From positions 62,001-126,000 of the forward strand of contig JAUIFF010000009.1 in the NCBI GenBank assembly GCA_030429545.1: DNA of 64,000 nt, in the 5' to 3' direction. The position numbers and the translations under genes were made by a program. Below, piece by piece: positions 1 through 64,000 of this stretch. The stretch comes from Polyangia bacterium (lineage in GTDB: Bacteria > Myxococcota_A > Polyangia > Nannocystales > Nannocystaceae). The notes below the pieces were generated by a model that was not told where the DNA came from, searched no databases, and saw only the letters and a list, made by a program, of their open reading frames with translations. Position 1 is the stretch's first letter, and every line of letters begins with the position of its first letter.

Positions 1-1
1 C

Positions 2-685
2 GACGGCCGGGCCGACGGCGCCGACCTCGACATCAGCCTGTTGCACCCGCGACTACGTCGACGGACATCGTTTCTCACGCGCATGGCGGTCGCGGTGTTT
101 ACCGAGGCAGTCGCGCAGGCGGGGGCCGACAAGCAGGCGCTGGCGATCGTGTTTGGCTCGGTCTTTGGCGAGATTGTGACAACCTACGACCTTCTGGTAC
201 AGCTGGCTGAAGGTACAGACGAGTCGTTGTCGCCGATCAAGTTTCACAACAGTGTCCACAACACGGCGCCCGGGTACCTCTCGATCGCCTGCCAAAATCG
301 CGAGATCAACACGGCGATTACGGCCGGGTGGTCGACGGTTGCGATGGGCGTTGTCGAGGCCGCGACATTGTTGCAGGTGCACCAAAGCCTGGAACATGTC
401 GCGGTTGTCGTCGCCGAAGAGTCGCTACCCAAGCAGCTGGCATTTGCCGGGCGCTATGCCTCGCTCGCCGCGGCCTTTGTCTTTTCCCGTGCACGCAGCG
501 ATGGCCCAACCTGGGAATTGGTGCGGCGCCAGGCGTGCCCAAGTCGCGGTGAAGTGCCTCCCAACTACGAACACAATCCCTGCAGTCCGGCGATCACGCT
601 TCATCGGGCGTTGGCCGAAGGTCGGGGCGATGTCTCCCTCGAACGCGGTGACGGTCCTGGGTGGATGCTGATACAAGAAACCTGA
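2..685 (+). CDS. Beta-ketoacyl synthase-like protein (aryl-polyene type), 5' truncated
   Basis: The gene enters from the left edge; 227 C-terminal residues are visible and the stop is at 683-685. The stretch NSVHNTAPGYLSIA followed by a Gly/Ala-rich region matches the beta-ketoacyl synthase-like (Ketoacyl-synt_2, chain-length-factor-like) proteins of aryl polyene and flexirubin clusters, which partner a true ketosynthase in building the polyene chain. No catalytic Cys is visible in this part. It overlaps the next gene by 25 nt if that gene starts at 661, and the following dehydratase, ketoreductase and flavoprotein support the pathway call. The fold assignment is fairly safe; the exact role within the cluster is inferred. 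Confidence 0.78.
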   Translation, partial: DGRADGADLDISLLHPRLRRRTSFLTRMAVAVFTEAVAQAGADKQALAIVFGSVFGEIVTTYDLLVQLAEGTDESLSPIKFHNSVHNTAPGYLSIACQNREINTAITAGWSTVAMGVVEAATLLQVHQSLEHVAVVVAEESLPKQLAFAGRYASLAAAFVFSRARSDGPTWELVRRQACPSRGEVPPNYEHNPCSPAITLHRALAEGRGDVSLERGDGPGWMLIQET

Positions 686-1149
686 AAGCCGTGGCCAAGT
701 CCTTTCCCGACCTCGAAGAACTCGTACCCCACAGCCGGGAGATGCTGTTGTTGGACCACGTGTTGGCCTGGGACGGTACTGTCTTGCAGTGTCAGGCGTC
801 GATTCGTCCAGACACCGTATTTGTCATCGATGGCGAGGCGCCGGCCCTGATGGCGATTGAGCACCTGGCCCAAACCTGTGCCACGTTTATGGGCTTGCGC
901 GCCCACGAAAACAACGAGCCCGTGCGGTTGGGTTATTTGTTGGGTTGCCGGACCTTCGACGTTCACACCGATGTGTTGGCTGTGGGCGACACGCTGGTGC
1001 TCGAAGTCCAAGAAGTTGGGGCCCTGCAAACCATGGCGAGTTTTGAGTGTCGGGCGATGCGGGGCGACGAGGTTGTGGCGACGGGGGTACTCAACGTGAT
1101 GTATGCAGATACACCCGTTCACAAAGTCGGCTACGAGTCGCAGTCCTAA
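661..1149 (+). CDS. Hotdog-fold 3-hydroxyacyl-ACP dehydratase-like protein (ApeP-like)
   Basis: A 162-residue hotdog protein. The N-terminus has the FabA/FabZ-like pattern LVPHSREMLLLDHV, and MAIEHLAQT corresponds to the central hotdog helix, where the Glu sits at the usual catalytic position. ApeP-type dehydratases remove water from 3-hydroxyacyl-ACP during polyene elongation. GTG 661 overlaps the ketosynthase-like gene; GTG 691, just after that gene's stop, gives a protein beginning MAKSFPDLEELVPH that fits family length better. Neither start has a strong ribosome-binding site. Expression is probably coupled to the upstream gene. Confidence 0.75.
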   Translation: MDADTRNLKAVAKSFPDLEELVPHSREMLLLDHVLAWDGTVLQCQASIRPDTVFVIDGEAPALMAIEHLAQTCATFMGLRAHENNEPVRLGYLLGCRTFDVHTDVLAVGDTLVLEVQEVGALQTMASFECRAMRGDEVVATGVLNVMYADTPVHKVGYESQS

Positions 1150-1307
1150 GTCGTGTGGGCGTGCGCCACAGCCGGTCATGCGGGGCACGCGGGTCATGCC
1201 GGTCAGGCGGACCTGTGCGGCTGGGTAGTGCGCCGGTCGCTGGGTCGGCCAACGCGAGTCGGTGGGCTGGCGTATTGTCGCATCTGGGCGACAATTCGGC
1301 GGCCTAG

Positions 1308-2066
1308 ATGTACACTCGCCCCGTGAGCCGCGTGCCAGAACCCCAGTCTGTTCGAGCCCTCGTCACCGGTGCCAGCCGCGGTATTGGGGCGGCGGTTGCC
1401 CAGGCACTCGCCGCCGCCGGCCACCCCGTTGTGGTCAACTACCGCAGCAACCACGTCGCCGCCCAAAAAGTTGTAGGAGCAATAAGATTTGCGGGGGGCG
1501 AAGCTGTGGCCGCCGCCTTCGACGTCGCCAATGCAACTGCGGTGGCCGAGGCGATGGCGGCCCTAGGCGAAGATCCGAGGCCTATCGCAATTGTGGTCAA
1601 CAACGCCGGGGTTGCCCGCGACGCCGCGTTTCCAGCCCTCAAATCCGAGGATTGGCACAGGGTTTTACACACGACGCTCGACGGGTTTTTCCATGTCACC
1701 CAGCCGTTGGTGATGCCGATGGTTCGCCTGCGCTGGGGGCGGATCATCAACATGGCTTCGCTGTCCGGGGTGATTGGAAATCGCGGTCAGGTCGCCTACG
1801 CGGCGGCCAAGGCCGGACTGATTGGGGCGACCCGGGCACTGTCGCTCGAACTCGCCAAACGCAACATCACCGTCAACGCGATTGCCCCTGGTCTTATCGA
1901 GACCGACATGATCGCCGACTTGCCACGGGACAAGGTCATTCCTCAGATTCCTGTGCGCCGGCTCGGTACCCCACAGGAAGTCGCGGAACTCGTGCGTTTT
2001 TTAGCCAGCCCACGTGCGGCCTACATCACCGGGCAGGTGATCGGTATCAGCGGCGGGATGGGCTAG
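1308..2066 (+). CDS. 3-oxoacyl-ACP reductase, SDR family (FabG/ApeQ-like)
   Basis: A 252-residue short-chain dehydrogenase. It shows the nucleotide-binding motif TGASRGIG near residues 20-27, the NNAG motif, a catalytic Ser in INMASLSG and the YxxxK pair in AYAAAKAG. The C-terminus ends ISGGMG, as in FabG. It reduces 3-ketoacyl-ACP to 3-hydroxyacyl-ACP, the step before the dehydratase at 661-1149. About 160 bp separate it from that gene. ATG 1308 and GTG 1323 are both possible starts; the motif spacing slightly favours the shorter form. In this context it probably serves polyene rather than housekeeping fatty acid synthesis. Confidence 0.85.
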   Translation: MYTRPVSRVPEPQSVRALVTGASRGIGAAVAQALAAAGHPVVVNYRSNHVAAQKVVGAIRFAGGEAVAAAFDVANATAVAEAMAALGEDPRPIAIVVNNAGVARDAAFPALKSEDWHRVLHTTLDGFFHVTQPLVMPMVRLRWGRIINMASLSGVIGNRGQVAYAAAKAGLIGATRALSLELAKRNITVNAIAPGLIETDMIADLPRDKVIPQIPVRRLGTPQEVAELVRFLASPRAAYITGQVIGISGGMG

Positions 2067-2075
2067 GCGATACCA

Positions 2076-3260
2076 ATGCATGTACATGATGTCCTGGTGA
2101 TCGGTTGCGGGCCCGCGGGCTCAACCGTCGCCAACTATCTCGCCCGTGCCGGTATCGATGTGGCGGTGTTCGACCGCGAGCAGTTTCCCCGGTTCCATGT
2201 CGGCGAGTCACTGCTGCCCGCCGAGCTTCCGATTTTCGATGAGCTCGGTTTAGCCGATCTGCTGGCCACGTTTCAAGTCAAACAGGGGGCCGAGTTTTTC
2301 GATGAGCAAACCGGCGACTTTGCCGAGTTTTTGTTTGCCGATGGGCTCGATGGCACGCCGAGCCATGCCTACCAGGTCGATCGGGCGACGTTTGACAACC
2401 TGTTGGCACAAAAAGCAGCTGAGGTCGGGGCCACGATCCATTTTGGTACAACGGTGTCGTCGGTTGCGTTCACCCCAAACAAGGTGCAGATACAAACAAG
2501 TCGGGGGCCAGTCGCCGGACGATACTTGGTCGACGCCAGTGGTCAAGACGCTGTGCTGGCCAAGCAACTCAAAGCCCGGGAACCCTTGCGTGAGCTCGGT
2601 CGGGCCGCGGCGTTTTGCCACTTCTCCAACCTTCGCCCCGAGGTCGTTCGCGAGTTGCAAGCGCGCGGCAACGTCAAGATTCTGATGATCGAAGATGGCT
2701 GGCAGTGGGTCATTCCACTGGTCGATGGCCGCCTGAGCACCGGTGTGGTCAAGTGGCGAGGTCGGATCGATCAGGCGTTACTTTCCCATGTGTTGAGCAC
2801 GTCGCCGCTGCTGCGCCGCCTGACCGAAGGGGCAACTCAAACCCCAATTCGGGTTGTCAGCAACTTTAGCTACCGCAACACCCAGGCCCACGGAACGCGT
2901 TATGTGTGTGTGGGAGATGCTGGCTGCTTCCTCGATCCGATCTTTTCTTCGGGTGTCTCACTGGCCATGCAGGGGGCTGCGAAACTCGCCGCGGTGTTGG
3001 TTCGTGCACTGCAGTGCGGAGACGAGGGGGGAGTGGACCTCATGGCGGGATATGCCGACCACATGGCCAGGGGCTACACGGCATTTGAGAGTTTGATTCG
3101 CCGGCTTTACCACTCGCGTTTCGTCGCCAATCTGTTTTTTGCGGCAAACCCAGACCCTGAGCTACGTAGGGGACTTATCTCGATGCTGGCCGGCGACCTG
3201 TGGCGAGACGACAACCGCTTTCAAAAAATGTTGTTGCGCAGTTCGAGGCGGCAACGCTAG
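2076..3260 (+). CDS. FAD-dependent oxidoreductase, halogenase-like
   Basis: A 394-residue flavoprotein. It begins with the Rossmann motif VIGCGPAGSTVANYLARAG, followed by PRFHVGESLLP, a signature of flavin-dependent halogenase-like and geranylgeranyl-reductase-like monooxygenases. GWQWVIPL and GDAGCFLDPIFSSGV form the second part of the FAD site. Proteins of this class are common in aryl polyene and dialkylresorcinol clusters, but I do not see clear halogenase-specific residues, so the reaction is left open. It starts 10 bp after the ketoreductase stop. Its first codons, ATG CAT GTA CAT, contain a copy of the dispersed TGYANNTRCA motif. Confidence 0.8.
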   Translation: MHVHDVLVIGCGPAGSTVANYLARAGIDVAVFDREQFPRFHVGESLLPAELPIFDELGLADLLATFQVKQGAEFFDEQTGDFAEFLFADGLDGTPSHAYQVDRATFDNLLAQKAAEVGATIHFGTTVSSVAFTPNKVQIQTSRGPVAGRYLVDASGQDAVLAKQLKAREPLRELGRAAAFCHFSNLRPEVVRELQARGNVKILMIEDGWQWVIPLVDGRLSTGVVKWRGRIDQALLSHVLSTSPLLRRLTEGATQTPIRVVSNFSYRNTQAHGTRYVCVGDAGCFLDPIFSSGVSLAMQGAAKLAAVLVRALQCGDEGGVDLMAGYADHMARGYTAFESLIRRLYHSRFVANLFFAANPDPELRRGLISMLAGDLWRDDNRFQKMLLRSSRRQR

Positions 3261-3397
3261 CCACACAGTGAGGCTTTTCGCCTATACACATGTACAGATG
3301 GGACAGGTCTGATACCCCCAGAATTGTAGGTGCACGAAAGGTTGCTGTCGTCGGCTGCGTAGTTTACCGTGAGCGCCGAAAACCGTAGGAGAGCGTC

Positions 3398-4552
3398 ATG
3401 ACTTCCTTACACAAGTTCCTTACCCCTGTTTGCGTCGGTTCCTTGCTTCTGCTGACCGCCTGTCCTCCCCCCTCCTCTGAGGGTACCGATACGGATAGCG
3501 AGACAGAGACAGAGACCGAGTCCGAGTCCGACACCGATACGACGGCCGGCCCGACTACCGGGACGATGCCGACGACGACGACGAACACAACGACAAACAC
3601 CACAACTGAAGACCCAACAACTGAAGATCCGACGACCGAAACCACGGACGACCCGCCCACGACCACCGAGGATCCCGCTGAGTGCGGCAACGGCGAGGTC
3701 GAAGAGGGCGAAGAGTGCGACGGCGGCGATGATTGTACATCGAGCTGCACACTCAATGTCTGTGGCGACGGTGAGCAACTCGGCGACGAGGCCTGCGACG
3801 ACGGCGAGAACAACGGCAACTACAACTTCTGTAACGCCGACTGTTCGGGTCTAGGTCCGTCCTGCGGTGACGGCAACCTCGACGAGGGCGACGAGGACTG
3901 CGACTCCGACGACCCGCAGTCTGGTTGCCTTGCTTCGAGCTGCACATTCGCCAAGGACTGCGCCGAGATCCAAGCTGAGTACGAGCTCGACGAGGCCAGC
4001 TCCGGGCCATACACGATTCGCCCCGAGCTCAAGCCCGACGAAGATGTCGCCGTCCACTGCGACATGAGCGGCGGTTGGACCTACGTCAAATCCGGCGATT
4101 TGATCGCCGACAGTTCGGCCGCTGAAGCCTCCGCCCATTGTGCCGACACCTTCGGTCTCACGCTGTTTTACCCCGGTAGCGAGGCGCACCTGCTGTCGGC
4201 GATCGGCGTGGCCCTCAACCCCGAGATCCTCCCGGCTCTCGAACTCAACATCGCCCTGTCCGACCCGGGCTACCTCAGCATCATGGCGATCTACCCCAAG
4301 GTCGCGGGCGAGAGCTGTGCGGGCATGGCCCTCAACAACGACGCCTGCCCCGAGTGGGCTCCCCCCGGCGACGGCCCCTGGTGGGTCACCGCCGAGAGCC
4401 TGAGCGAAAGCCAACCGGGCACCAACAACTGTGAAGGCTGCTCGATGCTCTACGAGGTCGACGCCGAGCAGATGGCGGTGATCGGCTACGAGGCCTTCAA
4501 GGCCGGTGGCAACGGGGCTAGCTCGAACATCTTCTTGTGTCGCGCGCCCTAA
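3398..4552 (+). CDS. Lipoprotein with Cys-rich DUF4215-like repeats and fibrinogen-like domain
   Basis: A 384-residue exported lipoprotein. The signal peptide ends in lipobox LLTAC (Cys about 22). Residues 25-90 are a Thr/Glu/Asp/Ser/Pro linker. Residues about 92-190 are Cys-rich repeats of the 'CGNGEVEEGEECD' type common in myxobacterial surface proteins. The C-terminal part has the fibrillar-collagen/fibrinogen-like pattern GPYTIRP...VHCDMSGGWTYVK with several further Cys. It is paralogous to the gene at 4763-5911 over its whole length. It probably displays a Cys-stabilised binding domain on the cell surface; the ligand is unknown. Confidence 0.8.
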   Translation: MTSLHKFLTPVCVGSLLLLTACPPPSSEGTDTDSETETETESESDTDTTAGPTTGTMPTTTTNTTTNTTTEDPTTEDPTTETTDDPPTTTEDPAECGNGEVEEGEECDGGDDCTSSCTLNVCGDGEQLGDEACDDGENNGNYNFCNADCSGLGPSCGDGNLDEGDEDCDSDDPQSGCLASSCTFAKDCAEIQAEYELDEASSGPYTIRPELKPDEDVAVHCDMSGGWTYVKSGDLIADSSAAEASAHCADTFGLTLFYPGSEAHLLSAIGVALNPEILPALELNIALSDPGYLSIMAIYPKVAGESCAGMALNNDACPEWAPPGDGPWWVTAESLSESQPGTNNCEGCSMLYEVDAEQMAVIGYEAFKAGGNGASSNIFLCRAP

Positions 4553-4574
4553 GCAGAGCTGTGTATCTACAACC

Positions 4575-4605
4575 AAGCCCGTCGGTTCTGCCGGCGGGCT
4601 TTTTG
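4575..4605 (+). terminator. Rho-independent terminator
   Basis: An 11-bp stem (AAGCCCGTCGG with CCGGCGGGCTT, one mismatch) with a 5-nt loop is followed by TTTTTG. It lies 23 bp after the stop of the first fibrinogen-like lipoprotein gene and separates it from its paralogue. Confidence 0.85.
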
Positions 4606-4762
4606 TTTGCCGGGCGCCCGGGCCGTGGGCGGGTTGGCTCCTGATGGGTGATGGCGCCAGTTCGGTCGCCAAAAAATCACAAACTACGCGCAATTGCGAC
4701 CGCCACAACTTGACCCCTAGCCGCCGGTGGCGTGTATCCTCCCGGGACTAGTTCGAAAGGAC

Positions 4763-5911
4763 ATGGCTTTGGGAACCTACAAGACTGACCTACTTCGTCT
4801 GCTGACCGCTCCTGCGTGGATGTTGCTCGCGCTCCCCCTCGCCGGGTGCCTCACCGCCCCGCCGGTTGAGACCACGGGTTCCGAATCGGACACCGATTCG
4901 GAGACGACGACGACAACGGGCCCTGGCCCGACGACCAGTACCAACACCACCACCACGCCGACCACCGTCACCCCGACCACGGAAACAACCACGGATTCGG
5001 AGTCGGAGTCGGAGACCACGACCGAAGACCCAATCGTTTGCGGCAACGGTGAGATCGAGGCTGGCGAGGAATGCGATGATGGTCCCGACAACAGCGACGG
5101 GGCCTCGTGTACAAGTGATTGTAAGCTCAACATTTGCGGGGACGGGCTGATCCTCGAAGGTGGTGAGGCTTGCGACGACGGTACGAGCAACGGCGAGTAC
5201 GGAGCGTGTGCTAGCGACTGCTCCGGCCCAGGCCCGTATTGTGGCGACGGCATGGTCGATGCCGACAACGAACAGTGCGACGGTGGCGGTGCCGAGGATG
5301 GCTGTGTCGCCAGTACCTGCCAGCTTGCAGTCTCGTGCCTAGAGCTGCTCGAAGAGTACGACGACCTGGTCTCCGGGCCGTTCACCATTTACCCGAAAGA
5401 CAAGGACACGCCGACCGAAGTCTACTGCGACATGACCGGTGGCTGGACGTACTTGAAGTACCGAACCGCACCCGACAACCTTGCAGCGAGTGAGGCCGAA
5501 GCATCCTGTATGGAGCACGGTCTGCACCTGTTTTACCCGTCGACCGAGATGCACCTGATTTCGGCGCTTGGCGTGGCCATGAGCGACACCCTGATTCCCG
5601 TCGGCGGTGATATGCCCGACCCGAATCCCAACTACCTGCGGATCATGGCTCTCTACCCGAGCGAGGCCGGTCAGAGCTGTGTCGACTTCCCGTTCAACTC
5701 CGAGGATTGTCCCGAGTGGGAGTCGGCCGATGGTGGCTCGTGGTGGGTGACGTCGCAACCGGTGTCAGGCCAACCGGGCACGTCCAACTGCGCGGGGTGC
5801 TCGCTGTACTACACAGCCGACCCGGAGATGATGGCGGTGACCAGCTACGAGGCCTTCACCAACGGTGGCAAGGGAGCCGAGTCGGGCTACTTCCTGTGTA
5901 GCGCCTACTAA
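4763..5911 (+). CDS. Lipoprotein with Cys-rich DUF4215-like repeats and fibrinogen-like domain (paralogue)
   Basis: A 382-residue paralogue of the preceding lipoprotein. The signal peptide has lipobox PLAGC, followed by a Thr/Glu/Ser/Asp linker, Cys-rich CGNGEIEAGEEC-type repeats and a C-terminal domain with GPFTIYPKD and VYCDMTGGWTYLKY. ATG 4763 is preferred over the in-frame GTG at 4727 because it gives a compact signal peptide and has AAAGGA just upstream. The two copies have separate terminators, so they are probably independent transcription units from a tandem duplication. Their Cys positions are conserved while the linkers differ. Confidence 0.8.
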   Translation: MALGTYKTDLLRLLTAPAWMLLALPLAGCLTAPPVETTGSESDTDSETTTTTGPGPTTSTNTTTTPTTVTPTTETTTDSESESETTTEDPIVCGNGEIEAGEECDDGPDNSDGASCTSDCKLNICGDGLILEGGEACDDGTSNGEYGACASDCSGPGPYCGDGMVDADNEQCDGGGAEDGCVASTCQLAVSCLELLEEYDDLVSGPFTIYPKDKDTPTEVYCDMTGGWTYLKYRTAPDNLAASEAEASCMEHGLHLFYPSTEMHLISALGVAMSDTLIPVGGDMPDPNPNYLRIMALYPSEAGQSCVDFPFNSEDCPEWESADGGSWWVTSQPVSGQPGTSNCAGCSLYYTADPEMMAVTSYEAFTNGGKGAESGYFLCSAY

Positions 5912-5930
5912 CGCCTGCCAACAGCTGAAG

Positions 5931-5959
5931 ATGGGCCGCTTACACGCGGCCCATTTTTT
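5931..5959 (+). terminator. Rho-independent terminator
   Basis: A perfect 9-bp stem, ATGGGCCGC with GCGGCCCAT, has a 6-nt loop and is followed by TTTTT. It ends transcription of the second fibrinogen-like lipoprotein gene. Confidence 0.88.
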
Positions 5960-5982
5960 ATGCTTGTACATGCTTTCCCAAG

Positions 5983-6405
5983 CTAGGTCCGCGCCCCAAT
6001 GAGCGCGGCAACGGCCTCACTGACACTGCGAAACACATCGATGTTGACCCCGGATTCGCGGCGGTGACGGTGTATTTGCAACTTTCCCACTTCGGTCCGA
6101 ACGACGATCGCGGTGCGGGTGAACCCGAGGAACACCTGCTTGCGGACTTCGTCGAGGAGGCCCTCAAACTGCGGATCGTTGCGCCCACGAACCAGGCGAA
6201 GGTCGAGGAGGAGGCTCTGGTCGCTGCGGTCACGTACCGGCAACAGTGTCGAGCGCCGGGTGAGTTCGTCGCGCGCAGTAGCGATATCGGGAAACGCCGC
6301 GGCCCGGCGGATAACCCAAACGATCTTCTCGGGCCGCAACCACAGAATTTCGGTGTACGGGGACGCGTACAGCTGCTCAGCATGCTCAGGTGGCGACTCG
6401 TACAT
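5983..6405 (-). CDS. Conserved hypothetical protein, copy A of tandem pair
   Basis: A 140-residue soluble protein with no signal peptide or membrane segment. It is paralogous to the gene at 6459-6881. Shared features are an early aromatic strand (EILWLRPEKIVWVIRR), a central LLLDLRLVRGRNDPQFE block and a C-terminal VVRTEVGKLQ-type strand. The alternating beta/alpha pattern and size resemble STAS or SpoIIAA-like domains, but I cannot confirm that. The two copies are 53 bp apart on the same strand with this one downstream. The function is unknown. Confidence 0.65.
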   Translation of the reverse strand: MYESPPEHAEQLYASPYTEILWLRPEKIVWVIRRAAAFPDIATARDELTRRSTLLPVRDRSDQSLLLDLRLVRGRNDPQFEGLLDEVRKQVFLGFTRTAIVVRTEVGKLQIHRHRRESGVNIDVFRSVSEAVAALIGART

Positions 6406-6458
6406 GCCCCTTGATACCCAACATTGACCGTTCCCGGCAACGGTCGCGGGTCTTGGTC

Positions 6459-6881
6459 TTAGGGGCCTGTCAGGTAGCGAACTGCAGCCTCGAAGTCGCG
6501 ATAAAGGGCCGCAGTGGTCCCGGTCTCCCGCTCTTGTCGCTGCAATTGCATCTGGCCAACAGCGGTGCGGATAAGCACGACACGGCGCTCGTAGCCGGCG
6601 AACAGGGCAGGGCGATGTTCGGCGATCAGCTGTTCAAAGCGCGGGTCGTTGCGGCCGCGAGCCTCGCGTAGATCGATCAACAACGACCAGCCGTGACGTT
6701 GCGAATTTGGGATGACCCCGTTGACTTGTTGGAGTTGGTCTCGGGCGGTTTCGTAGTCGGGGTAGGGCTCCTGTGAGCGGATGATCCACACCAGTCGCCG
6801 AAGACGGTCAACGGCAACGCGAAAATAGGGTGTTTGGAACATGTCCTCCGTGTCGAGGAGGGGGACGACATCGGGTTCCAT
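6459..6881 (-). CDS. Conserved hypothetical protein, copy B of tandem pair
   Basis: A 140-residue paralogue of the gene just downstream. It carries RLVWIIRS, SLLIDLREARGRNDPRFE and VVLIRTAVGQMQ at equivalent positions. The ARGRNDPxFE block is the most conserved part and probably forms the functional surface. There is no catalytic motif, signal peptide or membrane helix. It is first in the pair and lies divergently from the membrane protein gene at 7045. A STAS-like fold is a guess from secondary-structure pattern only. Confidence 0.65.
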   Translation of the reverse strand: MEPDVVPLLDTEDMFQTPYFRVAVDRLRRLVWIIRSQEPYPDYETARDQLQQVNGVIPNSQRHGWSLLIDLREARGRNDPRFEQLIAEHRPALFAGYERRVVLIRTAVGQMQLQRQERETGTTAALYRDFEAAVRYLTGP

Positions 6882-7044
6882 CGGCGCCGATTTTAACAGC
6901 TATGGTTGGGTCGTGTTGTCGCATGTGTAAAGGCTCGGCGAATTCGCCCGGGCCGGATGTCGCCGGCCTGCTCGCTAAACTGCTCAACCGTATTTGTGTT
7001 TGCTACGATGGGTCGGTTCAGGCAGGTTAGCGGGCCAACAGCGG

Positions 7045-8001
7045 ATGGGACGACGTCAAAAATTCCGGCGGGCATGGAGCCTCGCCCTTTGCTTGTCTCT
7101 CGGGACAGCTCCGCCGTTGGTTCCGATTGCCCGCGCGACGCCGGATGTCGATGCCGCGACCGAGCGCTACAAGGCCGGTTTGTCGCTGATGAAGTCTGGT
7201 GACCACGTCGGAGCAGCCGAAGCATTCGCGGAAGCCTTTGACCTCGTACCCACTTCTCAGCGAGAGGTCCGGGCGGGCGTCCTGTTCGACCTTGTGCAGG
7301 CCCGCCGCAAGGCGGCCACCGGCGACGACGAGACACCGGTGTCATCGTCGCGTCACCTGTGTGGTGCACGGGCCAAGTTGACGATGTACCTCGGCGACAT
7401 CACCCAGCAGTACGGCGAAAAGGCGGCCAAGTTTCGCGATACGCGGAAGGCTAAAAAACTGCTCAAGACGGTTGAGCAGGAGATTGTCGATGCCGGCGAG
7501 ATCATTCCCGAGGCCTGTGCAACGCTCGACGAGCAACAGGCCCCAACGCCGGATTCCACCGATCCTCAAGACGCTTCACAGGCGCCACAGTCCACCGAGG
7601 TTGAGGAGAACTCCAAGACGGCACCGACAAAACCCGGTCGTCCGTTGGTAATAGCCGGGGCGGCGACACTTGGCAGTAGCAGCATTTTTTGGGGGATGTT
7701 GATCGGTGGCTTGGCGATTGGCAACCGGGCCGACAGCGATGGTAATTTATATGTAGATGCAGGTATCTCGGCCGGGGCTCCGGTTTCGCAAACAGACCCG
7801 ACATTGCTCGAGATCGAGGCGCGGGGCCGCCGTGGCAACCGCTTGGCAATCGCCGGTGGTGTACTTGCAACCGCGATTTCAGCGACCGGCGCAGCCTTGC
7901 TGATCATCGGTTTGCGCCGCAACGGTCGCTCAAAGCAAGTCGCCTGGGTTCCGGTGTGGGGCACCAAACAGGTTGGAGTAGGCCTTGCAGGCAGGTTCTG
8001 A
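7045..8001 (+). CDS. Exported membrane protein with TPR-like N-terminus, coupled to a Ser/Thr kinase
   Basis: A 318-residue protein. ATG 7045 gives a signal peptide (Arg-rich start, then SLALCLSLG); an earlier in-frame start at 6994 would bury it. Residues 35-150 are helical and TPR-like (YKAGLSLMKSGDHVGAAEAFAEA). A Pro/Thr/Ser linker follows, then two hydrophobic segments (about residues 205-230 and 270-300). The kinase gene overlaps its 3' end by 17 nt, indicating coupled translation. Myxobacterial kinases often sit beside such TPR membrane proteins, so it may be a partner or substrate; this is inferred. Confidence 0.72.
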   Translation: MGRRQKFRRAWSLALCLSLGTAPPLVPIARATPDVDAATERYKAGLSLMKSGDHVGAAEAFAEAFDLVPTSQREVRAGVLFDLVQARRKAATGDDETPVSSSRHLCGARAKLTMYLGDITQQYGEKAAKFRDTRKAKKLLKTVEQEIVDAGEIIPEACATLDEQQAPTPDSTDPQDASQAPQSTEVEENSKTAPTKPGRPLVIAGAATLGSSSIFWGMLIGGLAIGNRADSDGNLYVDAGISAGAPVSQTDPTLLEIEARGRRGNRLAIAGGVLATAISATGAALLIIGLRRNGRSKQVAWVPVWGTKQVGVGLAGRF

Positions 8002-9499
8002 GCCCGGGCAGCTCCAGGTGTTCCCGGGCCCCGAGGAGCTCATTGGTCAACAGCTCGCCGAGCGCTACCGGATCGAGCAGGTGATCGGTGTCGGCGGCAT
8101 GGGAGCCGTTTACCGGGCGTTGCACGTCGTCATCGACAAGTTGGTTGCGGTCAAAGTTCTCAGCCCCGAGTACAGCGGGCGCGAGTCGGACAGCAAGCGG
8201 TTTATGATCGAGGCCCAGGCAGCTTCGCGGATTCGTCACCCCAACGTCGTCGACATTACCGACTTTGGCTACACCGACGACGGTCGTCCCTACCTGGTGA
8301 TGGAGTACCTAGAGGGCCAGGACCTGGAGTCGCTCATCCAGGACCGCGGGGCCCTGTGCTTCGAAGAAGCATGTAGCTACATTGAACAGATCGGTGCAGC
8401 CCTGACGGCGGCCCATGCCAACGGTGTGGTCCACCGCGACATGAAGCCCGAGAACTGTTTTTTGGTCCAACACGACGGCGGCCAGCAGATCAAAGTTCTC
8501 GACTTTGGCATCGCCAAAATCCTCGATGACCATCTCGAAACCGGTGAGCGTTCGTTGACCGGACAGGGGCTGATAGGTACGCCGGAGTACATCGCTCCCG
8601 AACTTGTCCGGGGTGCCGCTCCCGATCGGCGGGTCGATGTCTATGCCCTCGGCATCGTCTTGTACTTCCTACTCACCGGTGATGTCCCGTTTCGCTCGGG
8701 GCACTACATGGAGACCCTGACCCAGCAACTGCTCGAGGACGTGCCGCCGATCCGCGAGCGTCTACACGACAAATCGACACCGCTAGCCGTCGATGCTGTG
8801 GTCGAAAAATGCCTATGCAAAGATCCCGAGGAACGCTACCAGGATGTCCCAGCGTTCCTCGCCGCGCTCAAGGCCGCAGCCATACCGCAGCAAGCTCCCC
8901 CATGGCGTCCGTCAAAGTCACTCATATTCTCGGTGCTCGGAGTGTTGCTGTTGTGGAGCGCCTACGCCTTGCTACCCTGGCGCGAGTGGTTTGAGCCGAG
9001 TCCACCACCTGCCACTGGCATCAAAGTTGCGACGCCGGCCGTGGAGATTCCCGCCTTGGCTGGAAGTGAAACCGACACGGAGACCGGGGCCGAAGCTGAA
9101 ACCGAAGTTGAGACCGAAGTCGGTGATTCAACAACCGAAGCGGACATCGCCGAGGCTGCGACTGCGGCCGGTGGCGAGGAGGCTGACGGGACCGACGATG
9201 ACATCGACATCGTAGATGACAGCGACGATGGGGCGGTCGAACTCAGTCGCGCCGCCCTGCTCAAGCAACTTGGGCCGGTGCGCTCGGCGATTCGCCGCAA
9301 GTGCAAGGGGCTCGGGCTGCCGGGGATGTCGGTGCAGGTCAAACTCACAGTTAAAGCTGACGGTTCCGTGTCCCAGGCCGCCGTGCTCGGGACCCGGGCC
9401 GGGTCGTCGCTTGGAACGTGTGTTGTGCGTCAGGTCAAGAAGGCTTCCTTTGACGGCGCACAGCAGTCCTCGCAACACCGGGTCAAGTTTCGTCTCTAA
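7985..9499 (+). CDS. Membrane-anchored Ser/Thr protein kinase with AgmX/PglI-like C-terminal domain
   Basis: A 504-residue PknB-type kinase. The catalytic domain (about 25-290) has the G-loop [16 protein letters not shown] lysine, catalytic loop [11 protein letters not shown] in LDFGIAK and GTPEYIAPE. One transmembrane helix (about 308-328) follows, then an acidic Thr/Glu/Asp-rich linker. Residues about 430-504 form a TonB-like AgmX/PglI C-terminal domain with a Cys pair, also found in the protein at 49758-50753. The TTG start at 7985 overlaps the upstream membrane-protein gene. The periplasmic tail suggests the kinase reads or modifies an envelope complex; the signal is unknown. Confidence 0.88.
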
Positions 9500-9552
9500 A
9501 AACATGCTTGTGCATGTAGTTGCCAGGTGTCGGGACGCGTCAAGTGTGTTAG

Positions 9553-10119
9553 ATGGCGGCCATGGAACCCAGGGTTCACGGGCGCACCCGCGTCGTTTCG
9601 ATCGTCGGCGGGCGAGATGTCAGTCCGCCGGTTCTCGCCGTGGCCCAGGCGATTGGCCGCGGATTGGTCGATGCCGGTTATCGGATCGCCACCGGGGGCA
9701 TGACCGGGGTGATGGAAGCGGCCTCCCGCGGTGGGCGAGAATCGCCCAACTGGCGCGAGGGCATGGTCGTGGGCATGTTGCCAAGCCTCGACCCGTCGCA
9801 GGCCAATCCCTATGTCGATATCGCCATCCCCACCGGACTCAACATCGCCCGCAACACGTTGCTGGTGGCCATGGCCGACGTCGTGGTTGCGATTGCGGGT
9901 GGGGCAGGGACCCTGTCGGAGATTGCGCTGGCGTGGCAGCTCAACAAACCAGTGGTTGCGCTGGACCTCGGTGAGGGTTGGAGTGCGGAGCTGGCCGGGC
10001 GGCGTCTCGACGGGAGGGATGTACCTGCAATTGTTCGCGCAACGACAGCCCAAGAAGTTGTGCAGGCGGTGGGTCAAGCCAAGCAGCCCGCGCCTCCGCG
10101 ATTTGCTTGGACCAGCTAG
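9553..10119 (+). CDS. SLOG/LOG-fold nucleotide-binding protein (TIGR00725-like)
   Basis: A 188-residue Rossmann-like protein. VVSIVGGRDVSPP at the N-terminus, GYRIATGGMTGVMEAASRGG and the loop AIAGGAGTLSEIALAW are hallmarks of the TIGR00725/LOG-related SLOG family. The family is related to lysine decarboxylase-like nucleotide hydrolases and DprA-type folds and binds nucleotides or nucleotide-derived ligands. The LOG-specific PGGxGTxxE motif appears here in the variant form AGGAGTLSE. The exact reaction is not known. ATG 9562 is an alternative start. It follows the kinase gene by 53 bp and may be co-transcribed. Confidence 0.8.
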   Translation: MAAMEPRVHGRTRVVSIVGGRDVSPPVLAVAQAIGRGLVDAGYRIATGGMTGVMEAASRGGRESPNWREGMVVGMLPSLDPSQANPYVDIAIPTGLNIARNTLLVAMADVVVAIAGGAGTLSEIALAWQLNKPVVALDLGEGWSAELAGRRLDGRDVPAIVRATTAQEVVQAVGQAKQPAPPRFAWTS

Positions 10120-10139
10120 TAGGTGACACGTAGCGGCTG

Positions 10140-11207
10140 CTAGGTCGTGCCGGTTGTACTCGGGTCGGTATCGGTGCCTGTGTCGGTATCGGTGTCGGTT
10201 CCAGCGTCAGTATCGGTTCCAGAGTCTGTGTCTGTATCCGTATCTGTATCCGTATCGGTGCCCATATCCGGCGGATCGAGGCTCCACGAAACCCGTATGG
10301 CCGAGAAGTTGAGGTACAGCCACACGCCGTTGGTGGGCACGCCTTCGAGCTCGACCACATCGGTATCTGGCGCCGGCATGTCCGGGGGTACACAGGCTTC
10401 ACCGCCTTGAATCAACGACCACAACGTCAGGGGGAGTCCCTCGTAGTTGAGGACCACCGAGCGGGCAGTTTCTTCGGTGACAAATCCCGAGATGATGCCG
10501 TCTATCAGCTCCTGTGGATCGTGAAAGTCGTCGTAGGTGGCGAGCAGGCGGGCCTCGTTGAGCTGGATCGGGTCGAGTCCCTCAAACAGTTGGACAAACA
10601 AGCTCCCCTTGGCGGTCGAGAAACACGGGCCCTCGGGGTCGTTGAGTTTGGGCAGGTTGTCCGGGTGGATGCCTGGGGTTTCGGGGGGGCGACATTTGCC
10701 CTCCTCGACATCCTGGGTGAACGAAATAAAAAACGGCCCATCGGCCCAGCAGGCGAGGTTGTCGATGTCGCAGTTACCCCGGTGAATATACATCAACTGG
10801 TCCTGCGCCACGCCCGGCTCAAACTCCGGGAACTGCAACACGATGTTGACCTCACCCTTGGCTAGCTCCGAGGGCAGGAGCACGGCGTTGACAAAAAACG
10901 AGACCTCATCGCAGTCGCCACCGAGTTGGTCGGTGTAGAGGTAGGGATCGATCAGCGCCATCTCGTGGATACGAAACCCATCGCGTGGAGCTTCGCCCTC
11001 CGTCGTCGATTCGGTCTCGCTCTCCGTCCCCGAAGTGGTGGACGTGCCGGTGGTCGGTCCAGTCGTCGTCGGGTCAGTCGTCGAGCAGTTGCCCATCTGC
11101 TCGCAGGTCTTGTCAAAAAACGAGCCCGAGTAACACCCGAGGGCTGGCATCAACAAAATCATGAGACCTGGCAAACAGGTCAGGTCTCGATGGACATGCG
11201 CGTTCAC
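10140..11207 (-). CDS. Lipoprotein with C-terminal Thr-Asp repeat tail
   Basis: A 355-residue exported lipoprotein. The signal peptide ends in lipobox PALGC. A Thr-rich linker (about 40-75) leads to a globular domain of about 220 residues with several Cys (GGDCDEVSF, RGNCDIDNLACW, GEACVPPD). The last 45 residues are almost pure Thr-Asp dipeptides. Placing the Thr-Asp stretch at the C-terminus rather than just after the lipobox is unusual; the lipoprotein at 29092-29991 shares it. I do not recognise the globular domain. The gene converges with the SLOG gene upstream of it on the map. Confidence 0.75.
   Translation of the reverse strand: MNAHVHRDLTCLPGLMILLMPALGCYSGSFFDKTCEQMGNCSTTDPTTTGPTTGTSTTSGTESETESTTEGEAPRDGFRIHEMALIDPYLYTDQLGGDCDEVSFFVNAVLLPSELAKGEVNIVLQFPEFEPGVAQDQLMYIHRGNCDIDNLACWADGPFFISFTQDVEEGKCRPPETPGIHPDNLPKLNDPEGPCFSTAKGSLFVQLFEGLDPIQLNEARLLATYDDFHDPQELIDGIISGFVTEETARSVVLNYEGLPLTLWSLIQGGEACVPPDMPAPDTDVVELEGVPTNGVWLYLNFSAIRVSWSLDPPDMGTDTDTDTDTDTDSGTDTDAGTDTDTDTGTDTDPSTTGTT
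10147..10264 (-). repeat. Thr-Asp codon repeat tract
   Basis: Imperfect tandem 6-bp units (GTCGGT/GTATCG type on the + strand) encode the Thr-Asp tail of the lipoprotein at 10140-11207. The units vary at synonymous positions, so the tract is under protein-level constraint or old rather than a fresh microsatellite expansion. Confidence 0.85.
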
Positions 11208-11541
11208 TTCACAGGAGAATACGCGATTGTGCCGGCGACCGCAGCTGCTCAGGTTGTTGTGGGTGTGTGTGTTGCCGCCAACTGGCTAGTTTCGCGCGTC
11301 GGGTCGGACTTTGTCCTACGCCGGCGATGTGCGTACGGGCTCGCGGTCCGGTAGTTAAATGTATCAACAACAAAATCGGGGTACCAACAGTAAATCGACG
11401 GTCGACCGGCAGCGGGACCGACATGCCCGCCACCGGTGACCGTCGTGCTCCGATTGAACCCGTGGAGCAGTGATAGGTCGTCATGCTTGGTCGATTGGCG
11501 AGGCCCGCGGAGGATGGGCCGTACGCCCCGCGATTGGAAAA
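11208..11541. other. Intergenic region without a recognisable gene
   Basis: This 334-bp stretch separates two convergent or codirectional minus-strand genes. It has no ORF with convincing codon use. Its left end should hold the promoter and leader of the lipoprotein at 10140-11207; CAGGAG just before that ATG is its likely ribosome-binding site. An A+T-richer patch with one near-match to the dispersed motif lies around 11358-11372. Confidence 0.5.
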
Positions 11542-13020
11542 CTATGCATGTTCATCCTTCGTGTTTGAGCCCGGTGAGAGGTCCACACCGACACCCTTGG
11601 CGATCTCAAACACCTGCATGAGCGAACGCGTGATCATGGTCGTCGGGTCGGATTGCGAAGCGTCGCCGCCGATATGGGTGAACTTGACCTCGCCGAATTT
11701 TTGCGCAAACGAGGTTGCGATCGCGGGGAGAGCTTTCTCGACCATTGCAAGGCGGATCGTTCCCTCGGAGATCAGGTTTTCGGTTTGCTTGCGGGCGAGT
11801 GCGAGCCCATTGGCAACCTCGCCGGCGAGGCGTTCGAGCTCGAGGTTTCGTTGTTGGCGAACGGCCTCGGCCACGCTGCGTTGCTCGTCGCGCTCCTGTT
11901 GGGCTTGCTGGCGCAGCAACTCCAACTCGGCCTTGAGTTCTGCCTCGCGCCGGGTCTGCTTGTGGCGTGATTCAAGCACCTCGGCGGCGGCTTTGAGCAG
12001 TCGTTGGTCGCGGGCGAGGGATTCGATACGGGCGGCCTCCTGCTGTTTTTCACGTGTCGCTGCGAGGGCCGCTTGGGCACGCATCTCGGCCATTTTCTCA
12101 GCTTGGTCGCGGGTCACCTTGGCCTGCTTGGCCTCGCTGACCAGGGTATCGCGCCGACTGGACTCGCGGACCTCGATTTCGGTTGAACGGCTCTCGGCCT
12201 CGGCCCGCATCTGGCGGGTTGCCGCGTCGCTAGTGAGCCGCGCCTCCTCGATCTGTCGGGCGCTTTGAGCCTCGCGCGTAGCGATTTCCTGTGCACTTAC
12301 AAGTTCGGCCTCACGCGCACGCATGGCCAACTCTGCCCGGTATTTCGCCTGCATGTCACGAAACACCGCGTTCGACAGGATCCGGACATTCTGAATCTCG
12401 ACGGTATCGAGTACCACGCCCCAACCGCTATTGGTCGAGTCGTCGTCGGTACCCGAACCCGACATCACCGGAGCGAGCTCCGACATCAACTCGGTGGCAA
12501 TCGCTTCTTTTCTGCGTGTAAATACATCTTCGACCGTGAGGTTGGCGACAAGCCGCCGCGTTGCGCCAATAAACATCTCGCGGAGAATGGCGGCCAGTTT
12601 TTCACTGGCGCGCTCGGCAAACGAGAAGTTGAGCATGCGAAACGTCAGCTCGGGTTCGACAATCCGGTACACAGCGAGCCCAGTGACCTGCACACCAACT
12701 TTTTCGCGGGTGACTTGGTCGGCGGAAAACTGCAGACGGTTGATGGTTGTGGGGATGATGGCAACCGAGTCCCACGGCCACTTAAAACAGCTCGCGCCCT
12801 GGCCGGTGCTGCGCCTGCGGACATGCCCACGCCGGACGTGGATCAGGTACTCAGAGGGTTTGGCGGTGACAAAGCCCCAACGCTTGGTTTTTTCAGGGTC
12901 TTCGACCGGTTTACCCCGGCGCCAACCGTTGCCAATGCGGGAGGGATCGTGTCCTTCCGCCAGCGCGAGGTCGTCGTTGTCATCATCGTCATCGGTGAGA
13001 AGTTGTTCAAAGTTGTTCAT
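11542..13020 (-). CDS. SPFH/Band 7 (flotillin-like) protein
   Basis: A 492-residue protein. Its acidic N-terminus is followed by an SPFH domain (about 40-260) with INRLQFSADQVTREKVGVQVTGLAVYRI, typical of Band 7 proteins. Residues about 260-440 form a long Ala/Glu/Arg coiled coil, as in flotillins. There is no N-terminal transmembrane helix, so membrane attachment would need another route. ATG 13020 is chosen over TTG 13086 because that TTG lies inside a sigma-54 promoter. The neighbouring activator at 13203-14735 very probably controls it. The role is likely membrane-domain scaffolding or stress adaptation. Confidence 0.82.
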   Translation of the reverse strand: MNNFEQLLTDDDDDNDDLALAEGHDPSRIGNGWRRGKPVEDPEKTKRWGFVTAKPSEYLIHVRRGHVRRRSTGQGASCFKWPWDSVAIIPTTINRLQFSADQVTREKVGVQVTGLAVYRIVEPELTFRMLNFSFAERASEKLAAILREMFIGATRRLVANLTVEDVFTRRKEAIATELMSELAPVMSGSGTDDDSTNSGWGVVLDTVEIQNVRILSNAVFRDMQAKYRAELAMRAREAELVSAQEIATREAQSARQIEEARLTSDAATRQMRAEAESRSTEIEVRESSRRDTLVSEAKQAKVTRDQAEKMAEMRAQAALAATREKQQEAARIESLARDQRLLKAAAEVLESRHKQTRREAELKAELELLRQQAQQERDEQRSVAEAVRQQRNLELERLAGEVANGLALARKQTENLISEGTIRLAMVEKALPAIATSFAQKFGEVKFTHIGGDASQSDPTTMITRSLMQVFEIAKGVGVDLSPGSNTKDEHA

Positions 13021-13070
13021 CGGAGCATCCACGGGCGAAGGGATGTCGGTGCCCGGTGATGTCCTAAGAA

Positions 13071-13086
13071 GCAGGAGCTGTGCCAA
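13071..13086 (-). promoter_or_regulatory. Sigma-54 (-24/-12) promoter of the flotillin-like gene
   Basis: On the minus strand the sequence reads TTGGCACAGCTCCTGC followed by TT. It matches the sigma-54 consensus TGGCAC-N5-TTGC with invariant GG and GC separated by exactly 10 nt. The predicted start of transcription is near 13059, about 40 nt before ATG 13020. A sigma-54 activator gene lies immediately upstream. Confidence 0.82.
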
Positions 13087-13174
13087 GTCTGGGACCTACC
13101 GGGTTGGCAAAATCCCCAATAGTTTTGCCAAACCTTCCTTCCAGCCGGAATTTCTCGTGAGCGTTGACCCTGCC

Positions 13175-13188
13175 AGTGTATCAAAGTG
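13175..13188. promoter_or_regulatory. Candidate shared operator, AGTGTATCAAAGTG
   Basis: The 11-mer AGTGTATCAAA here recurs at 14741-14751 just before the activator gene, and TATCAAAGTG recurs at 14735-14744. The copy at 13175 lies between the palindrome at 13199 and the sigma-54 promoter at 13071. Recurrence only at these two related control regions suggests a common binding protein, perhaps the activator or IHF-like bending. This is inference. Confidence 0.45.
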
Positions 13189-13198
13189 ATGGTTTATA

Positions 13199-13215
13199 TG
13201 ACTCAAAATGAGTCA
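13199..13215. promoter_or_regulatory. Perfect palindrome, candidate upstream activator site
   Basis: TGACTCA-AAA-TGAGTCA is a perfect 7-bp inverted repeat with a 3-bp spacer. Its centre is about 148 bp upstream of the predicted sigma-54 transcription start, the usual distance for an enhancer-binding-protein site. It overlaps the stop codon of the activator gene. There is no T-run, so it is not a terminator. Confidence 0.65.
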
Positions 13216-14735
13216 GTTGCGACATCGATTTTGAGTTGGCGAATTTTCCGTAGAAGTGTCGAGCGACCAATACCCATGGCCCGTGCTGCAGCGCTGCGAT
13301 TGCCCTGGTGAACCCGCAGCACCGCGCTGATATACCGCCGCTCCATCTGCACCCACGTCAACTCGCCGAGGTCGGTCGACTGCCCGGTGCCGCGCATCCG
13401 GGGATTGTTCGACGCAAGCGGCAGGTCGTCAGCTGAGATGTCGCGACCTTCGGCGAGGACCACGGCGCCCTCGATACAGTTTTCAAGTTCGCGGATATTT
13501 CCCGGCCATGGATGCTTATGCAACCTTTTTAGGGCACTCGGCTCAAACCGCCGCACCGGCTTGCTGTGACGCTCGGCGTAGACCCGTAAAAAGTGATAGG
13601 CAAGCGCCTCTAGGTCGACTGGACCACGGGTGCGCAGGGGCGGAAGCTCCAGCGAGATCACCCGTAGCCGGTAATACAAGTCCTCCCGAAACAGCTGGCG
13701 CGCAACCATGTCTTCGAGGTTGCGGTTGGTCGCGACAATTAGGCGAATGTCGACCGACACCGACCGGTGGCCACCGACCCGTTCAAACTGCCGCTCTTGA
13801 ATCACCCGCAGCAGGCGGCCCTGAATCGGCAGGGGGAGTTCGCCGATTTCGTCGAGAAACACGGTGCCGCCATTGGCCGCCTCGAACTTACCGATCATCC
13901 GCCGGTCGGCACCGGTGTAGGCCCCCCGCTCGTGTCCAAACAACTCGTTTTCGATCAACGTCACCGGGAGCGAAGCGCAGTCGACAGACACAAGTGGGTA
14001 GCTGCGCCGCGGGCTGTTGTAGTGGACCGCCCGGGCAATCAAGCTTTTGCCCGTGCCCGTCTCGCCGGTCACCAACACCGTGGCATCGGTCGCAGCCGCC
14101 TTGCCGACGACATCGTAGACCCGCCGCATGGCCGGGCTTTGCCCGACAATACCGTTGTAGCGGTAGTGCAGGGGAATTGTTGTAGGAGCACGTATCTGAG
14201 CGTAGAGGCTGGTGGTTTCAATCACCATGGCAACCTGGCTCGCGAGCGCCCGCAGGAGGGCCTCGTCGCCGTGGTCGAAGGTTGCGTTGTGCTTGTTGAG
14301 CAGTTGCAGTACACCGATGATGTCGCCGCTACGGTCCTTCACCGGGACGCACAACAGGCTGTGTGTTGCGTAGCCGGTCTGGTGATCGATGGTTTCGAAA
14401 AATCGTGGATCCCCGGACGAACGCTCGAGGTTGATGGTGTCGCCGGTTTGGGCAACATGCCCGGCAATTCCCTGGCCGATCTCGAGTCGGATCTCCGGGA
14501 TTTCTGGCAGGTGGGCGGCCTTGCTAAACAGCTCATTGCGTGCCCAATCAACCAAATAGATCGTGGCCCGATCGGCCTGCATCGCCTCGGTGACGGCATC
14601 GATCACCTGAGCCAACAGTCGGTCCAGATCGACTTCGGTACGGATCAACTGGCCAACCGCCATCAACACCGAATTGCGGTCGACACGATCGCGGGAGCGA
14701 GGTTTCGAGCGCCTGCGAGTGGTCGAAGATGGCAT
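13203..14735 (-). CDS. Sigma-54-dependent activator: GAF, AAA+ and Fis-type HTH domains
   Basis: A 510-residue enhancer-binding protein. A GAF domain (about 30-185) precedes the AAA+ core with Walker A GETGTGKS, the sigma-54-contacting loop GAYTGA (a natural GAFTGA variant), Walker B GGTVFLDEIGE and the arginine-finger region REDLYYRL. The C-terminus has a Fis-like helix-turn-helix (NRSAAARAMGIGRSTLLRKI). ATG 14735 is preferred to the upstream in-frame TTG. The GAF domain probably senses a small molecule or redox ligand. The likely target is the adjacent flotillin-like gene. Confidence 0.93.
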   Translation of the reverse strand: MPSSTTRRRSKPRSRDRVDRNSVLMAVGQLIRTEVDLDRLLAQVIDAVTEAMQADRATIYLVDWARNELFSKAAHLPEIPEIRLEIGQGIAGHVAQTGDTINLERSSGDPRFFETIDHQTGYATHSLLCVPVKDRSGDIIGVLQLLNKHNATFDHGDEALLRALASQVAMVIETTSLYAQIRAPTTIPLHYRYNGIVGQSPAMRRVYDVVGKAAATDATVLVTGETGTGKSLIARAVHYNSPRRSYPLVSVDCASLPVTLIENELFGHERGAYTGADRRMIGKFEAANGGTVFLDEIGELPLPIQGRLLRVIQERQFERVGGHRSVSVDIRLIVATNRNLEDMVARQLFREDLYYRLRVISLELPPLRTRGPVDLEALAYHFLRVYAERHSKPVRRFEPSALKRLHKHPWPGNIRELENCIEGAVVLAEGRDISADDLPLASNNPRMRGTGQSTDLGELTWVQMERRYISAVLRVHQGNRSAAARAMGIGRSTLLRKIRQLKIDVATDSF

Positions 14736-14751
14736 ATCAAAGTGTATCAAA
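14735..14751. promoter_or_regulatory. ATCAAA direct repeats before the activator gene
   Basis: TATCAAAGTG is followed directly by TATCAAATCG, giving two ATCAAA units 10 bp apart, one helical turn. They overlap the start of the activator gene and lie in the 72-bp gap to the divergent lipoprotein gene at 14808. The same element occurs near the flotillin promoter at 13175-13188. Confidence 0.42.
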
Positions 14752-14807
14752 TCGATGCAGTTCTTGGATCAGTCGACGCCTCCCGATTGTTGGGGTATGC
14801 ATCCGAT

Positions 14808-15104
14808 GTGTCGCGCCTCCTGCTTGCCGCCGCTCTCCTACTCGGGTGCACGCCCCATACCGCTGAGATCGGTCAGGCGTGTACGTTTGCTGCCGACTGT
14901 CGGGACGGGTCGCTGTGCCTTCAGGGTAACTGCGCCCAGCCCAAGCGGGGCAACGTGCCGGCGCGGGTAGAACACGAAGGCCCGCTCGCGCACCAAGAGG
15001 AAAGCCTCGAGGAAAAGTCGCGACCCGGCGACGACCGCCAGGCCGAGGTCACCCGTGCCCGCGAACAACAGTCACAGCGGGTTGGGCCCAGGCCCAGGCC
15101 CTAG
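14808..15104 (+). CDS. Small Cys-containing lipoprotein
   Basis: A 98-residue lipoprotein from GTG 14808: signal peptide MSRLLLAAALLLGC with lipobox LLLGC. Four Cys in the next 40 residues (QACTFAADC, GSLCLQGNC) resemble the small disulphide-rich heads of myxobacterial lipoproteins. The remainder is charged, Glu/Arg/Gln-rich and probably disordered. A longer open frame to the left runs antisense through the activator gene and is not coding. It is divergent from the activator with 72 bp between starts. The function is unknown. Confidence 0.7.
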   Translation: MSRLLLAAALLLGCTPHTAEIGQACTFAADCRDGSLCLQGNCAQPKRGNVPARVEHEGPLAHQEESLEEKSRPGDDRQAEVTRAREQQSQRVGPRPRP

Positions 15105-15122
15105 ACCTACGTGTAGATGCAT

Positions 15123-15148
15123 AAAAAACGCCGGCGTGGAGCCGGCGC
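15123..15148 (-). terminator. Rho-independent terminator
   Basis: Read on the minus strand, a perfect 7-bp stem (GCCGGC core) with a 5-nt loop is followed by TTTTTT. It terminates the lipoprotein gene at 15171-16811. A dispersed-motif copy (15112-15121) lies immediately beyond the T-run. Confidence 0.85.
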
Positions 15149-15170
15149 TGTTTGGGCGATGAGCTGTGGG

Positions 15171-16811
15171 CTACATCGGGATCGGCAGGTCGACCTGACA
15201 CACGCCAATCTCCAAGATGGTGTACAGCAGCACCAGCTCCTGCGGCGACAGACCCACGTAGTTGAAGAACTCCGCGGTGTGGTAGGTCGTAAACTGGATC
15301 TTGCCACAGCCGTACTGGCCGGTGACTGTCAGCGGCTTGACGCCCTGGTTGTCGTGTGGGCCTTCGATCCAGACATAGTGACCGACGTTGACCTGACCGC
15401 CCATGCCGTCGTCCACCAAAATCTCGTGAACCTGGTCGATCGCCGACCAGTTGTCGACGGTTTGCAGCTGCGGGAGGTTTTCGATGGTCGGATGGGGCTC
15501 ATCGTTTTGCGGGTTGATGTCTTTTAGGCCATCAGGCAGCGCCTCGAGCCAGTCGTTGAGCCCAGTGTCGAGAACCGTGCCGAGCGAGTCGTAGGAGCCG
15601 ATGTCGGCATCACCAAACTCGAGGGTGAAGTCCTGGTATTGCGGGAACACAAGCCGCAGCCACTCGTTGGACCAGTCGGCGACATACCAGCGACCACCGG
15701 CCTCGACCCAGTTGTGGATGTTGTCGAGCACCTGCTGGTCGTTGAGGAGGTCGGTGTAGACGTCGGACGAGCAGGGGATATAGATGACGTGGTACTGCTT
15801 GAGCTTCTCGTAGTCTTGAACGAGCTCGCTAAACGCCCCCTGCGACATGAATCCGTCCGAGGTCGGGTCGCGGCCGTTTTCCCACAGGTCAAACGGTTCT
15901 GTCCCTGGGACCAGGCGCTCCTCAAAGTTGGAGATCGAGGTGTCGCCTAGGCCGAACTTGCCCATAGCGTCTTCGATGCGGTCAAACGAACCATCGGCAA
16001 TGGCAATCCGCGGAATGTAGAGGCCGTTGTCCGGGTCGTTTTCGGAGGGCAGCGAAGTGATGTCACTGTCGAGCGGGTTGTCGCCGGCGGCGATCGGAAG
16101 CTCGACCACCCGCATAAATTGGCCCTTGCGGACCACGAGGTAGCGGTCGTCGCCCGATACGGTATTGAGCGTGAATGAACCGTCGATTTCGGTGAGGGTC
16201 TCGTGCTGGTGGCAGGTGAGCTCGACACACTCGCTGCAGTAGACTTCTTGCGGGATTGGCTCGGGTGGCTCGGGGGTGGTGTAGACCAGCGCACCACTCA
16301 CCGGAATTATTCCATTCGGTGCGTATACAACTCCTGTGAGGGTCGCGTCTTTTTGACCATCTGGGATACATCCGCCACCGTTGGTCGTGGTATCCGAATC
16401 CGACTCCGAAGTCGGGTCGGTCGGGTCGGTCGGGTCGGTGGGATCGGTCGGGTCGGTCGGGTCGGTGGGATCCTCAGTGGTGGGCTCCTCGGTTGGGTCT
16501 TCGGTAGTCGGCTCCGTCGTCGGGTCGGTGTCGGACTCGGTGGTCGGACCCTCAGTTGTCCCATCGGTCATACCGTTGGTCATGCCACCTGTCGGTCCCT
16601 CTGTTGGATCGGTGACGTTGGTCGCGTTGGTCGCGTTGGTCGCGTTGGTCGGGTCGCCGGTTGGTGTGGTTTCGCCAACAGTCGGCCCGCCGGTCGCGGT
16701 TTCGGTTGCGGTCTCTTCACCACCACCGCCACAGGCTGTGAGCGCGAATGTCCCGAGCGGGAGTGCGAGGCTCGTGGAAAGAACAAGACGAGGTAGGTAA
16801 GCGTGCTTCAT
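15171..16811 (-). CDS. Lipoprotein with carboxypeptidase-regulatory-like domain
   Basis: A 546-residue exported lipoprotein. ATG 16811 gives signal peptide and lipobox ALTAC; a GGATC element sits just upstream. Residues 28-150 are low-complexity (NAT, TEDPTEE and TDP repeats). Next comes a carboxypeptidase regulatory-like beta-sandwich (VYAPNGIIPVSGALVYTT...LTEIDGSFTLNTV) carrying a Cys cluster. The C-terminal 330 residues include a ThuA/GATase-like pattern (YHVIYIPCSSDVY...NWVEAGGRWYVADW). The domain order matches a family known mainly from myxobacteria. The function is unknown; it is probably surface displayed. Confidence 0.78.
   Translation of the reverse strand: MKHAYLPRLVLSTSLALPLGTFALTACGGGGEETATETATGGPTVGETTPTGDPTNATNATNATNVTDPTEGPTGGMTNGMTDGTTEGPTTESDTDPTTEPTTEDPTEEPTTEDPTDPTDPTDPTDPTDPTDPTSESDSDTTTNGGGCIPDGQKDATLTGVVYAPNGIIPVSGALVYTTPEPPEPIPQEVYCSECVELTCHQHETLTEIDGSFTLNTVSGDDRYLVVRKGQFMRVVELPIAAGDNPLDSDITSLPSENDPDNGLYIPRIAIADGSFDRIEDAMGKFGLGDTSISNFEERLVPGTEPFDLWENGRDPTSDGFMSQGAFSELVQDYEKLKQYHVIYIPCSSDVYTDLLNDQQVLDNIHNWVEAGGRWYVADWSNEWLRLVFPQYQDFTLEFGDADIGSYDSLGTVLDTGLNDWLEALPDGLKDINPQNDEPHPTIENLPQLQTVDNWSAIDQVHEILVDDGMGGQVNVGHYVWIEGPHDNQGVKPLTVTGQYGCGKIQFTTYHTAEFFNYVGLSPQELVLLYTILEIGVCQVDLPIPM
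16412..16472 (-). repeat. Tandem 9-bp repeats encoding Thr-Asp-Pro
   Basis: GGGTCGGTC units and close variants encode (Thr-Asp-Pro)n in the linker of the lipoprotein at 15171-16811. A second array of GTTGGTCGC units at 16616-16651 encodes Asn-Ala-Thr repeats in the same linker. Units are nearly identical, so length variation between strains is likely. Confidence 0.85.
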
Positions 16812-16915
16812 GGACTGATCCCTGCGCAATCGTATGGGGTGCGCAAAAATCATACAAGCCAAGAACGGCCGGCGAGCCGGGCGCGAAGTGTCTTGTCAGA
16901 CATGCTCTTTCACAC

Positions 16916-17101
16916 CTACTCGTCGGGTTTGGAGAATTTTAGCGACACCAACCACGTCCCGGGCCCGTGCTCGGCCGAGACATCGGCGACACTCGATTCG
17001 AGAACCCGACAGCCACGCGGAGTCGCTTCGGCAGCGATTTCAAGGGCCTGTTGCTCGTTATCGGCGCAAACCAGGGCGTCGTATTTCGTTTCGCGGCGCA
17101 T
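16916..17101 (-). CDS. Small hypothetical protein
   Basis: A 61-residue protein from ATG 17101, beginning MRRETKYDALVCADNEQQAL. It has high G+C at third positions like its neighbours, an amphipathic helix and a beta-strand-like end (TWLVSLKFSK). The open frame extends further upstream but that part looks non-coding. It has no recognised domain. The call rests on codon use and isolated position only. Confidence 0.45.
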   Translation of the reverse strand: MRRETKYDALVCADNEQQALEIAAEATPRGCRVLESSVADVSAEHGPGTWLVSLKFSKPDE

Positions 17102-17313
17102 GTGCACACAATACCCCAGGGGCGTTGGGGCAAGCTGCCGGTTGCGTTGAGGGAGGTTTCGCGCGGGCGAATTCAATCTTCAAGGGGATGCGCTGAACCG
17201 CGCAAATGTATGTGCATGTGATCTGCACGGGTGACAAAATCCTCGACCTAGGACTTTTCCGCCGGAGATCAGACGGGCCCGCTACACTGATGTGACCGAA
17301 GCGAGATACAACT

Positions 17314-18132
17314 ATGTTGCAGCTAATCCATTTGAGCGACCTCCATGTTGGCCCCAATAAGCGCAACAAAAACAACCTGCGCCTACGGATGTTGGTCGCG
17401 CGAATTTGCCAGCAGTTTGCCGGCCCCGATGCCCCCGCAATCCTAATTTCGGGGGACTTGACCAACAATGGTACGGCGGCTGAGCTACGCCAAGCCGTCA
17501 AGATTCTCGGGCGTTTCAAAGAACGCGGCTTTCGCCTGCTGATTTGCCCGGGCAATCACGACGTCGGGCCCATGGGCAACACCTTTCACCGCTCGGCCCA
17601 GGTCAACTTTCAGCAGCTTGTTGTCGGTGAGCTCCTCGGTGAGCAGCGCGCCCGAACGGCGACCAATCGCATGCACGAGTTTTACCCGCGGGTTGAGATG
17701 GTCCGTGGTGTTGCCTGCATTGGGCTTGATACCGCCAACCGCGAGGATCACCTCGCCAGCGGTCGTGTGGGCGAGCGTCAGCTAGCAAGCCTGCGCACGG
17801 CACTTGCTGGGATTGCCGCCGACGTTCCGATTGTTGTGTATATGCACCATCATATGTTTCAGTGGGTCCACTCGATGCGCCTTTGGGATAGCGAAGCACT
17901 GTCCGCCGTACTCGGTGGACGGGCCAACCTGCTGTGCTTTGGCCACAAGCACCAATCGCGGGTGTGGGGCCCGGGGTCCAAGCGCTCGCGGGAAACCGGG
18001 ATTGATCTGATTGTTTCGTCGGGACAATCGACCGCCCCCAAACGCCGCTCGCGGCCACCCAAGTTTCCGCATGTACGACTGTTGACAGTACAAAAATCCG
18101 GGGTTCCGAGTTACAAGGACCTGTGCCTGTGA
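17314..18132 (+). CDS. Metallophosphoesterase, calcineurin-like
   Basis: A 272-residue enzyme with all five metal-binding blocks of the calcineurin-like superfamily in order: HLSDLHVG, ILISGDLTNNG, CPGNHDVG, YMHHHMF and CFGHKHQS. A two-metal phosphodiesterase or phosphatase is expected; the substrate is unknown. There is no signal peptide. The lipoprotein gene at 18123 overlaps its 3' end by 10 nt, and the coiled-coil gene follows, so the three form an operon. A dispersed-motif copy (17837-17846) lies inside the codons for Tyr-Met-His of the fourth metal block. Confidence 0.87.
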   Translation: MLQLIHLSDLHVGPNKRNKNNLRLRMLVARICQQFAGPDAPAILISGDLTNNGTAAELRQAVKILGRFKERGFRLLICPGNHDVGPMGNTFHRSAQVNFQQLVVGELLGEQRARTATNRMHEFYPRVEMVRGVACIGLDTANREDHLASGRVGERQLASLRTALAGIAADVPIVVYMHHHMFQWVHSMRLWDSEALSAVLGGRANLLCFGHKHQSRVWGPGSKRSRETGIDLIVSSGQSTAPKRRSRPPKFPHVRLLTVQKSGVPSYKDLCL

Positions 18133-19118
18133 AGCGGATTACGTGGGTGGCGAGCCTGTGTCTGGCAGTGCTGTGTGGCGGTTGTAAATACGGGAGCGTC
18201 AAGGCGACCGGGGACGTGGCGACAGTCTTACCAACCCAGATTCCAGTGCTACAGGACGTCGGCGATCTGTGTCGGCTAGGGGCCGCGACCTCGGGAGACA
18301 CCGCCCGCGCGAGTTGCCAAACCTTCGACCAAACGCAACCCTTATATGCAAGCGCAGCAAAGCAGCTGGCGAGCTACGGCCTGGCTCTCAAGGAGCTCGC
18401 TGGTGCCGGTAGCATCGAGGCTGGAGACTTGGTCAGTGCGTTGCTCGAGGTCGGCGACTTGGGAGACCTCGGCGGCATTCCGATCGAGGGTGGCAAAGAA
18501 GTGTTGACCAACGCGGTGGCTGTGCTTGTAGATGTATTTGCAAATGGGTATAAAAAACGCAACGTCCGCCAGGCGGTTGCCAAGACGGATCGCGCGGTCC
18601 AGTGCATCGTTGCCCGTGAACTTGTCAATCTAGAGGCGGTCAAGGGCCAGCTCGACGGGCTTGCCAACGACTTGGCCCAGGAACGCGAGGACATCGAAGT
18701 CCTGCGGGAAAAATTGCAGGAAAGTCGTCCCGAGCCGCCCGTCGAAGACAGCCCCGAGGCACAGGCGGTACATGGTGCGGCCAAGACCGCGTGGCGAGCC
18801 CGGCGGGACGCCACCGAATCGCGCAATGTCGTGATGGCCAATGCAACACTCACCGTGTCGGCGGCGCTGCGCAAGGTCGAAGCGCTCGAACGTGGCTTGC
18901 GGTCGTTTGCCGTGGCCCACAACCGGCTTGCCTGCTTCCCCAAACAGATAGGTACCCTACGCGACGGCAAACTGCAGGCAATGGTGCTCGATGACATCCG
19001 TTGTGCAGCGGTCAATAGCGAAAATCCGAGCCAAGAGTGCCTTCATATCGCTCGGGTTTTGCAGGCCAACAACACCTGTAAAGAAGTCGCCGCTTCGCAG
19101 CCGCGGTGTGTGTGGTAA
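18123..19118 (+). CDS. Coiled-coil lipoprotein of the metallophosphoesterase operon
   Basis: A 331-residue protein from GTG 18123. The signal peptide carries lipobox CGGC (SLCLAVLCGGC). The rest is largely helical, with a coiled-coil region at about 155-265 (LAQEREDIEVLREKL and flanking sequence). Scattered Cys pairs (DLCRL, ASCQTF, IRCAAV, ECLHI, NTCKE, QPRCVW) suggest disulphides. It overlaps the metallophosphoesterase gene and lies 12 bp before the next gene. No family is recognised; it is likely an envelope-anchored partner in this operon. Confidence 0.72.
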   Translation: MPVKRITWVASLCLAVLCGGCKYGSVKATGDVATVLPTQIPVLQDVGDLCRLGAATSGDTARASCQTFDQTQPLYASAAKQLASYGLALKELAGAGSIEAGDLVSALLEVGDLGDLGGIPIEGGKEVLTNAVAVLVDVFANGYKKRNVRQAVAKTDRAVQCIVARELVNLEAVKGQLDGLANDLAQEREDIEVLREKLQESRPEPPVEDSPEAQAVHGAAKTAWRARRDATESRNVVMANATLTVSAALRKVEALERGLRSFAVAHNRLACFPKQIGTLRDGKLQAMVLDDIRCAAVNSENPSQECLHIARVLQANNTCKEVAASQPRCVW

Positions 19119-19130
19119 GGGAGTAGCGTT

Positions 19131-19559
19131 GTGAATGACATCATCTCGATTGCCCGCCAAACGCTTGAGCTCTCGCAAATTTGCGATGAGCTTGCCACCA
19201 GCCTGCGCGACCGGGCCCGTCAACTGTGGCGCGCTGGTGAGATCGACGAAGATGCCTACGACGACGCGACCGCGATGTACAACCGCATACGCGGCAAGTC
19301 GCGCGAGTTTGGTGCCCGCGCCTCGTCGCTGGCAGCGACTGGGATGGGCCGCGAGCTCCAACAACTTGCACAGGCAACGCAGTCGCTCAAGCAGGCCCGC
19401 GGCAAGCTCGACCGGGCAGCCAATTTGGTGGCGGTGGCGACCAAGATGCTGGCCATGACCACGGCGATCGCAGCCATGGCACTCACGCCGAGTCCGGGGA
19501 CCGTTGTGGCCTCGGTCATGGCGATCAAGGAAGTTGTGAATGTACTTGCAAGTTCCTAG
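19131..19559 (+). CDS. Small helical protein with C-terminal hydrophobic segments
   Basis: A 142-residue protein from GTG 19131. The first 95 residues are helical and charged, coiled-coil like (ELATSLRDRARQLWRAGEID, LQQLAQATQSLKQARGKLDR). The last 40 are hydrophobic with a Pro break (MLAMTTAIAAMALTPSPGTVV), which could be a membrane hairpin. It is the last gene of the metallophosphoesterase-lipoprotein operon. The ending codons hold a dispersed-motif copy (19541-19550). No known domain is visible. Confidence 0.68.
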   Translation: MNDIISIARQTLELSQICDELATSLRDRARQLWRAGEIDEDAYDDATAMYNRIRGKSREFGARASSLAATGMGRELQQLAQATQSLKQARGKLDRAANLVAVATKMLAMTTAIAAMALTPSPGTVVASVMAIKEVVNVLASS

Positions 19560-19595
19560 CGCGATTAAGAGTGCATAGCCAAATTGTTTGAGGCG

Positions 19596-20684
19596 TTACT
19601 CCACGCACTCGACTTCGTGTGGGGCACAGGCAAAACGGATGTGAATATGTCCGGTGTGCCCGTGGGAGTGCCGAACCAGGCCGAGGTTGGCCCGCGAGCC
19701 ACGGGGCCATTGCACAAGGTCGTCGAGTTCCTCCGGTGTGGCCCCGGCTGCACGGGCTGCCTTGACCAATCGACGCTGCCGCTTGTAGTCGAGAAACACC
19801 CGGATGACAGCCCCGGTGCGGGCGAATGCCTTGATCAATTCCCAAGTCGCTACCCAGTCGACCCGATGTGGTCGCGGGGACAGGCGCTGGGGAACTGTTT
19901 CTCGCAGGGGCAAACGTATGTCGAGATCACGGCCGGATTGATGGGACTTGTGCCCACCGACTGGGCCGCCGCGTTTACGGCTCATGGTCCCGATCCGGAG
20001 GTCGCCGCGATAGTCGGTGATGTCGCGGAAGTCGTGACAGGCGATCACCGTATTGCGTACCGCGAGTGTGGTGCCCCAGGCTGAGTTTGGGTAGCGCAGG
20101 TCGTACTGGTCGCTCTTGGGAATACGGACACCGTTGATCAGCCGGCCTTCTTGGGGAGGGCCAATGCTAAACGCACCGGGCCGAACTTGCCCCGCTGGAC
20201 CGGTCGGAGGTTGGTCGTGTTCGTACGCTGCTTTGAGCGTGGGGTCGGCCCACACCAGCACCCGCTCACCTGGCTCGAGTGTGCGGCCCACCGTTTTGAG
20301 GTTGTAGGCCCGAAGATCGGTCGACTCGGCACCGTGGGCCCGGGCGATCGACACCCACGTATCGCCTTCTTGCACGATGTGGGTCATTCGCTGGCGCGGC
20401 GGTGGGGCGACCGAAGATCGCAGGCGCAGGGTTTCTCCGGATTCGAGTGTGTCGCCGTCGTCGAGTTTGTTGGATCGGAGAATGTGGCGCGGATGGACTT
20501 TGTAGCGATAGGCGAGCTGCTCAACGGTTTCGCGCGGCCGGACGATGTGCCGAATGAGTGGGGCCCGGTCATTTGATTCGCTTGTAGATACATCCGGTTG
20601 GGGATCTGCCTGGACCTGGGTAAGGGTCGCCAGCAAATGAATGAGCACCGTTTCGAGCACCGTAGCCAAGCATAACGCATTCAC
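19596..20684 (-). CDS. mepA: Penicillin-insensitive murein endopeptidase with LysM-type repeats
   Basis: A 362-residue exported peptidoglycan hydrolase. After an N-terminal hydrophobic segment come two LysM-like repeats (VRPRETVEQLAYRYKVHP and VQEGDTWVSIARAHG). The C-terminal half is an MepA (M74) domain with the zinc motifs GGHKSHQSGRDLD and HTGHIHIRFAC. It cleaves D,D peptide cross-links in murein. It is larger than E. coli MepA because of the LysM extension. The pspA terminator precedes it, so it is transcribed separately. Confidence 0.9.
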   Translation of the reverse strand: MNALCLATVLETVLIHLLATLTQVQADPQPDVSTSESNDRAPLIRHIVRPRETVEQLAYRYKVHPRHILRSNKLDDGDTLESGETLRLRSSVAPPPRQRMTHIVQEGDTWVSIARAHGAESTDLRAYNLKTVGRTLEPGERVLVWADPTLKAAYEHDQPPTGPAGQVRPGAFSIGPPQEGRLINGVRIPKSDQYDLRYPNSAWGTTLAVRNTVIACHDFRDITDYRGDLRIGTMSRKRGGPVGGHKSHQSGRDLDIRLPLRETVPQRLSPRPHRVDWVATWELIKAFARTGAVIRVFLDYKRQRRLVKAARAAGATPEELDDLVQWPRGSRANLGLVRHSHGHTGHIHIRFACAPHEVECVE

Positions 20685-20763
20685 GCAGCTGGGCGGAAAT
20701 TGACAGTATGCGGCAGCAACTGCTCGCTGGCGAAATCAGTGTATCTCCATGTGGGTTTGAATT

Positions 20764-20798
20764 TGAAAACCCGCCTCCGAGTGCGGGGGCGGGTTTTG
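20764..20798 (-). terminator. Rho-independent terminator after pspA
   Basis: AAAACCCGCC and GGCGGGTTTT form a perfect 10-bp stem around a 12-nt loop. The symmetric A/T flanks would allow function in both directions. It lies between the pspA stop and the mepA start. Confidence 0.85.
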
Positions 20799-20828
20799 TC
20801 GCGGTCGCAGCCGCGTACGTCTGGCAGC

Positions 20829-21617
20829 CTAGGCGCCGCCGAGCTTGGCCTTGAGGGCCGCGAGCTCATCATCGACCGGATCGCTCGGAGCGTCGGCAGC
20901 CGGGGCGTCGCCACCCGCGAGCTGCTTGGGTCCATCACCGCTACCGGTACCCAGCATCTTGGCCTTGAGTGCGGCGAGATCATCATCGACCCCGCTACTT
21001 GCCGCGAGGGCCTTGAACTGGCTGTCCAAATCAGCATCTTGGCCGGCGGCCGTCAGCTCATAGGTCGCCTCGGCCTCAGCCTCGAGTGCATCGACTTTTT
21101 GCGACATCCGGTCAAATGTGTCGAACGCACTGGTGGCGTTGATCCCCTGCAGCGTGTTGTTGATCGTGCGCTGGGCTTCGGCCCGTTTGGCCCGCGAGAT
21201 CAGCAGGTTGCGCTTGCGTTTGGCCTCATCGATCTTGGAGTCGAGGTTGCGCAGGGCTCCCTTGAGTTGGGTCGACGCGGCGTTTTGCTTTTCCCACTGG
21301 CCCTTGAGCTCTTCGGCGATGGTCTCGTGCTGTTTTTTGCGCTCGAGAGCCGCCCTGGCGAGATTCTCATCGCCTGCTCGCAGGGCCAGCATGGCCTTCT
21401 TTTCCCAATCGGTGGTTTTTTGGGCCTCGGCGTCATACTGCTTGCGCAGGCGTTTTTCGTCGGCGATCGCCACCGCAACTTGTTTTTTTGCATCTACAAG
21501 TTGCTTCTTCATATCGATGATCGCCTGGTTGAGCATCTTCTCGGGATCCTCAGCCTCGCTGATCATGTGGTTGACGTTGGAGCGGAACAGATTTCCGATT
21601 CTGTCAAAAAGACCCAT
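20829..21617 (-). CDS. pspA: PspA/IM30 family membrane-stress protein
   Basis: A 262-residue ESCRT-III-like protein. ATG 21617 gives MGLFDRIGNLFRSNVNHMIS, the classical PspA start, and has GGAGG upstream. The central region is a continuous coiled coil (MLNQAIIDMKKQLVDAKKQV onward). The C-terminus is Ala/Asp-rich with two copies of DDxLAALKAKL/M, an addition seen in some PspA-like proteins. It binds stressed inner membrane. Its start overlaps the stop of the upstream YbjN-like gene as TAATG, so the two are translationally coupled. Confidence 0.92.
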   Translation of the reverse strand: MGLFDRIGNLFRSNVNHMISEAEDPEKMLNQAIIDMKKQLVDAKKQVAVAIADEKRLRKQYDAEAQKTTDWEKKAMLALRAGDENLARAALERKKQHETIAEELKGQWEKQNAASTQLKGALRNLDSKIDEAKRKRNLLISRAKRAEAQRTINNTLQGINATSAFDTFDRMSQKVDALEAEAEATYELTAAGQDADLDSQFKALAASSGVDDDLAALKAKMLGTGSGDGPKQLAGGDAPAADAPSDPVDDELAALKAKLGGA

Positions 21618-22033
21618 TAGTTTGCCTCCTTCGCGGTGCCGGCTTGCCGCCAGGGATCGAGTTTGCCGAGGTGTGTGTCGAGGCTCAGCGACATGTCGTC
21701 GAGCATCGCTTGGAACTCGCCGAAGTCGAGGTTCTCGACCTGATACGCGCCCGATAGGACGATTTGGTTGCCGCGGAGGCTGTACGATGCGTAGAGCAGC
21801 TCTTCGTTGAGTGAGAGCAGCAACTGAAACAGTTCTTCGCGTTTGGGGGTGGTGTCGGAGCACTCGAAAACCGGTGCCGAGAACAGCACAATCGGATCTT
21901 CAAGGCGCACGACGATCGCGGATCGGTGGGGATTTCCCGGATCGATAACCCACGTGTTCTCCGTGCCCGGAAGCTGCTCGTGGGTGAGATCCATCCGAAG
22001 CATGTACGACTCGAGTCTGTCTACATAATTCAT
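21617..22033 (-). CDS. YbjN-like / secretion-chaperone-fold protein coupled to pspA
   Basis: A 138-residue acidic protein. The pattern VRLEDPIVLFSAPVF, ELFQLLLSLNEELLYASYSLRGNQIVLSG matches the YbjN/T3SS-chaperone-like fold (alpha-beta(3)-alpha-beta(2)-alpha). It ends with TAA overlapping the ATG of pspA, an arrangement that implies a fixed stoichiometric partnership. YbjN-like proteins are proposed sensory or chaperone modules. Its role in PspA control is inferred from the coupling only. Confidence 0.72.
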   Translation of the reverse strand: MNYVDRLESYMLRMDLTHEQLPGTENTWVIDPGNPHRSAIVVRLEDPIVLFSAPVFECSDTTPKREELFQLLLSLNEELLYASYSLRGNQIVLSGAYQVENLDFGEFQAMLDDMSLSLDTHLGKLDPWRQAGTAKEAN

Positions 22034-22212
22034 CGGTGTTGGCGCGGGGGGGTGATGGAGCGCCCGCGGGGGCCCATTGTAGGAGGCGAATTTGGGGGCG
22101 GCAAGCCAGGTTTATGGGCGCTTTGGGAATTTCCGCGACTGGGCGAAAAAGCGGCATCTCGTGCCGATGAGCGCTGTTACTCGCACCGGTCAAAATTGTT
22201 TCATCGAGGGTT

Positions 22213-23445
22213 GTGCGTGAAGTCGGCATGCCAACTGCGATCGGCTCAGCAGCGGCCTTACGCTGGATTGTGATACCTCGAGGTGTGTTGTCGACCGACC
22301 CGTTGTTCGTGCTCGCCGGTTTGTGCGGGCTGGTCGTCGCAAGTGAGTGGTTGGTTGCGCACACAAAGTTGCGCCACCTAGGCAGCGCGCTGCTTGTGAT
22401 CTTGCTGGGGATCGCGGCGGCCAACCTCGGGCTGCTACCGACGGGGACCGAGCCAGGGAACGCGCGCGGCATCTATGCAGGGGTGTTTGCGACCCTCTCG
22501 CGGCTGGCGATTTTTTGGCTGTTGCTCGCCGTCGACCTGCGTGCGCTCGCCCGCGCCGGCGGTCCCATGCTCGCGTTGTTCTTGCTCGGAAGTGGGGCCA
22601 CGGTGCTCGGTGTTGTGATCGGCATGTATCTGTCCGGTGGGGCAGGTGTGTTTGGCGACCAGGTTTCGCCACTCGCTGGCATGTTGGCCGCGACCTACAC
22701 GGGAGGCTCGATCAATTTCAACGCTGTCGCCGTTGAGTACCGGGTGATGGACGACGGGGTGTTGTACGCGGGCACCGTGGCGATCGACAACATTCTCACG
22801 GCGCTGTGGATGGTGGTTGGCATCGTCGTGCCCAAGTGGTTGGCACCTCGCTGGCCCCGGGTTCGCAAATTGTCCAAACCCACGGCTGCCGGGCTTGTCT
22901 CACGGGTGCGCCAGGTTTCGCTCGCAGACTACGGGGCGCTGCTCGGGCTTGGGTTTGCGAGCCTGTGGATGGCCGACGAAGTCTCGGCGTGGCTTGCCGT
23001 CCGCGGTTTTGATGTACCTTCAATGATTGTACTCTCACTCATCGCCCTGGCTTTGGCCCAGCTGCCGCGCCGGTTGAAGCCCTGGGTCGACCACGCGCAC
23101 TCCCTGGGGATGATCGCCGTGCTTGTGTTTTTGGCGGTTATCGGCGTGTACTGTGACCTGTCTGCCCTACCACGGCTGGCAAGTCTCGGACCGGCCCTGT
23201 TGATTTGGGCCGCGACCGCGATTGTTGTAAATGGTGTGTGTACATTTTCTGCAGCGCGAATTCTCAGGTTTGACCCGGAGATGGCCGCGGTTGCTTCCCA
23301 GGCAAATATCGGGGGCGGGACCTCGGCGATGGCACTGGCCCAAAGCCTCGGCCGCAACGAACTCGTCTTGCCGGCGATCTTACTCGGAGCGCTGGGCAAT
23401 GCACTTGGCACATTTTTGGGTTTTTGGCTGGCGGGTGTGCTGTGA
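22213..23445 (+). CDS. DUF819 family integral membrane protein
   Basis: A 410-residue polytopic membrane protein with roughly ten hydrophobic segments. LVVASEWLVAHTKLRHLGSA, LAATYTGGSINFNAV and FDPEMAAVASQANIGGGTSA match the duplicated gating motifs of DUF819 (YjcL-like) proteins. GTG 22213 and ATG 22228 are both possible starts. The family resembles secondary carriers but has no established substrate. The HAD gene overlaps its stop by 4 nt (GTGA), so the two are co-translated. Confidence 0.85.
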   Translation: MREVGMPTAIGSAAALRWIVIPRGVLSTDPLFVLAGLCGLVVASEWLVAHTKLRHLGSALLVILLGIAAANLGLLPTGTEPGNARGIYAGVFATLSRLAIFWLLLAVDLRALARAGGPMLALFLLGSGATVLGVVIGMYLSGGAGVFGDQVSPLAGMLAATYTGGSINFNAVAVEYRVMDDGVLYAGTVAIDNILTALWMVVGIVVPKWLAPRWPRVRKLSKPTAAGLVSRVRQVSLADYGALLGLGFASLWMADEVSAWLAVRGFDVPSMIVLSLIALALAQLPRRLKPWVDHAHSLGMIAVLVFLAVIGVYCDLSALPRLASLGPALLIWAATAIVVNGVCTFSAARILRFDPEMAAVASQANIGGGTSAMALAQSLGRNELVLPAILLGALGNALGTFLGFWLAGVL

Positions 23446-24044
23446 AGCCTGTGCGTGTTGTCGCGGTCGATGTTGGCGGCGTGCTGTTTACCGACGGTTC
23501 GACACAGCTGTTACATCGGGCACCCGAACTTCACCCGGTCCTACGCTCGCCCCAGGCTCAGGCGCTTAAATGCGGTAGGTTATCGGCGCCGGCGTTTTGG
23601 CGGTGGGTGGCCACCCAAGTACCCAACGGTTGGGATGCGGAGGCTGTACGGGCAGCGTGGTTTGCCGCCTACCAGCCTGTCGGCATGCTTCAACATATTG
23701 TATCTGAAGTTAAGTCTAGACGGCGTGGTGGCAGACCGCAGCTGGTCGTCTTTTCCGGCAACTTTGGCGAGCGCGTCGACTGGCTCGAGGCGCGCTATCC
23801 GTTTCGTCACCTGTTTGACAGCGAGGTGTGGTCGGACCACGTGGGCCAGACAAAACCCTCGCCCGAGTTTGTCGAGGCTCTCATCGACCATGCCGGGGTG
23901 GCACCCGATCAAATCGTCTACCTCGACGACAAAGCATCGGCACTCGCACCCGCACGTACGCGCGGGATTCGTTGCATTCAGGTCGAGCCTGGGCGAAGCT
24001 ATCTGGTGCGCCAACAGTTGCTCACATATGGTGTTTTGTGCTGA
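23442..24044 (+). CDS. HAD-superfamily hydrolase
   Basis: A 200-residue HAD phosphatase-like protein from GTG 23442. Motif I is VVAVDVGGVLF, where the second nucleophile-site Asp of the usual DxD is replaced by Gly-Gly, as in many HAD subfamily IA proteins. Motif II is FSGN, motif III a Lys in QTKPSPEFV and motif IV YLDDK. It is probably a small phosphatase or dehalogenase-like enzyme. The start overlaps the stop of the DUF819 gene as GTGA. The mannosyltransferase-like gene begins 15 bp after its stop. Confidence 0.83.
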   Translation: MKPVRVVAVDVGGVLFTDGSTQLLHRAPELHPVLRSPQAQALKCGRLSAPAFWRWVATQVPNGWDAEAVRAAWFAAYQPVGMLQHIVSEVKSRRRGGRPQLVVFSGNFGERVDWLEARYPFRHLFDSEVWSDHVGQTKPSPEFVEALIDHAGVAPDQIVYLDDKASALAPARTRGIRCIQVEPGRSYLVRQQLLTYGVLC

Positions 24045-24059
24045 CCACAGATTCGTTGT

Positions 24060-25193
24060 ATGAACAACTCTTCTAGCCGTATTCTCGCCCTCAACCCGTT
24101 TCACAGCGGTTCGCATCGCCAGTTCATCGCCGGGTGGCAACAGCACTCGCGGCACACATTCGACCTGTTGACCCTGCCAGGTCGCCACTTTAAGTATCGC
24201 ATGCGGCAGTCGGCGGTGACCTTTGCCGAGCAGGTGCGGGCTCGGTTTGTGGACGGTGCGCGTTGGGATGTGCTGTGGACGACCGATATGCTCAACCTCG
24301 CCGAGTTCAAGGGGCTGTGCCCGCAGTTGCGCGATGTAGCCTGCGTTGTCTATTTTCATGAAAACCAGTTGACCTATCCGCTGGCGCCCGGGCAACAGCG
24401 CGACTATCAATTTGCATTTACAAATTTTACGAGTTGTCTCGCCGCCGACGCGGTGTGGTTTAACTCGGCCTATCACCGCGATGCGTTTTTACCGGCACTT
24501 GCGAGCTACCTGCGGCGGATGCCCAAGCCCAACTTGGCGCCCCGCGTGGCCGAGATCCGTGCGCGTGCCGAGGTCTTGAGCCCGGGGATCGATGTTGGTC
24601 TCGACTTGACTAAAGGTGGTCAGGTACCTCAAGATAGCCCCCTACATATCGTTTGGCCCCACCGCTGGGAACACGATAAGGGGCCGGAGCGGTTGTTTGC
24701 CGCCCTCAAACAGTTGCAGGAGCAAGGAACTGAGTTTGTGGTGTCGGTGCTCGGCGAAACGTTTCGCGCGGTGCCTCCGATTTTTGCCGAAGCTCGTCAG
24801 TGGCTCGGGCCATGGGTGGCCAACTGGGGATTTGCCAAATCCCGCGCGGACTATCTCGAGGTCCTCGCCCAGGCCGATGTTGTGGTGTCGACCGCCGACC
24901 ATGAGTTTTTTGGGATCGCGGTGCTCGAAGCGGTTGCGCGGGGGTGTTTGCCGGTGGTGCCTGAGCGGCTTGCCTACCCCGAAACACTCGCGGGGCATGC
25001 CTGTTTTTACGACGGGAGTGTCGAGGCGTTGGTCGCCGAACTTACGCAGTTGGCCGCGGCCAAGGTACGTGGGCAGCCGTTGTGGGATTTCGTTGGCGGC
25101 ACCCCGCATTCAGCCATCGAGCGCTACACGTGGCCCACGGTGGTCGCTGACATGGATGCGGCGATTACCCGACTCGTTCAGGGCTCGCAGTAG
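24060..25193 (+). CDS. tRNA-queuosine alpha-mannosyltransferase-like glycosyltransferase (DUF3524)
   Basis: A 377-residue glycosyltransferase. The N-terminus has the DUF3524 signature LALNPFHSGSHRQFIAGWQ and YFHENQLTYP, diagnostic of the QTMAN/GTDC1 family that mannosylates queuosine in tRNA-Asp. The C-terminal half is a GT4-like domain: VWPHRWEHDKGPERLF, then DYLEVLAQADVVVSTADHEFFGIAVLEAVARG with the EX7E-type region. Its end overlaps the convergent gene at 25178 by 16 nt. A tRNA role is inferred from homology to a eukaryotic activity. Confidence 0.85.
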   Translation: MNNSSSRILALNPFHSGSHRQFIAGWQQHSRHTFDLLTLPGRHFKYRMRQSAVTFAEQVRARFVDGARWDVLWTTDMLNLAEFKGLCPQLRDVACVVYFHENQLTYPLAPGQQRDYQFAFTNFTSCLAADAVWFNSAYHRDAFLPALASYLRRMPKPNLAPRVAEIRARAEVLSPGIDVGLDLTKGGQVPQDSPLHIVWPHRWEHDKGPERLFAALKQLQEQGTEFVVSVLGETFRAVPPIFAEARQWLGPWVANWGFAKSRADYLEVLAQADVVVSTADHEFFGIAVLEAVARGCLPVVPERLAYPETLAGHACFYDGSVEALVAELTQLAAAKVRGQPLWDFVGGTPHSAIERYTWPTVVADMDAAITRLVQGSQ

Positions 25194-26482
25194 GGCATGC
25201 CCTGCGAGGGTGGGGCGTGTAGTGGGCCCGCGGCACCTGGGGGCGGTACTTCGACAAAACACTGATTAATTGTATCATCAAATGTTAGGCGAAGGTAGCC
25301 AAACCGTGGAGGGCCAGCACCCTGGTCTGCTCCGCCGGTGCCGACGATGATTTCGTGAATCGTGCGCCCGGCGACCTCGAGAAACGGAAAGTCGGCAAGG
25401 GCGTGGTTGTGGCCGGCGAGCAAAAGGTCGCCTTGCCGGGTGGCAAACGCAGCCATCAGGTGTTGGGATTGGTCTTCGCGGGTCCAGCCGTCACCCGAAA
25501 AATGGGGGTAGGGCGGATAGTGGGTGCCGACCAACAAAAACCGATTGTCGCCGCGGTCGAGCAGGCTGTCGAGGCGCCCCTCAACCGAGCGCGCAAGTCC
25601 CCCGCTACCGGAGTCGAGCAGCACAACCTTTGCCCCGCACACCGAGAACTCATGGTTCCCCGGGCCAAACGCCTGATGAAACGGTGAGCTCGAGTTGTCG
25701 AGAACATCGTGGTTGCCGGGGGTCACCGCAATCGGAATTGATGCCTGTGCAAATATATCGACAAGGTCATCGAACTCCTCGGGGTCGGTCCACTCGCTGA
25801 GGTCGCCTAGGATCACGAGTCCGAGCAGGGGCTCGCCATCGGCCTCGGCCAGCAGCGATTCTTCGCTCAGCGCTTCGAGGATGGACGTAAGCTGGGCGCG
25901 CCCGGTTTGGATGTCGGCCGTTACCGCCAGGCGAAAGCGCTCGGGGCAGGGGAGTTGGCCGCGGATCCACTGGGTGTTGCCGGTTGTGAAATCGAGTGTG
26001 ACCGTCCGTGAAAGCCCCGGTGTTGGGCTCGATCCGAGGTCGCTGAGCAGCTCGTTTGGCCCCGCTTGCACCACCACCTGCGGGGCGATGTTGGTGAGTA
26101 AGAGTGTGAGCTGCATCGGTGCATTATCCCGGGTACGCTCGACACTGATGGCAAAGTCGCCGGGCCCAGCGATCCTCGCCGTGATGGCTCCCCCGCGTGT
26201 TTGGACCACACCGCGGGCATCCCACGACGTTGTTGTGTTCGCCTGCGGGTGCTGAAACCGGACCTCAAACCCCGAGCCCAGCGCGGCCCTGGCAACTTCG
26301 TTTTCGAGGCGGACGCGGCACTCAGGTTCGGTGTAGTTGGGTTGACTGCACTCGGGCATCACACACCCGGCATCGCCACCGACGAATAAAAGTGTTGATA
26401 CAATTAGTTTGCCTGAGTACCGCACCGCGGATCCTCCTCCAGGGGTTTTAAGATTGTCGAGAGTGGCGTAGGAAGCATTCAT
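25178..26482 (-). CDS. Exported metallophosphoesterase lipoprotein
   Basis: A 434-residue protein. The N-terminal hydrophobic segment ends in GDAGC, a lipobox-like site, and Cys residues follow (MPEC, PEC). Residues 60-185 look like a beta-sandwich. The catalytic part has LVILGDLSEW, VTPGNHDV, VGTHYPPYPHF and LLAGHNHALAD, the calcineurin-like metal sites. It is the last gene of an envelope operon: ATG overlaps the upstream stop as ATGA. It converges with and overlaps the mannosyltransferase-like gene by 16 nt. Confidence 0.82.
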   Translation of the reverse strand: MNASYATLDNLKTPGGGSAVRYSGKLIVSTLLFVGGDAGCVMPECSQPNYTEPECRVRLENEVARAALGSGFEVRFQHPQANTTTSWDARGVVQTRGGAITARIAGPGDFAISVERTRDNAPMQLTLLLTNIAPQVVVQAGPNELLSDLGSSPTPGLSRTVTLDFTTGNTQWIRGQLPCPERFRLAVTADIQTGRAQLTSILEALSEESLLAEADGEPLLGLVILGDLSEWTDPEEFDDLVDIFAQASIPIAVTPGNHDVLDNSSSPFHQAFGPGNHEFSVCGAKVVLLDSGSGGLARSVEGRLDSLLDRGDNRFLLVGTHYPPYPHFSGDGWTREDQSQHLMAAFATRQGDLLLAGHNHALADFPFLEVAGRTIHEIIVGTGGADQGAGPPRFGYLRLTFDDTINQCFVEVPPPGAAGPLHAPPSQGMPYCEP

Positions 26483-27897
26483 GGTGAGCTCCCAACAGCA
26501 GCGGTTGGTCGGCGGCTGCCGAGGCCCGGAAGCACCACCCCGAGGCGCGCGGAGATCGTGGTTGAGGTGCCAAGGGCCGCGCCAAAGCTCGCCTGTAGGG
26601 CAACCTTACGCCAGCTTTGCGGGCGAAACCGCATATGCCAATCGATGCGGTACGGGCCGAAGAAACCGACGATTCGACCGATATCAAAGCCATCGCCGTC
26701 GAAATGACTATGCACATATCCCAGGCTGAGCTGGGCGACGAGTTGGTGGCGGGCGCTCGCTCGCGTCAGGGGAATATCGATGTCGTACCAGGCCTCGCCG
26801 TACCAGATGCCGAGCAGCCCACCCCCGCGCGAGAGCTTGGTTTCTCCCGGGGCGCGGGCGGCAATAAAGTCAAATCGCGGGCCGGTGTAGACGGTAAATC
26901 GCTGGCGCTGCGACAGGTGCCAACGGATGCCAAAAGTCAGCGGTAGCAGCATCGTTCGCTCGACAACCTCGGCCCTATCGGTCCCTGGCTGATAACTGTG
27001 CCGGCGGATTTGAACCTCGGGCTTGAAGCGAAACTCGGCGGCGCCGAGGTAGCTGCTACGGTTTGCCGGGAGGACAGGGTAGGGCAGGTTGATCGCAGTA
27101 TCGAGGGCAAACCCGAGGGATAGTTGGCGCTCGCGCAGGCCGATCGGGTATGTGCCCGAAAGACCAGGCTGAGGCTCGGCCAGTTGCGGACGTGGGTCGA
27201 CATCCTGGCGCAGACCGAGTGGCCCGCCGACATGTCCAACGAGCCGGAGCCGGCCGCGGTTGTCCGCTAGCCAGTAGGTCGGAGCAAACTCCATGCGCAG
27301 CGCAGCTGGGTCAGACTCGTCGGTCCAGGCACGCCCCGGGAAGTCAAATCCCAAGCCAAAGGTCGAGGGCCGGACACGGTCGGCGCGCCCAGGTCGATCA
27401 CCGCTGACGAGGGCAATCAAACTACCGACAATGGCTCCGCCAACTGCCATGGCACCCGCACCCACCAACATGCCTCCGGGGTCACCTCCATTGCGACTGT
27501 CGCCGAGTGTCAGGAGCAGCAACGAGCCGCCGCCTAGGCCAGCGACCGCACCGGTGGCCGCGAGCAGAAGTCTTGCCGGGCGGGGTCGCATGCAGGGTGA
27601 CGTTTGCGGGGCACAGGCCCAAAACGAGCTGCGTTGGGGGGGTTGACGCGGGGTGTTGGCGCTTGGTGAGAGCCCGGATGCTGGCACGTCGCTGGCGCTT
27701 GGCCTGTTGGTGACTTGGGTTTGCGAGCTGGGCGACGGAACTGCGGTGGTCGAGTCCTCCCCACCTTCGGGCGAGTGTTGCCGAGGATGTTGGGGGGCGG
27801 GCGCGCCTGGATCCACTGCTGGTGTTTTTGCAGGGCTGTGCGTGCTGGCGTGTGGGGCAGCGACAATGGCCCACAGGATAGATGCAGCTGCAATCAA
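26479..27897 (-). CDS. Putative outer-membrane beta-barrel protein
   Basis: A 472-residue protein from TTG 27897 with signal peptide MIAAASILWAIVAAPHAS. A Pro/Ser/Thr/Gln-rich segment follows, then a Gly-rich hydrophobic stretch (about 110-165) that could be two membrane helices. The C-terminal 280 residues alternate polar and aromatic/aliphatic residues (RLRLVGHVGGPLGLR, AEFRFKPEVQIRRHSY, RFTVYTGPRFDFIA) as in outer-membrane barrels. It overlaps the crotonase gene as TTGA and the phosphoesterase gene as ATGA. No named family is recognised. Confidence 0.68.
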   Translation of the reverse strand: MIAAASILWAIVAAPHASTHSPAKTPAVDPGAPAPQHPRQHSPEGGEDSTTAVPSPSSQTQVTNRPSASDVPASGLSPSANTPRQPPQRSSFWACAPQTSPCMRPRPARLLLAATGAVAGLGGGSLLLLTLGDSRNGGDPGGMLVGAGAMAVGGAIVGSLIALVSGDRPGRADRVRPSTFGLGFDFPGRAWTDESDPAALRMEFAPTYWLADNRGRLRLVGHVGGPLGLRQDVDPRPQLAEPQPGLSGTYPIGLRERQLSLGFALDTAINLPYPVLPANRSSYLGAAEFRFKPEVQIRRHSYQPGTDRAEVVERTMLLPLTFGIRWHLSQRQRFTVYTGPRFDFIAARAPGETKLSRGGGLLGIWYGEAWYDIDIPLTRASARHQLVAQLSLGYVHSHFDGDGFDIGRIVGFFGPYRIDWHMRFRPQSWRKVALQASFGAALGTSTTISARLGVVLPGLGSRRPTAAVGSSP

Positions 27898-28661
27898 CTG
27901 GCGTCCGAGCTGCCGCGACGGGCAAAGAAGTTGGCCAAAATACGGCGGCAGGTGTCGGACTTCAACAGCTCGCGGACGTGGTCAAACTCGTTTTTGACAA
28001 CAGTGTCGAGCTGCCTGCGGATTGGCTCACGCAGCAGTTGTTTGGTTGTGAGTAGGGCTTGTCGGGGTTTTTGTGCCAAGGTACGCGCGCGCTCGAGGAC
28101 GTGGCTTTCGAGTTCGTCCGGCGCCACGATGGCATTGACAAGTCCGACCTCGACCGCGGTCTGGGCTGTGAAGCGCTCGCCGAAGTACAGCAGCTCGGCG
28201 GCCCTGGGATGGCCACAAAGCCGCGGCAGGAGCAGGGTCGAGCCGGCTTCGGGGACGACACCAAGATCGACAAATGGCAACTGAAACTGGGCCCTAGAAG
28301 TTGCATAGACAAGGTCCACGTGGAGCAACATCGAACTGCCAATGCCGACTGCGTAGCCGTCGACTGCAGCTAGCACCGGTTTGGGAAAGTGCGACAGGGC
28401 GGTGATAAACCGGGCCGCCGGATGGTCAAAGCTCTCCGGCGGGTTGTCGAGAAAGTCGCGGATATCGTTGCCCGCGGTAAACATGCCGTGGCTGCCGGTG
28501 AGCACGACACAGGCGATGGTTTCGCTGTGTTGTGCTCGCACCAACGCCTCACGCAACGCCCGGTACATCGCAAGGTTCAGGGCATTGCGTGCGTTTGGGC
28601 GGTCGAGAATGAGTTGCAGGACGCCGTCGTGCTCGTGGATCCGCAGGTGTTCACAGGCCAT
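27894..28661 (-). CDS. Enoyl-CoA hydratase/isomerase family protein
   Basis: A 255-residue crotonase-fold enzyme. ATG 28661 (MACEHLRIHEHDGVLQLIL) fits the family start; the longer open frame does not. LDRPNARNALNLAMY, FTAGNDIRDF and DGYAVGIGSSMLLHVDLVYA form the CoA and oxyanion-hole regions. VDLGVVPEAGSTLLLPRL carries the PEAGS motif seen in delta3-delta2-enoyl-CoA isomerases. Hydratase or isomerase activity cannot be separated by eye. It sits oddly inside an envelope operon, coupled by 4-nt overlap to the barrel gene. Confidence 0.87.
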   Translation of the reverse strand: MACEHLRIHEHDGVLQLILDRPNARNALNLAMYRALREALVRAQHSETIACVVLTGSHGMFTAGNDIRDFLDNPPESFDHPAARFITALSHFPKPVLAAVDGYAVGIGSSMLLHVDLVYATSRAQFQLPFVDLGVVPEAGSTLLLPRLCGHPRAAELLYFGERFTAQTAVEVGLVNAIVAPDELESHVLERARTLAQKPRQALLTTKQLLREPIRRQLDTVVKNEFDHVRELLKSDTCRRILANFFARRGSSDAS

Positions 28662-28714
28662 GGGTGCCCGCACCTTACCCGGTTTGGTGCGGACACAGGT
28701 GCCCCATCTTGGGG

Positions 28715-29095
28715 TTATTGCTCGGGCGCCCGGACGGTGGCGGCAATACACTCGGCGACGTCGCGCTGAATCACAACTTCGACGCAGGTCGTGCCTTCAC
28801 GCAGACCGACGAGGACAAACTCGCGCTCCTGTGGCCCGGGGTAGACATCTAGTACGCCCGGGTCCTGGCTGCGAAGCTCGACCTCGTAATACTCGTCGTA
28901 GAGGTTGGCATTGCTGCTTTGTGGTTCGGCGACCACGAGCGCGGCAATCCCCGCCGGGAGTTGGATTTGTGCGGGCGAAAGTTGTACAGGCACCGGTGCC
29001 GGTGACCCGAGCGTGAGGGTGGTGTGGTCGTACCGCGGGCTGCAGGCAGTTGCGAGGCCAAGGGTGAGGATGGCGAAGGCCAAACGGACGTTCAT
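28715..29095 (-). CDS. Small lipoprotein
   Basis: A 126-residue lipoprotein: signal peptide MNVRLAFAILTLGLATAC with lipobox LATAC. The mature part looks like a single beta-sandwich (PAQIQLPAGIAALVVAEP, FVLVGLREGTTCVEVVIQ) with two Cys near the end. The GLREGTT phrase resembles bacterial Ig-like domains and the upstream lipoprotein (GLAEGETTIAV). ATG 29095 overlaps the stop of that upstream gene. A structural envelope role is likely. Confidence 0.72.
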   Translation of the reverse strand: MNVRLAFAILTLGLATACSPRYDHTTLTLGSPAPVPVQLSPAQIQLPAGIAALVVAEPQSSNANLYDEYYEVELRSQDPGVLDVYPGPQEREFVLVGLREGTTCVEVVIQRDVAECIAATVRAPEQ

Positions 29096-29991
29096 GCGGC
29101 ACCTCCAACCAGGCCAGTATCGGTATCGGTGTCCGTATCGGTGTCCGTATCCGTATCCGTATCAGTATCAGTATCCGTGTTGGCGTCTGTGTCGGTATCC
29201 GTGCTCGAGTCGGTTTCGGAGTCTGAGTCGGACTCGGAGTCTGAGTCGGTTTGCGAGCCAGTTGTCGGGTCGGTCGCGGGTTCGACAATCACCGGTATTT
29301 GCTGGCTGAGCTCACCTAGGCTGACCGCAATCGTGGTTTCACCCTCCGCAAGTCCTTCGATTTGAACACGACCTTGGTTGGCGGCCGAGTTGAGGCGGAG
29401 AAGTGTGGGGTCGCCCGAAACCCATGCGTAGTCGAGCGAGCCGGCGAGCCAGTTGCCCTCGACATCGCGCGGGAGCACGTGAATCGTGCGTTCCTCACCC
29501 TGTTGTATGTACACCGTGTCGATAGGTAGGGTGAGCGACTCAACGATGTCGAGCTGGGCTGGCGCGACGATGTGAATGTGCTTGATGTCGGCCACTGTCG
29601 AATCGCCGGTGAGGGCCAACAGCGCGGCGTAGCCGGGAGCGTGGGCCGTGAAGCGATCTCCTGTGCGGGTGACTAACTCCGCCGAACTCGGGCGCACCGC
29701 GAGCATGCCCTCTTGTAGGTCTGAGTCTGGGTCGGAGCGATATTCCATCTCGAACACACCGCCGGCCGCAATGGCGTCGGGAAACTGCGCCTCGGTCCCC
29801 TCCAAACAGGCCGCATCGCCGCCGATCGTTTGCAGGCACCGGTAGATAAAGTCGCCATTTCCGAGCTCCCCCGGCTGGGTGTCGCTCGGTTTGGAGCCGA
29901 TGTCGCCGCAGGCCAACAGCACAGCCGCAGCGGTGAGAAGTGCCGGGCCCCAACGGCGGTTCGAGATAGCGGGGCCAGTAAGCAAGGTCAT
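29092..29991 (-). CDS. Lipoprotein with Ig-like domain and C-terminal Thr-Asp tail
   Basis: A 299-residue lipoprotein, first gene of the operon that runs to 25178. The signal peptide ends in lipobox VLLAC. The middle has a Big2-like Ig fold (DTVYIQQGEERTIHVLPRD, RVQIEGLAEGETTIAVSLG). The last 60 residues are Ser/Asp/Glu then almost pure Thr-Asp, ending GLVGGAA. It shares the unusual C-terminal position of the Thr-Asp tract with the lipoprotein at 10140-11207. Its stop overlaps the next gene by 4 nt. Confidence 0.77.
   Translation of the reverse strand: MTLLTGPAISNRRWGPALLTAAAVLLACGDIGSKPSDTQPGELGNGDFIYRCLQTIGGDAACLEGTEAQFPDAIAAGGVFEMEYRSDPDSDLQEGMLAVRPSSAELVTRTGDRFTAHAPGYAALLALTGDSTVADIKHIHIVAPAQLDIVESLTLPIDTVYIQQGEERTIHVLPRDVEGNWLAGSLDYAWVSGDPTLLRLNSAANQGRVQIEGLAEGETTIAVSLGELSQQIPVIVEPATDPTTGSQTDSDSESDSDSETDSSTDTDTDANTDTDTDTDTDTDTDTDTDTDTGLVGGAA
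29107..29204 (-). repeat. Thr-Asp codon repeat tract
   Basis: Tandem 6-bp units (GTATCG/GTATCC/GTGTCC on the + strand) encode the Thr-Asp tail of the lipoprotein at 29092-29991. The units are more uniform than those at 10147-10264, so this tract may vary in length. Confidence 0.85.
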
Positions 29992-30258
29992 GGCTGCAAA
30001 TTATCACGGAGGTGGACCTGGCGCACTCGATGGTCGGATTCAGCGTTTTTTCCGGCGCTTGCTGGGATGTGTGGGCGAACCATGTTTTTCCAGGTGCACG
30101 GTCGCGCTGCATTGGGCCGGCTGTACGGGCCGCGCACCCCTTGTTTAACTGGCTAAATAGTCATGTCTATTTCGACAGGTCAGTGCGGAATTCGCCATGA
30201 GATAGTTTGCACCTGCAAGGCATCCGATCGCGCGGCAATCGTCGCTACCCTATCGTGG

Positions 30259-31206
30259 ATGCAGTCTAAAAACCCGTTTTTGAAGCCGAAACAAAAGCCC
30301 TTGGTCGTCGGCCATCGCGGTGTGCCGCTACTCCACCAGGAAAATACGGCTGCCGGTATCCGCCGCGCCGTCGAGCTCGGCCTTGATGCCGTTGAGTTTG
30401 ACGTGATGCGGACCAAAGACGGCAAGTTGGTGTTGTTTCACGATGAAGATACCGAGCGGTTGACGGGGGTGCCGGGCAAGCTCCAGGACATGACCTGGGA
30501 TCAGGTGTCGCAGCTGCGGATCCAAAAAACCATCGACATGGGCAAGGATATCAACGGCCGCCGGGTTGTGCTGAACTACGAGCGTGAAGAACCGATTCCG
30601 TTGCTGGAAGAGGTGCTCTCGGAGTTTGCCAGCCAGATAGCCCTTGAAGTCGAGCTCAAGCCTCCGGCGCCGAGCTGGTTTGGGCGCAAGGTCGGGGCCC
30701 AGGTCGGCGAGATGATCAAGCGCCTCGGCGTGGATGATTCGGTCATCGTCGTCTCGTTTGATCTTTTCAAATTGCTCACGCTTGAAAAAGCCACTCCCGA
30801 GCTTCACTCTGGGATTACCTATTGCGACGAATTACTCGACTCCATTTCAAAGTGGGTCGAACGCCTGCCGGTTCTGCGCGACCGGTTTGCCGAGCGGACC
30901 GGGCATGACTCGCCGGAAAGTGTGCTCAACGCCATCATGGAGGCCAACAAGGTGGCGCGGATGGTGAGCAGCTCGGTGATTTCGAGCGAGTGGGTGCTTA
31001 TCGACGATGACACAATTTCAACACTGCGGGCCAAGGGGATATTAGCCATTGGGGCCTTCACCCTGTTTCCGCTGGATGTCGCCTATGAAAAACGTCTACT
31101 CACAGACGACGAGACACTGGCTGAGTGTGATCGTCTCGCCAGCCTCGGGGTCGACTGGATCGAGACCGATGACCCGGTGCGGCTGCGAGACCACCTCTAC
31201 AAGTAA
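30259..31206 (+). CDS. Glycerophosphodiester phosphodiesterase
   Basis: A 315-residue cytosolic GDPD from ATG 30259. The family signature is complete: VVGHRGVP, ENTAAGIRRAVELGLDAVEFDV, LVLFHDEDTERLTG and ALEVELK, then VIVVSFDLF. It hydrolyses glycerophosphodiesters to glycerol-3-phosphate, which links functionally to GlpD at 41986-43674. An upstream in-frame ATG (30163) would add 32 residues unlike the family; neither start has a clear ribosome-binding site. About 50 residues near 230-275 are an insertion relative to the shortest family members. Confidence 0.88.
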   Translation: MQSKNPFLKPKQKPLVVGHRGVPLLHQENTAAGIRRAVELGLDAVEFDVMRTKDGKLVLFHDEDTERLTGVPGKLQDMTWDQVSQLRIQKTIDMGKDINGRRVVLNYEREEPIPLLEEVLSEFASQIALEVELKPPAPSWFGRKVGAQVGEMIKRLGVDDSVIVVSFDLFKLLTLEKATPELHSGITYCDELLDSISKWVERLPVLRDRFAERTGHDSPESVLNAIMEANKVARMVSSSVISSEWVLIDDDTISTLRAKGILAIGAFTLFPLDVAYEKRLLTDDETLAECDRLASLGVDWIETDDPVRLRDHLYK

Positions 31207-31336
31207 CCCCGGCCGTGCGTTCGGGCGAAAATTACCTAGGATTCGGGCTGGCAAAACTGGCAGGAGAATTTTGATTCTCGGGGACGCAACCCCGGACTTG
31301 CTGCGTTAGTGATATCGTCGAAGGGGAATACGCTGG

Positions 31337-33010
31337 ATGAGCAACGAGGGACAGGTTGCCGCACCGCTGGAGGGTTTTTTCTCCCTCTCGCCGGATCCCT
31401 TGTGCCTGTTGTCGCCCGCGGGATTGATCGAACGTGTCAACACCCGATTTGCCGAGATGCTCGGTTTGCCGCAGGCGCAGCTGTACGGCCGGCTGTTGAC
31501 GGAGTTGGTACATGAACGCGACCGGGCTCCGCTCGAGCGGCGGCTCTCCACCCTCGCGCGTGCCGCTGGACAAACGACCATTCGCGGACGGGTACGCTGC
31601 GCCGATGGTTCCAACCGCTGGATCGATTGGTTACTGCGGTCGACCGAGAAGTTCGGCGGCAAGATCTATGCAGTTGCCCGCGACATCACCGAGCAAAAGC
31701 GGTGGGAGGCCATGCTTCGGCGTCAGGCACTCGGTGTATATGAAATCGCCGATCCAACCCTTCTCGGGGCCGAGGACTTCAGTGTTACCGAGACGTTTGA
31801 GGGCCGGCGGGCCGAAGTTGCCCTGCACCAGAGTGAATGGCTACTTCGCCTTTTCATTGAACATACACCGGCTGCGGTGGCGATGCTCGATGAGAGCCTG
31901 CGATTTTTGCTTGTCAGCCGGCGCTGGCTCGGGGATTACGGGCTCACCGGTCAGGACATTGTCGGGCGGAGCTACTACGAAGTCTTTCCCGAGACTTCCG
32001 AACGCATGCGGATGATCCACCGTCGTTGCCTGCAGGGCAAGGTTGCTCGCCGGGCCGAAGACCCGTTTCGCCGCGGCGACGGCCGGACACAGTGGCTGCG
32101 CTGGGAGATCCACCCGTGGCGTCACCTCAACGGCGACCTAGGTGGCATCATCCTGTTTACCGAGCACATCACCGAACGCAAAACGGCGCGCGAGCGGCTC
32201 AAGCATTACACCGAGCAGGTTGCGGCTAAAAACCGTCAACTCGCCGAGGCGCTCGACCGGGCCGAGGTTGCCAACCAAGCTAAAAACCAGTTCGTCGCCA
32301 ACATGAGCCACGAGTTGCGCACCCCTCTCAACGCCATCATCGGCTACGCCGAAATGATCGAGGAGGATGCCCGCGAGCGCGGGCTCAACAACTACTGCGA
32401 GGATTTAGACCGGATTTTGCAGTCGTCGCGACACCTGCTCGGGCTTATCGACGATGTCCTCGACCTGTCGCGGGTCGAGGCTGGCCGTATGACCCTAGAG
32501 CCCGAAAACTTTGAGGTCGCGGCGTTCATGACCGAGATTGTCGACACCATGCGGGCAGCTGCCACCCGTGGCAACAACGTGGTGGAACTGCGGGGACTCG
32601 ACGGGGCAGGGACGATGTACGCCGACCGGGCCAAGGTCCGCCAGTGTGTCGTCGCACTAGTTGATAATGCATGTAAATTTACCCGCGATGGTTCGATCGA
32701 AGTTTCGGTGAGCGAAGACTATCAGCAGGGGACCGGTGAGTACGTGCGCCTGTCGGTGCGCGACACCGGAATTGGCGTGGGTGAAGACATGCTTTCGTCC
32801 CTGTTTGAGCCGTTTACCCAGGTTGATTCGTCGTCGACGCGGCGGCACGACGGCACCGGCCTCGGGCTCGCGCTCACCCGCCGGTTGACGGAGCTCATGG
32901 GCGGGACGGTTGAAGTCGACAGTGCGCCGGGTGTGGGCTCGACATTTACGTTGGTGCTACCTCGCTACGCCGAACGCAAGACGACCTATCGGCGCGGCTC
33001 AAGCCGCTGA
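31337..33010 (+). CDS. PAS-domain sensor histidine kinase
   Basis: A 557-residue soluble kinase. Two PAS domains (about 10-130 and 165-290, each followed by an ITE(Q/R)K linker) precede a coiled coil. The HisKA motif is ANMSHELRTPLNAIIGYAE. The ATPase part has NACKF, DTGIGVG, SLFEPFTQVD, GTGLGLAL and a GSTFTLVLP end. There is no transmembrane helix or receiver domain, so a separate response regulator is expected; none is adjacent. It is closely similar in its kinase core to the protein at 54934-56565. Confidence 0.92.
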   Translation: MSNEGQVAAPLEGFFSLSPDPLCLLSPAGLIERVNTRFAEMLGLPQAQLYGRLLTELVHERDRAPLERRLSTLARAAGQTTIRGRVRCADGSNRWIDWLLRSTEKFGGKIYAVARDITEQKRWEAMLRRQALGVYEIADPTLLGAEDFSVTETFEGRRAEVALHQSEWLLRLFIEHTPAAVAMLDESLRFLLVSRRWLGDYGLTGQDIVGRSYYEVFPETSERMRMIHRRCLQGKVARRAEDPFRRGDGRTQWLRWEIHPWRHLNGDLGGIILFTEHITERKTARERLKHYTEQVAAKNRQLAEALDRAEVANQAKNQFVANMSHELRTPLNAIIGYAEMIEEDARERGLNNYCEDLDRILQSSRHLLGLIDDVLDLSRVEAGRMTLEPENFEVAAFMTEIVDTMRAAATRGNNVVELRGLDGAGTMYADRAKVRQCVVALVDNACKFTRDGSIEVSVSEDYQQGTGEYVRLSVRDTGIGVGEDMLSSLFEPFTQVDSSSTRRHDGTGLGLALTRRLTELMGGTVEVDSAPGVGSTFTLVLPRYAERKTTYRRGSSR

Positions 33011-33158
33011 GCCTGATCTTATTGTGTGCACATGTTGTTTGCGCGCCCTTGCCCGGCACGCGCACGTGCTAAGCGTGGGTGTGGTTTAAGACTATTTGTG
33101 TGTACATGATTTATGGGGGCTTGGATGCAGCAGCCGACGAGCGGCATCGATGTGGCAC

Positions 33159-33189
33159 AAAAAAAAGCACCCCGAAGGGTGCCTTTTTT
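33159..33189. terminator. Bidirectional rho-independent terminator
   Basis: GCACCC and GGGTGC form a 6-bp stem, flanked by AAAAAAAA on the left and TTTTTT on the right. It can serve both the histidine kinase gene on the left and the FG-GAP gene on the right. Two TGTACATG-like variants of the dispersed motif lie just to its left. Confidence 0.82.
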
Positions 33190-33206
33190 AGATTTGCGTT
33201 GTTGGC

Positions 33207-35606
33207 TTAGTTGCGCCGGCGGCGAAGGCCGAGCAAGCCGAGCAGGGCGAGCGAGTACCAGGCGCTGTTGTAGTTGTCGCCGGTGACACAGCCGCAGCCG
33301 TCGTCGTCGAGGCAGGTTTCGGGGTCGGCACCAGCGGAGTCACACATGTCCGTGTCGGTGCCGGGTCCTGCGGTCTCGTCGATGTCGCAGTCCTCGGGGC
33401 AGAGGTTGTTTTCTTGCTCGATCATCGAGCAGATCCCGTTGCCACAAACCTGGCACAGGTTGCAGTTGGTGTCGTTGGGATCGTCGCACTCCTCGGGCGG
33501 CTCGATGACACCGTCGCCGCAAACCGGGTTGTTGTTGCAGTCCTCGGGGCAGTAGGGCTCCTCACCGACCGAGCAGACACCATTGCCACAGACGAAGCAC
33601 ATGATGCAGTTGGGGTCGTTGGGGTCGTCGCACTCCTCGTTACCCGAGACGACGCCGTCACCACAGGTACCGCAATCTTCGGGGCATTCCTCGCCGGGCG
33701 AGCAGATGCCGTTGCCACAGATGAGGCACATGTTGCAGTTGGGGTCGTTGGGATCGTCGCACTCCTCATCGGGCTCTTCGACGATGCCATTGCCACACTC
33801 TTTGCAGTCCTCGGGGCAGTTCTCTTCGCCCTCGGAGCACACGCCGTTGCCGCAGATGAAGCAGTCGATGCAGGTGTCGTCGTTGGGGTCGTCGCACTCC
33901 TCCGGCTCAGTCAGGATGGCGTCGCCACAGACCGCTTGGTCGACATCGAGCCAGTAGGGCGGGGAGCAGGCCCGGTTGCCGGCGTGGTCGATGGCACAAA
34001 AGCGGTAGGCGAGGGTGAGCGAGAGCGGGACCTCAAACGAGCCCTTGTGCATGTACTCGCCGGTCCACTCAGTCGGCACCTGGGTGGTCTCGCCGTTTTG
34101 CGAGAGGGTATCAAACTCCATCTCGGTCGGCGGGTTGGGCAGGTCCAATGCATATTCAATGAATGGCATCAGGCGCTTGCCGTCTTCGAGCAACCAGTCG
34201 TGGGGTTTGGTCGGGTTTTTGTTGTCGTGGATACGGGCGCGAATGCTGACCGTCTCGCCGACCATGGCCGAACCGAGTTGCTCCCAATGACCGATGACCG
34301 GGGCACCGGCGTCGGCTCCAAGCTCGTCGGTACCGGTGAGGACGTAGTTGAGGTTGCCGGTGTTGAACTGCCCGACGACGATGTCATCGATGAAGTCGCC
34401 GTCGAGGTCGGCGATACCGGAGGCTGTGATGTAGTCGAGTTCGTCGAGCTCAAACGGTTTGTCGCCGAGGGCTAGGTCGCCACCGCTGTTGAGCAGGAGC
34501 TCGTAGGAGTCAACAAGCGTCGCCTTGACACCTCCGACCACAACGTCGGGAAGTCGGTCGTGGTTGGCGTCGATCAGCTGGGCAACACGATGCACTGCCT
34601 GCGGGTTGTTCATGATGCTGAGGAACATCGGGTCGTGGGTGAATGCCCCGCCGTTGTCGGGGTCGTTCATCATCACGCGGTCGCGGCGAGCCTCTTCGTT
34701 GAGCGTACCGCCGTCTTGGAGGGTAAAGGCGTCGAGGTAGAGGTCGTTGTTGAAGTCGACAAAGCTGATGCCGCGACAGATCTTGAGGGGCCCAAACTCG
34801 GCATTCTCGAGTTCGGTGAAGCTCATGTTGTCGTTGATGAAAATCCGGGTTTGCGGGAAGGTATCGAGATCTTGTGGGGTGTCGGTGCCACCACCGGCCG
34901 AGGAGGCGACGATGTCGAAGTCGAAGTCGTTGTCGACATCGACAAAGTTGACCGACCACGAGTAGGCGACGTGCGAGCCCATGTCGGTGGGCAGTAGGCC
35001 TGAGTTTGTGAAGTTGCCCGAGCCGTCGTTGAGCCACAGCTGAAGTGGTGCGCCGGGGTCATCAACCCCGCCGAGCTCGGCCTTGCTGCCGTAGTCACTG
35101 ACGACGATGTCGAGGTCACCGTCGTCGTCGACGTCACCCAAGTCGAGCGAGCCGACACGAATGTTGTCGGGAGTGGAGCCACCGGGGGCAAAGGCTCCGT
35201 TGCCGTCGCCAAACATGATGTAGGAGGTGCCGCTCCAGGTCGCGCCGGCAACGACGTCGGCATTACCGTCGCCGTTGACATCGCGCAGCTTGACGACACG
35301 GGCATTGTCGGGGGTCTGGAAGACCGTCGGATCTTCGGTAAACGTGCCGCCGTCGTTGAGGTAGACGCGGTTGAGCTGCATCGACCCGGCGTTGCCAAGG
35401 TTCTCATCGGAGTTGTTGACCACGATGAGGTCGACATCACCGTCGTTGTCGATGTCTTCAAGCTCGATGTGATGCGTGAGGTCGTTGGGGTTGGGGTCGG
35501 AGAAGGCTCCGTTGTCAAACCACAGGGGGGCAGCGGAGGCCATGGAGGGGACCATGGCGAGCATCAAGGTAGAACACAGGAAAGCAGATTTGTATCGACG
35601 AGGCAT
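33207..35606 (-). CDS. Secreted FG-GAP/VCBS repeat protein with Cys-rich repeats and MYXO-CTERM tail
   Basis: A 799-residue exported protein from ATG 35606 (signal peptide ending SMASA). Residues 30-430 carry FG-GAP/VCBS-like blades with DxDxDGxxD calcium motifs (DIDNDGDVDLIV, DVDDDGDLDIVV). Residues about 560-755 are alternating Cys-rich repeats. The C-terminus has GCGCV, a hydrophobic helix (LALLGLLGL) and RRRR, matching the MYXO-CTERM sorting signal processed by myxosortase. It is probably a surface-anchored beta-propeller adhesin or enzyme scaffold. It is terminated at 33159-33189. Confidence 0.87.
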   Translation of the reverse strand: MPRRYKSAFLCSTLMLAMVPSMASAAPLWFDNGAFSDPNPNDLTHHIELEDIDNDGDVDLIVVNNSDENLGNAGSMQLNRVYLNDGGTFTEDPTVFQTPDNARVVKLRDVNGDGNADVVAGATWSGTSYIMFGDGNGAFAPGGSTPDNIRVGSLDLGDVDDDGDLDIVVSDYGSKAELGGVDDPGAPLQLWLNDGSGNFTNSGLLPTDMGSHVAYSWSVNFVDVDNDFDFDIVASSAGGGTDTPQDLDTFPQTRIFINDNMSFTELENAEFGPLKICRGISFVDFNNDLYLDAFTLQDGGTLNEEARRDRVMMNDPDNGGAFTHDPMFLSIMNNPQAVHRVAQLIDANHDRLPDVVVGGVKATLVDSYELLLNSGGDLALGDKPFELDELDYITASGIADLDGDFIDDIVVGQFNTGNLNYVLTGTDELGADAGAPVIGHWEQLGSAMVGETVSIRARIHDNKNPTKPHDWLLEDGKRLMPFIEYALDLPNPPTEMEFDTLSQNGETTQVPTEWTGEYMHKGSFEVPLSLTLAYRFCAIDHAGNRACSPPYWLDVDQAVCGDAILTEPEECDDPNDDTCIDCFICGNGVCSEGEENCPEDCKECGNGIVEEPDEECDDPNDPNCNMCLICGNGICSPGEECPEDCGTCGDGVVSGNEECDDPNDPNCIMCFVCGNGVCSVGEEPYCPEDCNNNPVCGDGVIEPPEECDDPNDTNCNLCQVCGNGICSMIEQENNLCPEDCDIDETAGPGTDTDMCDSAGADPETCLDDDGCGCVTGDNYNSAWYSLALLGLLGLRRRRN
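33390..33930 (-). repeat. Four pairs of alternating Cys-rich repeats
   Basis: Two unit types alternate in the FG-GAP protein: CGDG...EECDDPND.NC..C and CGNG.CS.GE..CPEDC. DNA between copies is strongly similar (GGGTCGTTGGGATCGTCGCA-like blocks recur), indicating recent internal duplication or concerted evolution. Confidence 0.82.
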
Positions 35607-36083
35607 GGCGGCGAACCTAGCACAAAAGGTGGAGAGGATGGTTGCAATGCGCCGTTGGACCGACGCGGATGCACAGGTGAAGAAGTGACTTTTTGTGGTG
35701 TTTGGAGTCCTCAAACACGTGGTCGGTAACTGTCCCGACGCTGCACGCATCTGCGCATCGAGGATGCGACAGCGGACATGCGAGCAGCTGCGACCCAACA
35801 ATTGGGTGCGTGTTGGGACAGGTACACAGGGGTGGAGCTCACCCGTGGGGGAACGGGCCCCCGGGGGAGGGCCCCGAATTGGCGTCTCGGTGGTTCAGTG
35901 GATCGACAACTTCAAAACGGGTGGAGAAAAGTTTGTCCCCTGTGTGATCCGGCCTGCGCACCCGTAGATGCCCGCAAATGCCGCGTTTGCACATGGCGCA
36001 GATTTGGCCATGTGCCCGGGCGTGACGGCGAGATAATTTGTATACACATGCAACTCAATGTAGTTGCATGTTTTTGTCGAGCC
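35607..36083. other. Long intergenic region without a recognisable gene
   Basis: This 477-bp stretch lies upstream of the FG-GAP gene and downstream of the DUF4442 gene. Short open frames occur but none has convincing codon use or domains. It should hold the FG-GAP promoter and leader. Its right part contains the hairpin at 36046-36071 built from dispersed-motif arms. Confidence 0.5.
36046..36075 (+). terminator. Hairpin with T-run built from dispersed-motif arms
   Basis: ACATGCAACT and AGTTGCATGT form a perfect 10-bp stem with loop CAATGT, followed by TTTTT on the + strand. No + strand gene ends here, so terminator function is doubtful. The right arm and loop contain TGTAGTTGCA (36059-36068), an exact copy of the dispersed motif. 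On the minus strand it is 13 bp past the stop of the DUF4442 gene, but lacks a T-run there. Confidence 0.45.
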
Positions 36084-36617
36084 TCAGTTGGCGGCGGCGC
36101 GCCGTTTTTTTGGGCCCACGAGCGTGCGCAAGATCGCCGTGGCCACCACTTCGCCGGAGCTATCTTGCAACTTGACGGGGACCTGAAATTCGGTGCGCGC
36201 CGAGGTCTCGGGCACTGGGCTTTCGCAGGTCGCGGTGATCCGTCCGCGCGCCTTTTTGAGATATTCGATCGAGAGACCGGCGACGATAAATCGGGCGTCG
36301 TCGGGCATCGAGTAGGCGAGCGCCACGTTGCCGCAAATCTCGGCGAGGTTGACCAACGCGATCGCGTGAATGCACTGAAGGTGGTTGCGCACGGACCTGC
36401 GGTCGCGCATCTCGACCTCGGCATAACCCGCCCGGAGGGTGCGGACACGGGCGCGAATCGTGCCGGAGTAGGGAGCCATCTTGCCGATCAGGCGGCTGAA
36501 CAGAGCCTTACCCCCGGGAAGTTTTTGGACGCGGTCCCACAGGTTGCGCACGGCGTTGCCCTTGCCGTTGACGATGTCAGGAATCGGGAGGAAGCGGGTT
36601 GCACGGGCGGCCGGCAT
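36084..36617 (-). CDS. DUF4442 hotdog-fold thioesterase-like protein
   Basis: A 177-residue single-hotdog protein. GKMAPYSGTIRARVRTLRAGYAEV and RRSVRNHLQCIHAIALVNLAE match DUF4442, whose RNH-xx-HAIAL-NLAE block corresponds to the acyl-CoA thioesterase hotdog helix. It probably hydrolyses an acyl thioester; the substrate is unknown. It lies 53 bp after the kinase-ATPase gene on the same strand and may be the last gene of the FHA-kinase operon. Confidence 0.83.
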   Translation of the reverse strand: MPAARATRFLPIPDIVNGKGNAVRNLWDRVQKLPGGKALFSRLIGKMAPYSGTIRARVRTLRAGYAEVEMRDRRSVRNHLQCIHAIALVNLAEICGNVALAYSMPDDARFIVAGLSIEYLKKARGRITATCESPVPETSARTEFQVPVKLQDSSGEVVATAILRTLVGPKKRRAAAN

Positions 36618-36670
36618 GGCGCGAGACTACCGGATTTCACTGGGGCCGTCATGCTCCGGGAGCGCACCAA

Positions 36671-39600
36671 TTACAGGCGAAAGCCGGGGGCGATAAGTGC
36701 CGCCATCTTGTCGATGTCGCGGACTCCCTGCTCGGTGAGGTAAGCCGACCCGCGGGCCCGTCGTTCCTCGCCGCGCTCCCCTGCCATTAATTGGCCGCAA
36801 CGCATGCGCGCGACGGCTGCGTGCAGAGCCATGTCGACGGCTAAAAACCCCTGCTCGGCGGTCTGTAGGTGGCGGATTGCGAGGCCGGTCTCGCCACTGA
36901 CGGCCTGCAGGCCCGCGAGCACGAGGTCGGCCAGGGGTCGCGCCCACAGGGCTTTTTCGCGTTGGAGCTGGCGCATGTCGACATCGACCGAACGCAACAG
37001 GCCGGCGCGCTCGCGGGCACTGCCCTCGCCGACGATTCGCGATAAAGCTGCACATGCACGTAAATGGACCATGGTCACGCGAAACCACTGGGACGACGAG
37101 GTAAACCCCTGGGTGACATCCGACCAGCGACTGGCCAAACGTCCCCAGGCCTCGGCACATTCGCCGCGGTACAGGTCGATGTGGACCTTGGCGATAAATG
37201 TCCACCACCGCTGCAACGCAAATCCCCCCTCGGGCCAGCGTTTGCCTACGCGGATGAGTTCGGCGGTCGCCTGCTCGACGTTGTCGGCCGCCAGCCAACG
37301 AAGGTTTTGGGGACCTGCTCGCAGGGCCGTGTCGGCCCACAGGTTGTCGCGTTCACTGGCGTCGTGGAGGTAGGAGGTGGCCCGGTCTTCGAGTTTTCGC
37401 AGCTGCCCGGTGTGGGTCATGGCGACCAGACAAAACGCCCGGCCGATGGTGATTTCGTAGCTCGCACCGACGCACTCGGTTCGTAGGATTTCCTCGGAAC
37501 GCTTGATGTGATTTTGGCACTCCTGCCAGCGCCCGAGGTGAAACGCCGCGATTCCACGGCTGAGCGACAACAGCCCGCGGGGATAGGCCGAACTCGACAC
37601 CTGCTGCACCAGGGCCTGGGCCGCGGTCGCCACCCGCTCGGTGCGTTCCCGGGTTTTTTCACCTTGGACGGAGAGGAAGGCTACTTCGGTTGCCATCGCA
37701 CACGCGGCCTCGAATGCGTCGCCACAGCGCAGGGCCGTGGCGAGGTGGCGAGCGTGGAACACCGAGGCGGCAAGTGGATCGAGGGATGAAAGGCCGCTGA
37801 CAACCGAGCGGCAGACGTTCATCCGGGTCCGTTCCTGTTCGGGAATATGCCCCGGCGAGCGGGCCCGGAAGTTGAGCCCACGCAGGCGCAGGCGCGTGCG
37901 CTCATAGGCGAGGTAGGTCAGCGCCCGCCTTGGCGAGTCGGGAAACGATAGCCCGGCATCGGCGACCACCGTACGCATGTTGGCGAGACCTTCGGCGTAG
38001 TGACCCGCGCGCAGCAGTTGCTCGGCCGCCCGCCGACGCAGGTCGAGGGCCTGGGCCGGCTCGCTGAGTTCCGATGCCTCCAAAAAAATCCGGGCCGCCC
38101 GCCCGCCGCGACCGGCATTGGCCAGGGCGTTCGCCAGCTTGCACTTGAGGGCGACAATTCCGGGGTCGCTGTGGGGTTTGAACTCGAGAGCCAGGCGATA
38201 AAGCCGGGCTGCGCGGTCAAAGGCGAGGGCTGCCGCAGCCTGGTCGGCAGCGGTCTGTGCATATTCACCGGCCCGCTCCCACTCACCGGCCTCGCGAAAG
38301 TGAACCGCGAGGGTGTCGGAGTCGGAACCCCCGAGGGTTTCCATTGCAAATGCAAGTTTTCGATGGTGCTCCCGCCGGGTATCGCCGCTGAGCCGCGACA
38401 GCACAAACTCGCGGATCCGGTCGTGATAGGTCTCGACCGTGTGGCCGTCGTCGTCGGTATGTGTACGGATCAGGTGCTCGCCCCGCAGCAGGGCGAGGCT
38501 TTGGCGGGTGTCGCCCGGGAGACCGGCGGCCGCACTCAACAGGCGTTCGTGCAGGGGGCTACCGGCAACTGCGATCAACTCGAGCAGATGCCGGGCCTCG
38601 GCTGTGAGGTTGGCGAGCCGGGCCTTCAAAACCTGATCGAGGAGAATATCGGCCCCGGGTTTTTCACTGCGTCGATCGACTTCGATGGCCTCGGCAAAGC
38701 GGGCGAGCTCGCTGACAAACAGCGGGCTTCCCTGGGACTCCCTGGCGATTTGGCGGGCGCGCGCACGGGTCCCCGAATCGGTGTGTGTCATCAGGGCAAG
38801 TGCGAGGTCGCAGGCTTCGGCCACGGGCATCGGCCCAACTTCGAGGCCGCGAAAGTCGATGTCTTTACGTGTATGTTCACGTAACGACTGGAGCACCGGG
38901 GCGGACTGGGCGTACTCGCTGCGGTAACTGGCGATCAGTAACAGCGCCGGGGCGTCGGGTGGGGCCAAAAGTTCGGCGAGCAGGGCCGCACTGTCGCGGT
39001 CGCCCCATTGCAAGTCATCGATGTGCAGGACCAGCGGCCGGCGATCGGCCATCCGCGCGAGCAGTTCTTTGAGGGCGGCAAACGCCCGTCGCCGCAGCTC
39101 GCGTGGGTCGGGAATCTCGGCCGCACGGCGGGGGGCATCGGCGACCGCACCCACGCGTTGGAGCACGGGAAACACCCGGGCCAGCGCGAGGATGTCGCGG
39201 GGCATCAACTCGGCCGCCCGCGCATCGGGCAGGCGCACGAGATATTGGCACAGGGCATCGACCAGGCTGTCGAGCGCCTTAAACGAGACCGACTCCCGCT
39301 CGTAGCAACGCCCGGTCAGGATCACGGCGCCATCTGAGCGGCGCAGCGCCCCTAAAAAGTGTTGGACCAGCGCTGTCTTGCCCATGCCCGAGCGCCCGTA
39401 GACATGGACCAACACGGCGCGTCCGCGATGGGTCGCGTTGAAAGCATCCTCGAGTTGGCGCAGGTGCAGTTCGCGGCCGATAAACAGCCGGCGATCGTGG
39501 TTCGAGGTTTCGCGGTTATGGCTGGGGCCCAACCTGTTGGAGCGGGGAGCATCGCCTAGGCGGGCCAACACAGATTCGAGTCGCGGTCGCTTGGCCGGGT

Positions 39601-40480
39601 CACGGCTGAGCAGATCCATGCACAGGTTTTGCAGATCCTCGGGGACCTCTTCGTCGGTGACTTCTGAGGGGAGGGTTGGGTCGCGCTCTTGCTTGGCCAG
39701 CAGCATTGTCAGGCCCTTGCCGCGAAACGGCAGTCGCCCGGCCAGGCCGATATAGGCAATGACCCCAACCGCGTACCAATCGCTGGCCTCAGACGCAGCA
39801 TCGCCGCTGGCCTGTTCGGGTGACACGTAAGCTGGCGTTCCGACCAGGTTGCCGGCGTTCGAGCTGCGCAGGGTTTGGTTGACCGACTCCGACACCAGGC
39901 CAAAGTCGAGGACGACCAAGCGCCCCTGTTTGGTCACCAACACATTGGATGGTTTGATATCGCGGTGGAGTTTGCGGGCGGCATGAATCGCCCCGACGGC
40001 CATCGCAAGTTGTCGCAAGCACTCGCGCAAGCGGTCGAGTAGACAGGCGCGGGCTTGGTCTGGCGGCTCGCCATCGGCCGGTGTCCGGATGTATTCGACG
40101 ACATCGACACCGTCGATGAACTCCATCGTAAAAAACATCTGGTCGCCCTCCGAAAACAGGTCGTGAAGGCAGATCAGGTTGGGGTGGGTGACATCGGCGA
40201 GCGCCCGAAACTCGCGCTTGAACCGATACATCGCGCTTGGGCTCACACCCAAAATGGTCTTCAGTGCGACCGGCTCATCGCGCTCGTGGTCGATGGCCTC
40301 GTAGACCACACCCATGCCCCCGGCGCCGAGACGGCGGCGGATGGTGAAACGCTTGTTGGCACAAAACTCGATGAAACGCGGGTTGTCGCGAAACGAGCGT
40401 TTCTCCGCTTCGCCCCAGCTGTCGCGGCTCCCGGTACTGGTACCCCGCAACGAGACTTGCGTATCGTCTGGCCGGCTCAC
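36671..40480 (-). CDS. Ser/Thr kinase fused to AAA ATPase and TPR-like region (PknK-like)
   Basis: A 1269-residue multidomain protein. Kinase (about 48-310): LGAGGMGVVYEA, VALKTI lysine, LHRDIKPSNVLV, LDFGLVSE and GTPAYVSPEQ. STAND-like AAA ATPase (about 330-600): Walker A GRSGMGKTALVQHF and Walker B LVLHIDDLQWGD. The C-terminal 600 residues are helical and repeat-like (KLANALANAGRGGRAARIFL, HLGRWQECQNHIKRSEEIL), as in PknK/MalT-type regulators. It likely integrates a phosphorylation output with an NTP-driven switch. It follows the FHA-protein gene by 42 bp, so phosphothreonine binding by that protein is a natural link. Confidence 0.9.
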   Translation of the reverse strand: MSRPDDTQVSLRGTSTGSRDSWGEAEKRSFRDNPRFIEFCANKRFTIRRRLGAGGMGVVYEAIDHERDEPVALKTILGVSPSAMYRFKREFRALADVTHPNLICLHDLFSEGDQMFFTMEFIDGVDVVEYIRTPADGEPPDQARACLLDRLRECLRQLAMAVGAIHAARKLHRDIKPSNVLVTKQGRLVVLDFGLVSESVNQTLRSSNAGNLVGTPAYVSPEQASGDAASEASDWYAVGVIAYIGLAGRLPFRGKGLTMLLAKQERDPTLPSEVTDEEVPEDLQNLCMDLLSRDPAKRPRLESVLARLGDAPRSNRLGPSHNRETSNHDRRLFIGRELHLRQLEDAFNATHRGRAVLVHVYGRSGMGKTALVQHFLGALRRSDGAVILTGRCYERESVSFKALDSLVDALCQYLVRLPDARAAELMPRDILALARVFPVLQRVGAVADAPRRAAEIPDPRELRRRAFAALKELLARMADRRPLVLHIDDLQWGDRDSAALLAELLAPPDAPALLLIASYRSEYAQSAPVLQSLREHTRKDIDFRGLEVGPMPVAEACDLALALMTHTDSGTRARARQIARESQGSPLFVSELARFAEAIEVDRRSEKPGADILLDQVLKARLANLTAEARHLLELIAVAGSPLHERLLSAAAGLPGDTRQSLALLRGEHLIRTHTDDDGHTVETYHDRIREFVLSRLSGDTRREHHRKLAFAMETLGGSDSDTLAVHFREAGEWERAGEYAQTAADQAAAALAFDRAARLYRLALEFKPHSDPGIVALKCKLANALANAGRGGRAARIFLEASELSEPAQALDLRRRAAEQLLRAGHYAEGLANMRTVVADAGLSFPDSPRRALTYLAYERTRLRLRGLNFRARSPGHIPEQERTRMNVCRSVVSGLSSLDPLAASVFHARHLATALRCGDAFEAACAMATEVAFLSVQGEKTRERTERVATAAQALVQQVSSSAYPRGLLSLSRGIAAFHLGRWQECQNHIKRSEEILRTECVGASYEITIGRAFCLVAMTHTGQLRKLEDRATSYLHDASERDNLWADTALRAGPQNLRWLAADNVEQATAELIRVGKRWPEGGFALQRWWTFIAKVHIDLYRGECAEAWGRLASRWSDVTQGFTSSSQWFRVTMVHLRACAALSRIVGEGSARERAGLLRSVDVDMRQLQREKALWARPLADLVLAGLQAVSGETGLAIRHLQTAEQGFLAVDMALHAAVARMRCGQLMAGERGEERRARGSAYLTEQGVRDIDKMAALIAPGFRL

Positions 40481-40522
40481 GCTTCAGCGGCAGGTTAACC
40501 CGGCCCATCGTGATCAGGGAAG

Positions 40523-41953
40523 CTACCCAGCCGCGGGGGGCGGGGCTTGGTTTTGTGGCGGCAGGGGGGCGGCAGCAGCCGGCTGTGGGGCAGCAAAGGC
40601 CAGCTTGGCACGCATCTCGGCCTCGGGCAGGGCCCCTTCGTACTTCCCGCGCAGGCGCAGGTACTGCGAGATCGAAAACGAAACCGCAAACGGGAGGAAC
40701 ACCGACAGCAGCACCGCGATGGTGAGTTGCGTGAGCGGCCCACTGGTGAGCCCGATAAGCCCGTCGATAAAGCCGACGAGGAACACCGGGATCGCAATTG
40801 TGATTGCCGCCCCGACAATCAGCACGAGGTAGCGGACGATCAGCGGGACCATCTCGTGTTTGACCAACTCGAAGTTGCGGCCGTTGATGTCGACCATCTT
40901 CTTGTCTTCGAGCAGGAAGATCGGGCCGATGAAGCAGCCGACCAAAATCCCCGGCACCACCAAAAAGATCGACGCGATGCCGGCGATCAGGCCCGCGACA
41001 ATCATGCTTGGGAGCACCGCCTTGGCGCGCTCGGCCGTGAGTTCGTATTTCAGGGTGGGGAGCCAATCGCTCGCCTGACCGAGGCGTTGATTGAGCAAAA
41101 ACCGGGTGACCGCGATGCCGACAAGGATCATCGCGATCCCGGCGGCGAGGTTGATGAGCGCGGCCAGCACCCCACCGATCGCGGGGATCCAACCAAGTAC
41201 GAGGGCGGCCAGTGTCGCCGGGACTTCGATGGCGGCAACCATCAGCGAGGCCGGTACGAGGACGGGCCCGACGAGTGCCCAGGCGTCGCGAAAGCTAGCT
41301 TTGAGGTCGTCGCCGGTGATGCCCTGGGCCGCGGCCGCGTTGGCCAGCTCCTGACCGATTTGTGAAACACCCTGTTGCAACTGGGCGCCGGCCGAAGGTG
41401 CTTCGCTGGCCTGTGCTGGTTCAGTTGTAGGTGCATCGTTTTCGGTGGGCGCCTGTTCGGCGTTGAGTTTGTCCGGGTCGACCTGCGGCATGAAGCTCGT
41501 GGCCGCATAGGGATCTGGTTGGGCACCTGCCGGCGGGGTCTTGGTTTGTCCCATCGCAGGAGGCGTTGTCGGCGGGACCGAACCTGGACGCCCGAGCAAC
41601 CCCGGTATCGAACCCGGAGCAGCGATCAGGGTGCCGCCCTTGCGCGCTGCTCGATCGAGTTGCAGATCGCGAACCGTGATCAGCGAGTTGCCGACACGAA
41701 CCGACGCACCGGCGGTCAGGTTGAGCTTGGCGATCCGCCGACCATCTGGTGTGAACGACCCGTTGGTCGAGCCGACATCGACATACTGCAGGCCGGCATC
41801 GCCAAAGATGATCTCCGCGTGCTCGCCCGAGACTTGGCTGTCGCGCAGAATGATGTCGCCGCTCTCGCGGCCGATCGTGAGGCGGGGTTGGGTAAACGTC
41901 CGGGTTTCCGCCGGGCGGTCGACATATTGGATGTGAAGGGTGAACGACGCCAT
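40523..41953 (-). CDS. FHA-domain polytopic membrane protein
   Basis: A 476-residue protein. An N-terminal FHA domain (1-100) carries LTIGRESGDIIL, DSQVSGEHAEI and GSTNGSF, the phosphothreonine-binding residues. A Pro/Thr/Ala linker (120-205) leads to five or six transmembrane helices (about 225-440), e.g. MVAAIEVPATLAALVLGWI and YLVLIVGAAITIAIPVFLVG. The C-terminus is Ala/Pro-rich. It is the first gene of a run with the PknK-like kinase, suggesting a membrane target or anchor for the kinase. Its start is only 32 bp from the divergent glpD start. Confidence 0.83.
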   Translation of the reverse strand: MASFTLHIQYVDRPAETRTFTQPRLTIGRESGDIILRDSQVSGEHAEIIFGDAGLQYVDVGSTNGSFTPDGRRIAKLNLTAGASVRVGNSLITVRDLQLDRAARKGGTLIAAPGSIPGLLGRPGSVPPTTPPAMGQTKTPPAGAQPDPYAATSFMPQVDPDKLNAEQAPTENDAPTTEPAQASEAPSAGAQLQQGVSQIGQELANAAAAQGITGDDLKASFRDAWALVGPVLVPASLMVAAIEVPATLAALVLGWIPAIGGVLAALINLAAGIAMILVGIAVTRFLLNQRLGQASDWLPTLKYELTAERAKAVLPSMIVAGLIAGIASIFLVVPGILVGCFIGPIFLLEDKKMVDINGRNFELVKHEMVPLIVRYLVLIVGAAITIAIPVFLVGFIDGLIGLTSGPLTQLTIAVLLSVFLPFAVSFSISQYLRLRGKYEGALPEAEMRAKLAFAAPQPAAAAPLPPQNQAPPPAAG

Positions 41954-41985
41954 CGCAGACTCCAGTTCGCGGTAGGCTTATACCA

Positions 41986-43674
41986 GTGTCACCACTGCCT
42001 CTCGCAAGACGCAACAAAACAAGCGCCGATAATCAGCCGCCGCTGCCGACCTGGGGACCCGCAGAAACTGTGTCCCTGGCCTCTCGCGTGCGCGACAGCG
42101 ATCCCGACGAGCCCTGGGATCTAGTTGTTGTCGGGGCGGGTATCACCGGGGCAGGGATCGCGCGGGATGCGGCAATGCGAGGTCTTCGCGTGCTGGTCCT
42201 CGATGCCAACGATATTGCGTTTGGCACGAGCTCCCGCTCGAGTCGGCTGATCCACGGGGGTGTTCGCTACCTCGAGCAGGGGCAGATCGGGCTGGTCTAC
42301 GAAGCGCTGCGCGAGCGGCATCGCCTCAAGAACATCGCGCCTCACCTGGTGACCCCCGCGCAGTTTTTATTTCCGGCCTATCGCGGCGATCGCCTCCCGC
42401 TGTGGAAGTTGCGGATCGGGCTCTCGCTCTACGATGCGCTCAGCCTCTACCAGAGTCGTGGGCACCAGACCCTCGGGCCCAAGGCCTGCCGCGAGCGCGA
42501 ACCGTTGCTGGCCGCCGAAGGTCTCTCGGGTGCCGTTTCGTACGAAGACGGGGTGACCGATGATGCTCGACTCACACTCACGACCCTACAAAGCGCCCGC
42601 CGGTACGGAGCCGAGGTCCTCACCTATGCCCCCGTGGTTCGCCTCGCCCGTGAAACCGTGGGTGAGCGGGACCTGCAGGTCGCCTACCTGCGTGATGAAA
42701 CCCGTGTGTTCGCCCAACAGATCATCGTCGCAGCTGGGCCCTGGACCAGTGAGCGTTTGCTCGGCGATGTCGGCAAACGCCTGTTGTCGCTGTCGCGGGG
42801 GATCCACGTGGTCATGCGGGCCGACGATGTCCCGGTGCGTCAGCCGTTGGTGATCCAGGTGCCCAACGAGCGGCGGATCCTGTTTGTGATTCCCTGGGGC
42901 ACACGCACCTATCTCGGTACCACCGACACCGCCTACGAGGGAGACCCGGCCGACAGTTCGGTCACGGCCGACGATCGCCAACAGCTGTACCGCCTGATCG
43001 GTCGGTTACTGCCTTCGGTCGATCTTTCTGACCAACGCCTGGTGAGCAGCTGGTCGGGTGTTCGCCCGCTGGTGCGTTCGGTTCGCAGCCAAAAAAAAGC
43101 CGCTTCCGGGGGCACAGTTGAGTTATCGCGCAAGCATCGAGTCGTCGAAAATGCGGCGGGGATCCTCGCGGTCGTCGGTGGCAAGTTGACGACCTACCGA
43201 GCCATGGCCCAGGAGGCGGTCGACTTGGTGATGCGACGCCTGGGTCGCAAGCGCGGCCGGTGCGAGACCCATCGATTCGCCCTTGTGGCCGGGGAGCCGC
43301 TGACCGCCGAGGAGCTCAAAAACCCGGTGCTTGCCGACCTCGTCAACCGCCACGGGCCCGAGGCTCGAGAACTCGCCCGCCAAGTCGAACGCGATTCGCA
43401 GCTCGGGGAGCGTCTTGTACAGGACTTGCCCTACCGTTGGGTCGAGGTTCGGCGCGCGATCACCCACGAAGGGTGTACATGCATCCGCGACATTCTCCGG
43501 CGCAGACTACCGCTCGCGCTCACCGACCATCAGCAGGGTGCGCGGGTTGCTCGGCAGGTGGCGACCGAACTGACGCAGGCGCGCGGAGGTAGCAGTGCGG
43601 ATATCGAGCGGGAGATCGCCGAATACCGCGATGCTCTGCAACGCGAAACCGGCTGCGACCCCCCTGAAATGTAG
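41986..43674 (+). CDS. glpD: Aerobic glycerol-3-phosphate dehydrogenase
   Basis: A 562-residue FAD enzyme oxidising glycerol-3-phosphate to dihydroxyacetone phosphate at the membrane. VVVGAGITGAGIARDAAMRGL and SSRSSRLIHGGVRYLE are the GlpD signatures; LGTTDTAYEGDP and GGKLTTYRAMAQEA complete the fold. GTG 41986 lies 32 bp from a divergent start, so GTG 42070 (28 codons later, just before the FAD motif) is a reasonable alternative. It pairs metabolically with the GDPD at 30259-31206. Confidence 0.92.
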   Translation: MSPLPLARRNKTSADNQPPLPTWGPAETVSLASRVRDSDPDEPWDLVVVGAGITGAGIARDAAMRGLRVLVLDANDIAFGTSSRSSRLIHGGVRYLEQGQIGLVYEALRERHRLKNIAPHLVTPAQFLFPAYRGDRLPLWKLRIGLSLYDALSLYQSRGHQTLGPKACREREPLLAAEGLSGAVSYEDGVTDDARLTLTTLQSARRYGAEVLTYAPVVRLARETVGERDLQVAYLRDETRVFAQQIIVAAGPWTSERLLGDVGKRLLSLSRGIHVVMRADDVPVRQPLVIQVPNERRILFVIPWGTRTYLGTTDTAYEGDPADSSVTADDRQQLYRLIGRLLPSVDLSDQRLVSSWSGVRPLVRSVRSQKKAASGGTVELSRKHRVVENAAGILAVVGGKLTTYRAMAQEAVDLVMRRLGRKRGRCETHRFALVAGEPLTAEELKNPVLADLVNRHGPEARELARQVERDSQLGERLVQDLPYRWVEVRRAITHEGCTCIRDILRRRLPLALTDHQQGARVARQVATELTQARGGSSADIEREIAEYRDALQRETGCDPPEM

Positions 43675-43762
43675 CTCGCGTGGCCGAGGTCTCGGGAAAA
43701 AGCAAATAAAGTAAGCTGCTTGTGGGGTTGTTAACAAAACGCCACGAGATTGAATGAATCTC

Positions 43763-43795
43763 TTGACACTATCGTTCTTTCAGTAGATTCTGAAA
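43763..43795 (+). promoter_or_regulatory. TTGACA -35 box and operator TTTCAG-N6-CTGAAA of the GbsR-like gene
   Basis: A perfect -35 hexamer TTGACA (43763-43768) is followed 17 bp later by a weak -10 (GATTCT). The inverted repeat TTTCAG-TAGATT-CTGAAA (43778-43795) covers the -10 and ends 9 bp before the regulator ATG. A binding protein here would block transcription, consistent with autorepression. Confidence 0.68.
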
Positions 43796-43804
43796 ATCAA
43801 GAAG

Positions 43805-44326
43805 ATGGCGACAGAAGTTCAACAACTCGCGCAGATCCGCGAGCGCTTTATTGGCCAGTGGGGCACCTTTGGCTCAGCCTGGGGCATCCCCCGCACGATG
43901 GCGCAGATCCATGCGTTGTTGCTGATGAGCGACGAATCACTGTCGACCGACGAGGTCATGGACGCCCTGCACATTAGTCGCGGCAACGCCAATACCAACC
44001 TTCGCGAGCTCGTGGGGTGGGGCCTGGTCTACAAGCGTCACCGCCGGGGTGAGCGACGCGAGTACTTTGAGGCCGAAAAAGATGTATGGACAATCTTTTG
44101 TACGGTCGCCCGCGAACGCAAGCGCCGCGAGGTTGAGCCCGCGCTCAACCTACTGCGTGACTGTGTGCAGTTGACCGCGAGCATGCGGACCAAACAGGGC
44201 AAGGCATTTCACAAGCAGATGCAAAAACTCGCCGAATTCGTAGGGCTCGCAGCCTCGTTGATGGAGCGGCTTGCCGCGTCTGAGCGCAGCCGGGTGATCC
44301 CGGCATTGGTCAAGTTGCTGGCGTAG
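43805..44326 (+). CDS. GbsR/MarR family transcriptional regulator
   Basis: A 173-residue winged-helix regulator. IGQWGTFGSAWGIPRTMAQIHALLLMS is the GbsR-type dimerisation start, then a helix-turn-helix (STDEVMDALHISRGNANTNLREL) and wing (VYKRHRRGERREYFEAE). The C-terminal helices complete the dimer. Matching inverted repeats TTTCAG-N6-CTGAAA lie in its own promoter and before the next gene. It most likely represses itself and the membrane-protein/DUF393 pair. The inducer is unknown. Confidence 0.88.
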   Translation: MATEVQQLAQIRERFIGQWGTFGSAWGIPRTMAQIHALLLMSDESLSTDEVMDALHISRGNANTNLRELVGWGLVYKRHRRGERREYFEAEKDVWTIFCTVARERKRREVEPALNLLRDCVQLTASMRTKQGKAFHKQMQKLAEFVGLAASLMERLAASERSRVIPALVKLLA

Positions 44327-44359
44327 CGAATAGGTCACCACAAAAAATTTTGAACAAAA

Positions 44360-44379
44360 GTTTCAGAAAATTCTGAAAC
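44360..44379 (+). promoter_or_regulatory. Second GbsR-type operator, GTTTCAG-N6-CTGAAAC
   Basis: GTTTCAG-AAAATT-CTGAAAC is a perfect 7-bp inverted repeat with a 6-bp spacer, the same layout as the site at 43778-43795. It lies 32 bp before the membrane-protein ATG in an A+T-rich promoter region. Confidence 0.75.
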
Positions 44380-44410
44380 AATCGGATAGATAAGAAAAAG
44401 GAGAATGGAA

Positions 44411-44848
44411 ATGAGCATCGTCGTCATCGGCTACATCCTGTACCTGTTGATCAGCATCGCCCTCACGATTTGGGTTGCCCGCACGCTTCACCGCAACGGA
44501 CGCGTGTTTTTGGTGAGTGCCTTTCGCGGCGAGGAGGAGCTCGCCGACTCGGTCAACCACCTACTGGTGGTCGGCTTCTATCTCATCAACATCGGGTTTG
44601 TGACCCTCAACGTCCACGATTACTACGAACCTGAGAGCGTGCAGGGGTTGTTTGAGGTGCTCAGCCCCAAGATTGGGACTGTCCTGCTCACACTCGGTGC
44701 CATGCACTTTTTCAACATGTTTGTGTTTAGCCGGATGCGCAAGCGGGCCCGCCTGCTCGACGAGCCGCCGCCGGTCAACCCGACAGGACTGCTGCAACCT
44801 GCTCCGGTGCCCTACCGCGAGATGGTTGCCCGGGGACAGGGTGCCTGA
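44411..44848 (+). CDS. Conserved integral membrane protein
   Basis: A 145-residue protein with three or four hydrophobic segments (IVVIGYILYLLISIALTIWV, LLVVGFYLINIGFVTLNV, IGTVLLTLGAMHFFNMFVF). ATG 44411 is favoured over ATG 44405 by AGGAG placed 7 nt upstream. The FRGEEELADSVNHLLVVGFYL block is the likely conserved core. It is controlled by the operator at 44360-44379 and overlaps the DUF393 gene by 8 nt. The function is unknown. Confidence 0.78.
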   Translation: MSIVVIGYILYLLISIALTIWVARTLHRNGRVFLVSAFRGEEELADSVNHLLVVGFYLINIGFVTLNVHDYYEPESVQGLFEVLSPKIGTVLLTLGAMHFFNMFVFSRMRKRARLLDEPPPVNPTGLLQPAPVPYREMVARGQGA

Positions 44849-45302
44849 GGTGGCAATCTCAGCCCTATATGTCCTTTACGACAGCGAGTGCGGTCTCTGT
44901 GTTCGCTGTCGTCAATGGCTGTCACGCCAACCGATGTTGGTGCCACTACACTTTGTCCCGCTACACACACCGGGTCTGGGACAGATGTTTATGGGTATCG
45001 AACGCTACGAGCCGGGCAAGGAGATCGTTGTCGTCGCCGACACCGGTGCCGTGTACACCGGTGGTGCCGCTTGGATGATGTGCCTGTGGGCCCTCGAAAA
45101 CGGGCGCCCGTGGGCCCTGCGTTTGGCCAAGGCAGGGCTCGTTGGCGTGGTCAAACGCTTTTGCCTACTGGTCTCGAGCAATCGCCTACGGCTATCGGCC
45201 GCACTCGGGTTGGCTACCCCGCGGGCGTTGGGCGAGATCATCCACAATACGGCGGCGCCAACCTGTCCGGGTGCTCGCTGCGAAGTGACCCGAGCGGGAT
45301 AG
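44841..45302 (+). CDS. DUF393 thiol-disulphide-like protein
   Basis: A 153-residue thioredoxin-like protein from GTG 44841 (GTG 44850 possible). LYVLYDSECGLCVRCRQWL is the DUF393 signature with its CxxC redox pair. VVADTGAVYTGGAAWMMCLWAL is the conserved second block. DUF393 proteins are thought to be thiol-disulphide oxidoreductases. It overlaps the membrane-protein gene, so the pair is co-translated under GbsR-like control. Confidence 0.83.
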   Translation: MPEVAISALYVLYDSECGLCVRCRQWLSRQPMLVPLHFVPLHTPGLGQMFMGIERYEPGKEIVVVADTGAVYTGGAAWMMCLWALENGRPWALRLAKAGLVGVVKRFCLLVSSNRLRLSAALGLATPRALGEIIHNTAAPTCPGARCEVTRAG

Positions 45303-45334
45303 GGGCGACCCCGCGAAGCATGCAAATTCAATTG

Positions 45335-45353
45335 CCTGTACATATTGTGCAGG
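45335..45353. other. Dyad CCTGTACA-N3-TGTGCAGG between convergent genes
   Basis: CCTGTACA-TAT-TGTGCAGG is an 8-bp inverted repeat (one G-T pair) centred in the 64-bp gap between the DUF393 gene and the convergent ATPase gene. It has no T-run. Its inner letters resemble the dispersed TGYANNTRCA element with a changed spacing. Confidence 0.45.
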
Positions 45354-45366
45354 CCTTCGAGTTTGG

Positions 45367-46830
45367 CTATGCCGGGCGGGCGCGGTCAGCAGCCCACGCA
45401 CGTAGGGCGGCGATATCCTCCGCCCGGGTACGGCTCAGCGGAATGCAAGCAGCTAAAGCGCGGGCAAAGTCGGCGGCAGCCAGCGGCCGACTTTCTGTAT
45501 AGGCATCGATTCGGGCCTCGACCAAAGCCGCGGCCAACTCCGCGCCCGAATAGCCCTCGGCCTGCTGTGCGAGCGCATAAAATGCCTGCTCGGGGTCGGC
45601 TAGGGGTGGTGGCTGGCCAAGGTTGTCGCGCGGGATGGTGGTGAGATGAACTTCGAGGATGTCGCGGCGGGCCGCAGCCTGGGGAAGGTCGACAAAAAAC
45701 AGCTCGTCGAGACGACCGCGGCGGATGAGTTCGGGCGGTAGCCGGGTGATGTCGTTGGCTGTCATCACCACAAACACCGGACGCTCGCGCTCTTGCAGCC
45801 AGGTCAACAGGTTGCTGACGACCCGCGAAGTCGTGCCCGCGTCGCTGCGCGAACCATCGCTCCCGGCCAAACTCTTGTCGATTTCGTCGACCCACATCAC
45901 CATCGGGGCGAGGCGTTCGGCGTCGACAAGCACCCGCCGAAGGTTGTCCTCGCTGGCGCCGACAGAACTTTCAAACAGTCGTCCGGGGTCGAGGCGGTAC
46001 AGCGGGAGGCCGAGCAACGATGCGGTCGCCCGGGCGGCGAGGCTCTTGCCACAACCCTGCACGCCGATCAGCAGGGCACCGCGCGGGCCGGGAATGCCGA
46101 CAGCCCGGGCGCCTGGTTCGAGCGCGCGGGCACGACGGCCCAACCATTGCTTGTATGCACATAGACCCCCGAGGTGGCGGGCAGGTAGTTCGGCAACGGG
46201 AACGAGGGCAGGCTCGTCGCCCAACATCCGAAATTTGTTGGCCTGCATCCACGGGGCCAAGCCTGCCCGGTCGCCCGCGGTTGCGTGCAGACCCTGTCGC
46301 AGCAGGCGAACACCGGCCGCTGAGGTCAGGCCACGCGCGGCTTCGACAAGTTGTGGAAGCTGGCGTGCAAGTTCGTGGCTGCTGTCGTGGGCTTCGAGTT
46401 CAAGAGAGAGTGTATCTGCAAATTCTTCGGCGTCGGGCCGCGGGAGGTACTCGCTCACGACCTCGGGTAGCTGTGTGAGTGCGCCGCGGGCAGGGCCGAG
46501 CGTGACCACCACGGGTCCGCGACTGCGCTGGGCCAGCTCGCGTGCGGCTCGCTGGGTGAGCGGGTCGAGTTGGGGGGCATCCGCGTCGAGCAACAGCCAC
46601 AGGCCAGGTTCACGTGAACGACCGAGCTCGAGCAACACCCGCGACAGCGGTTGCAACTGGCCATCGAGGTCAACTCCGGTTGCGGCACTCCAGGTGTGCA
46701 CAGGCCATTCGAGGGTCGCACCGACCCGTTCGAGCAGCTCGACAGCACGGCTCTCGTCGTCGGTCGTCAACGCGACCACACCTACGCCGGAGCGAAGGTG
46801 GAGCAGGAGGCGGTCAAACAGCTCGTTCAC
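45367..46830 (-). CDS. Ycf46-like AAA family ATPase
   Basis: A 487-residue protein from GTG 46830. The N-terminal 250 residues form the Ycf46-type recognition region ([34 protein letters not shown]). The AAA domain has Walker [15 protein letters not shown], Walker [13 protein letters not shown] and an arginine-finger region [19 protein letters not shown]. Such FtsH-like ATPases lack a protease domain and have poorly defined remodelling roles. It is the last gene of the comF-smpB operon, 31 bp after the unknown gene. Confidence 0.86.
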
Positions 46831-46861
46831 AGGTTCGTTCTCGTGATCGATCGCGGGTGGT

Positions 46862-47590
46862 TTAGTGAATATGCACGGATGTTTGCAGCGAATCAAAAAA
46901 GGCCCGCACGAGGTGTTCCTGAACGGCGGGTGACAGCCTGTGCGGCGCAGTGCCGGTAAACGACCAGCCGTTGATCCACAGCTCGCTGTGGCGCAGCTTG
47001 GCCAACCGCCGGTGGAGCCACTGAAATTCGCCAGCGTAGTGCGCCAGTTTGTCGGGCGGGCAGGCGAACCCGGGTAGAGGAGGGCCAAGTTCACCAGGTG
47101 TGCGTGCGGCAGCACGTTGTGGTCGCAGGGCGATCCGAAAACTCAGTTGGCCGTCGTGTTCAAGCTGTTCAAACGCGCCGTCAAGCGCCATTGCCCGGTG
47201 TAGATAGGTCGCAAACTGGCGGGCTCGTGAGCGCCGAAATACCAGGGCGATCAACTGTGGGGCATGGTGATCAGGTGTCTCAAAACTGCGTGTCACCCCG
47301 TGGGCGAGTGCGCGGTACAGGCCTTCGACAACCCCGGGCAAGTCGGCGGGCAACATCAACAGGGCATCGACGGCGGCGGCCGAACACTGGCGGCCCAGCA
47401 CAGAGGCAATCGCCCGTCGGCGGCCGGGAAAGAACTGTGACAATGCAACGAGTTCGTGGCATTCGTCGCGGCTGAGGCGTCCATTCTTGGCGTCCGCGAG
47501 CAGGGCATCGAGGCGTTTCAACGCCGGGCCACCGGACTCAACAGCACGGCCTCCTCCTCGTACGTGGGCTTGCTTGTCGCCGTCAGACAT
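46862..47590 (-). CDS. Hypothetical protein of the smpB operon
   Basis: A 242-residue soluble protein from ATG 47590, whose ATGA overlaps the smpB stop. Longer open-frame starts lie inside smpB. It is helical and Arg/His-rich: LVALSQFFPGRRRAIASVLG, LIALVFRRSRARQFATYLHR, YAGEFQWLHRRLAKLRHSEL. The sequence does not match a family I recognise. Co-translation with SmpB suggests a link to translation or RNA, but that is inference from position only. Confidence 0.66.
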   Translation of the reverse strand: MSDGDKQAHVRGGGRAVESGGPALKRLDALLADAKNGRLSRDECHELVALSQFFPGRRRAIASVLGRQCSAAAVDALLMLPADLPGVVEGLYRALAHGVTRSFETPDHHAPQLIALVFRRSRARQFATYLHRAMALDGAFEQLEHDGQLSFRIALRPQRAAARTPGELGPPLPGFACPPDKLAHYAGEFQWLHRRLAKLRHSELWINGWSFTGTAPHRLSPAVQEHLVRAFFDSLQTSVHIH

Positions 47591-48081
47591 CAGCGCCGTG
47601 CTTCGCGGATCGCCCGATCCATCTCCCGTTTTTGCTCGCGTTCTTTTATTGTGGCCCGTTTGTCGTGAAGCTGCTTGCCCTGGCAAAGCCCGAGTTCGAG
47701 TTTGATCAGGCCAGTCTTGGCATAGAGGGCGAGGGGGATCAGCGTCATGCCCTTTTGCTGGATCGCATCTTGGAGACGGTCGAGCTCACGTCGGTGCATC
47801 AGCAACTTTCGCCGGCGCAGGGGCACGTGGTTGCGACTGTGGGCCTGGGTGTACTCGGCAATATGTGCCTGCAACAAAAACAGCTCACCCTGGTGAAACT
47901 GGCAAAACGCCTCGGCCAAACTGCAACGCCCGTCGCGGATCGATTTGACTTCGCTGCCAACCAACGAGATGCCCGCCTCGAGTCGCTCACGGATGTGGTA
48001 CTCGTGGGATGCTCGGCGGTTTTTGACGAACACATGTCCGTTGGTGATCCGCTTGCGTTTGGCTTTGTTCGAGTTGGCCAC
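47590..48081 (-). CDS. smpB: SsrA-binding protein SmpB
   Basis: A 163-residue protein that binds tmRNA in ribosome rescue. NGHVFVKNRRASHEYHI, EAGISLVGSEVKSIRDGRCSL and HDKRATIKEREQKREMDRAI are diagnostic, including the basic C-terminal tail. GTG 48081 gives normal family length and lies 14 nt after the comF stop; longer in-frame starts would overlap comF by 100 nt or more. The next gene overlaps its stop by ATGA. Confidence 0.95.
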   Translation of the reverse strand: MANSNKAKRKRITNGHVFVKNRRASHEYHIRERLEAGISLVGSEVKSIRDGRCSLAEAFCQFHQGELFLLQAHIAEYTQAHSRNHVPLRRRKLLMHRRELDRLQDAIQQKGMTLIPLALYAKTGLIKLELGLCQGKQLHDKRATIKEREQKREMDRAIREARR

Positions 48082-48094
48082 GGGATCGGCGAAG

Positions 48095-48790
48095 CTACGG
48101 GAGAGCTCTTGCGAGGGCAAGCCCGCAAGTCGCCGCGGCGCCGGCTTGCTCGAGCGCCTGGCGGCAGGCTTGCAAGGTCGCCCCTGTCGTCGTGACATCG
48201 TCGACAACAACAATCCGCGCGTTTTGCACCAAGTGAGCATGGCGCTTGGGAACATCGAATGCGCCGTTCACGTTCGAGAAGCGATCACGGGCGGCAATCT
48301 CAGTTTGGGGCAAAGTCGCTCGCGTGCGTCGCAGTAATCGCGGTGCAAGCGCAATGTTATGTCCGCGTTTGCGCAACTGGCGAACGGCCCAGCGAGCGAG
48401 CAACTCGGCCTGGTTGTAGCCCCGACGCAGCAGGCGGACCCGATGTAGTGGGACCGGCACCACGGCCGTCCAATTGCCGTCCCAAACCCGGGATTGTGCC
48501 AGTAAGAGCGCCAAACTCCCCGCAAGCTCCGTGCGTCCGTGGAACTTGAGCCCCCGGGCGGCGCGGGCTACCGGACCGTCGTAGCCCTGGGTGGCCCAAA
48601 TGCCAGATTCGAACTCAAACTCAGGTGGCAAAGGGGACAGGTCGAAGCGACAACCTGTACAAACGAACACATCGTCGGCGGGGTGAGCGGCGAGCACACA
48701 GCCACAGCCGAGACAGGTTGGGGGCCACCAAAACTCAACAAGGGAGTCGAGTTGCTCGCGGATCCATCTACGCGGTCGTTGCAGGAGCAT
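48095..48790 (-). CDS. ComF family phosphoribosyltransferase-like protein
   Basis: A 231-residue ComF-type protein. ATG 48790 gives a normal length; the longer frame runs into A+T-rich non-coding DNA. The N-terminal zinc site is CLGCGCVLA...FVCTGCRFDL. VVPVPLHRVRLLRRGYNQAELLA and the PRPP loop IVVVDDVTTTGATLQAC are the family hallmarks. In competent bacteria ComF helps DNA uptake. It is first in the operon with smpB. Confidence 0.9.
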   Translation of the reverse strand: MLLQRPRRWIREQLDSLVEFWWPPTCLGCGCVLAAHPADDVFVCTGCRFDLSPLPPEFEFESGIWATQGYDGPVARAARGLKFHGRTELAGSLALLLAQSRVWDGNWTAVVPVPLHRVRLLRRGYNQAELLARWAVRQLRKRGHNIALAPRLLRRTRATLPQTEIAARDRFSNVNGAFDVPKRHAHLVQNARIVVVDDVTTTGATLQACRQALEQAGAAATCGLALARALP

Positions 48791-49125
48791 GCAACTGGTA
48801 TCGGTTGGAACCCACGAGTGTTGCAGCTGTTGTGTGAAACCAGCTTCACAGAACAGGAACATAATTGTGTCTACAAGCAAGTGAGAGGATCTCAGAGAGA
48901 TCTCGAAATCACAGCAAATCTGTCGATTAGATGGGAAACGCGAGGGTGAAACAAGGAAAAATTTTGTTGTACAGGAAAAGAAATTAACATTTTTTATCTT
49001 TAAATTCAAATAGTTATGTTTTGAATGTGCACAGAGGTCTCTAACCAGCCAATTTTTTGCATTTACAGTAATTCCACGTGCATTTTTGCTGGTTTGCGGG
49101 CAAAACAAAGAAGGAGGCTAAAACC
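48791..49125. other. A+T-rich intergenic region between divergent genes
   Basis: This 335-bp stretch separates comF and the hotdog-like gene. Its right half (about 48945-49090) is strikingly A+T-rich, with runs such as ATTAACATTTTTTATC, unlike the rest of the window. I see no DnaA-box cluster and no gene. It contains an exact dispersed-motif copy (49058-49067) and AAGGAGG before ATG 49126. Confidence 0.6.
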
Positions 49126-49602
49126 ATGGTGACAGGTGATCTCGGATCGTTCCGCATCGGCCAGGTCTTGACGACCAACGACTTTCAGGTAACCCGCGCC
49201 GATCTCAATGCGCATGTGGAGCGAAGCTTTTTGGGCAACGTTCTCGGTTGCTGCGAAGAACAGTTGTCGACAGCTTCAAATGTGGGCGGTGGCAGTGCCG
49301 TCCCGTGGGGCCTTGTCTGCCCGCCCGATGTGGTTGTTGGACGCGCAGTAGCGATGTTGCAGGGATGTGACAGCGCCTGTGGTCTTTTGATTGAGGAACA
49401 TGCGGTCAGCCATGTTCGGGTGCTCAGCTCGCCGATGGTCGGCGAACCTCTCGCCGCGGCCGCATCCGTCCGGTTTTGCAGCAAGGCCGGGCAGGGCACT
49501 GACTACGTGACCCTCGATGTCACAGTCCATCGTCCGGGTGGTGTCGCCCTCATGACATTTGAATTGGGCTGGAGCGTGGTGCATCAGCTCGGCGCTGCGT
49601 AG
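49126..49602 (+). CDS. Hotdog/MaoC-like hypothetical protein
   Basis: A 158-residue protein from ATG 49126, with AAGGAGG 8 nt upstream, one of the best ribosome-binding sites in the window. The start FRIGQVLTTNDFQVTRADLNAHV resembles MaoC/hotdog dehydratase N-termini, and DYVTLDVTVHRPGGVALMTF resembles the hotdog beta-sheet. It has an unusual number of Cys (GCCEE, LVCPP, GCDSACG, FCSK). No catalytic Asp/His pair is evident, so enzymatic activity is uncertain. It sits alone behind an A+T-rich leader and ends at a strong terminator. Confidence 0.66.
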   Translation: MVTGDLGSFRIGQVLTTNDFQVTRADLNAHVERSFLGNVLGCCEEQLSTASNVGGGSAVPWGLVCPPDVVVGRAVAMLQGCDSACGLLIEEHAVSHVRVLSSPMVGEPLAAAASVRFCSKAGQGTDYVTLDVTVHRPGGVALMTFELGWSVVHQLGAA

Positions 49603-49622
49603 TCGGTTGGCACGTGGGCGAC

Positions 49623-49649
49623 AAAAGGGGGCATCAGCTCCCTTTTTTG
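49623..49649 (+). terminator. Rho-independent terminator
   Basis: A 10-bp stem (AAAAGGGGGC with GCTCCCTTTT, one G-T pair) with loop ATCA is followed by TTTTTTG. It ends the hotdog-like gene. A TGTACCTACA motif copy follows at 49661-49670. Confidence 0.88.
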
Positions 49650-49704
49650 TTTAACCTCAATGTACCTACATAGAGATTCGTTCAGCGGTCACTTTTGGCT
49701 GGCC

Positions 49705-49741
49705 CAAATAAATGGAGCCGAGCCTGCGCCGGCTCGGCTCC
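49705..49741 (-). terminator. Rho-independent terminator
   Basis: A perfect 11-bp stem, GGAGCCGAGCC with GGCTCGGCTCC, with a 6-nt loop is followed on the minus strand by ATTTATTT. It lies just after the stop of the AgmX-tail protein gene. Confidence 0.87.
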
Positions 49742-49757
49742 CGGGGTGGAGTTGGGT

Positions 49758-50753
49758 TTAGAAGCGGATGGTCACAACCGTGCCCTGTTGCGGGGCGGCG
49801 ACCTTGGGGAAGGTCGAGGCGGCCAGCTCCTTGGCCACACAGGTGCCGAGTTGCGTACCGGCGGCGCTTCCCAAAGCGTGGGCCTTGACGACCGAACCGG
49901 TTTTTCCGGTGATCGATAGTTTGACCTGCAACTTTGTCCCGGGGTCGGCGAGACTCGAGCACACCCGCTGTGCGGCCTTTTTCGTGGCCGAGGTACCCTG
50001 CTTGAGTTGCGCCAGTGTCAGCTTGTGCGGCAGTTCATCGGCAGCGGGCTTTTGCGGCTTGGCCTTGGACTTGGTCTCCGGTTCACGACACTCGTCGGGG
50101 TTGAGCAGGCATTCGACCGACATCGATTTCGGCAGTTGCTTGGTCTTGGGCGCGGGCTTGGGCTCAGGCTCGGGCTTGGCCTCAACCGGAGCCTTGGGCG
50201 GCGACGGCCGCTTGGACTTGGCCGAACGCTTCACCTGCTTGCGCTTGCTCCGGGCCTTTCGGCTCGTCTTCGGCTGTTCGCTGTCGTCGAACAGCACGGT
50301 GTCGTCGTCGTCGTCCTCGTGCGTCTCGGGGGCGTCTGGCACCGAGCGGGTTTCGTAGTCGTCGGCCTGCGGTCCGGTGATGACCACCATCGACTTCGCT
50401 GGCGGAGGTGTACTCGGCAGACGGTCCCAGCTGATGTGGGCTGCCATCGACGCGATACCCAGGGCCAACACGCCGACAATCGCCTGGAGAAAACCCTTAG
50501 TCTCAGTTTGCGGAAGGTCGTCGGCAGCAACCGGGGCGCCGATCAATGTGTAGGCAGCTGAGGTGCGCGTGGCCTGGGATGTGGCCGCATCGGCCATCAG
50601 CTCGGTCACGTCGACATAGCCAGAGCTTTCGCCCGGCTGGGCAGCCGCTCCGCCGACGACACGGGCGCGAAGCGAGGACATCGAGAAGAGAGCGGACTCC
50701 TCGTTGCGCGAGCCGAGGAACGTCCGTGTGGGGGTGCATGCTGCGTGGGTCAT
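49758..50753 (-). CDS. Membrane protein with AgmX/PglI-like C-terminal domain
   Basis: A 331-residue single-pass protein. ATG 50753 has AGGAG 7 nt upstream and gives a cytoplasmic N-terminus, one transmembrane helix (GFLQAIVGVLALGIASMAAH, about 90-110), an acidic then Lys/Pro-rich linker and a C-terminal TonB-like domain (LKQGTSATKKAAQRVCSSLA, LQVKLSITGKTGSVVKAHAL). That end resembles residues 430-504 of the kinase at 7985-9499, including the spaced Cys pair. AgmX/PglI-type proteins act in gliding-machinery and envelope-spanning complexes of myxobacteria. Its partner is not visible. Confidence 0.77.
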   Translation of the reverse strand: MTHAACTPTRTFLGSRNEESALFSMSSLRARVVGGAAAQPGESSGYVDVTELMADAATSQATRTSAAYTLIGAPVAADDLPQTETKGFLQAIVGVLALGIASMAAHISWDRLPSTPPPAKSMVVITGPQADDYETRSVPDAPETHEDDDDDTVLFDDSEQPKTSRKARSKRKQVKRSAKSKRPSPPKAPVEAKPEPEPKPAPKTKQLPKSMSVECLLNPDECREPETKSKAKPQKPAADELPHKLTLAQLKQGTSATKKAAQRVCSSLADPGTKLQVKLSITGKTGSVVKAHALGSAAGTQLGTCVAKELAASTFPKVAAPQQGTVVTIRF

Positions 50754-51106
50754 TTGAAATCTCCTGTGGTTGAGCAGGCCGTCCAGGGCCTGTGTTCGCA
50801 TTCCCCACCACAGACGACCGAGCCCCACAAGAAATCTGTGAGCTAACCCATGTTTTCGCTTGGGTTACGATGGGCTTGCAAAACCCCTCCGGGGCATTGC
50901 CAAAACCCAACAATTTCAGCTGTTTTGACCATTTCTTTACATTCTTGGATGGTCGCTCATGCGCGACCCCGGCTCCCGCCCCAGTTTGGAAAAAATGTAT
51001 GTGCATAGAAGTTGTCAATTTGGTTACAGCGGTGTCACTGGCGTGAGCTTCGCCCCGGATTTGAGAATATCGCGGTAGCGCCCAGCCGCTTACACTCAAG
51101 TCAACC
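50754..51106. other. Intergenic region between divergent genes
   Basis: This 353-bp region must hold the promoters of the AgmX-tail gene and phoD. No gene is evident. An exact dispersed-motif copy (TGTATGTGCA, 50996-51005) lies in an A+T-richer patch about 100 bp before phoD. Confidence 0.5.
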
Positions 51107-52741
51107 ATGACGATTACGCGACGTGAACTGATTCGACGAGCTGGGCAGATTGGTGTGGTCACCTTGGTGACCGGTTGCGGCGACAACACGGGCGATTCCG
51201 AGTCGGCCTCGGACGTCGGTACCGACTCTGAATCGGACAGTGAGACCGGCGGCGATGGCCTGCCCAACTACGAGTACGACGGCGATCCTGGCCCAAAGGA
51301 CCTGTTTCAACACGGGGTCGCCTCGGGCGACCCATTGCCCGACTCCGTGATCCTGTGGACACGGGTGACCGGTGCGAGCGGCGAAGTTGAGGTCTTCTAC
51401 GAAATTGCGGTCGATCCGGCGTTTGAGCAACGGGTGGCCGCCGCCTACGTGACGACCAACGACGAGCGCGATTACACGGTCAAGATCGACCCCTCCGAAT
51501 TAGATGCTGGTACAACTTACTACTACCGGTTTCAGTCGCTCGGGCGGATGTCGCCCGTCGGTCGGACCCGTACGGCCCCAACCGGCGCGGTCGCGCGCCT
51601 GCGATTTGCCGTGGTTTCCTGCGCGAGCCTGGCCCACGGCTACTTCCACGCCTACGGGCACGTCGCCAACCGCAAAGACCTCGATTTTGTCGTCCACCTC
51701 GGCGACTACATCTACGAATACGGGGACGGGGAATACGGCAGCCTCCGCAATTACGAGCCCCCCCACGAAATTAAGTCGCTGGAGGACTATCGCCTGCGCT
51801 ACGCCCAATATCGCCGCGAAGCGCCGTTGCAGGAGGTCCATCGCCAGCATCCGATGATCGCGGTGTGGGACGACCACGAGATCACAAACAATGCCTATGC
51901 AAATGGTGCCGAGAACCACTCCGACGACGAGGGGGATTGGGAAACCCGCAAGGCGATTGCCTATCAGGTCTATCACGAGTGGATGCCGATCCGCGAACAG
52001 CCCAACGGGTTTATCTACCGCAAGCTCAGCTACGGCGACCTGCTCGACCTGATTATGCTCGACACGCGGATTGCCGGGCGCGACCCGGGGGTGAGCGCTG
52101 GCGATACCGATGGTCTCGCCGACCCCAATCGTCACCTGCTCGGCGCCGACCAGGAAGCCTGGCTTTCCGAGCAGCTCTCGGCTTCGACTGCCAAGTGGAA
52201 GGTGATTGGCCAACAGGTGATGATGGGATACTGGCGCGGCGCGGGTGGGGCGGTGATCAACCCCGACCAGTGGGATGGCTACCAGGCCGCGCAGGGACGG
52301 TTTTTCCACGGTTTACGCAAGAGCGCGATCGACAATGTCGTGGTCCTAACCGGGGATATTCACAGCTTCTGGGCCACCGACCTGACGGACGACATCGACA
52401 GCTACGACCCTGAAACCGGGGACGGATCGCTGGCAGTTGAGTTTGTGACCTCCTCGGTTTCATCGCCGACGCTGCAGGGCGGTCAGGGGTTCTTAGACCT
52501 TGTATTAGCAAATAGTCCGGCCATTCGCTGGGGGGACATGGGCAACCACGGGTACATCGTGGTCGACCTCGACGAAAATCGGGTACAGGGGGACTACTTT
52601 GGCGTGATGGGCATTACCCAGCCAACCGCCGGGCCTGAGATGTTCTTGCAGGGGTTTGTCAGCTCCGATGGTGCGAACCGGCTGACGGCCGCCAACGACC
52701 CGGCACCGCCGCAACCCGAGGCTCCGGCGCCCGCACCCTAG
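51107..52741 (+). CDS. phoD: PhoD-like alkaline phosphatase/phosphodiesterase
   Basis: A 544-residue exported enzyme. The N-terminus has a twin-arginine-like motif (TRRELIRRA) and a lipobox VTGC, then an Asp/Ser/Glu-rich linker. The PhoD N-domain reads FQHGVASGDPLPDSVILWTRV. The catalytic domain shows FAVVSCAS, FVVHLGDYIYEYG, IAVWDDHEITNNAY and VVVLTGDIHSFWA, the calcium/iron-binding residues of PhoD. A Pro/Ala-rich tail follows. It hydrolyses phosphate mono- or diesters outside the cytoplasm, fitting the GDPD and GlpD found elsewhere in the window. Confidence 0.92.
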   Translation: MTITRRELIRRAGQIGVVTLVTGCGDNTGDSESASDVGTDSESDSETGGDGLPNYEYDGDPGPKDLFQHGVASGDPLPDSVILWTRVTGASGEVEVFYEIAVDPAFEQRVAAAYVTTNDERDYTVKIDPSELDAGTTYYYRFQSLGRMSPVGRTRTAPTGAVARLRFAVVSCASLAHGYFHAYGHVANRKDLDFVVHLGDYIYEYGDGEYGSLRNYEPPHEIKSLEDYRLRYAQYRREAPLQEVHRQHPMIAVWDDHEITNNAYANGAENHSDDEGDWETRKAIAYQVYHEWMPIREQPNGFIYRKLSYGDLLDLIMLDTRIAGRDPGVSAGDTDGLADPNRHLLGADQEAWLSEQLSASTAKWKVIGQQVMMGYWRGAGGAVINPDQWDGYQAAQGRFFHGLRKSAIDNVVVLTGDIHSFWATDLTDDIDSYDPETGDGSLAVEFVTSSVSSPTLQGGQGFLDLVLANSPAIRWGDMGNHGYIVVDLDENRVQGDYFGVMGITQPTAGPEMFLQGFVSSDGANRLTAANDPAPPQPEAPAPAP

Positions 52742-52775
52742 CCGAGAAACGTGTATGATCATCGTCAGCGGAACG

Positions 52776-54257
52776 TTAATGGCGTGGTTGCGCGGCTGGC
52801 CGGCGCCCGAGTAGGTGTGGGTCGGAGCGTTTCCAGCCGCCAAACGCCTGCTCGATAATTCCCGCGACCTGAATTGTTAGCGGATCGTTGCCGCGGCGCC
52901 CAATTACTTGTACCGACAGCGGTAGCCCGTGGTTGTCAAAACCCATGGGGACGACCGTCGAGGGGAACTCCATCACGTTAAAAAGACTTGTGCATACAAA
53001 GTCGAACGGGGTGAGTAGGGGGCTGTAATGCCGCGGGGCCGGGCGCGAGTACGGGGGGTGGAGCAGCACACCACGTGGACCCAAGATGTCTTCGAGTTCA
53101 CGTTGGAGTTTATGCCCGAGCTCGACTTTTTTTTGTAGGGTACCAGGCATCAGGGCGGCAATTTCATCGGTGGCGGCGACCATCAGGGCGGGGAAGGTAT
53201 GACGGGAGCGTCCGAGCGCTGCCTTGATCATCTCGCGAAACACCGGCACGGGCGTGCCGTTGCCGAGCACCTCGCTGTAGCGGGTGCTACCCGCTGTGTT
53301 CATCATGGCACTCCAAATCTCAAACGCTTGGCGCATGGCGGGGACCTCGAGTCTCCCGAGCTTTGCCCCGCGGGCGGTGAGTGCCCGGGTCGCATCTTGG
53401 ATGGCCCGGCGGTTTGCACCGTTGACCCGCACCCGCCCGTTGGACTCGAGTGGATAGACCGTGACGTCCTCGAGCGGAGTTGTTGATGATACATCTAAGT
53501 CCCAGTCTCGGCAGACCGGGTCGACACCATCGGGGCCGCGCAAGACCTCGAGGATCGGCAGCAAGTCCTCACACCTTCGCGTCATCGGACCGCACACGAG
53601 ATAGGCAGAGAGCTCGCCCTCAGCCTGCGGCCAAAACCCGGTGTTGGGTACCATGCGCCCTGTTGGCTTGTGACCGGCCGTGCCACAAAATGCCGCCGGG
53701 ATCCGGATAGAGCCGCCGACGTCGGCCCCGAGACCAAACGCGACCCCGCCCGCCGAAATGATGGCACCTTCACCTCCACTCGACCCCCCAGCGCTGCGGT
53801 CGAGGTTCCAGGGGTTGTGGGTTCGGCCGTACACGGTGTTGTAGGTCTCGAGCCACAGTCCGCCCTCGGGGACATTGGTCAGCCCAATGAGGATGGCTCC
53901 GGCGTTGCGCAGCCGGACGATCGTTTCGGCATCTTTTTCGGCCTTGATGTTGCGACGCGACCACACCCCCCCACTCAGTGGCATACCGGCGACCGAGACA
54001 TATTCCTTGGCGGTATACGGCAGTCCAAAAAGGGGTGGCAGCGCGTCGGTGTCGGTACTGGTTTGTGCGAGCTTTTCATCGGCCGCGAGCGCTTGTTCCC
54101 GAGCCTGTTCAAAACACGTGGCAATCACCGCGTTGATCGGCGGGTTGACCAGTTCGGTGCGTTCGATGTGGCAGTTGACAACGTCGGATACCGAGACCTG
54201 GCGGTCGCGGATCATGCGGGCGAGCTGCATGGCAGAGGCATCGAGAAGTTCGGACAC
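52776..54257 (-). CDS. Amidase signature enzyme (FAAH-like)
   Basis: A 493-residue amidase from GTG 54257 (MSELLDASAMQLARMIRDRQ); longer open-frame starts extend into the divergent promoter region. The catalytic triad is visible: Lys in LPYTAKEYVS, the cis-Ser region GGSSGGEGAIIS and the nucleophile Ser in GADVGGSIRIPAAFCG. The GGSSGGEGA form resembles fatty-acid-amide hydrolases more than GatA. It probably hydrolyses lipid or aryl amides. It is divergent from the GlcG/HbpS gene. Confidence 0.88.
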   Translation of the reverse strand: MSELLDASAMQLARMIRDRQVSVSDVVNCHIERTELVNPPINAVIATCFEQAREQALAADEKLAQTSTDTDALPPLFGLPYTAKEYVSVAGMPLSGGVWSRRNIKAEKDAETIVRLRNAGAILIGLTNVPEGGLWLETYNTVYGRTHNPWNLDRSAGGSSGGEGAIISAGGVAFGLGADVGGSIRIPAAFCGTAGHKPTGRMVPNTGFWPQAEGELSAYLVCGPMTRRCEDLLPILEVLRGPDGVDPVCRDWDLDVSSTTPLEDVTVYPLESNGRVRVNGANRRAIQDATRALTARGAKLGRLEVPAMRQAFEIWSAMMNTAGSTRYSEVLGNGTPVPVFREMIKAALGRSRHTFPALMVAATDEIAALMPGTLQKKVELGHKLQRELEDILGPRGVLLHPPYSRPAPRHYSPLLTPFDFVCTSLFNVMEFPSTVVPMGFDNHGLPLSVQVIGRRGNDPLTIQVAGIIEQAFGGWKRSDPHLLGRRPAAQPRH

Positions 54258-54461
54258 GCCCCTATCGTACTCTCTCGAACGCGGATGTCTGCCGAAATCG
54301 TCCCCGTGATAGGTTGCACGCACATCCAATCTCATGGTCCGACAGGAGCTTGCTGTCAGCCCAGCGGATGCGCGTATGAGCCCCACAGAAGGTGCCCCAG
54401 GGGGCAGCAGCATCGGTGTTTCGTAAGGGGCTTGCGCTACACTGCCAGCGACTGCTGGGAG

Positions 54462-54908
54462 ATGAAAACCGTGACGCATACCTTTCAACGCACATCGATC
54501 ACCTCACAACTTGCCCGTACTCTCATCGACGCAGCCGAGGCCAAGGCGACCGAAATCGGGTTTGCCATCTCCACTGTGATTGTCGACGACAGCGGGGTGC
54601 TCAAGGCCTATTCACGCATGGACGGGGCGGCGTTGGTGGCCGAAGGTGCTGCTCGCAAGAAGGCTCTCACGGCCGTGGGCTTTGGTATGCCGACAGGTGA
54701 GCCGTGGCACAACTTCATCAAGGACGACCCGATCCTGTCCGGAGGCGCAGCCCAGCTCGATAATTTCATTCTCCTAGGTGGCGGTTTTCCAATCATGGTT
54801 GGTGGTGCAATGATCGGCGCGATCGGGGTCAGCGGTGGGCACTACCATCAGGATGAAGCCTGCGCGCGGGCAGCTCTCGCCATCCTCGAATCAACAGCGG
54901 CTTCCTAG
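54462..54908 (+). CDS. GlcG/HbpS family heme-binding-like protein
   Basis: A 148-residue protein from ATG 54462 (GTG 54471 possible). LARTLIDAAEAKATEIGFAI, VIVDDSGVLKAYSRMDGA and the end GGFPIMVGGAMIGAIGVSGG are diagnostic of the GlcG/HbpS (DUF336) family, which binds heme or cobalamin-like ligands or acts as an accessory to metabolic enzymes. No signal peptide is present. A long antisense-derived extension to the left is not coding. The histidine kinase gene starts 25 bp after its stop; HbpS proteins are known to pair with sensor kinases, so a ligand-kinase link is plausible. Confidence 0.86.
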   Translation: MKTVTHTFQRTSITSQLARTLIDAAEAKATEIGFAISTVIVDDSGVLKAYSRMDGAALVAEGAARKKALTAVGFGMPTGEPWHNFIKDDPILSGGAAQLDNFILLGGGFPIMVGGAMIGAIGVSGGHYHQDEACARAALAILESTAAS

Positions 54909-54933
54909 GCCCGAACGCCGCGTGCCACCGCCG

Positions 54934-56565
54934 ATGGACAACGAGGGGCGCGACCTGATTGCGGTTGTCGATCAACTTTCGACGATCGCCTCGTGCTTTG
55001 CCATGGTCAACGACCTGGGCTCGTTTACCGAGCAAATCGAGCTCGCCCTCGAGTCGTTGGTGGATGTCGAGTACACGGGGCTTTATCTATGGGACTTCGA
55101 CGAGAATCGGCTACGGTTGTTTTGCGCCAAGGGGTTTACCGACCAAGAGCGCGCCGAAGCTGAGCGGACAGCCTGGAACCGGCATCCGGGGCACATCTAC
55201 CGGACCCAGGAGGTTGTGCACGTCCATGACACCGAGGCCGACCATCGAACCCAGTCGAGTCGTCGCAGTTTTCGCGTGCGCTCGCGGCTGTTTATGCCGG
55301 TGACTGTCCGCGACCAAACGCTCGGCGTGTTCGGCCTTGCGTCGTGCATACCCAACCAGTTTAACGAGCAGCATGTCGCTGTCCTGCGGTTTATCTGTCG
55401 GCTCACGGGCGTTGTCTATCGCCACCTACTCGACCAGCGCGAGCGCCAAAAGGTTCAGGCCGACCTGGTATCGACCGCGCGGCGGTTACAACTACTTGTA
55501 AGTACACTACCCATCGCATTGATCGTCGTCGATGTTTCCGGCCATATCTCGCTGGCCCAGGGGGCGGCTCTCGACCACCTGTCCGACGACCCGTCGAGCC
55601 TCGTCGACTGCCTGATCGAACGGGCCTTTACCCGGGCTCCGGCGTTGGCCATGACGATTTCAGATGCACTGGCGGGCCAGTCGAAAATAGCGGAGCACAC
55701 GATCGGCGACCAAACCCTCGAAGTGCGGGCCCAGGCCCACCAAAATGGGGGGGCGACGGTGATGGTGCACAACATCACCGAACAAAAACGCAACCTCGAC
55801 CAAATGCGCAGGCTCAACGAGGAACTCTCACGGACGCGCGACCAGGCCCTCGCGGCGACCCGGGCCAAGAGCGACTTTTTGGCGACCATGAGTCACGAGT
55901 TGCGGACACCTCTCAACGCGATTATTGGCTACGCCGAGCTTGCCGACGAGGAGCTCGGATTTGAAGATGCGTGTACAAGTGATGACCTCAAACGAATCCA
56001 CACCTCCGCCGGCCAGCTGTTGCAGCTCATCAACGACATCCTCGACGTCTCCAAAATCGAGGCTGGGCGGCTGGTGCTCGACATCCAACGCCTCGACATT
56101 CACGAGCTACTCAAGGCCGTAGAAGTTGCAATTGCACCCATTCAACAGCGCAACTGTAACGACCTGCAGGTGATCGTCGCCGACAACCTCGGGGTGCTCG
56201 AGGCCGACGAGACCGCGCTGCGACGGATTTTGATCAATCTTCTGGGCAACGCCAACAAGTTTACCAACGCTGGCGATATCCTCCTGCGGGTCTGGGTTGA
56301 GCACGTTCGCGGTCAGCGGCGGCTCAATCTCTCGGTTCGCGACACTGGTATCGGCATGACGCAAGCCCAGCTTTCACGGGTGTTTGAGGCCTTTACCCAG
56401 GCCGATGCATCGACATCGAGAAAGTACGGCGGAACCGGCCTGGGCCTGACGATTACCCGCCAACTTGTGCACATGATGGGTGGCGAAATCGATGTGACAA
56501 GTACCCCGGGCGAGGGCTCGTGTTTTCACGTCTGGATCCCGGCGTTGGTTTCAGTTGGTCGCTAG
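54934..56565 (+). CDS. GAF-domain sensor histidine kinase
   Basis: A 543-residue soluble kinase from ATG 54934; upstream in-frame starts overlap the GlcG/HbpS gene. A GAF domain (about 15-175: YTGLYLWDFDENRLRLFCAK, SRLFMPVTVRDQTLGVFGLA) is followed by a PAS-like segment (about 190-300). The core has ATMSHELRTPLNAIIGYAEL, LLGNANKF, DTGIGMTQ, RVFEAFTQADAS and GTGLGLTI. No membrane helix or receiver domain is present. Its core is close to that of 31337-33010, a paralogue pair. Its position after a heme-binding-like gene suggests it may sense that protein or its ligand. Confidence 0.91.
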   Translation: MDNEGRDLIAVVDQLSTIASCFAMVNDLGSFTEQIELALESLVDVEYTGLYLWDFDENRLRLFCAKGFTDQERAEAERTAWNRHPGHIYRTQEVVHVHDTEADHRTQSSRRSFRVRSRLFMPVTVRDQTLGVFGLASCIPNQFNEQHVAVLRFICRLTGVVYRHLLDQRERQKVQADLVSTARRLQLLVSTLPIALIVVDVSGHISLAQGAALDHLSDDPSSLVDCLIERAFTRAPALAMTISDALAGQSKIAEHTIGDQTLEVRAQAHQNGGATVMVHNITEQKRNLDQMRRLNEELSRTRDQALAATRAKSDFLATMSHELRTPLNAIIGYAELADEELGFEDACTSDDLKRIHTSAGQLLQLINDILDVSKIEAGRLVLDIQRLDIHELLKAVEVAIAPIQQRNCNDLQVIVADNLGVLEADETALRRILINLLGNANKFTNAGDILLRVWVEHVRGQRRLNLSVRDTGIGMTQAQLSRVFEAFTQADASTSRKYGGTGLGLTITRQLVHMMGGEIDVTSTPGEGSCFHVWIPALVSVGR

Positions 56566-56567
56566 CA

Positions 56568-57356
56568 TCATTTCTCGATCCGGCCGACGCGAAAGTACAG
56601 CGGCAGCCGGACGGGACGCAGTTGATCGACCGGTCCGCCCGAGCGCCAGGCGGCGGTGAGTTGCTCGGCGATGACGGTTGTCGCCGGATAGCCGTTGGCT
56701 TCGGCGAATCGACTTGCGCCCGACCACGTGTTGAGATTGCCCAGCAGGTGGTGGAGGTTCCACGCCGTCGTAATCGAAAACGCCGGGAACGCCAACTCGG
56801 TAAACGGGAACTCGAGGTCGCGGTAGCCGGCGAGCACATGATTGAGCTCGGGCGCCCAAAATGGGCGGAGCACATGTTGGGCAAACTCAGCGACCACAGC
56901 ATCGACCGCGGTCGAGATTTGGACATCCACGCTGTAGGTCCAGGCTGCGATCACAGCTCCCGGTTTGGCCACCCGTCGAACCTCCCGGTAAAACGCGGGG
57001 CGGTCGAGCCAGTGCAGTGCCGCCGCGATGGTGATCAGATCGGTTGATGTATCAGCAATGGATGTGGCCTCTGCCCGTTCGCAGCGGTACTCTACCCGTG
57101 TGTGGGGGGTAGCCTGTTCCAGCTGCTGGTGGCTGGCATCCGTCGCAATCACCCGACGAAACTTCTCGGCCAGCGCAACGGCAGCCTGGCCGTTGCCGGT
57201 CGCACAATCCCAACACAGTTCAAACGCCGTCAGTTTTGTGGCCAACTCGCGATACAGGGCCGCCGGGTAGCTCGGGCGGAAGCGTGCGTAGGCCGAGGAC
57301 GCAGTCGAAAAGTAGTCGGGGAAATTCGTGGCAGTCTTCCTGTTGGGGTAGACAAT
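56568..57356 (-). CDS. Class I SAM methyltransferase without a canonical start codon
   Basis: Methyltransferase with SAM motif WDCATGNGQAAVAL, acidic loop VIATDAS and ALHWLDRPAFYREVRRV, as in the Methyltransf_11 type. The first canonical start, TTG 57245, would cut off the family-typical N-terminus YFSTASSAYARFRPSYPAAL, which is intact in frame upstream. From that point back to an in-frame TGA there is no ATG, GTG or TTG; ATT at 57354-57356 is the only AUU-type candidate. Either a rare AUU start, a damaged start or a sequence error is possible. The coordinates given include the upstream part. Confidence 0.68.
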   Translation of the reverse strand: MVYPNRKTATNFPDYFSTASSAYARFRPSYPAALYRELATKLTAFELCWDCATGNGQAAVALAEKFRRVIATDASHQQLEQATPHTRVEYRCERAEATSIADTSTDLITIAAALHWLDRPAFYREVRRVAKPGAVIAAWTYSVDVQISTAVDAVVAEFAQHVLRPFWAPELNHVLAGYRDLEFPFTELAFPAFSITTAWNLHHLLGNLNTWSGASRFAEANGYPATTVIAEQLTAAWRSGGPVDQLRPVRLPLYFRVGRIEK

Positions 57357-57439
57357 GTTAGGTCACAGCGAGATCAATGCAAAGTGACAATATGTCTAAA
57401 AAGACATATTTGTCTGCGGTTTGTGGCGCTCCTACCGGA

Positions 57440-58567
57440 TCAGCCTCGCCGAGATTGGAGCGTGGCTAGGATCGCAGCTTTTTGTGCAGCGACCGGCACA
57501 AGTGCTCCGCTGGCTTGCCACAGCGACATACGGTCTGGCGCGTGCGAATAAACCGCCCGGGCGATCGCAACCACACGGTCGACATCCGCCGGCCACGTAC
57601 GTCGGTTGGCGATATCCGACAGGTCGTCGTGGCGCTCAAAGATCCATGTTCGCCAGCGCTGCACATGTTCGTGGGCAGCGAGGAGGTTTGATTTGGATGT
57701 GTTGCAACCGCGGTGGCTGACCACGAGGTTGTGGATGCCATTTTCGGGGTGGCGCGACCACGGAATAAAGTGGTCGACATGGGAGCTGCTCGGCAGTGTG
57801 GCTCGACAGTAAAAACACCGCCCATCCTGAAGTTTACGCAGGTCGCGGCGAATTGGTTCGAGCGACGGACGGTCGGCACCAAACATAAAATCGTGGAGGT
57901 AGGTGACGTCGAGCGTATTGAGGTTGGCGACCTTCATCGCCCAATGTTGCATAATCAAGGGTCGCAAAATTGCGTGCATCGCCACGAAGCATTCGGCGAC
58001 TTCGGGCGCGAGGAAAATGCGGTTATCAAACGAACGACGATCCTCGCGCTGGTAGGCTCGCACAGCTCCTTTGCGGGGCGCGTTGTCGGTGTCGTTCCAG
58101 TTGATCGTGTAGAGCCAGTTGTGGACCATGCCCCCGACCCGCTGCAACTTTGGCAACGGCTTCTCAATCAGGATCCACTCGACTTTTTCAACGACCTCGC
58201 GATAGCTCGGTTCTGCGACCTGCTGCACCTGCACCAGGCTGACGGTGCCAGGAAACTTTGTTGATACAAATGCCCGCAGGCCCTGGACAAGGGCGACGAT
58301 CTTGCCCAGGCCCGACGCGTTTTGTGATAGGACCTGTTGACCGCGCCAAAGCAGGGTTTGGGGCCAATAGAGCTCGACAACTTTTTGCGCGAGCTGGCGG
58401 GTCGTCACGGTTTGTGGCAAGCCGCCGCCAGGGCCGGTCAACTCCTTACACAGGTCCACAAGCGCGAGGAGGACGGCCTGTTTGTAGGTCGAGGTAAACG
58501 AGCCGTGGTCGAGAATCGCAACGACCTGCTCCACGATTTCGACCAGGCGTGACGGTGTCGTTGGCAT
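57440..58567 (-). CDS. HNH endonuclease with long helical N-terminus
   Basis: A 375-residue protein. The C-terminal HNH domain is complete: CFYCRATLPSSSHVDHFIPWSRHPENGIHNLVVSHRGCNTSKS, given here as the zinc-type Cys pair CFYC, the VDHFIPWSR core and the Asn/His of HNLVVSHRGCN. The N-terminal 240 residues are helical (VEIVEQVVAILDHGSFTSTY, FLAPEVAECFVAMHAILRPL) without a recognised domain. Such proteins occur singly in many bacteria and may be defence or repair nucleases. It starts 3 bp after tam on the same strand. Confidence 0.82.
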   Translation of the reverse strand: MPTTPSRLVEIVEQVVAILDHGSFTSTYKQAVLLALVDLCKELTGPGGGLPQTVTTRQLAQKVVELYWPQTLLWRGQQVLSQNASGLGKIVALVQGLRAFVSTKFPGTVSLVQVQQVAEPSYREVVEKVEWILIEKPLPKLQRVGGMVHNWLYTINWNDTDNAPRKGAVRAYQREDRRSFDNRIFLAPEVAECFVAMHAILRPLIMQHWAMKVANLNTLDVTYLHDFMFGADRPSLEPIRRDLRKLQDGRCFYCRATLPSSSHVDHFIPWSRHPENGIHNLVVSHRGCNTSKSNLLAAHEHVQRWRTWIFERHDDLSDIANRRTWPADVDRVVAIARAVYSHAPDRMSLWQASGALVPVAAQKAAILATLQSRRG

Positions 58568-58570
58568 CGG

Positions 58571-59338
58571 TTAGGCCCGGGTCGCGACGATAAACAGTCG
58601 GAGGTAAGGCAAGAGCGTGCTGCCGTCACTGCGCCGGGGATAGGCCTCGGCGATCAGCTGGCGATAGGCCGCGACAAAGCCCGGGCGGTCCTCCGCTGCG
58701 AGCGCGGCGACGAACGGCCGGAGCCAACTTCCACCGGTCCATTCGGCCACTGGGTTTTCGCCGCGAAGCACTTGCAGATAGTCGGTCTCCCAGATGTCGA
58801 GCCGCCGACAGTGGGGGGCCAGGATGTCGTAGTAGGTCTCGGGCGTGTGCGTGGGGGGTGGCCGGTAGAGGTGTTGGAGTTGCTGCGTCACGCCAGCCTT
58901 GGCAGCAGCCTGACGGACGAGCGTGTGGGTTTTTCGGCCAAAGTTGCGCGGCATTTGGACCGCCAACACCCCCCCTGGGCGAAGTTGTGTCAGGAGTCGT
59001 GGGAACAGCTGGGCATGGTCTGAAACCCAATGGAGCGCAGCGTTCGAGTAGATCAACGAAAGCGGCGTGTCGGATATCCATGTAGATGCATCGGCGTTGT
59101 GCCAGCGGATCTCGGGCATGGATGCGCGGGCGGTCGCCAGCATCTCGGGCGAGTTGTCGAGGCCGAGGATGTTTGCCTGGGGCCAGCGCTGCCGTAGATA
59201 GGTCGTGACGTTTCCGGGCCCACAGCCGAGGTCAACCACGGATTCCGGTGCCTCCAAGTCGACGCGTGCGAGCAGATCAAGTGCCGGACGCAGCCGCGGC
59301 CCAGCGAAGTTGAGGTAGCGTTGCGGATCCCAACTCAT
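58571..59338 (-). CDS. tam: Trans-aconitate 2-methyltransferase
   Basis: A 255-residue enzyme from ATG 59338. MSWDPQRYLNFAGPRLRPAL is the Tam family start. SVVDLGCGPGNVTTYL and ILGLDNSPEML bind SAM; SLIYSNAALHWVSDH and AVQMPRNF are further Tam blocks. It methylates trans-aconitate, a non-enzymatic inhibitor formed from cis-aconitate. Its ATG overlaps the stop of the broken WD40 gene (ATGA), and the HNH gene follows by 3 bp. Confidence 0.89.
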   Translation of the reverse strand: MSWDPQRYLNFAGPRLRPALDLLARVDLEAPESVVDLGCGPGNVTTYLRQRWPQANILGLDNSPEMLATARASMPEIRWHNADASTWISDTPLSLIYSNAALHWVSDHAQLFPRLLTQLRPGGVLAVQMPRNFGRKTHTLVRQAAAKAGVTQQLQHLYRPPPTHTPETYYDILAPHCRRLDIWETDYLQVLRGENPVAEWTGGSWLRPFVAALAAEDRPGFVAAYRQLIAEAYPRRSDGSTLLPYLRLFIVATRA

Positions 59339-60315
59339 GTGCCGAGGATATCCCGTAGTTGCCAAATTTTGGGGCCCTGGGTGCTCAAAACCACCAGCAA
59401 GCGGCCGGTTGGGTCTACGAGGCAGTGGGACACGTGTTGGAGCGCAACCTCGTGTTGGCGGACGACCTCGCCGGAGTCGGTGTCGACAACCTGTAGCGCC
59501 GCGCCGTAGCCATCTTTGTACGAGAATGTCCGTGGCACCAGCAACCGACCCTTGCCAATAAAACACAAACCAGTTGCGTGTGCACCTTCGAGCGGGCGCC
59601 CGGGCTGGGGTTTGGCTGGCGCGACCTCGCGGATGCGATCGAGTTTGTTGGTTGAAGTGATATAAACCTGACCCTTGCGGGTTGTAGCCGCGAGCGACGT
59701 GCCATCGGTGCACAGGCTAAGCAGGGCGCTGAATCCAGACTCGGGTTTGGGTGTGATTGGAACCTCCACCATAACCCGTAAATCGTTGGGGTTGTGCAGG
59801 CGCAGTTTGTGGTCTTCGCCGGCAGTCGCAACCCAGTGGCCATTTGGGTCGAGGCACAAACTACTCGGTCCGACTTGGCGCGCGAGCTTGAGTTTGGTAG
59901 CCGCACCACCGGAAGTGACAGGTCAACACCGCAAAAACCGGTCGTCGGTGTAGATGTAACTGCCGCCAGCGGTCACCAGCTGGCCACCGGCTGTCAACAC
60001 AATACCGTTGGGCGGCGCTTTGTGACCCTTGTAGCGCGGCTCCTTGGATTTGCGCTTGAGCGTGTCGACGTCGAACGTGTGCAGGGTTTTCGACCCGGCG
60101 ATCATGCGTGTGTTTGATGTAAATACAATACTTGGACGGTCCGACCCGCCGGTTTTACCCCGGCGTACAAGCTCGAGCGTGGCGACATCCCACAGGTAGA
60201 GGTTGCCAGTGCTGTTGCCGGTGGCGAGCAGGTGGCCGCTGGGTGAGAACGCGGCAGCAGCCATCTGCGGGTAGGGCAGGCTATTGTCGACAAGGACTTG
60301 AGGCGCGGGGAGCAT
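59335..60315 (-). pseudogene. WD40-like repeat protein interrupted by an in-frame UGA
   Basis: One reading frame from ATG 60315 to the stop at 59335 is broken by a single TGA at 59923-59925. Both halves are WD40-like and continuous across it: AAAFSPSGHLLATGNSTGNL, YLWDVATLELV before, and LCLDPNGHWVATAGEDHKLR after. In-frame codons upstream of ATG 60315 read FLACSGC, a lipobox, but are preceded by a stop, so the signal peptide may also be damaged. The 3' half could be restarted at TTG 59859. Decay of a lipoprotein gene is the simplest view; sequence error is possible. The stop overlaps tam. Confidence 0.7.
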
Positions 60316-60521
60316 GCACCCAGAGCATGCCAGGAAATCGCACTACACGTAGATGGCCTGCGAGTTGCTGCAACGAGTCCGGGCCCTGGCAGCCGGATCT
60401 TCTCGTTACGCCGATTCACTTGCCGATGTTGCCGGTATCCAGCCGCGAGCTTTGCAGTAGCGCCGCCACAACTGTACTTCACGGGGCCCAACGTCGACAA
60501 AACTTAGCGCGGGACCGGCTG

Positions 60522-63122
60522 CTAGAAGTCGATGTTGTCTTCGTAGTTGGGATCGACCTCGTTGGTCCACCGCGGAAGCTCGTGCTTGTACATCAGGTTG
60601 TAGGCCGCGTGGACCTCGAGGACGCGCCGGGTATAGCGAGCAGACTCGCTAAACGGGATCTCCTCGATAAACGTGTCTAGGTGCAGCTCACGGCCATCAG
60701 CCGACTTGGCGGCGAGCCACCGCGCGACGTTGGAGGGCCCGCCGTTGTAACTCGCATAGGCCATCGCCGCCTGCCCATGGAACTTTTTGATCAGCTCGGA
60801 GATGTAGTAGGAGGCGAGCCGGGCGTTGGTGTCGATATCAAACAATGTATCAGCATCGAAGTGGCCATCGCACTCGCCTAGGCGCTCGGCCAACTGGCGG
60901 CCGGTCCACGGCATGATTTGCAGGGCACCACGGGCACCAACGTGGGACACGACGTGGCGGCGAAACCTCGACTCGGTGTACATCAGCGACCACAGATGCG
61001 TGGGGTCGATCTCGCGGATCGCGGCTTCGCGCTCCAAAATCGGACGAAATGCCCGCGGGTGCCAGCGTTCTTTATATGTATGTGCACCACTGGGGGTCAG
61101 CTTGGCCATGCGGTAGGGCTCATTGAGTGCAAGCGCGAGGCGTCGCAGGTCATTGCGAATCGGATCGGCGACCTCGGATTTACGCACGTGCTTGCGCAGG
61201 TCTCGAACCACCCGGAGCTTGGGTTGTTTCCAGGCGCTCTTCCAGCCAAGGCCGACAATTCGGTCTTCGTTGCGGGGGACATAACCACCGCTGCGAAAGC
61301 CGGGGGCGACATCGATGAACTCGTCGATCGCAATGCGAAGCTCGCGGCGGGCCTCTTCGATGTAGCCGGCGCGGTGCAGATCGGCCGCTCGGTCGAGCGA
61401 AACACTTGTGCCATCAAGTTTTTCTTGGGCCTGCGCAAACAGGGCAATGGTCTCGGCGTAGTTCGGTGGCGCCGACTCGTCCGGCACGGGGCTGAGCTCC
61501 GGCATCTCCGGTGTTTCGACACCGGCATCGAGCAGGCGCTGCCGCGCTTGCAGGCCGTAGTAGGAAAGTGGCTGCTGTTTGGCGAGCTTTGTCAGGGTGG
61601 CGGCACCGGCTTGGCGTTGCTCGGGATGGGTTGAGCCCAACTTCAGGCGACCGCTGAAGTAGCGGGCCCGGGTGGTGTCGCTTCCCCGGCGGGCGGCGAT
61701 TTTGTCGAATCCTTCGATCGCCCCCTCGTAGTCACCGACGCGAAATTTGAGCCACGGCTCGAGCCACCGGCGACTCTCTGCATATGCACGGTATTGCCGG
61801 CCAAACCGCGTGAGCAGTTTTTGTGCGCGTTCGTACTTGCCCCCACGGACAGCCAAGCGGATGGCTCCCCACAGCGCCTGCTTGCCGGTCATACCTTTTT
61901 TGCGGCTGCGCTCGACAAGCAGGTCGATACCCTTGTCGTACTCGCGCCCGCGTTCGAGGCAACGCAGCACATTGTCGCGGTTGTCCTGGCTTTCGACCTC
62001 GGCATACAGCTCGCCGAAGTCCTGCGCACAGGTGGCGAAGTCACGTTGTTTGTAGGCGGTCCACCCCCGCGAGTGTTTGGCTGCGCGTTTGACCGAAGCT
62101 GGGGTCTTGGGGTCGTTTAACAGGTCGTCGAGGATCTGCCGGGAAAGCGCCACACGGCGTAGGCCCCGGGCATTGCGGGCGCGCTCGAGTTGCTCGGCAC
62201 GCGACCAGTTTTTGCGGCTCACGCGTTTGGATTGCTCGGCCAGTTCGCCGAGTTCGTTCCACGCATCCTCGGCCTCGGGCTCGCCGGCACGGTCGGTCGC
62301 AACAGCGCGATACGTGGCGGCTGCTTCTGTTTCCTTGCCACCGCGTTTGAGTGCACGTGCAACTTCGAGGCGCAGCATCCCGATTTTTGGGTGGTTGGGA
62401 TAGTCGCGAATAACGCGTTCGAGCTCCTTGGCAGCGCGCAGGGCCGAGACCCGGGTACTCGAGCCGCCACTTCCTTGCATTTCGGCGAGGATCCAGGCGC
62501 GCTCGACCCTTAGCTCGGCGAGGTTGCGCAGCGGCGAATGCTTGAGCGCACGGCGCAGATGCTTGTCGGCGGTCCGTCGCAGTTCGTCGGCTTCGGCCTG
62601 GGGAGTGTCTGACTTACGGGCCAGGTCGGCCAGGCTGCGGGCATACTCCAACCGGATGTGCTCGGGCGGGAGGTACTTGGCAAAATGCCGGGCAGCGAGG
62701 ACCGAACGCAGGGCTTCGACCGCACGGGCAGGGTCACCTGCGAGGCGAGCTGCCCGACCCTCGAGTGCCCGGGTTGTAAACCACATCGGCGTTTCGGCTT
62801 CGTAGGGTTCAACCCGCGAAAGTTGCTGAAGCGCACCGGCAGGGTCACCCGAAGCGAGCAGGTCGGCCGCGCCTTCAACTCCAGGGATCGGTTCGGGGGA
62901 GGGATCGGGCGCGGGCTCCGGAGCCGGCATCGGCTCGGGCAGGACAGCGACGTCGACAGCCGGCGAGGCCACGACGGTCGGCGTCACCTGCTCTGGGTTG
63001 GGTTGTTCTCCGACGGCGCGATCAACTCGTTGACCACCCGCACGACAACCCGAAACCGCAGCCAGAAAAGCTGCGATCACCCACACTTGCTTCACGCCTA
63101 CGGCTTTGCGGCGTCTATCCAT
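60522..63122 (-). CDS. Soluble lytic transglycosylase-like lipoprotein
   Basis: An 866-residue Slt70-like enzyme from ATG 63122. The signal peptide ends in lipobox AVSGC, then a Pro/Glu/Ala linker. A long alpha-helical superhelix (about 90-690) is followed by the SLT domain: HLWSLMYTESRFRRHVVSHV with the catalytic Glu, GARGALQIMPWTGRQLAERL and AMAYASYNGGPSNVARWL. It cleaves murein glycan strands to 1,6-anhydro products. It is larger than E. coli Slt (about 620 residues in the mature form) because of extra helical repeats. Confidence 0.9.
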   Translation of the reverse strand: MDRRRKAVGVKQVWVIAAFLAAVSGCRAGGQRVDRAVGEQPNPEQVTPTVVASPAVDVAVLPEPMPAPEPAPDPSPEPIPGVEGAADLLASGDPAGALQQLSRVEPYEAETPMWFTTRALEGRAARLAGDPARAVEALRSVLAARHFAKYLPPEHIRLEYARSLADLARKSDTPQAEADELRRTADKHLRRALKHSPLRNLAELRVERAWILAEMQGSGGSSTRVSALRAAKELERVIRDYPNHPKIGMLRLEVARALKRGGKETEAAATYRAVATDRAGEPEAEDAWNELGELAEQSKRVSRKNWSRAEQLERARNARGLRRVALSRQILDDLLNDPKTPASVKRAAKHSRGWTAYKQRDFATCAQDFGELYAEVESQDNRDNVLRCLERGREYDKGIDLLVERSRKKGMTGKQALWGAIRLAVRGGKYERAQKLLTRFGRQYRAYAESRRWLEPWLKFRVGDYEGAIEGFDKIAARRGSDTTRARYFSGRLKLGSTHPEQRQAGAATLTKLAKQQPLSYYGLQARQRLLDAGVETPEMPELSPVPDESAPPNYAETIALFAQAQEKLDGTSVSLDRAADLHRAGYIEEARRELRIAIDEFIDVAPGFRSGGYVPRNEDRIVGLGWKSAWKQPKLRVVRDLRKHVRKSEVADPIRNDLRRLALALNEPYRMAKLTPSGAHTYKERWHPRAFRPILEREAAIREIDPTHLWSLMYTESRFRRHVVSHVGARGALQIMPWTGRQLAERLGECDGHFDADTLFDIDTNARLASYYISELIKKFHGQAAMAYASYNGGPSNVARWLAAKSADGRELHLDTFIEEIPFSESARYTRRVLEVHAAYNLMYKHELPRWTNEVDPNYEDNIDF

Positions 63123-63425
63123 CACCAACCGATCCCCCTGAGTAAGTAAGCTAGCACACTGTTGAACACGCGCCGATTTCTCCGCAGATTCAATGGCTCG
63201 AGATTTGTTTACGAGATGGTGCGAAGTCGCTTGGAAACGCTTGAGATAGGACATATGCCCGGTTGCACTGCAAGTGATGCGCCACTGTCGATCGTCGACT
63301 GTGCATGATCGATCGCGGCAACCTGCCCGCTGGCCAACTCGATGCGGGTGCACCGATGCTGGCGCGATGTCGCCGATATGCATGACCGCGTCACATGTGC
63401 CCCAGCTTTCGCTATGGTCGGCCCC
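63123..63425. other. Intergenic region between divergent genes
   Basis: This 303-bp region separates the transglycosylase and the hydroxyacyl-CoA dehydrogenase genes. No gene is evident. It contains CGATCGTCGACTGTGC and ATGATCGATCG patches and one ATATGCAT near 63374-63381, but no clear promoter. Confidence 0.5.
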
Positions 63426-64000
63426 GTGAAGTTACTCCGTCCGCCTCACCAATTAGTTGCCACGGTTTTGGGCGCTGGCACCATGGGTGCCCAAATCGCG
63501 GCACACCTCGCCAATGCTGGCATCCGCACCTTCCTCCTCGACATTGTGCCCAAGGGGGTGCCTGCCGAAGCGCCGGCCAAGCTGCGCAACGCACTCGGGC
63601 TCGGGGCCATGAAGGTGATGGCCAAGGCCAAGCCTGCGCCGTTTACCGACAAGCGTTACGCCGGCCGGATCACCGTTGGCAACTTCGACGACGACCTCGA
63701 GCGTGCGGTCGCTGCCAGTGACCTGGTGATCGAAGCCGTGGTCGAGCGCCTCGACATCAAGCAGAGCCTGTTTGGCAAGGTTGTCGCCGCGGCCAAGCCC
63801 GATGCGATTTTGGCTTCGAACACCAGCGGCATTGCGATTGGTTCGATAGCCGATGGGTTGCCCGAGGACGCTCGCAAGCGCCTTGTCGGCATGCACTTTT
63901 TTAATCCGCCGCGGTATATGCATCTTTTGGAGGTCGTGCCCTCGGCCCATACCGCCCCCGAGGTCGTCGCCGAGCTTTCGGCATTTTCCGACCGCGTACT
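63426..64000 (+). CDS. 3-hydroxyacyl-CoA dehydrogenase, 3' truncated by window end
   Basis: The first 191 residues are visible from GTG 63426. The NAD-binding motif is LGAGTMGAQIAAHLANAG; DLVIEAVVERLDIKQSLF, LASNTSGIAI and MHFFNPPRYMHLLEVV are signatures of the 3HCDH N-terminal domain, as in FadB/FadN-type enzymes. It oxidises 3-hydroxyacyl-CoA in fatty-acid degradation. Whether it is a stand-alone or fused (hydratase-containing) form cannot be seen, although FadN-type proteins also begin with this domain. Confidence 0.92.
   Translation, partial: MKLLRPPHQLVATVLGAGTMGAQIAAHLANAGIRTFLLDIVPKGVPAEAPAKLRNALGLGAMKVMAKAKPAPFTDKRYAGRITVGNFDDDLERAVAASDLVIEAVVERLDIKQSLFGKVVAAAKPDAILASNTSGIAIGSIADGLPEDARKRLVGMHFFNPPRYMHLLEVVPSAHTAPEVVAELSAFSDRV

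Follow-up and report, generated by a model that had tools for sequence, protein, structure and literature searches.

A predicted GbsR-type autorepressor and its putative TTTCA-N8-TGAAA operators in Nannocystaceae and Verrucomicrobiota

The window, i.e. the whole stretch of 64,000 nucleotides of Nannocystaceae DNA analysed here, carries on its forward strand a gene for a 173-aa MarR regulator of the GbsR type (43805..44326; assigned by Pfam, NCBIfam, profile and AlphaFold/Foldseek). Downstream, at 44411..44848 on the same strand, lies a gene for a small membrane protein with three long helices, termed MP. The start at 44411 was preferred over 44405 because of a GGAG at 44400. MP contains no cysteine and belongs to no Pfam family, and a Foldseek search against the PDB gave no match to its fold. 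It is followed on the forward strand by the gene of a DUF393/DCC1-like thiol-disulfide oxidoreductase (44841..45302), which starts with a GTG at 44841 or 44850 and overlaps or abuts the MP stop. The latter protein matched PF04134 (E=1.1e-12; 49.6 bits, cut-off 27.8), carries the DxxCxxC motif as DSECGLC and is present as a single copy in its genome.

Two TTTCAG-N6-CTGAAA palindromes had been proposed at 43778-43795 and 44360-44379 in the initial annotation, and both sequences and positions were exact. The putative operator 1, TTTCAGTAGATTCTGAAA, occupies 43778..43795 (no strand assigned), reads TTTCAG-TAGATT-CTGAAA and is located 9 nt 5' of the regulator ATG (43805). It spans the -10 position of the regulator promoter (TAGATT, 43784-43789), the -35 box of which is a TTGACA at 43763..43768 (forward strand). 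The putative operator 2, TTTCAGAAAATTCTGAAA, occupies 44361..44378 (again no strand), reads TTTCAG-AAAATT-CTGAAA and is extended to 44360-44379 by a flanking G/C pair. It is situated 34 nt 3' of the regulator stop and 32 nt 5' of the likely MP ATG (44411). A weak and uncertain -35-like TTGAAC was noted 5' of it (44350..44355, forward strand); an obvious -10 for MP was not detected in the window. The arms are indeed identical while the spacers differ, as had been pointed out, and the palindrome extends into the inner bases: 7 of 9 positions are symmetric at site 1 and 8 of 9 at site 2. The window contained no further match to TTTCAG-N6-CTGAAA, even with two mismatches allowed. The window count at up to two mismatches is ordinary, as at least two matches were obtained in 41 of 100 shuffles. 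By chance, the 208 bp of intergenic DNA should hold about 2e-5 exact sites; one was found in each of the two regions which flank the regulator gene.

Close orthologues of the regulator (55-65% identity) were identified in only five others among 59 related genomes, all from the family of the window; Nannocystis poenicansa, two Enhygromyxa salina strains and one Nannocystaceae MAG are among the records that matched. With each GTDB species represented by one genome, 372 relatives were retrieved, and the best 80 of these 372 were mostly from Verrucomicrobiota. Loci were selected by protein similarity alone without use of the motif. All spaced 5+5 dyads were then counted in 49 non-redundant loci (<80% identity), mostly Verrucomicrobiota, within 100 bp 5' of the regulator and 250 bp 3' of its stop. 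TTTCA-N8-TGAAA ranked first of 61,990 upstream dyads (34 of 49 loci) and also first of 170,908 dyads 3' of the regulator stop (22 of 49 loci). In shuffle controls it was never seen, and no dyad occurred more than three times. With one mismatch allowed, 41 of the 49 loci had the upstream site, 31 the downstream site and 28 both; the exact site is missing at one of the two places in about one third of the relatives. Alignment of 42 upstream regions on the palindrome gave the consensus TTTCAGTAatTAcTGAAA. In most of these 42 relatives the TTG of the -35 box is kept about 15 nt 5' of the palindrome, and the palindrome covers the -10, i.e. the promoter geometry is fixed. With the -10 covered and the -35 at a constant spacing, the site suggests repression. 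The motif had been taken for a specific binding site because of its matching arms. Its conservation in relatives shows that it is functional, and we infer that the regulator binds it. By sequence, then, TTTCA-N8-TGAAA is a predicted operator which occurs at the regulator's own and at the presumptive target promoter.

The dyad reaches beyond these relatives. Among distant myxococcal GbsR-type genes (25-38% identity) it was present with up to one mismatch in 10 of 24 upstream regions compared with 0.04 by shuffling. As a side observation, GbsR-type genes in other Myxococcota families (L040, L043, L044, L046) adjoin a gene for polyprenyl diphosphate synthase, and several carry the same palindrome; at L040 UbiD is a further neighbour. 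In a tree of 50 relatives a single long branch with full support united all regulators and separated them from other myxococcal GbsR-type proteins. The Nannocystaceae regulators branched among Verrucomicrobiota sequences near Opitutales (83/94, an open fork). This topology is compatible with a transfer between phyla, yet does not prove it.

The regulator matched PF12802 MarR_2 (E=3.5e-7; 30.7 bits, cut-off 27), which places it in the MarR superfamily. The match to CudC (NCBIfam NF047500; E=2.9e-14, 53 bits) was below the equivalog cut-off of 218. A profile built from six close relatives retrieved MJ223 (1KU9, E=7.4e-19), then Bcav_2135 (5JBR) and 4NB5. The AlphaFold model (pLDDT 85.8) consists of helices and a two-strand wing, and Foldseek returned the same three structures (1KU9 with E=1.1e-8), which thus are the closest solved ones by profile and fold. 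To our knowledge, neither operator nor target is known for any of them. The structural model of GbsR is based on MJ223 (PMC6207618). Because MJ223 is also the best profile match here, sequence and model place the regulator among the GbsR-type MarR regulators. In the osmostress subgroup (GbsR, OpuAR, CudC) the aromatic cage proposed for choline or betaine consists of six aromatic positions, i.e. 93, 94, 96, 97, 100 and 101 in OpuAR (PMC6207618). Placed by eye, in either register, the region around V94-W95-T96-I97-F98-C99 offers at most two of the six, and osmolyte sensing appears unlikely from these residues. Compatible-solute genes were absent beside the regulator, the neighbours, with those in relatives included, being MP, DUF393 and an SDR, and cydAB was absent beside it in the window. 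Likewise, the 60 downstream neighbours in relatives fell into 55 families, and the 25 of these that were listed included no cytochrome bd genes. C120 is present in 48 of 50 sequences and C99 in 31 of 50, which is no more than suggestive of redox sensing through cysteines.

What does the regulator control? In 78 loci with sufficient downstream sequence the next genes encoded a TIGR01777 SDR (46 loci), MP (26) or DUF393 (21); in a few an unrelated membrane protein, SRPBCC, DUF2071 or other small membrane proteins were found. At least one of these downstream genes was present in 68 of the 78 loci. In relatives the putatively regulated gene is equally often a TIGR01777 SDR without MP or DUF393, and fuller operons have the order regulator-MP-DUF393-SDR (L151, L153, L154, L158). 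In three of six Nannocystaceae, one of them from the genus of the window (G001), the operator precedes an unrelated membrane protein of about 210 aa (L034 6565, L036 6351, L037 6734). Here the target was exchanged while regulator and operators stayed. As the downstream gene is swapped within the same genus, the defining target cannot be the MP-DUF393 pair. Of the earlier proposal of a membrane thiol-redox pair the DUF393 half holds, as DxxCxxC is present in DUF393 of every relative checked. The MP half is not supported: the window's protein lacks cysteine, as do 15 of 40 aligned rows, many relatives possess the SDR only, and three Nannocystaceae have another protein. Among 60 wider neighbour proteins of the relatives no other function recurred except locally distributed 3D-domain and NMT1-like proteins. 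A photolyase/carotenoid light-stress cluster was considered and dropped, as these 60 proteins lent it no support.

The dependence of the sites on the regulator was examined in genomes in which MP and regulator are separated. Of 388 Verrucomicrobiota genomes searched for MP, 21 encode it. In four genomes MP and regulator reside on separate contigs, and in three of the four the palindrome precedes MP or its operon: two sites at MP in G065 (L150), one at MP in G312 (L156) and one at an SDR-MP operon in G282 (L162). Each of the three encodes the orthologous regulator on a different contig, and at least one operator is present next to that gene. In the fourth genome (G095) sites are missing both at MP and around the regulator. 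In G370 and G033 MP lacks a site and an orthologous regulator is missing as well. Numbers are small, yet this pattern of sequences supports the regulator as the probable binder. In G033 (C96; L057 1390-1480) two copies of TGAACACGTTCA precede an MP-DUF393 pair, and a TetR-like gene comes after it; there the pair is predicted to be under a different type of repressor.

A genome search for TTTCAG-N6-CTGAAA had been suggested in the initial annotation, with many unrelated copies as the outcome that would speak against a specific operator. That outcome was not obtained: the 8.6 Mb genome contains three exact copies compared with one for a reversed control. The relaxed TTTCA-N8-TGAAA occurs four times, two of them at the regulator locus, compared with six for the reversed control. 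As this does not exceed the control, the regulon beyond the locus is small, if it exists. The operator was absent, within one mismatch, from 1.5 kb flanks of the SDR genes of this genome (C24, C8). The third exact site (G000:C24:3822-3839; L001:1501-1518) is located in a gap about 60 nt 5' of a probable lipoprotein start; it may be due to chance or mark a third target.

We consider it highly probable that the regulator is a homodimeric GbsR-type repressor which acts on its own gene and on MP-DUF393 through TTTCA-N8-TGAAA, one dimer per palindrome, with joint release of both. At operator 1 the winged-helix dimer would cover the -10 of its own promoter and, by steric block, cause negative autoregulation; at operator 2 it would keep the MP-DUF393 operon downstream from being transcribed. 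An inducer would free both operators at once, and repressor and target would rise in parallel. MP and DUF393, in relatives together with the TIGR01777 SDR, would serve a single membrane-associated redox- or lipid-related function. As a tentative guess, the inducer may be an oxidant or a small molecule related to membranes or quinones. The initial annotation had already predicted an autoregulated repressor. Its GbsR/MarR type and the paired operators, conserved and also present in trans before the target, stand; binding and repression are what we infer from them.

Could the palindromes be bound by another, perhaps global, regulator, the adjacent regulator gene being incidental? The operator palindromes of many families resemble each other, and binding by the regulator is itself a prediction. 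However, a global regulator is difficult to reconcile with just four relaxed copies in 8.6 Mb, half of which are at the regulator locus. The site also tracks the orthologous regulator across genomes, even in trans, and the same dyad recurs at distant GbsR-type genes. This explanation is improbable. A marginally smaller chance is given to activation, or a dual action, from both sites. Some MarR proteins activate, and site position alone would be compatible with this. The placement over the -10 with the -35 at fixed distance argues for repression instead, and the characterised GbsR, OpuAR, CydE and CioR all repress (PMC7396694, PMC6207618, PMC6096048, PMC11837568).

RNA hairpins, i.e. a terminator or attenuator instead of operators, would suit the location of site 2 between the regulator stop and the next gene. 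Site 1 is inside the core promoter, where a full hairpin in the transcript is hardly possible. In addition, the stems are short and A/T-rich, a T-tract after site 2 is absent, and target genes in trans are preceded by sites as well. Hairpins are very improbable. A chance resemblance of two A/T-rich intergenic stretches, to which the ordinary window count at two mismatches might point, is refuted by the shuffle controls and by the recurrence of the sites across dozens of diverged loci; its probability is negligible.

An autoregulated MarR repressor with operators at its own and at the target promoter is a textbook design. GbsR, OpuAR and OpcR of Bacillus belong to the part of the GbsR family that deals with osmostress (PMC6207618, PMC7396694). 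With these the regulator shares the MarR-type winged helix, the MJ223-like fold, palindromic operators and a (here predicted) repression of neighbouring genes. It differs in that the targets are not osmoprotectant genes and the aromatic cage apparently is not conserved. In the GbsR operator as published, the half-sites of an A/T-rich inverted repeat are separated by 4 bp; the operator here reads TTTCA-N8-TGAAA. CydE and CioR, also of the GbsR type, repress cytochrome bd (PMC6096048, PMC11837568). Similarities are autorepression (predicted here) by a GbsR-type protein encoded next to its target and a respiratory or redox context; CydE also has two sites. Yet those of CydE are in one promoter region while here one is before and one after the gene, and the targets are MP, DUF393 and SDR instead of cydAB or cioAB. 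CrtR, the MarR-type repressor of carotenoid genes in Corynebacterium (PMC5401885), is also a PF12802 autorepressor, as predicted here, with a very small local regulon. Unlike the regulator under study it uses a TTAA motif, a divergent crt operon and isoprenoid pyrophosphates as inducer.

No description of this regulator branch, of the operator code or of the targets was found in the open-access literature, so that they appear to be undescribed. In titles and abstracts of the open-access papers found, neither TIGR01777 nor DUF393 was linked to a MarR/GbsR regulator, and papers with both GbsR and menaquinone name GbsR once each. The guess of two sites has become a predictive operator code, as the motif also precedes target genes away from the regulator. 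MP, a conserved and unnamed protein, DUF393 and the TIGR01777 SDR gain a regulatory context, and with a derepressed mutant their function could be tested. There is also a hint that, outside Bacillus, regulators of the GbsR type act in respiration and membrane chemistry and not in osmostress. More speculatively, and with less confidence than in the inducer class above, a separate, undescribed GbsR-type branch in Verrucomicrobiota and Nannocystaceae may run an MP/DUF393/TIGR01777 SDR module via TTTCA-N8-TGAAA. The half-site code, with variants, is also found near Myxococcota quinone genes (polyprenyl diphosphate synthase, menF-menD), and the whole group might sense a quinone or membrane-redox signal.

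The genome of the window contains a second GbsR-type gene (G000:C28:60061-60628; L052 3897-4630), divergent from menF- and menD-like genes (Chorismate_bind, TPP enzyme). Two variant palindromes, TTGTTCA-N8-TGAACAA, are located between or over the starts of these genes. This gene is a paralogue with an operator variant of its own and possibly controls menaquinone synthesis.
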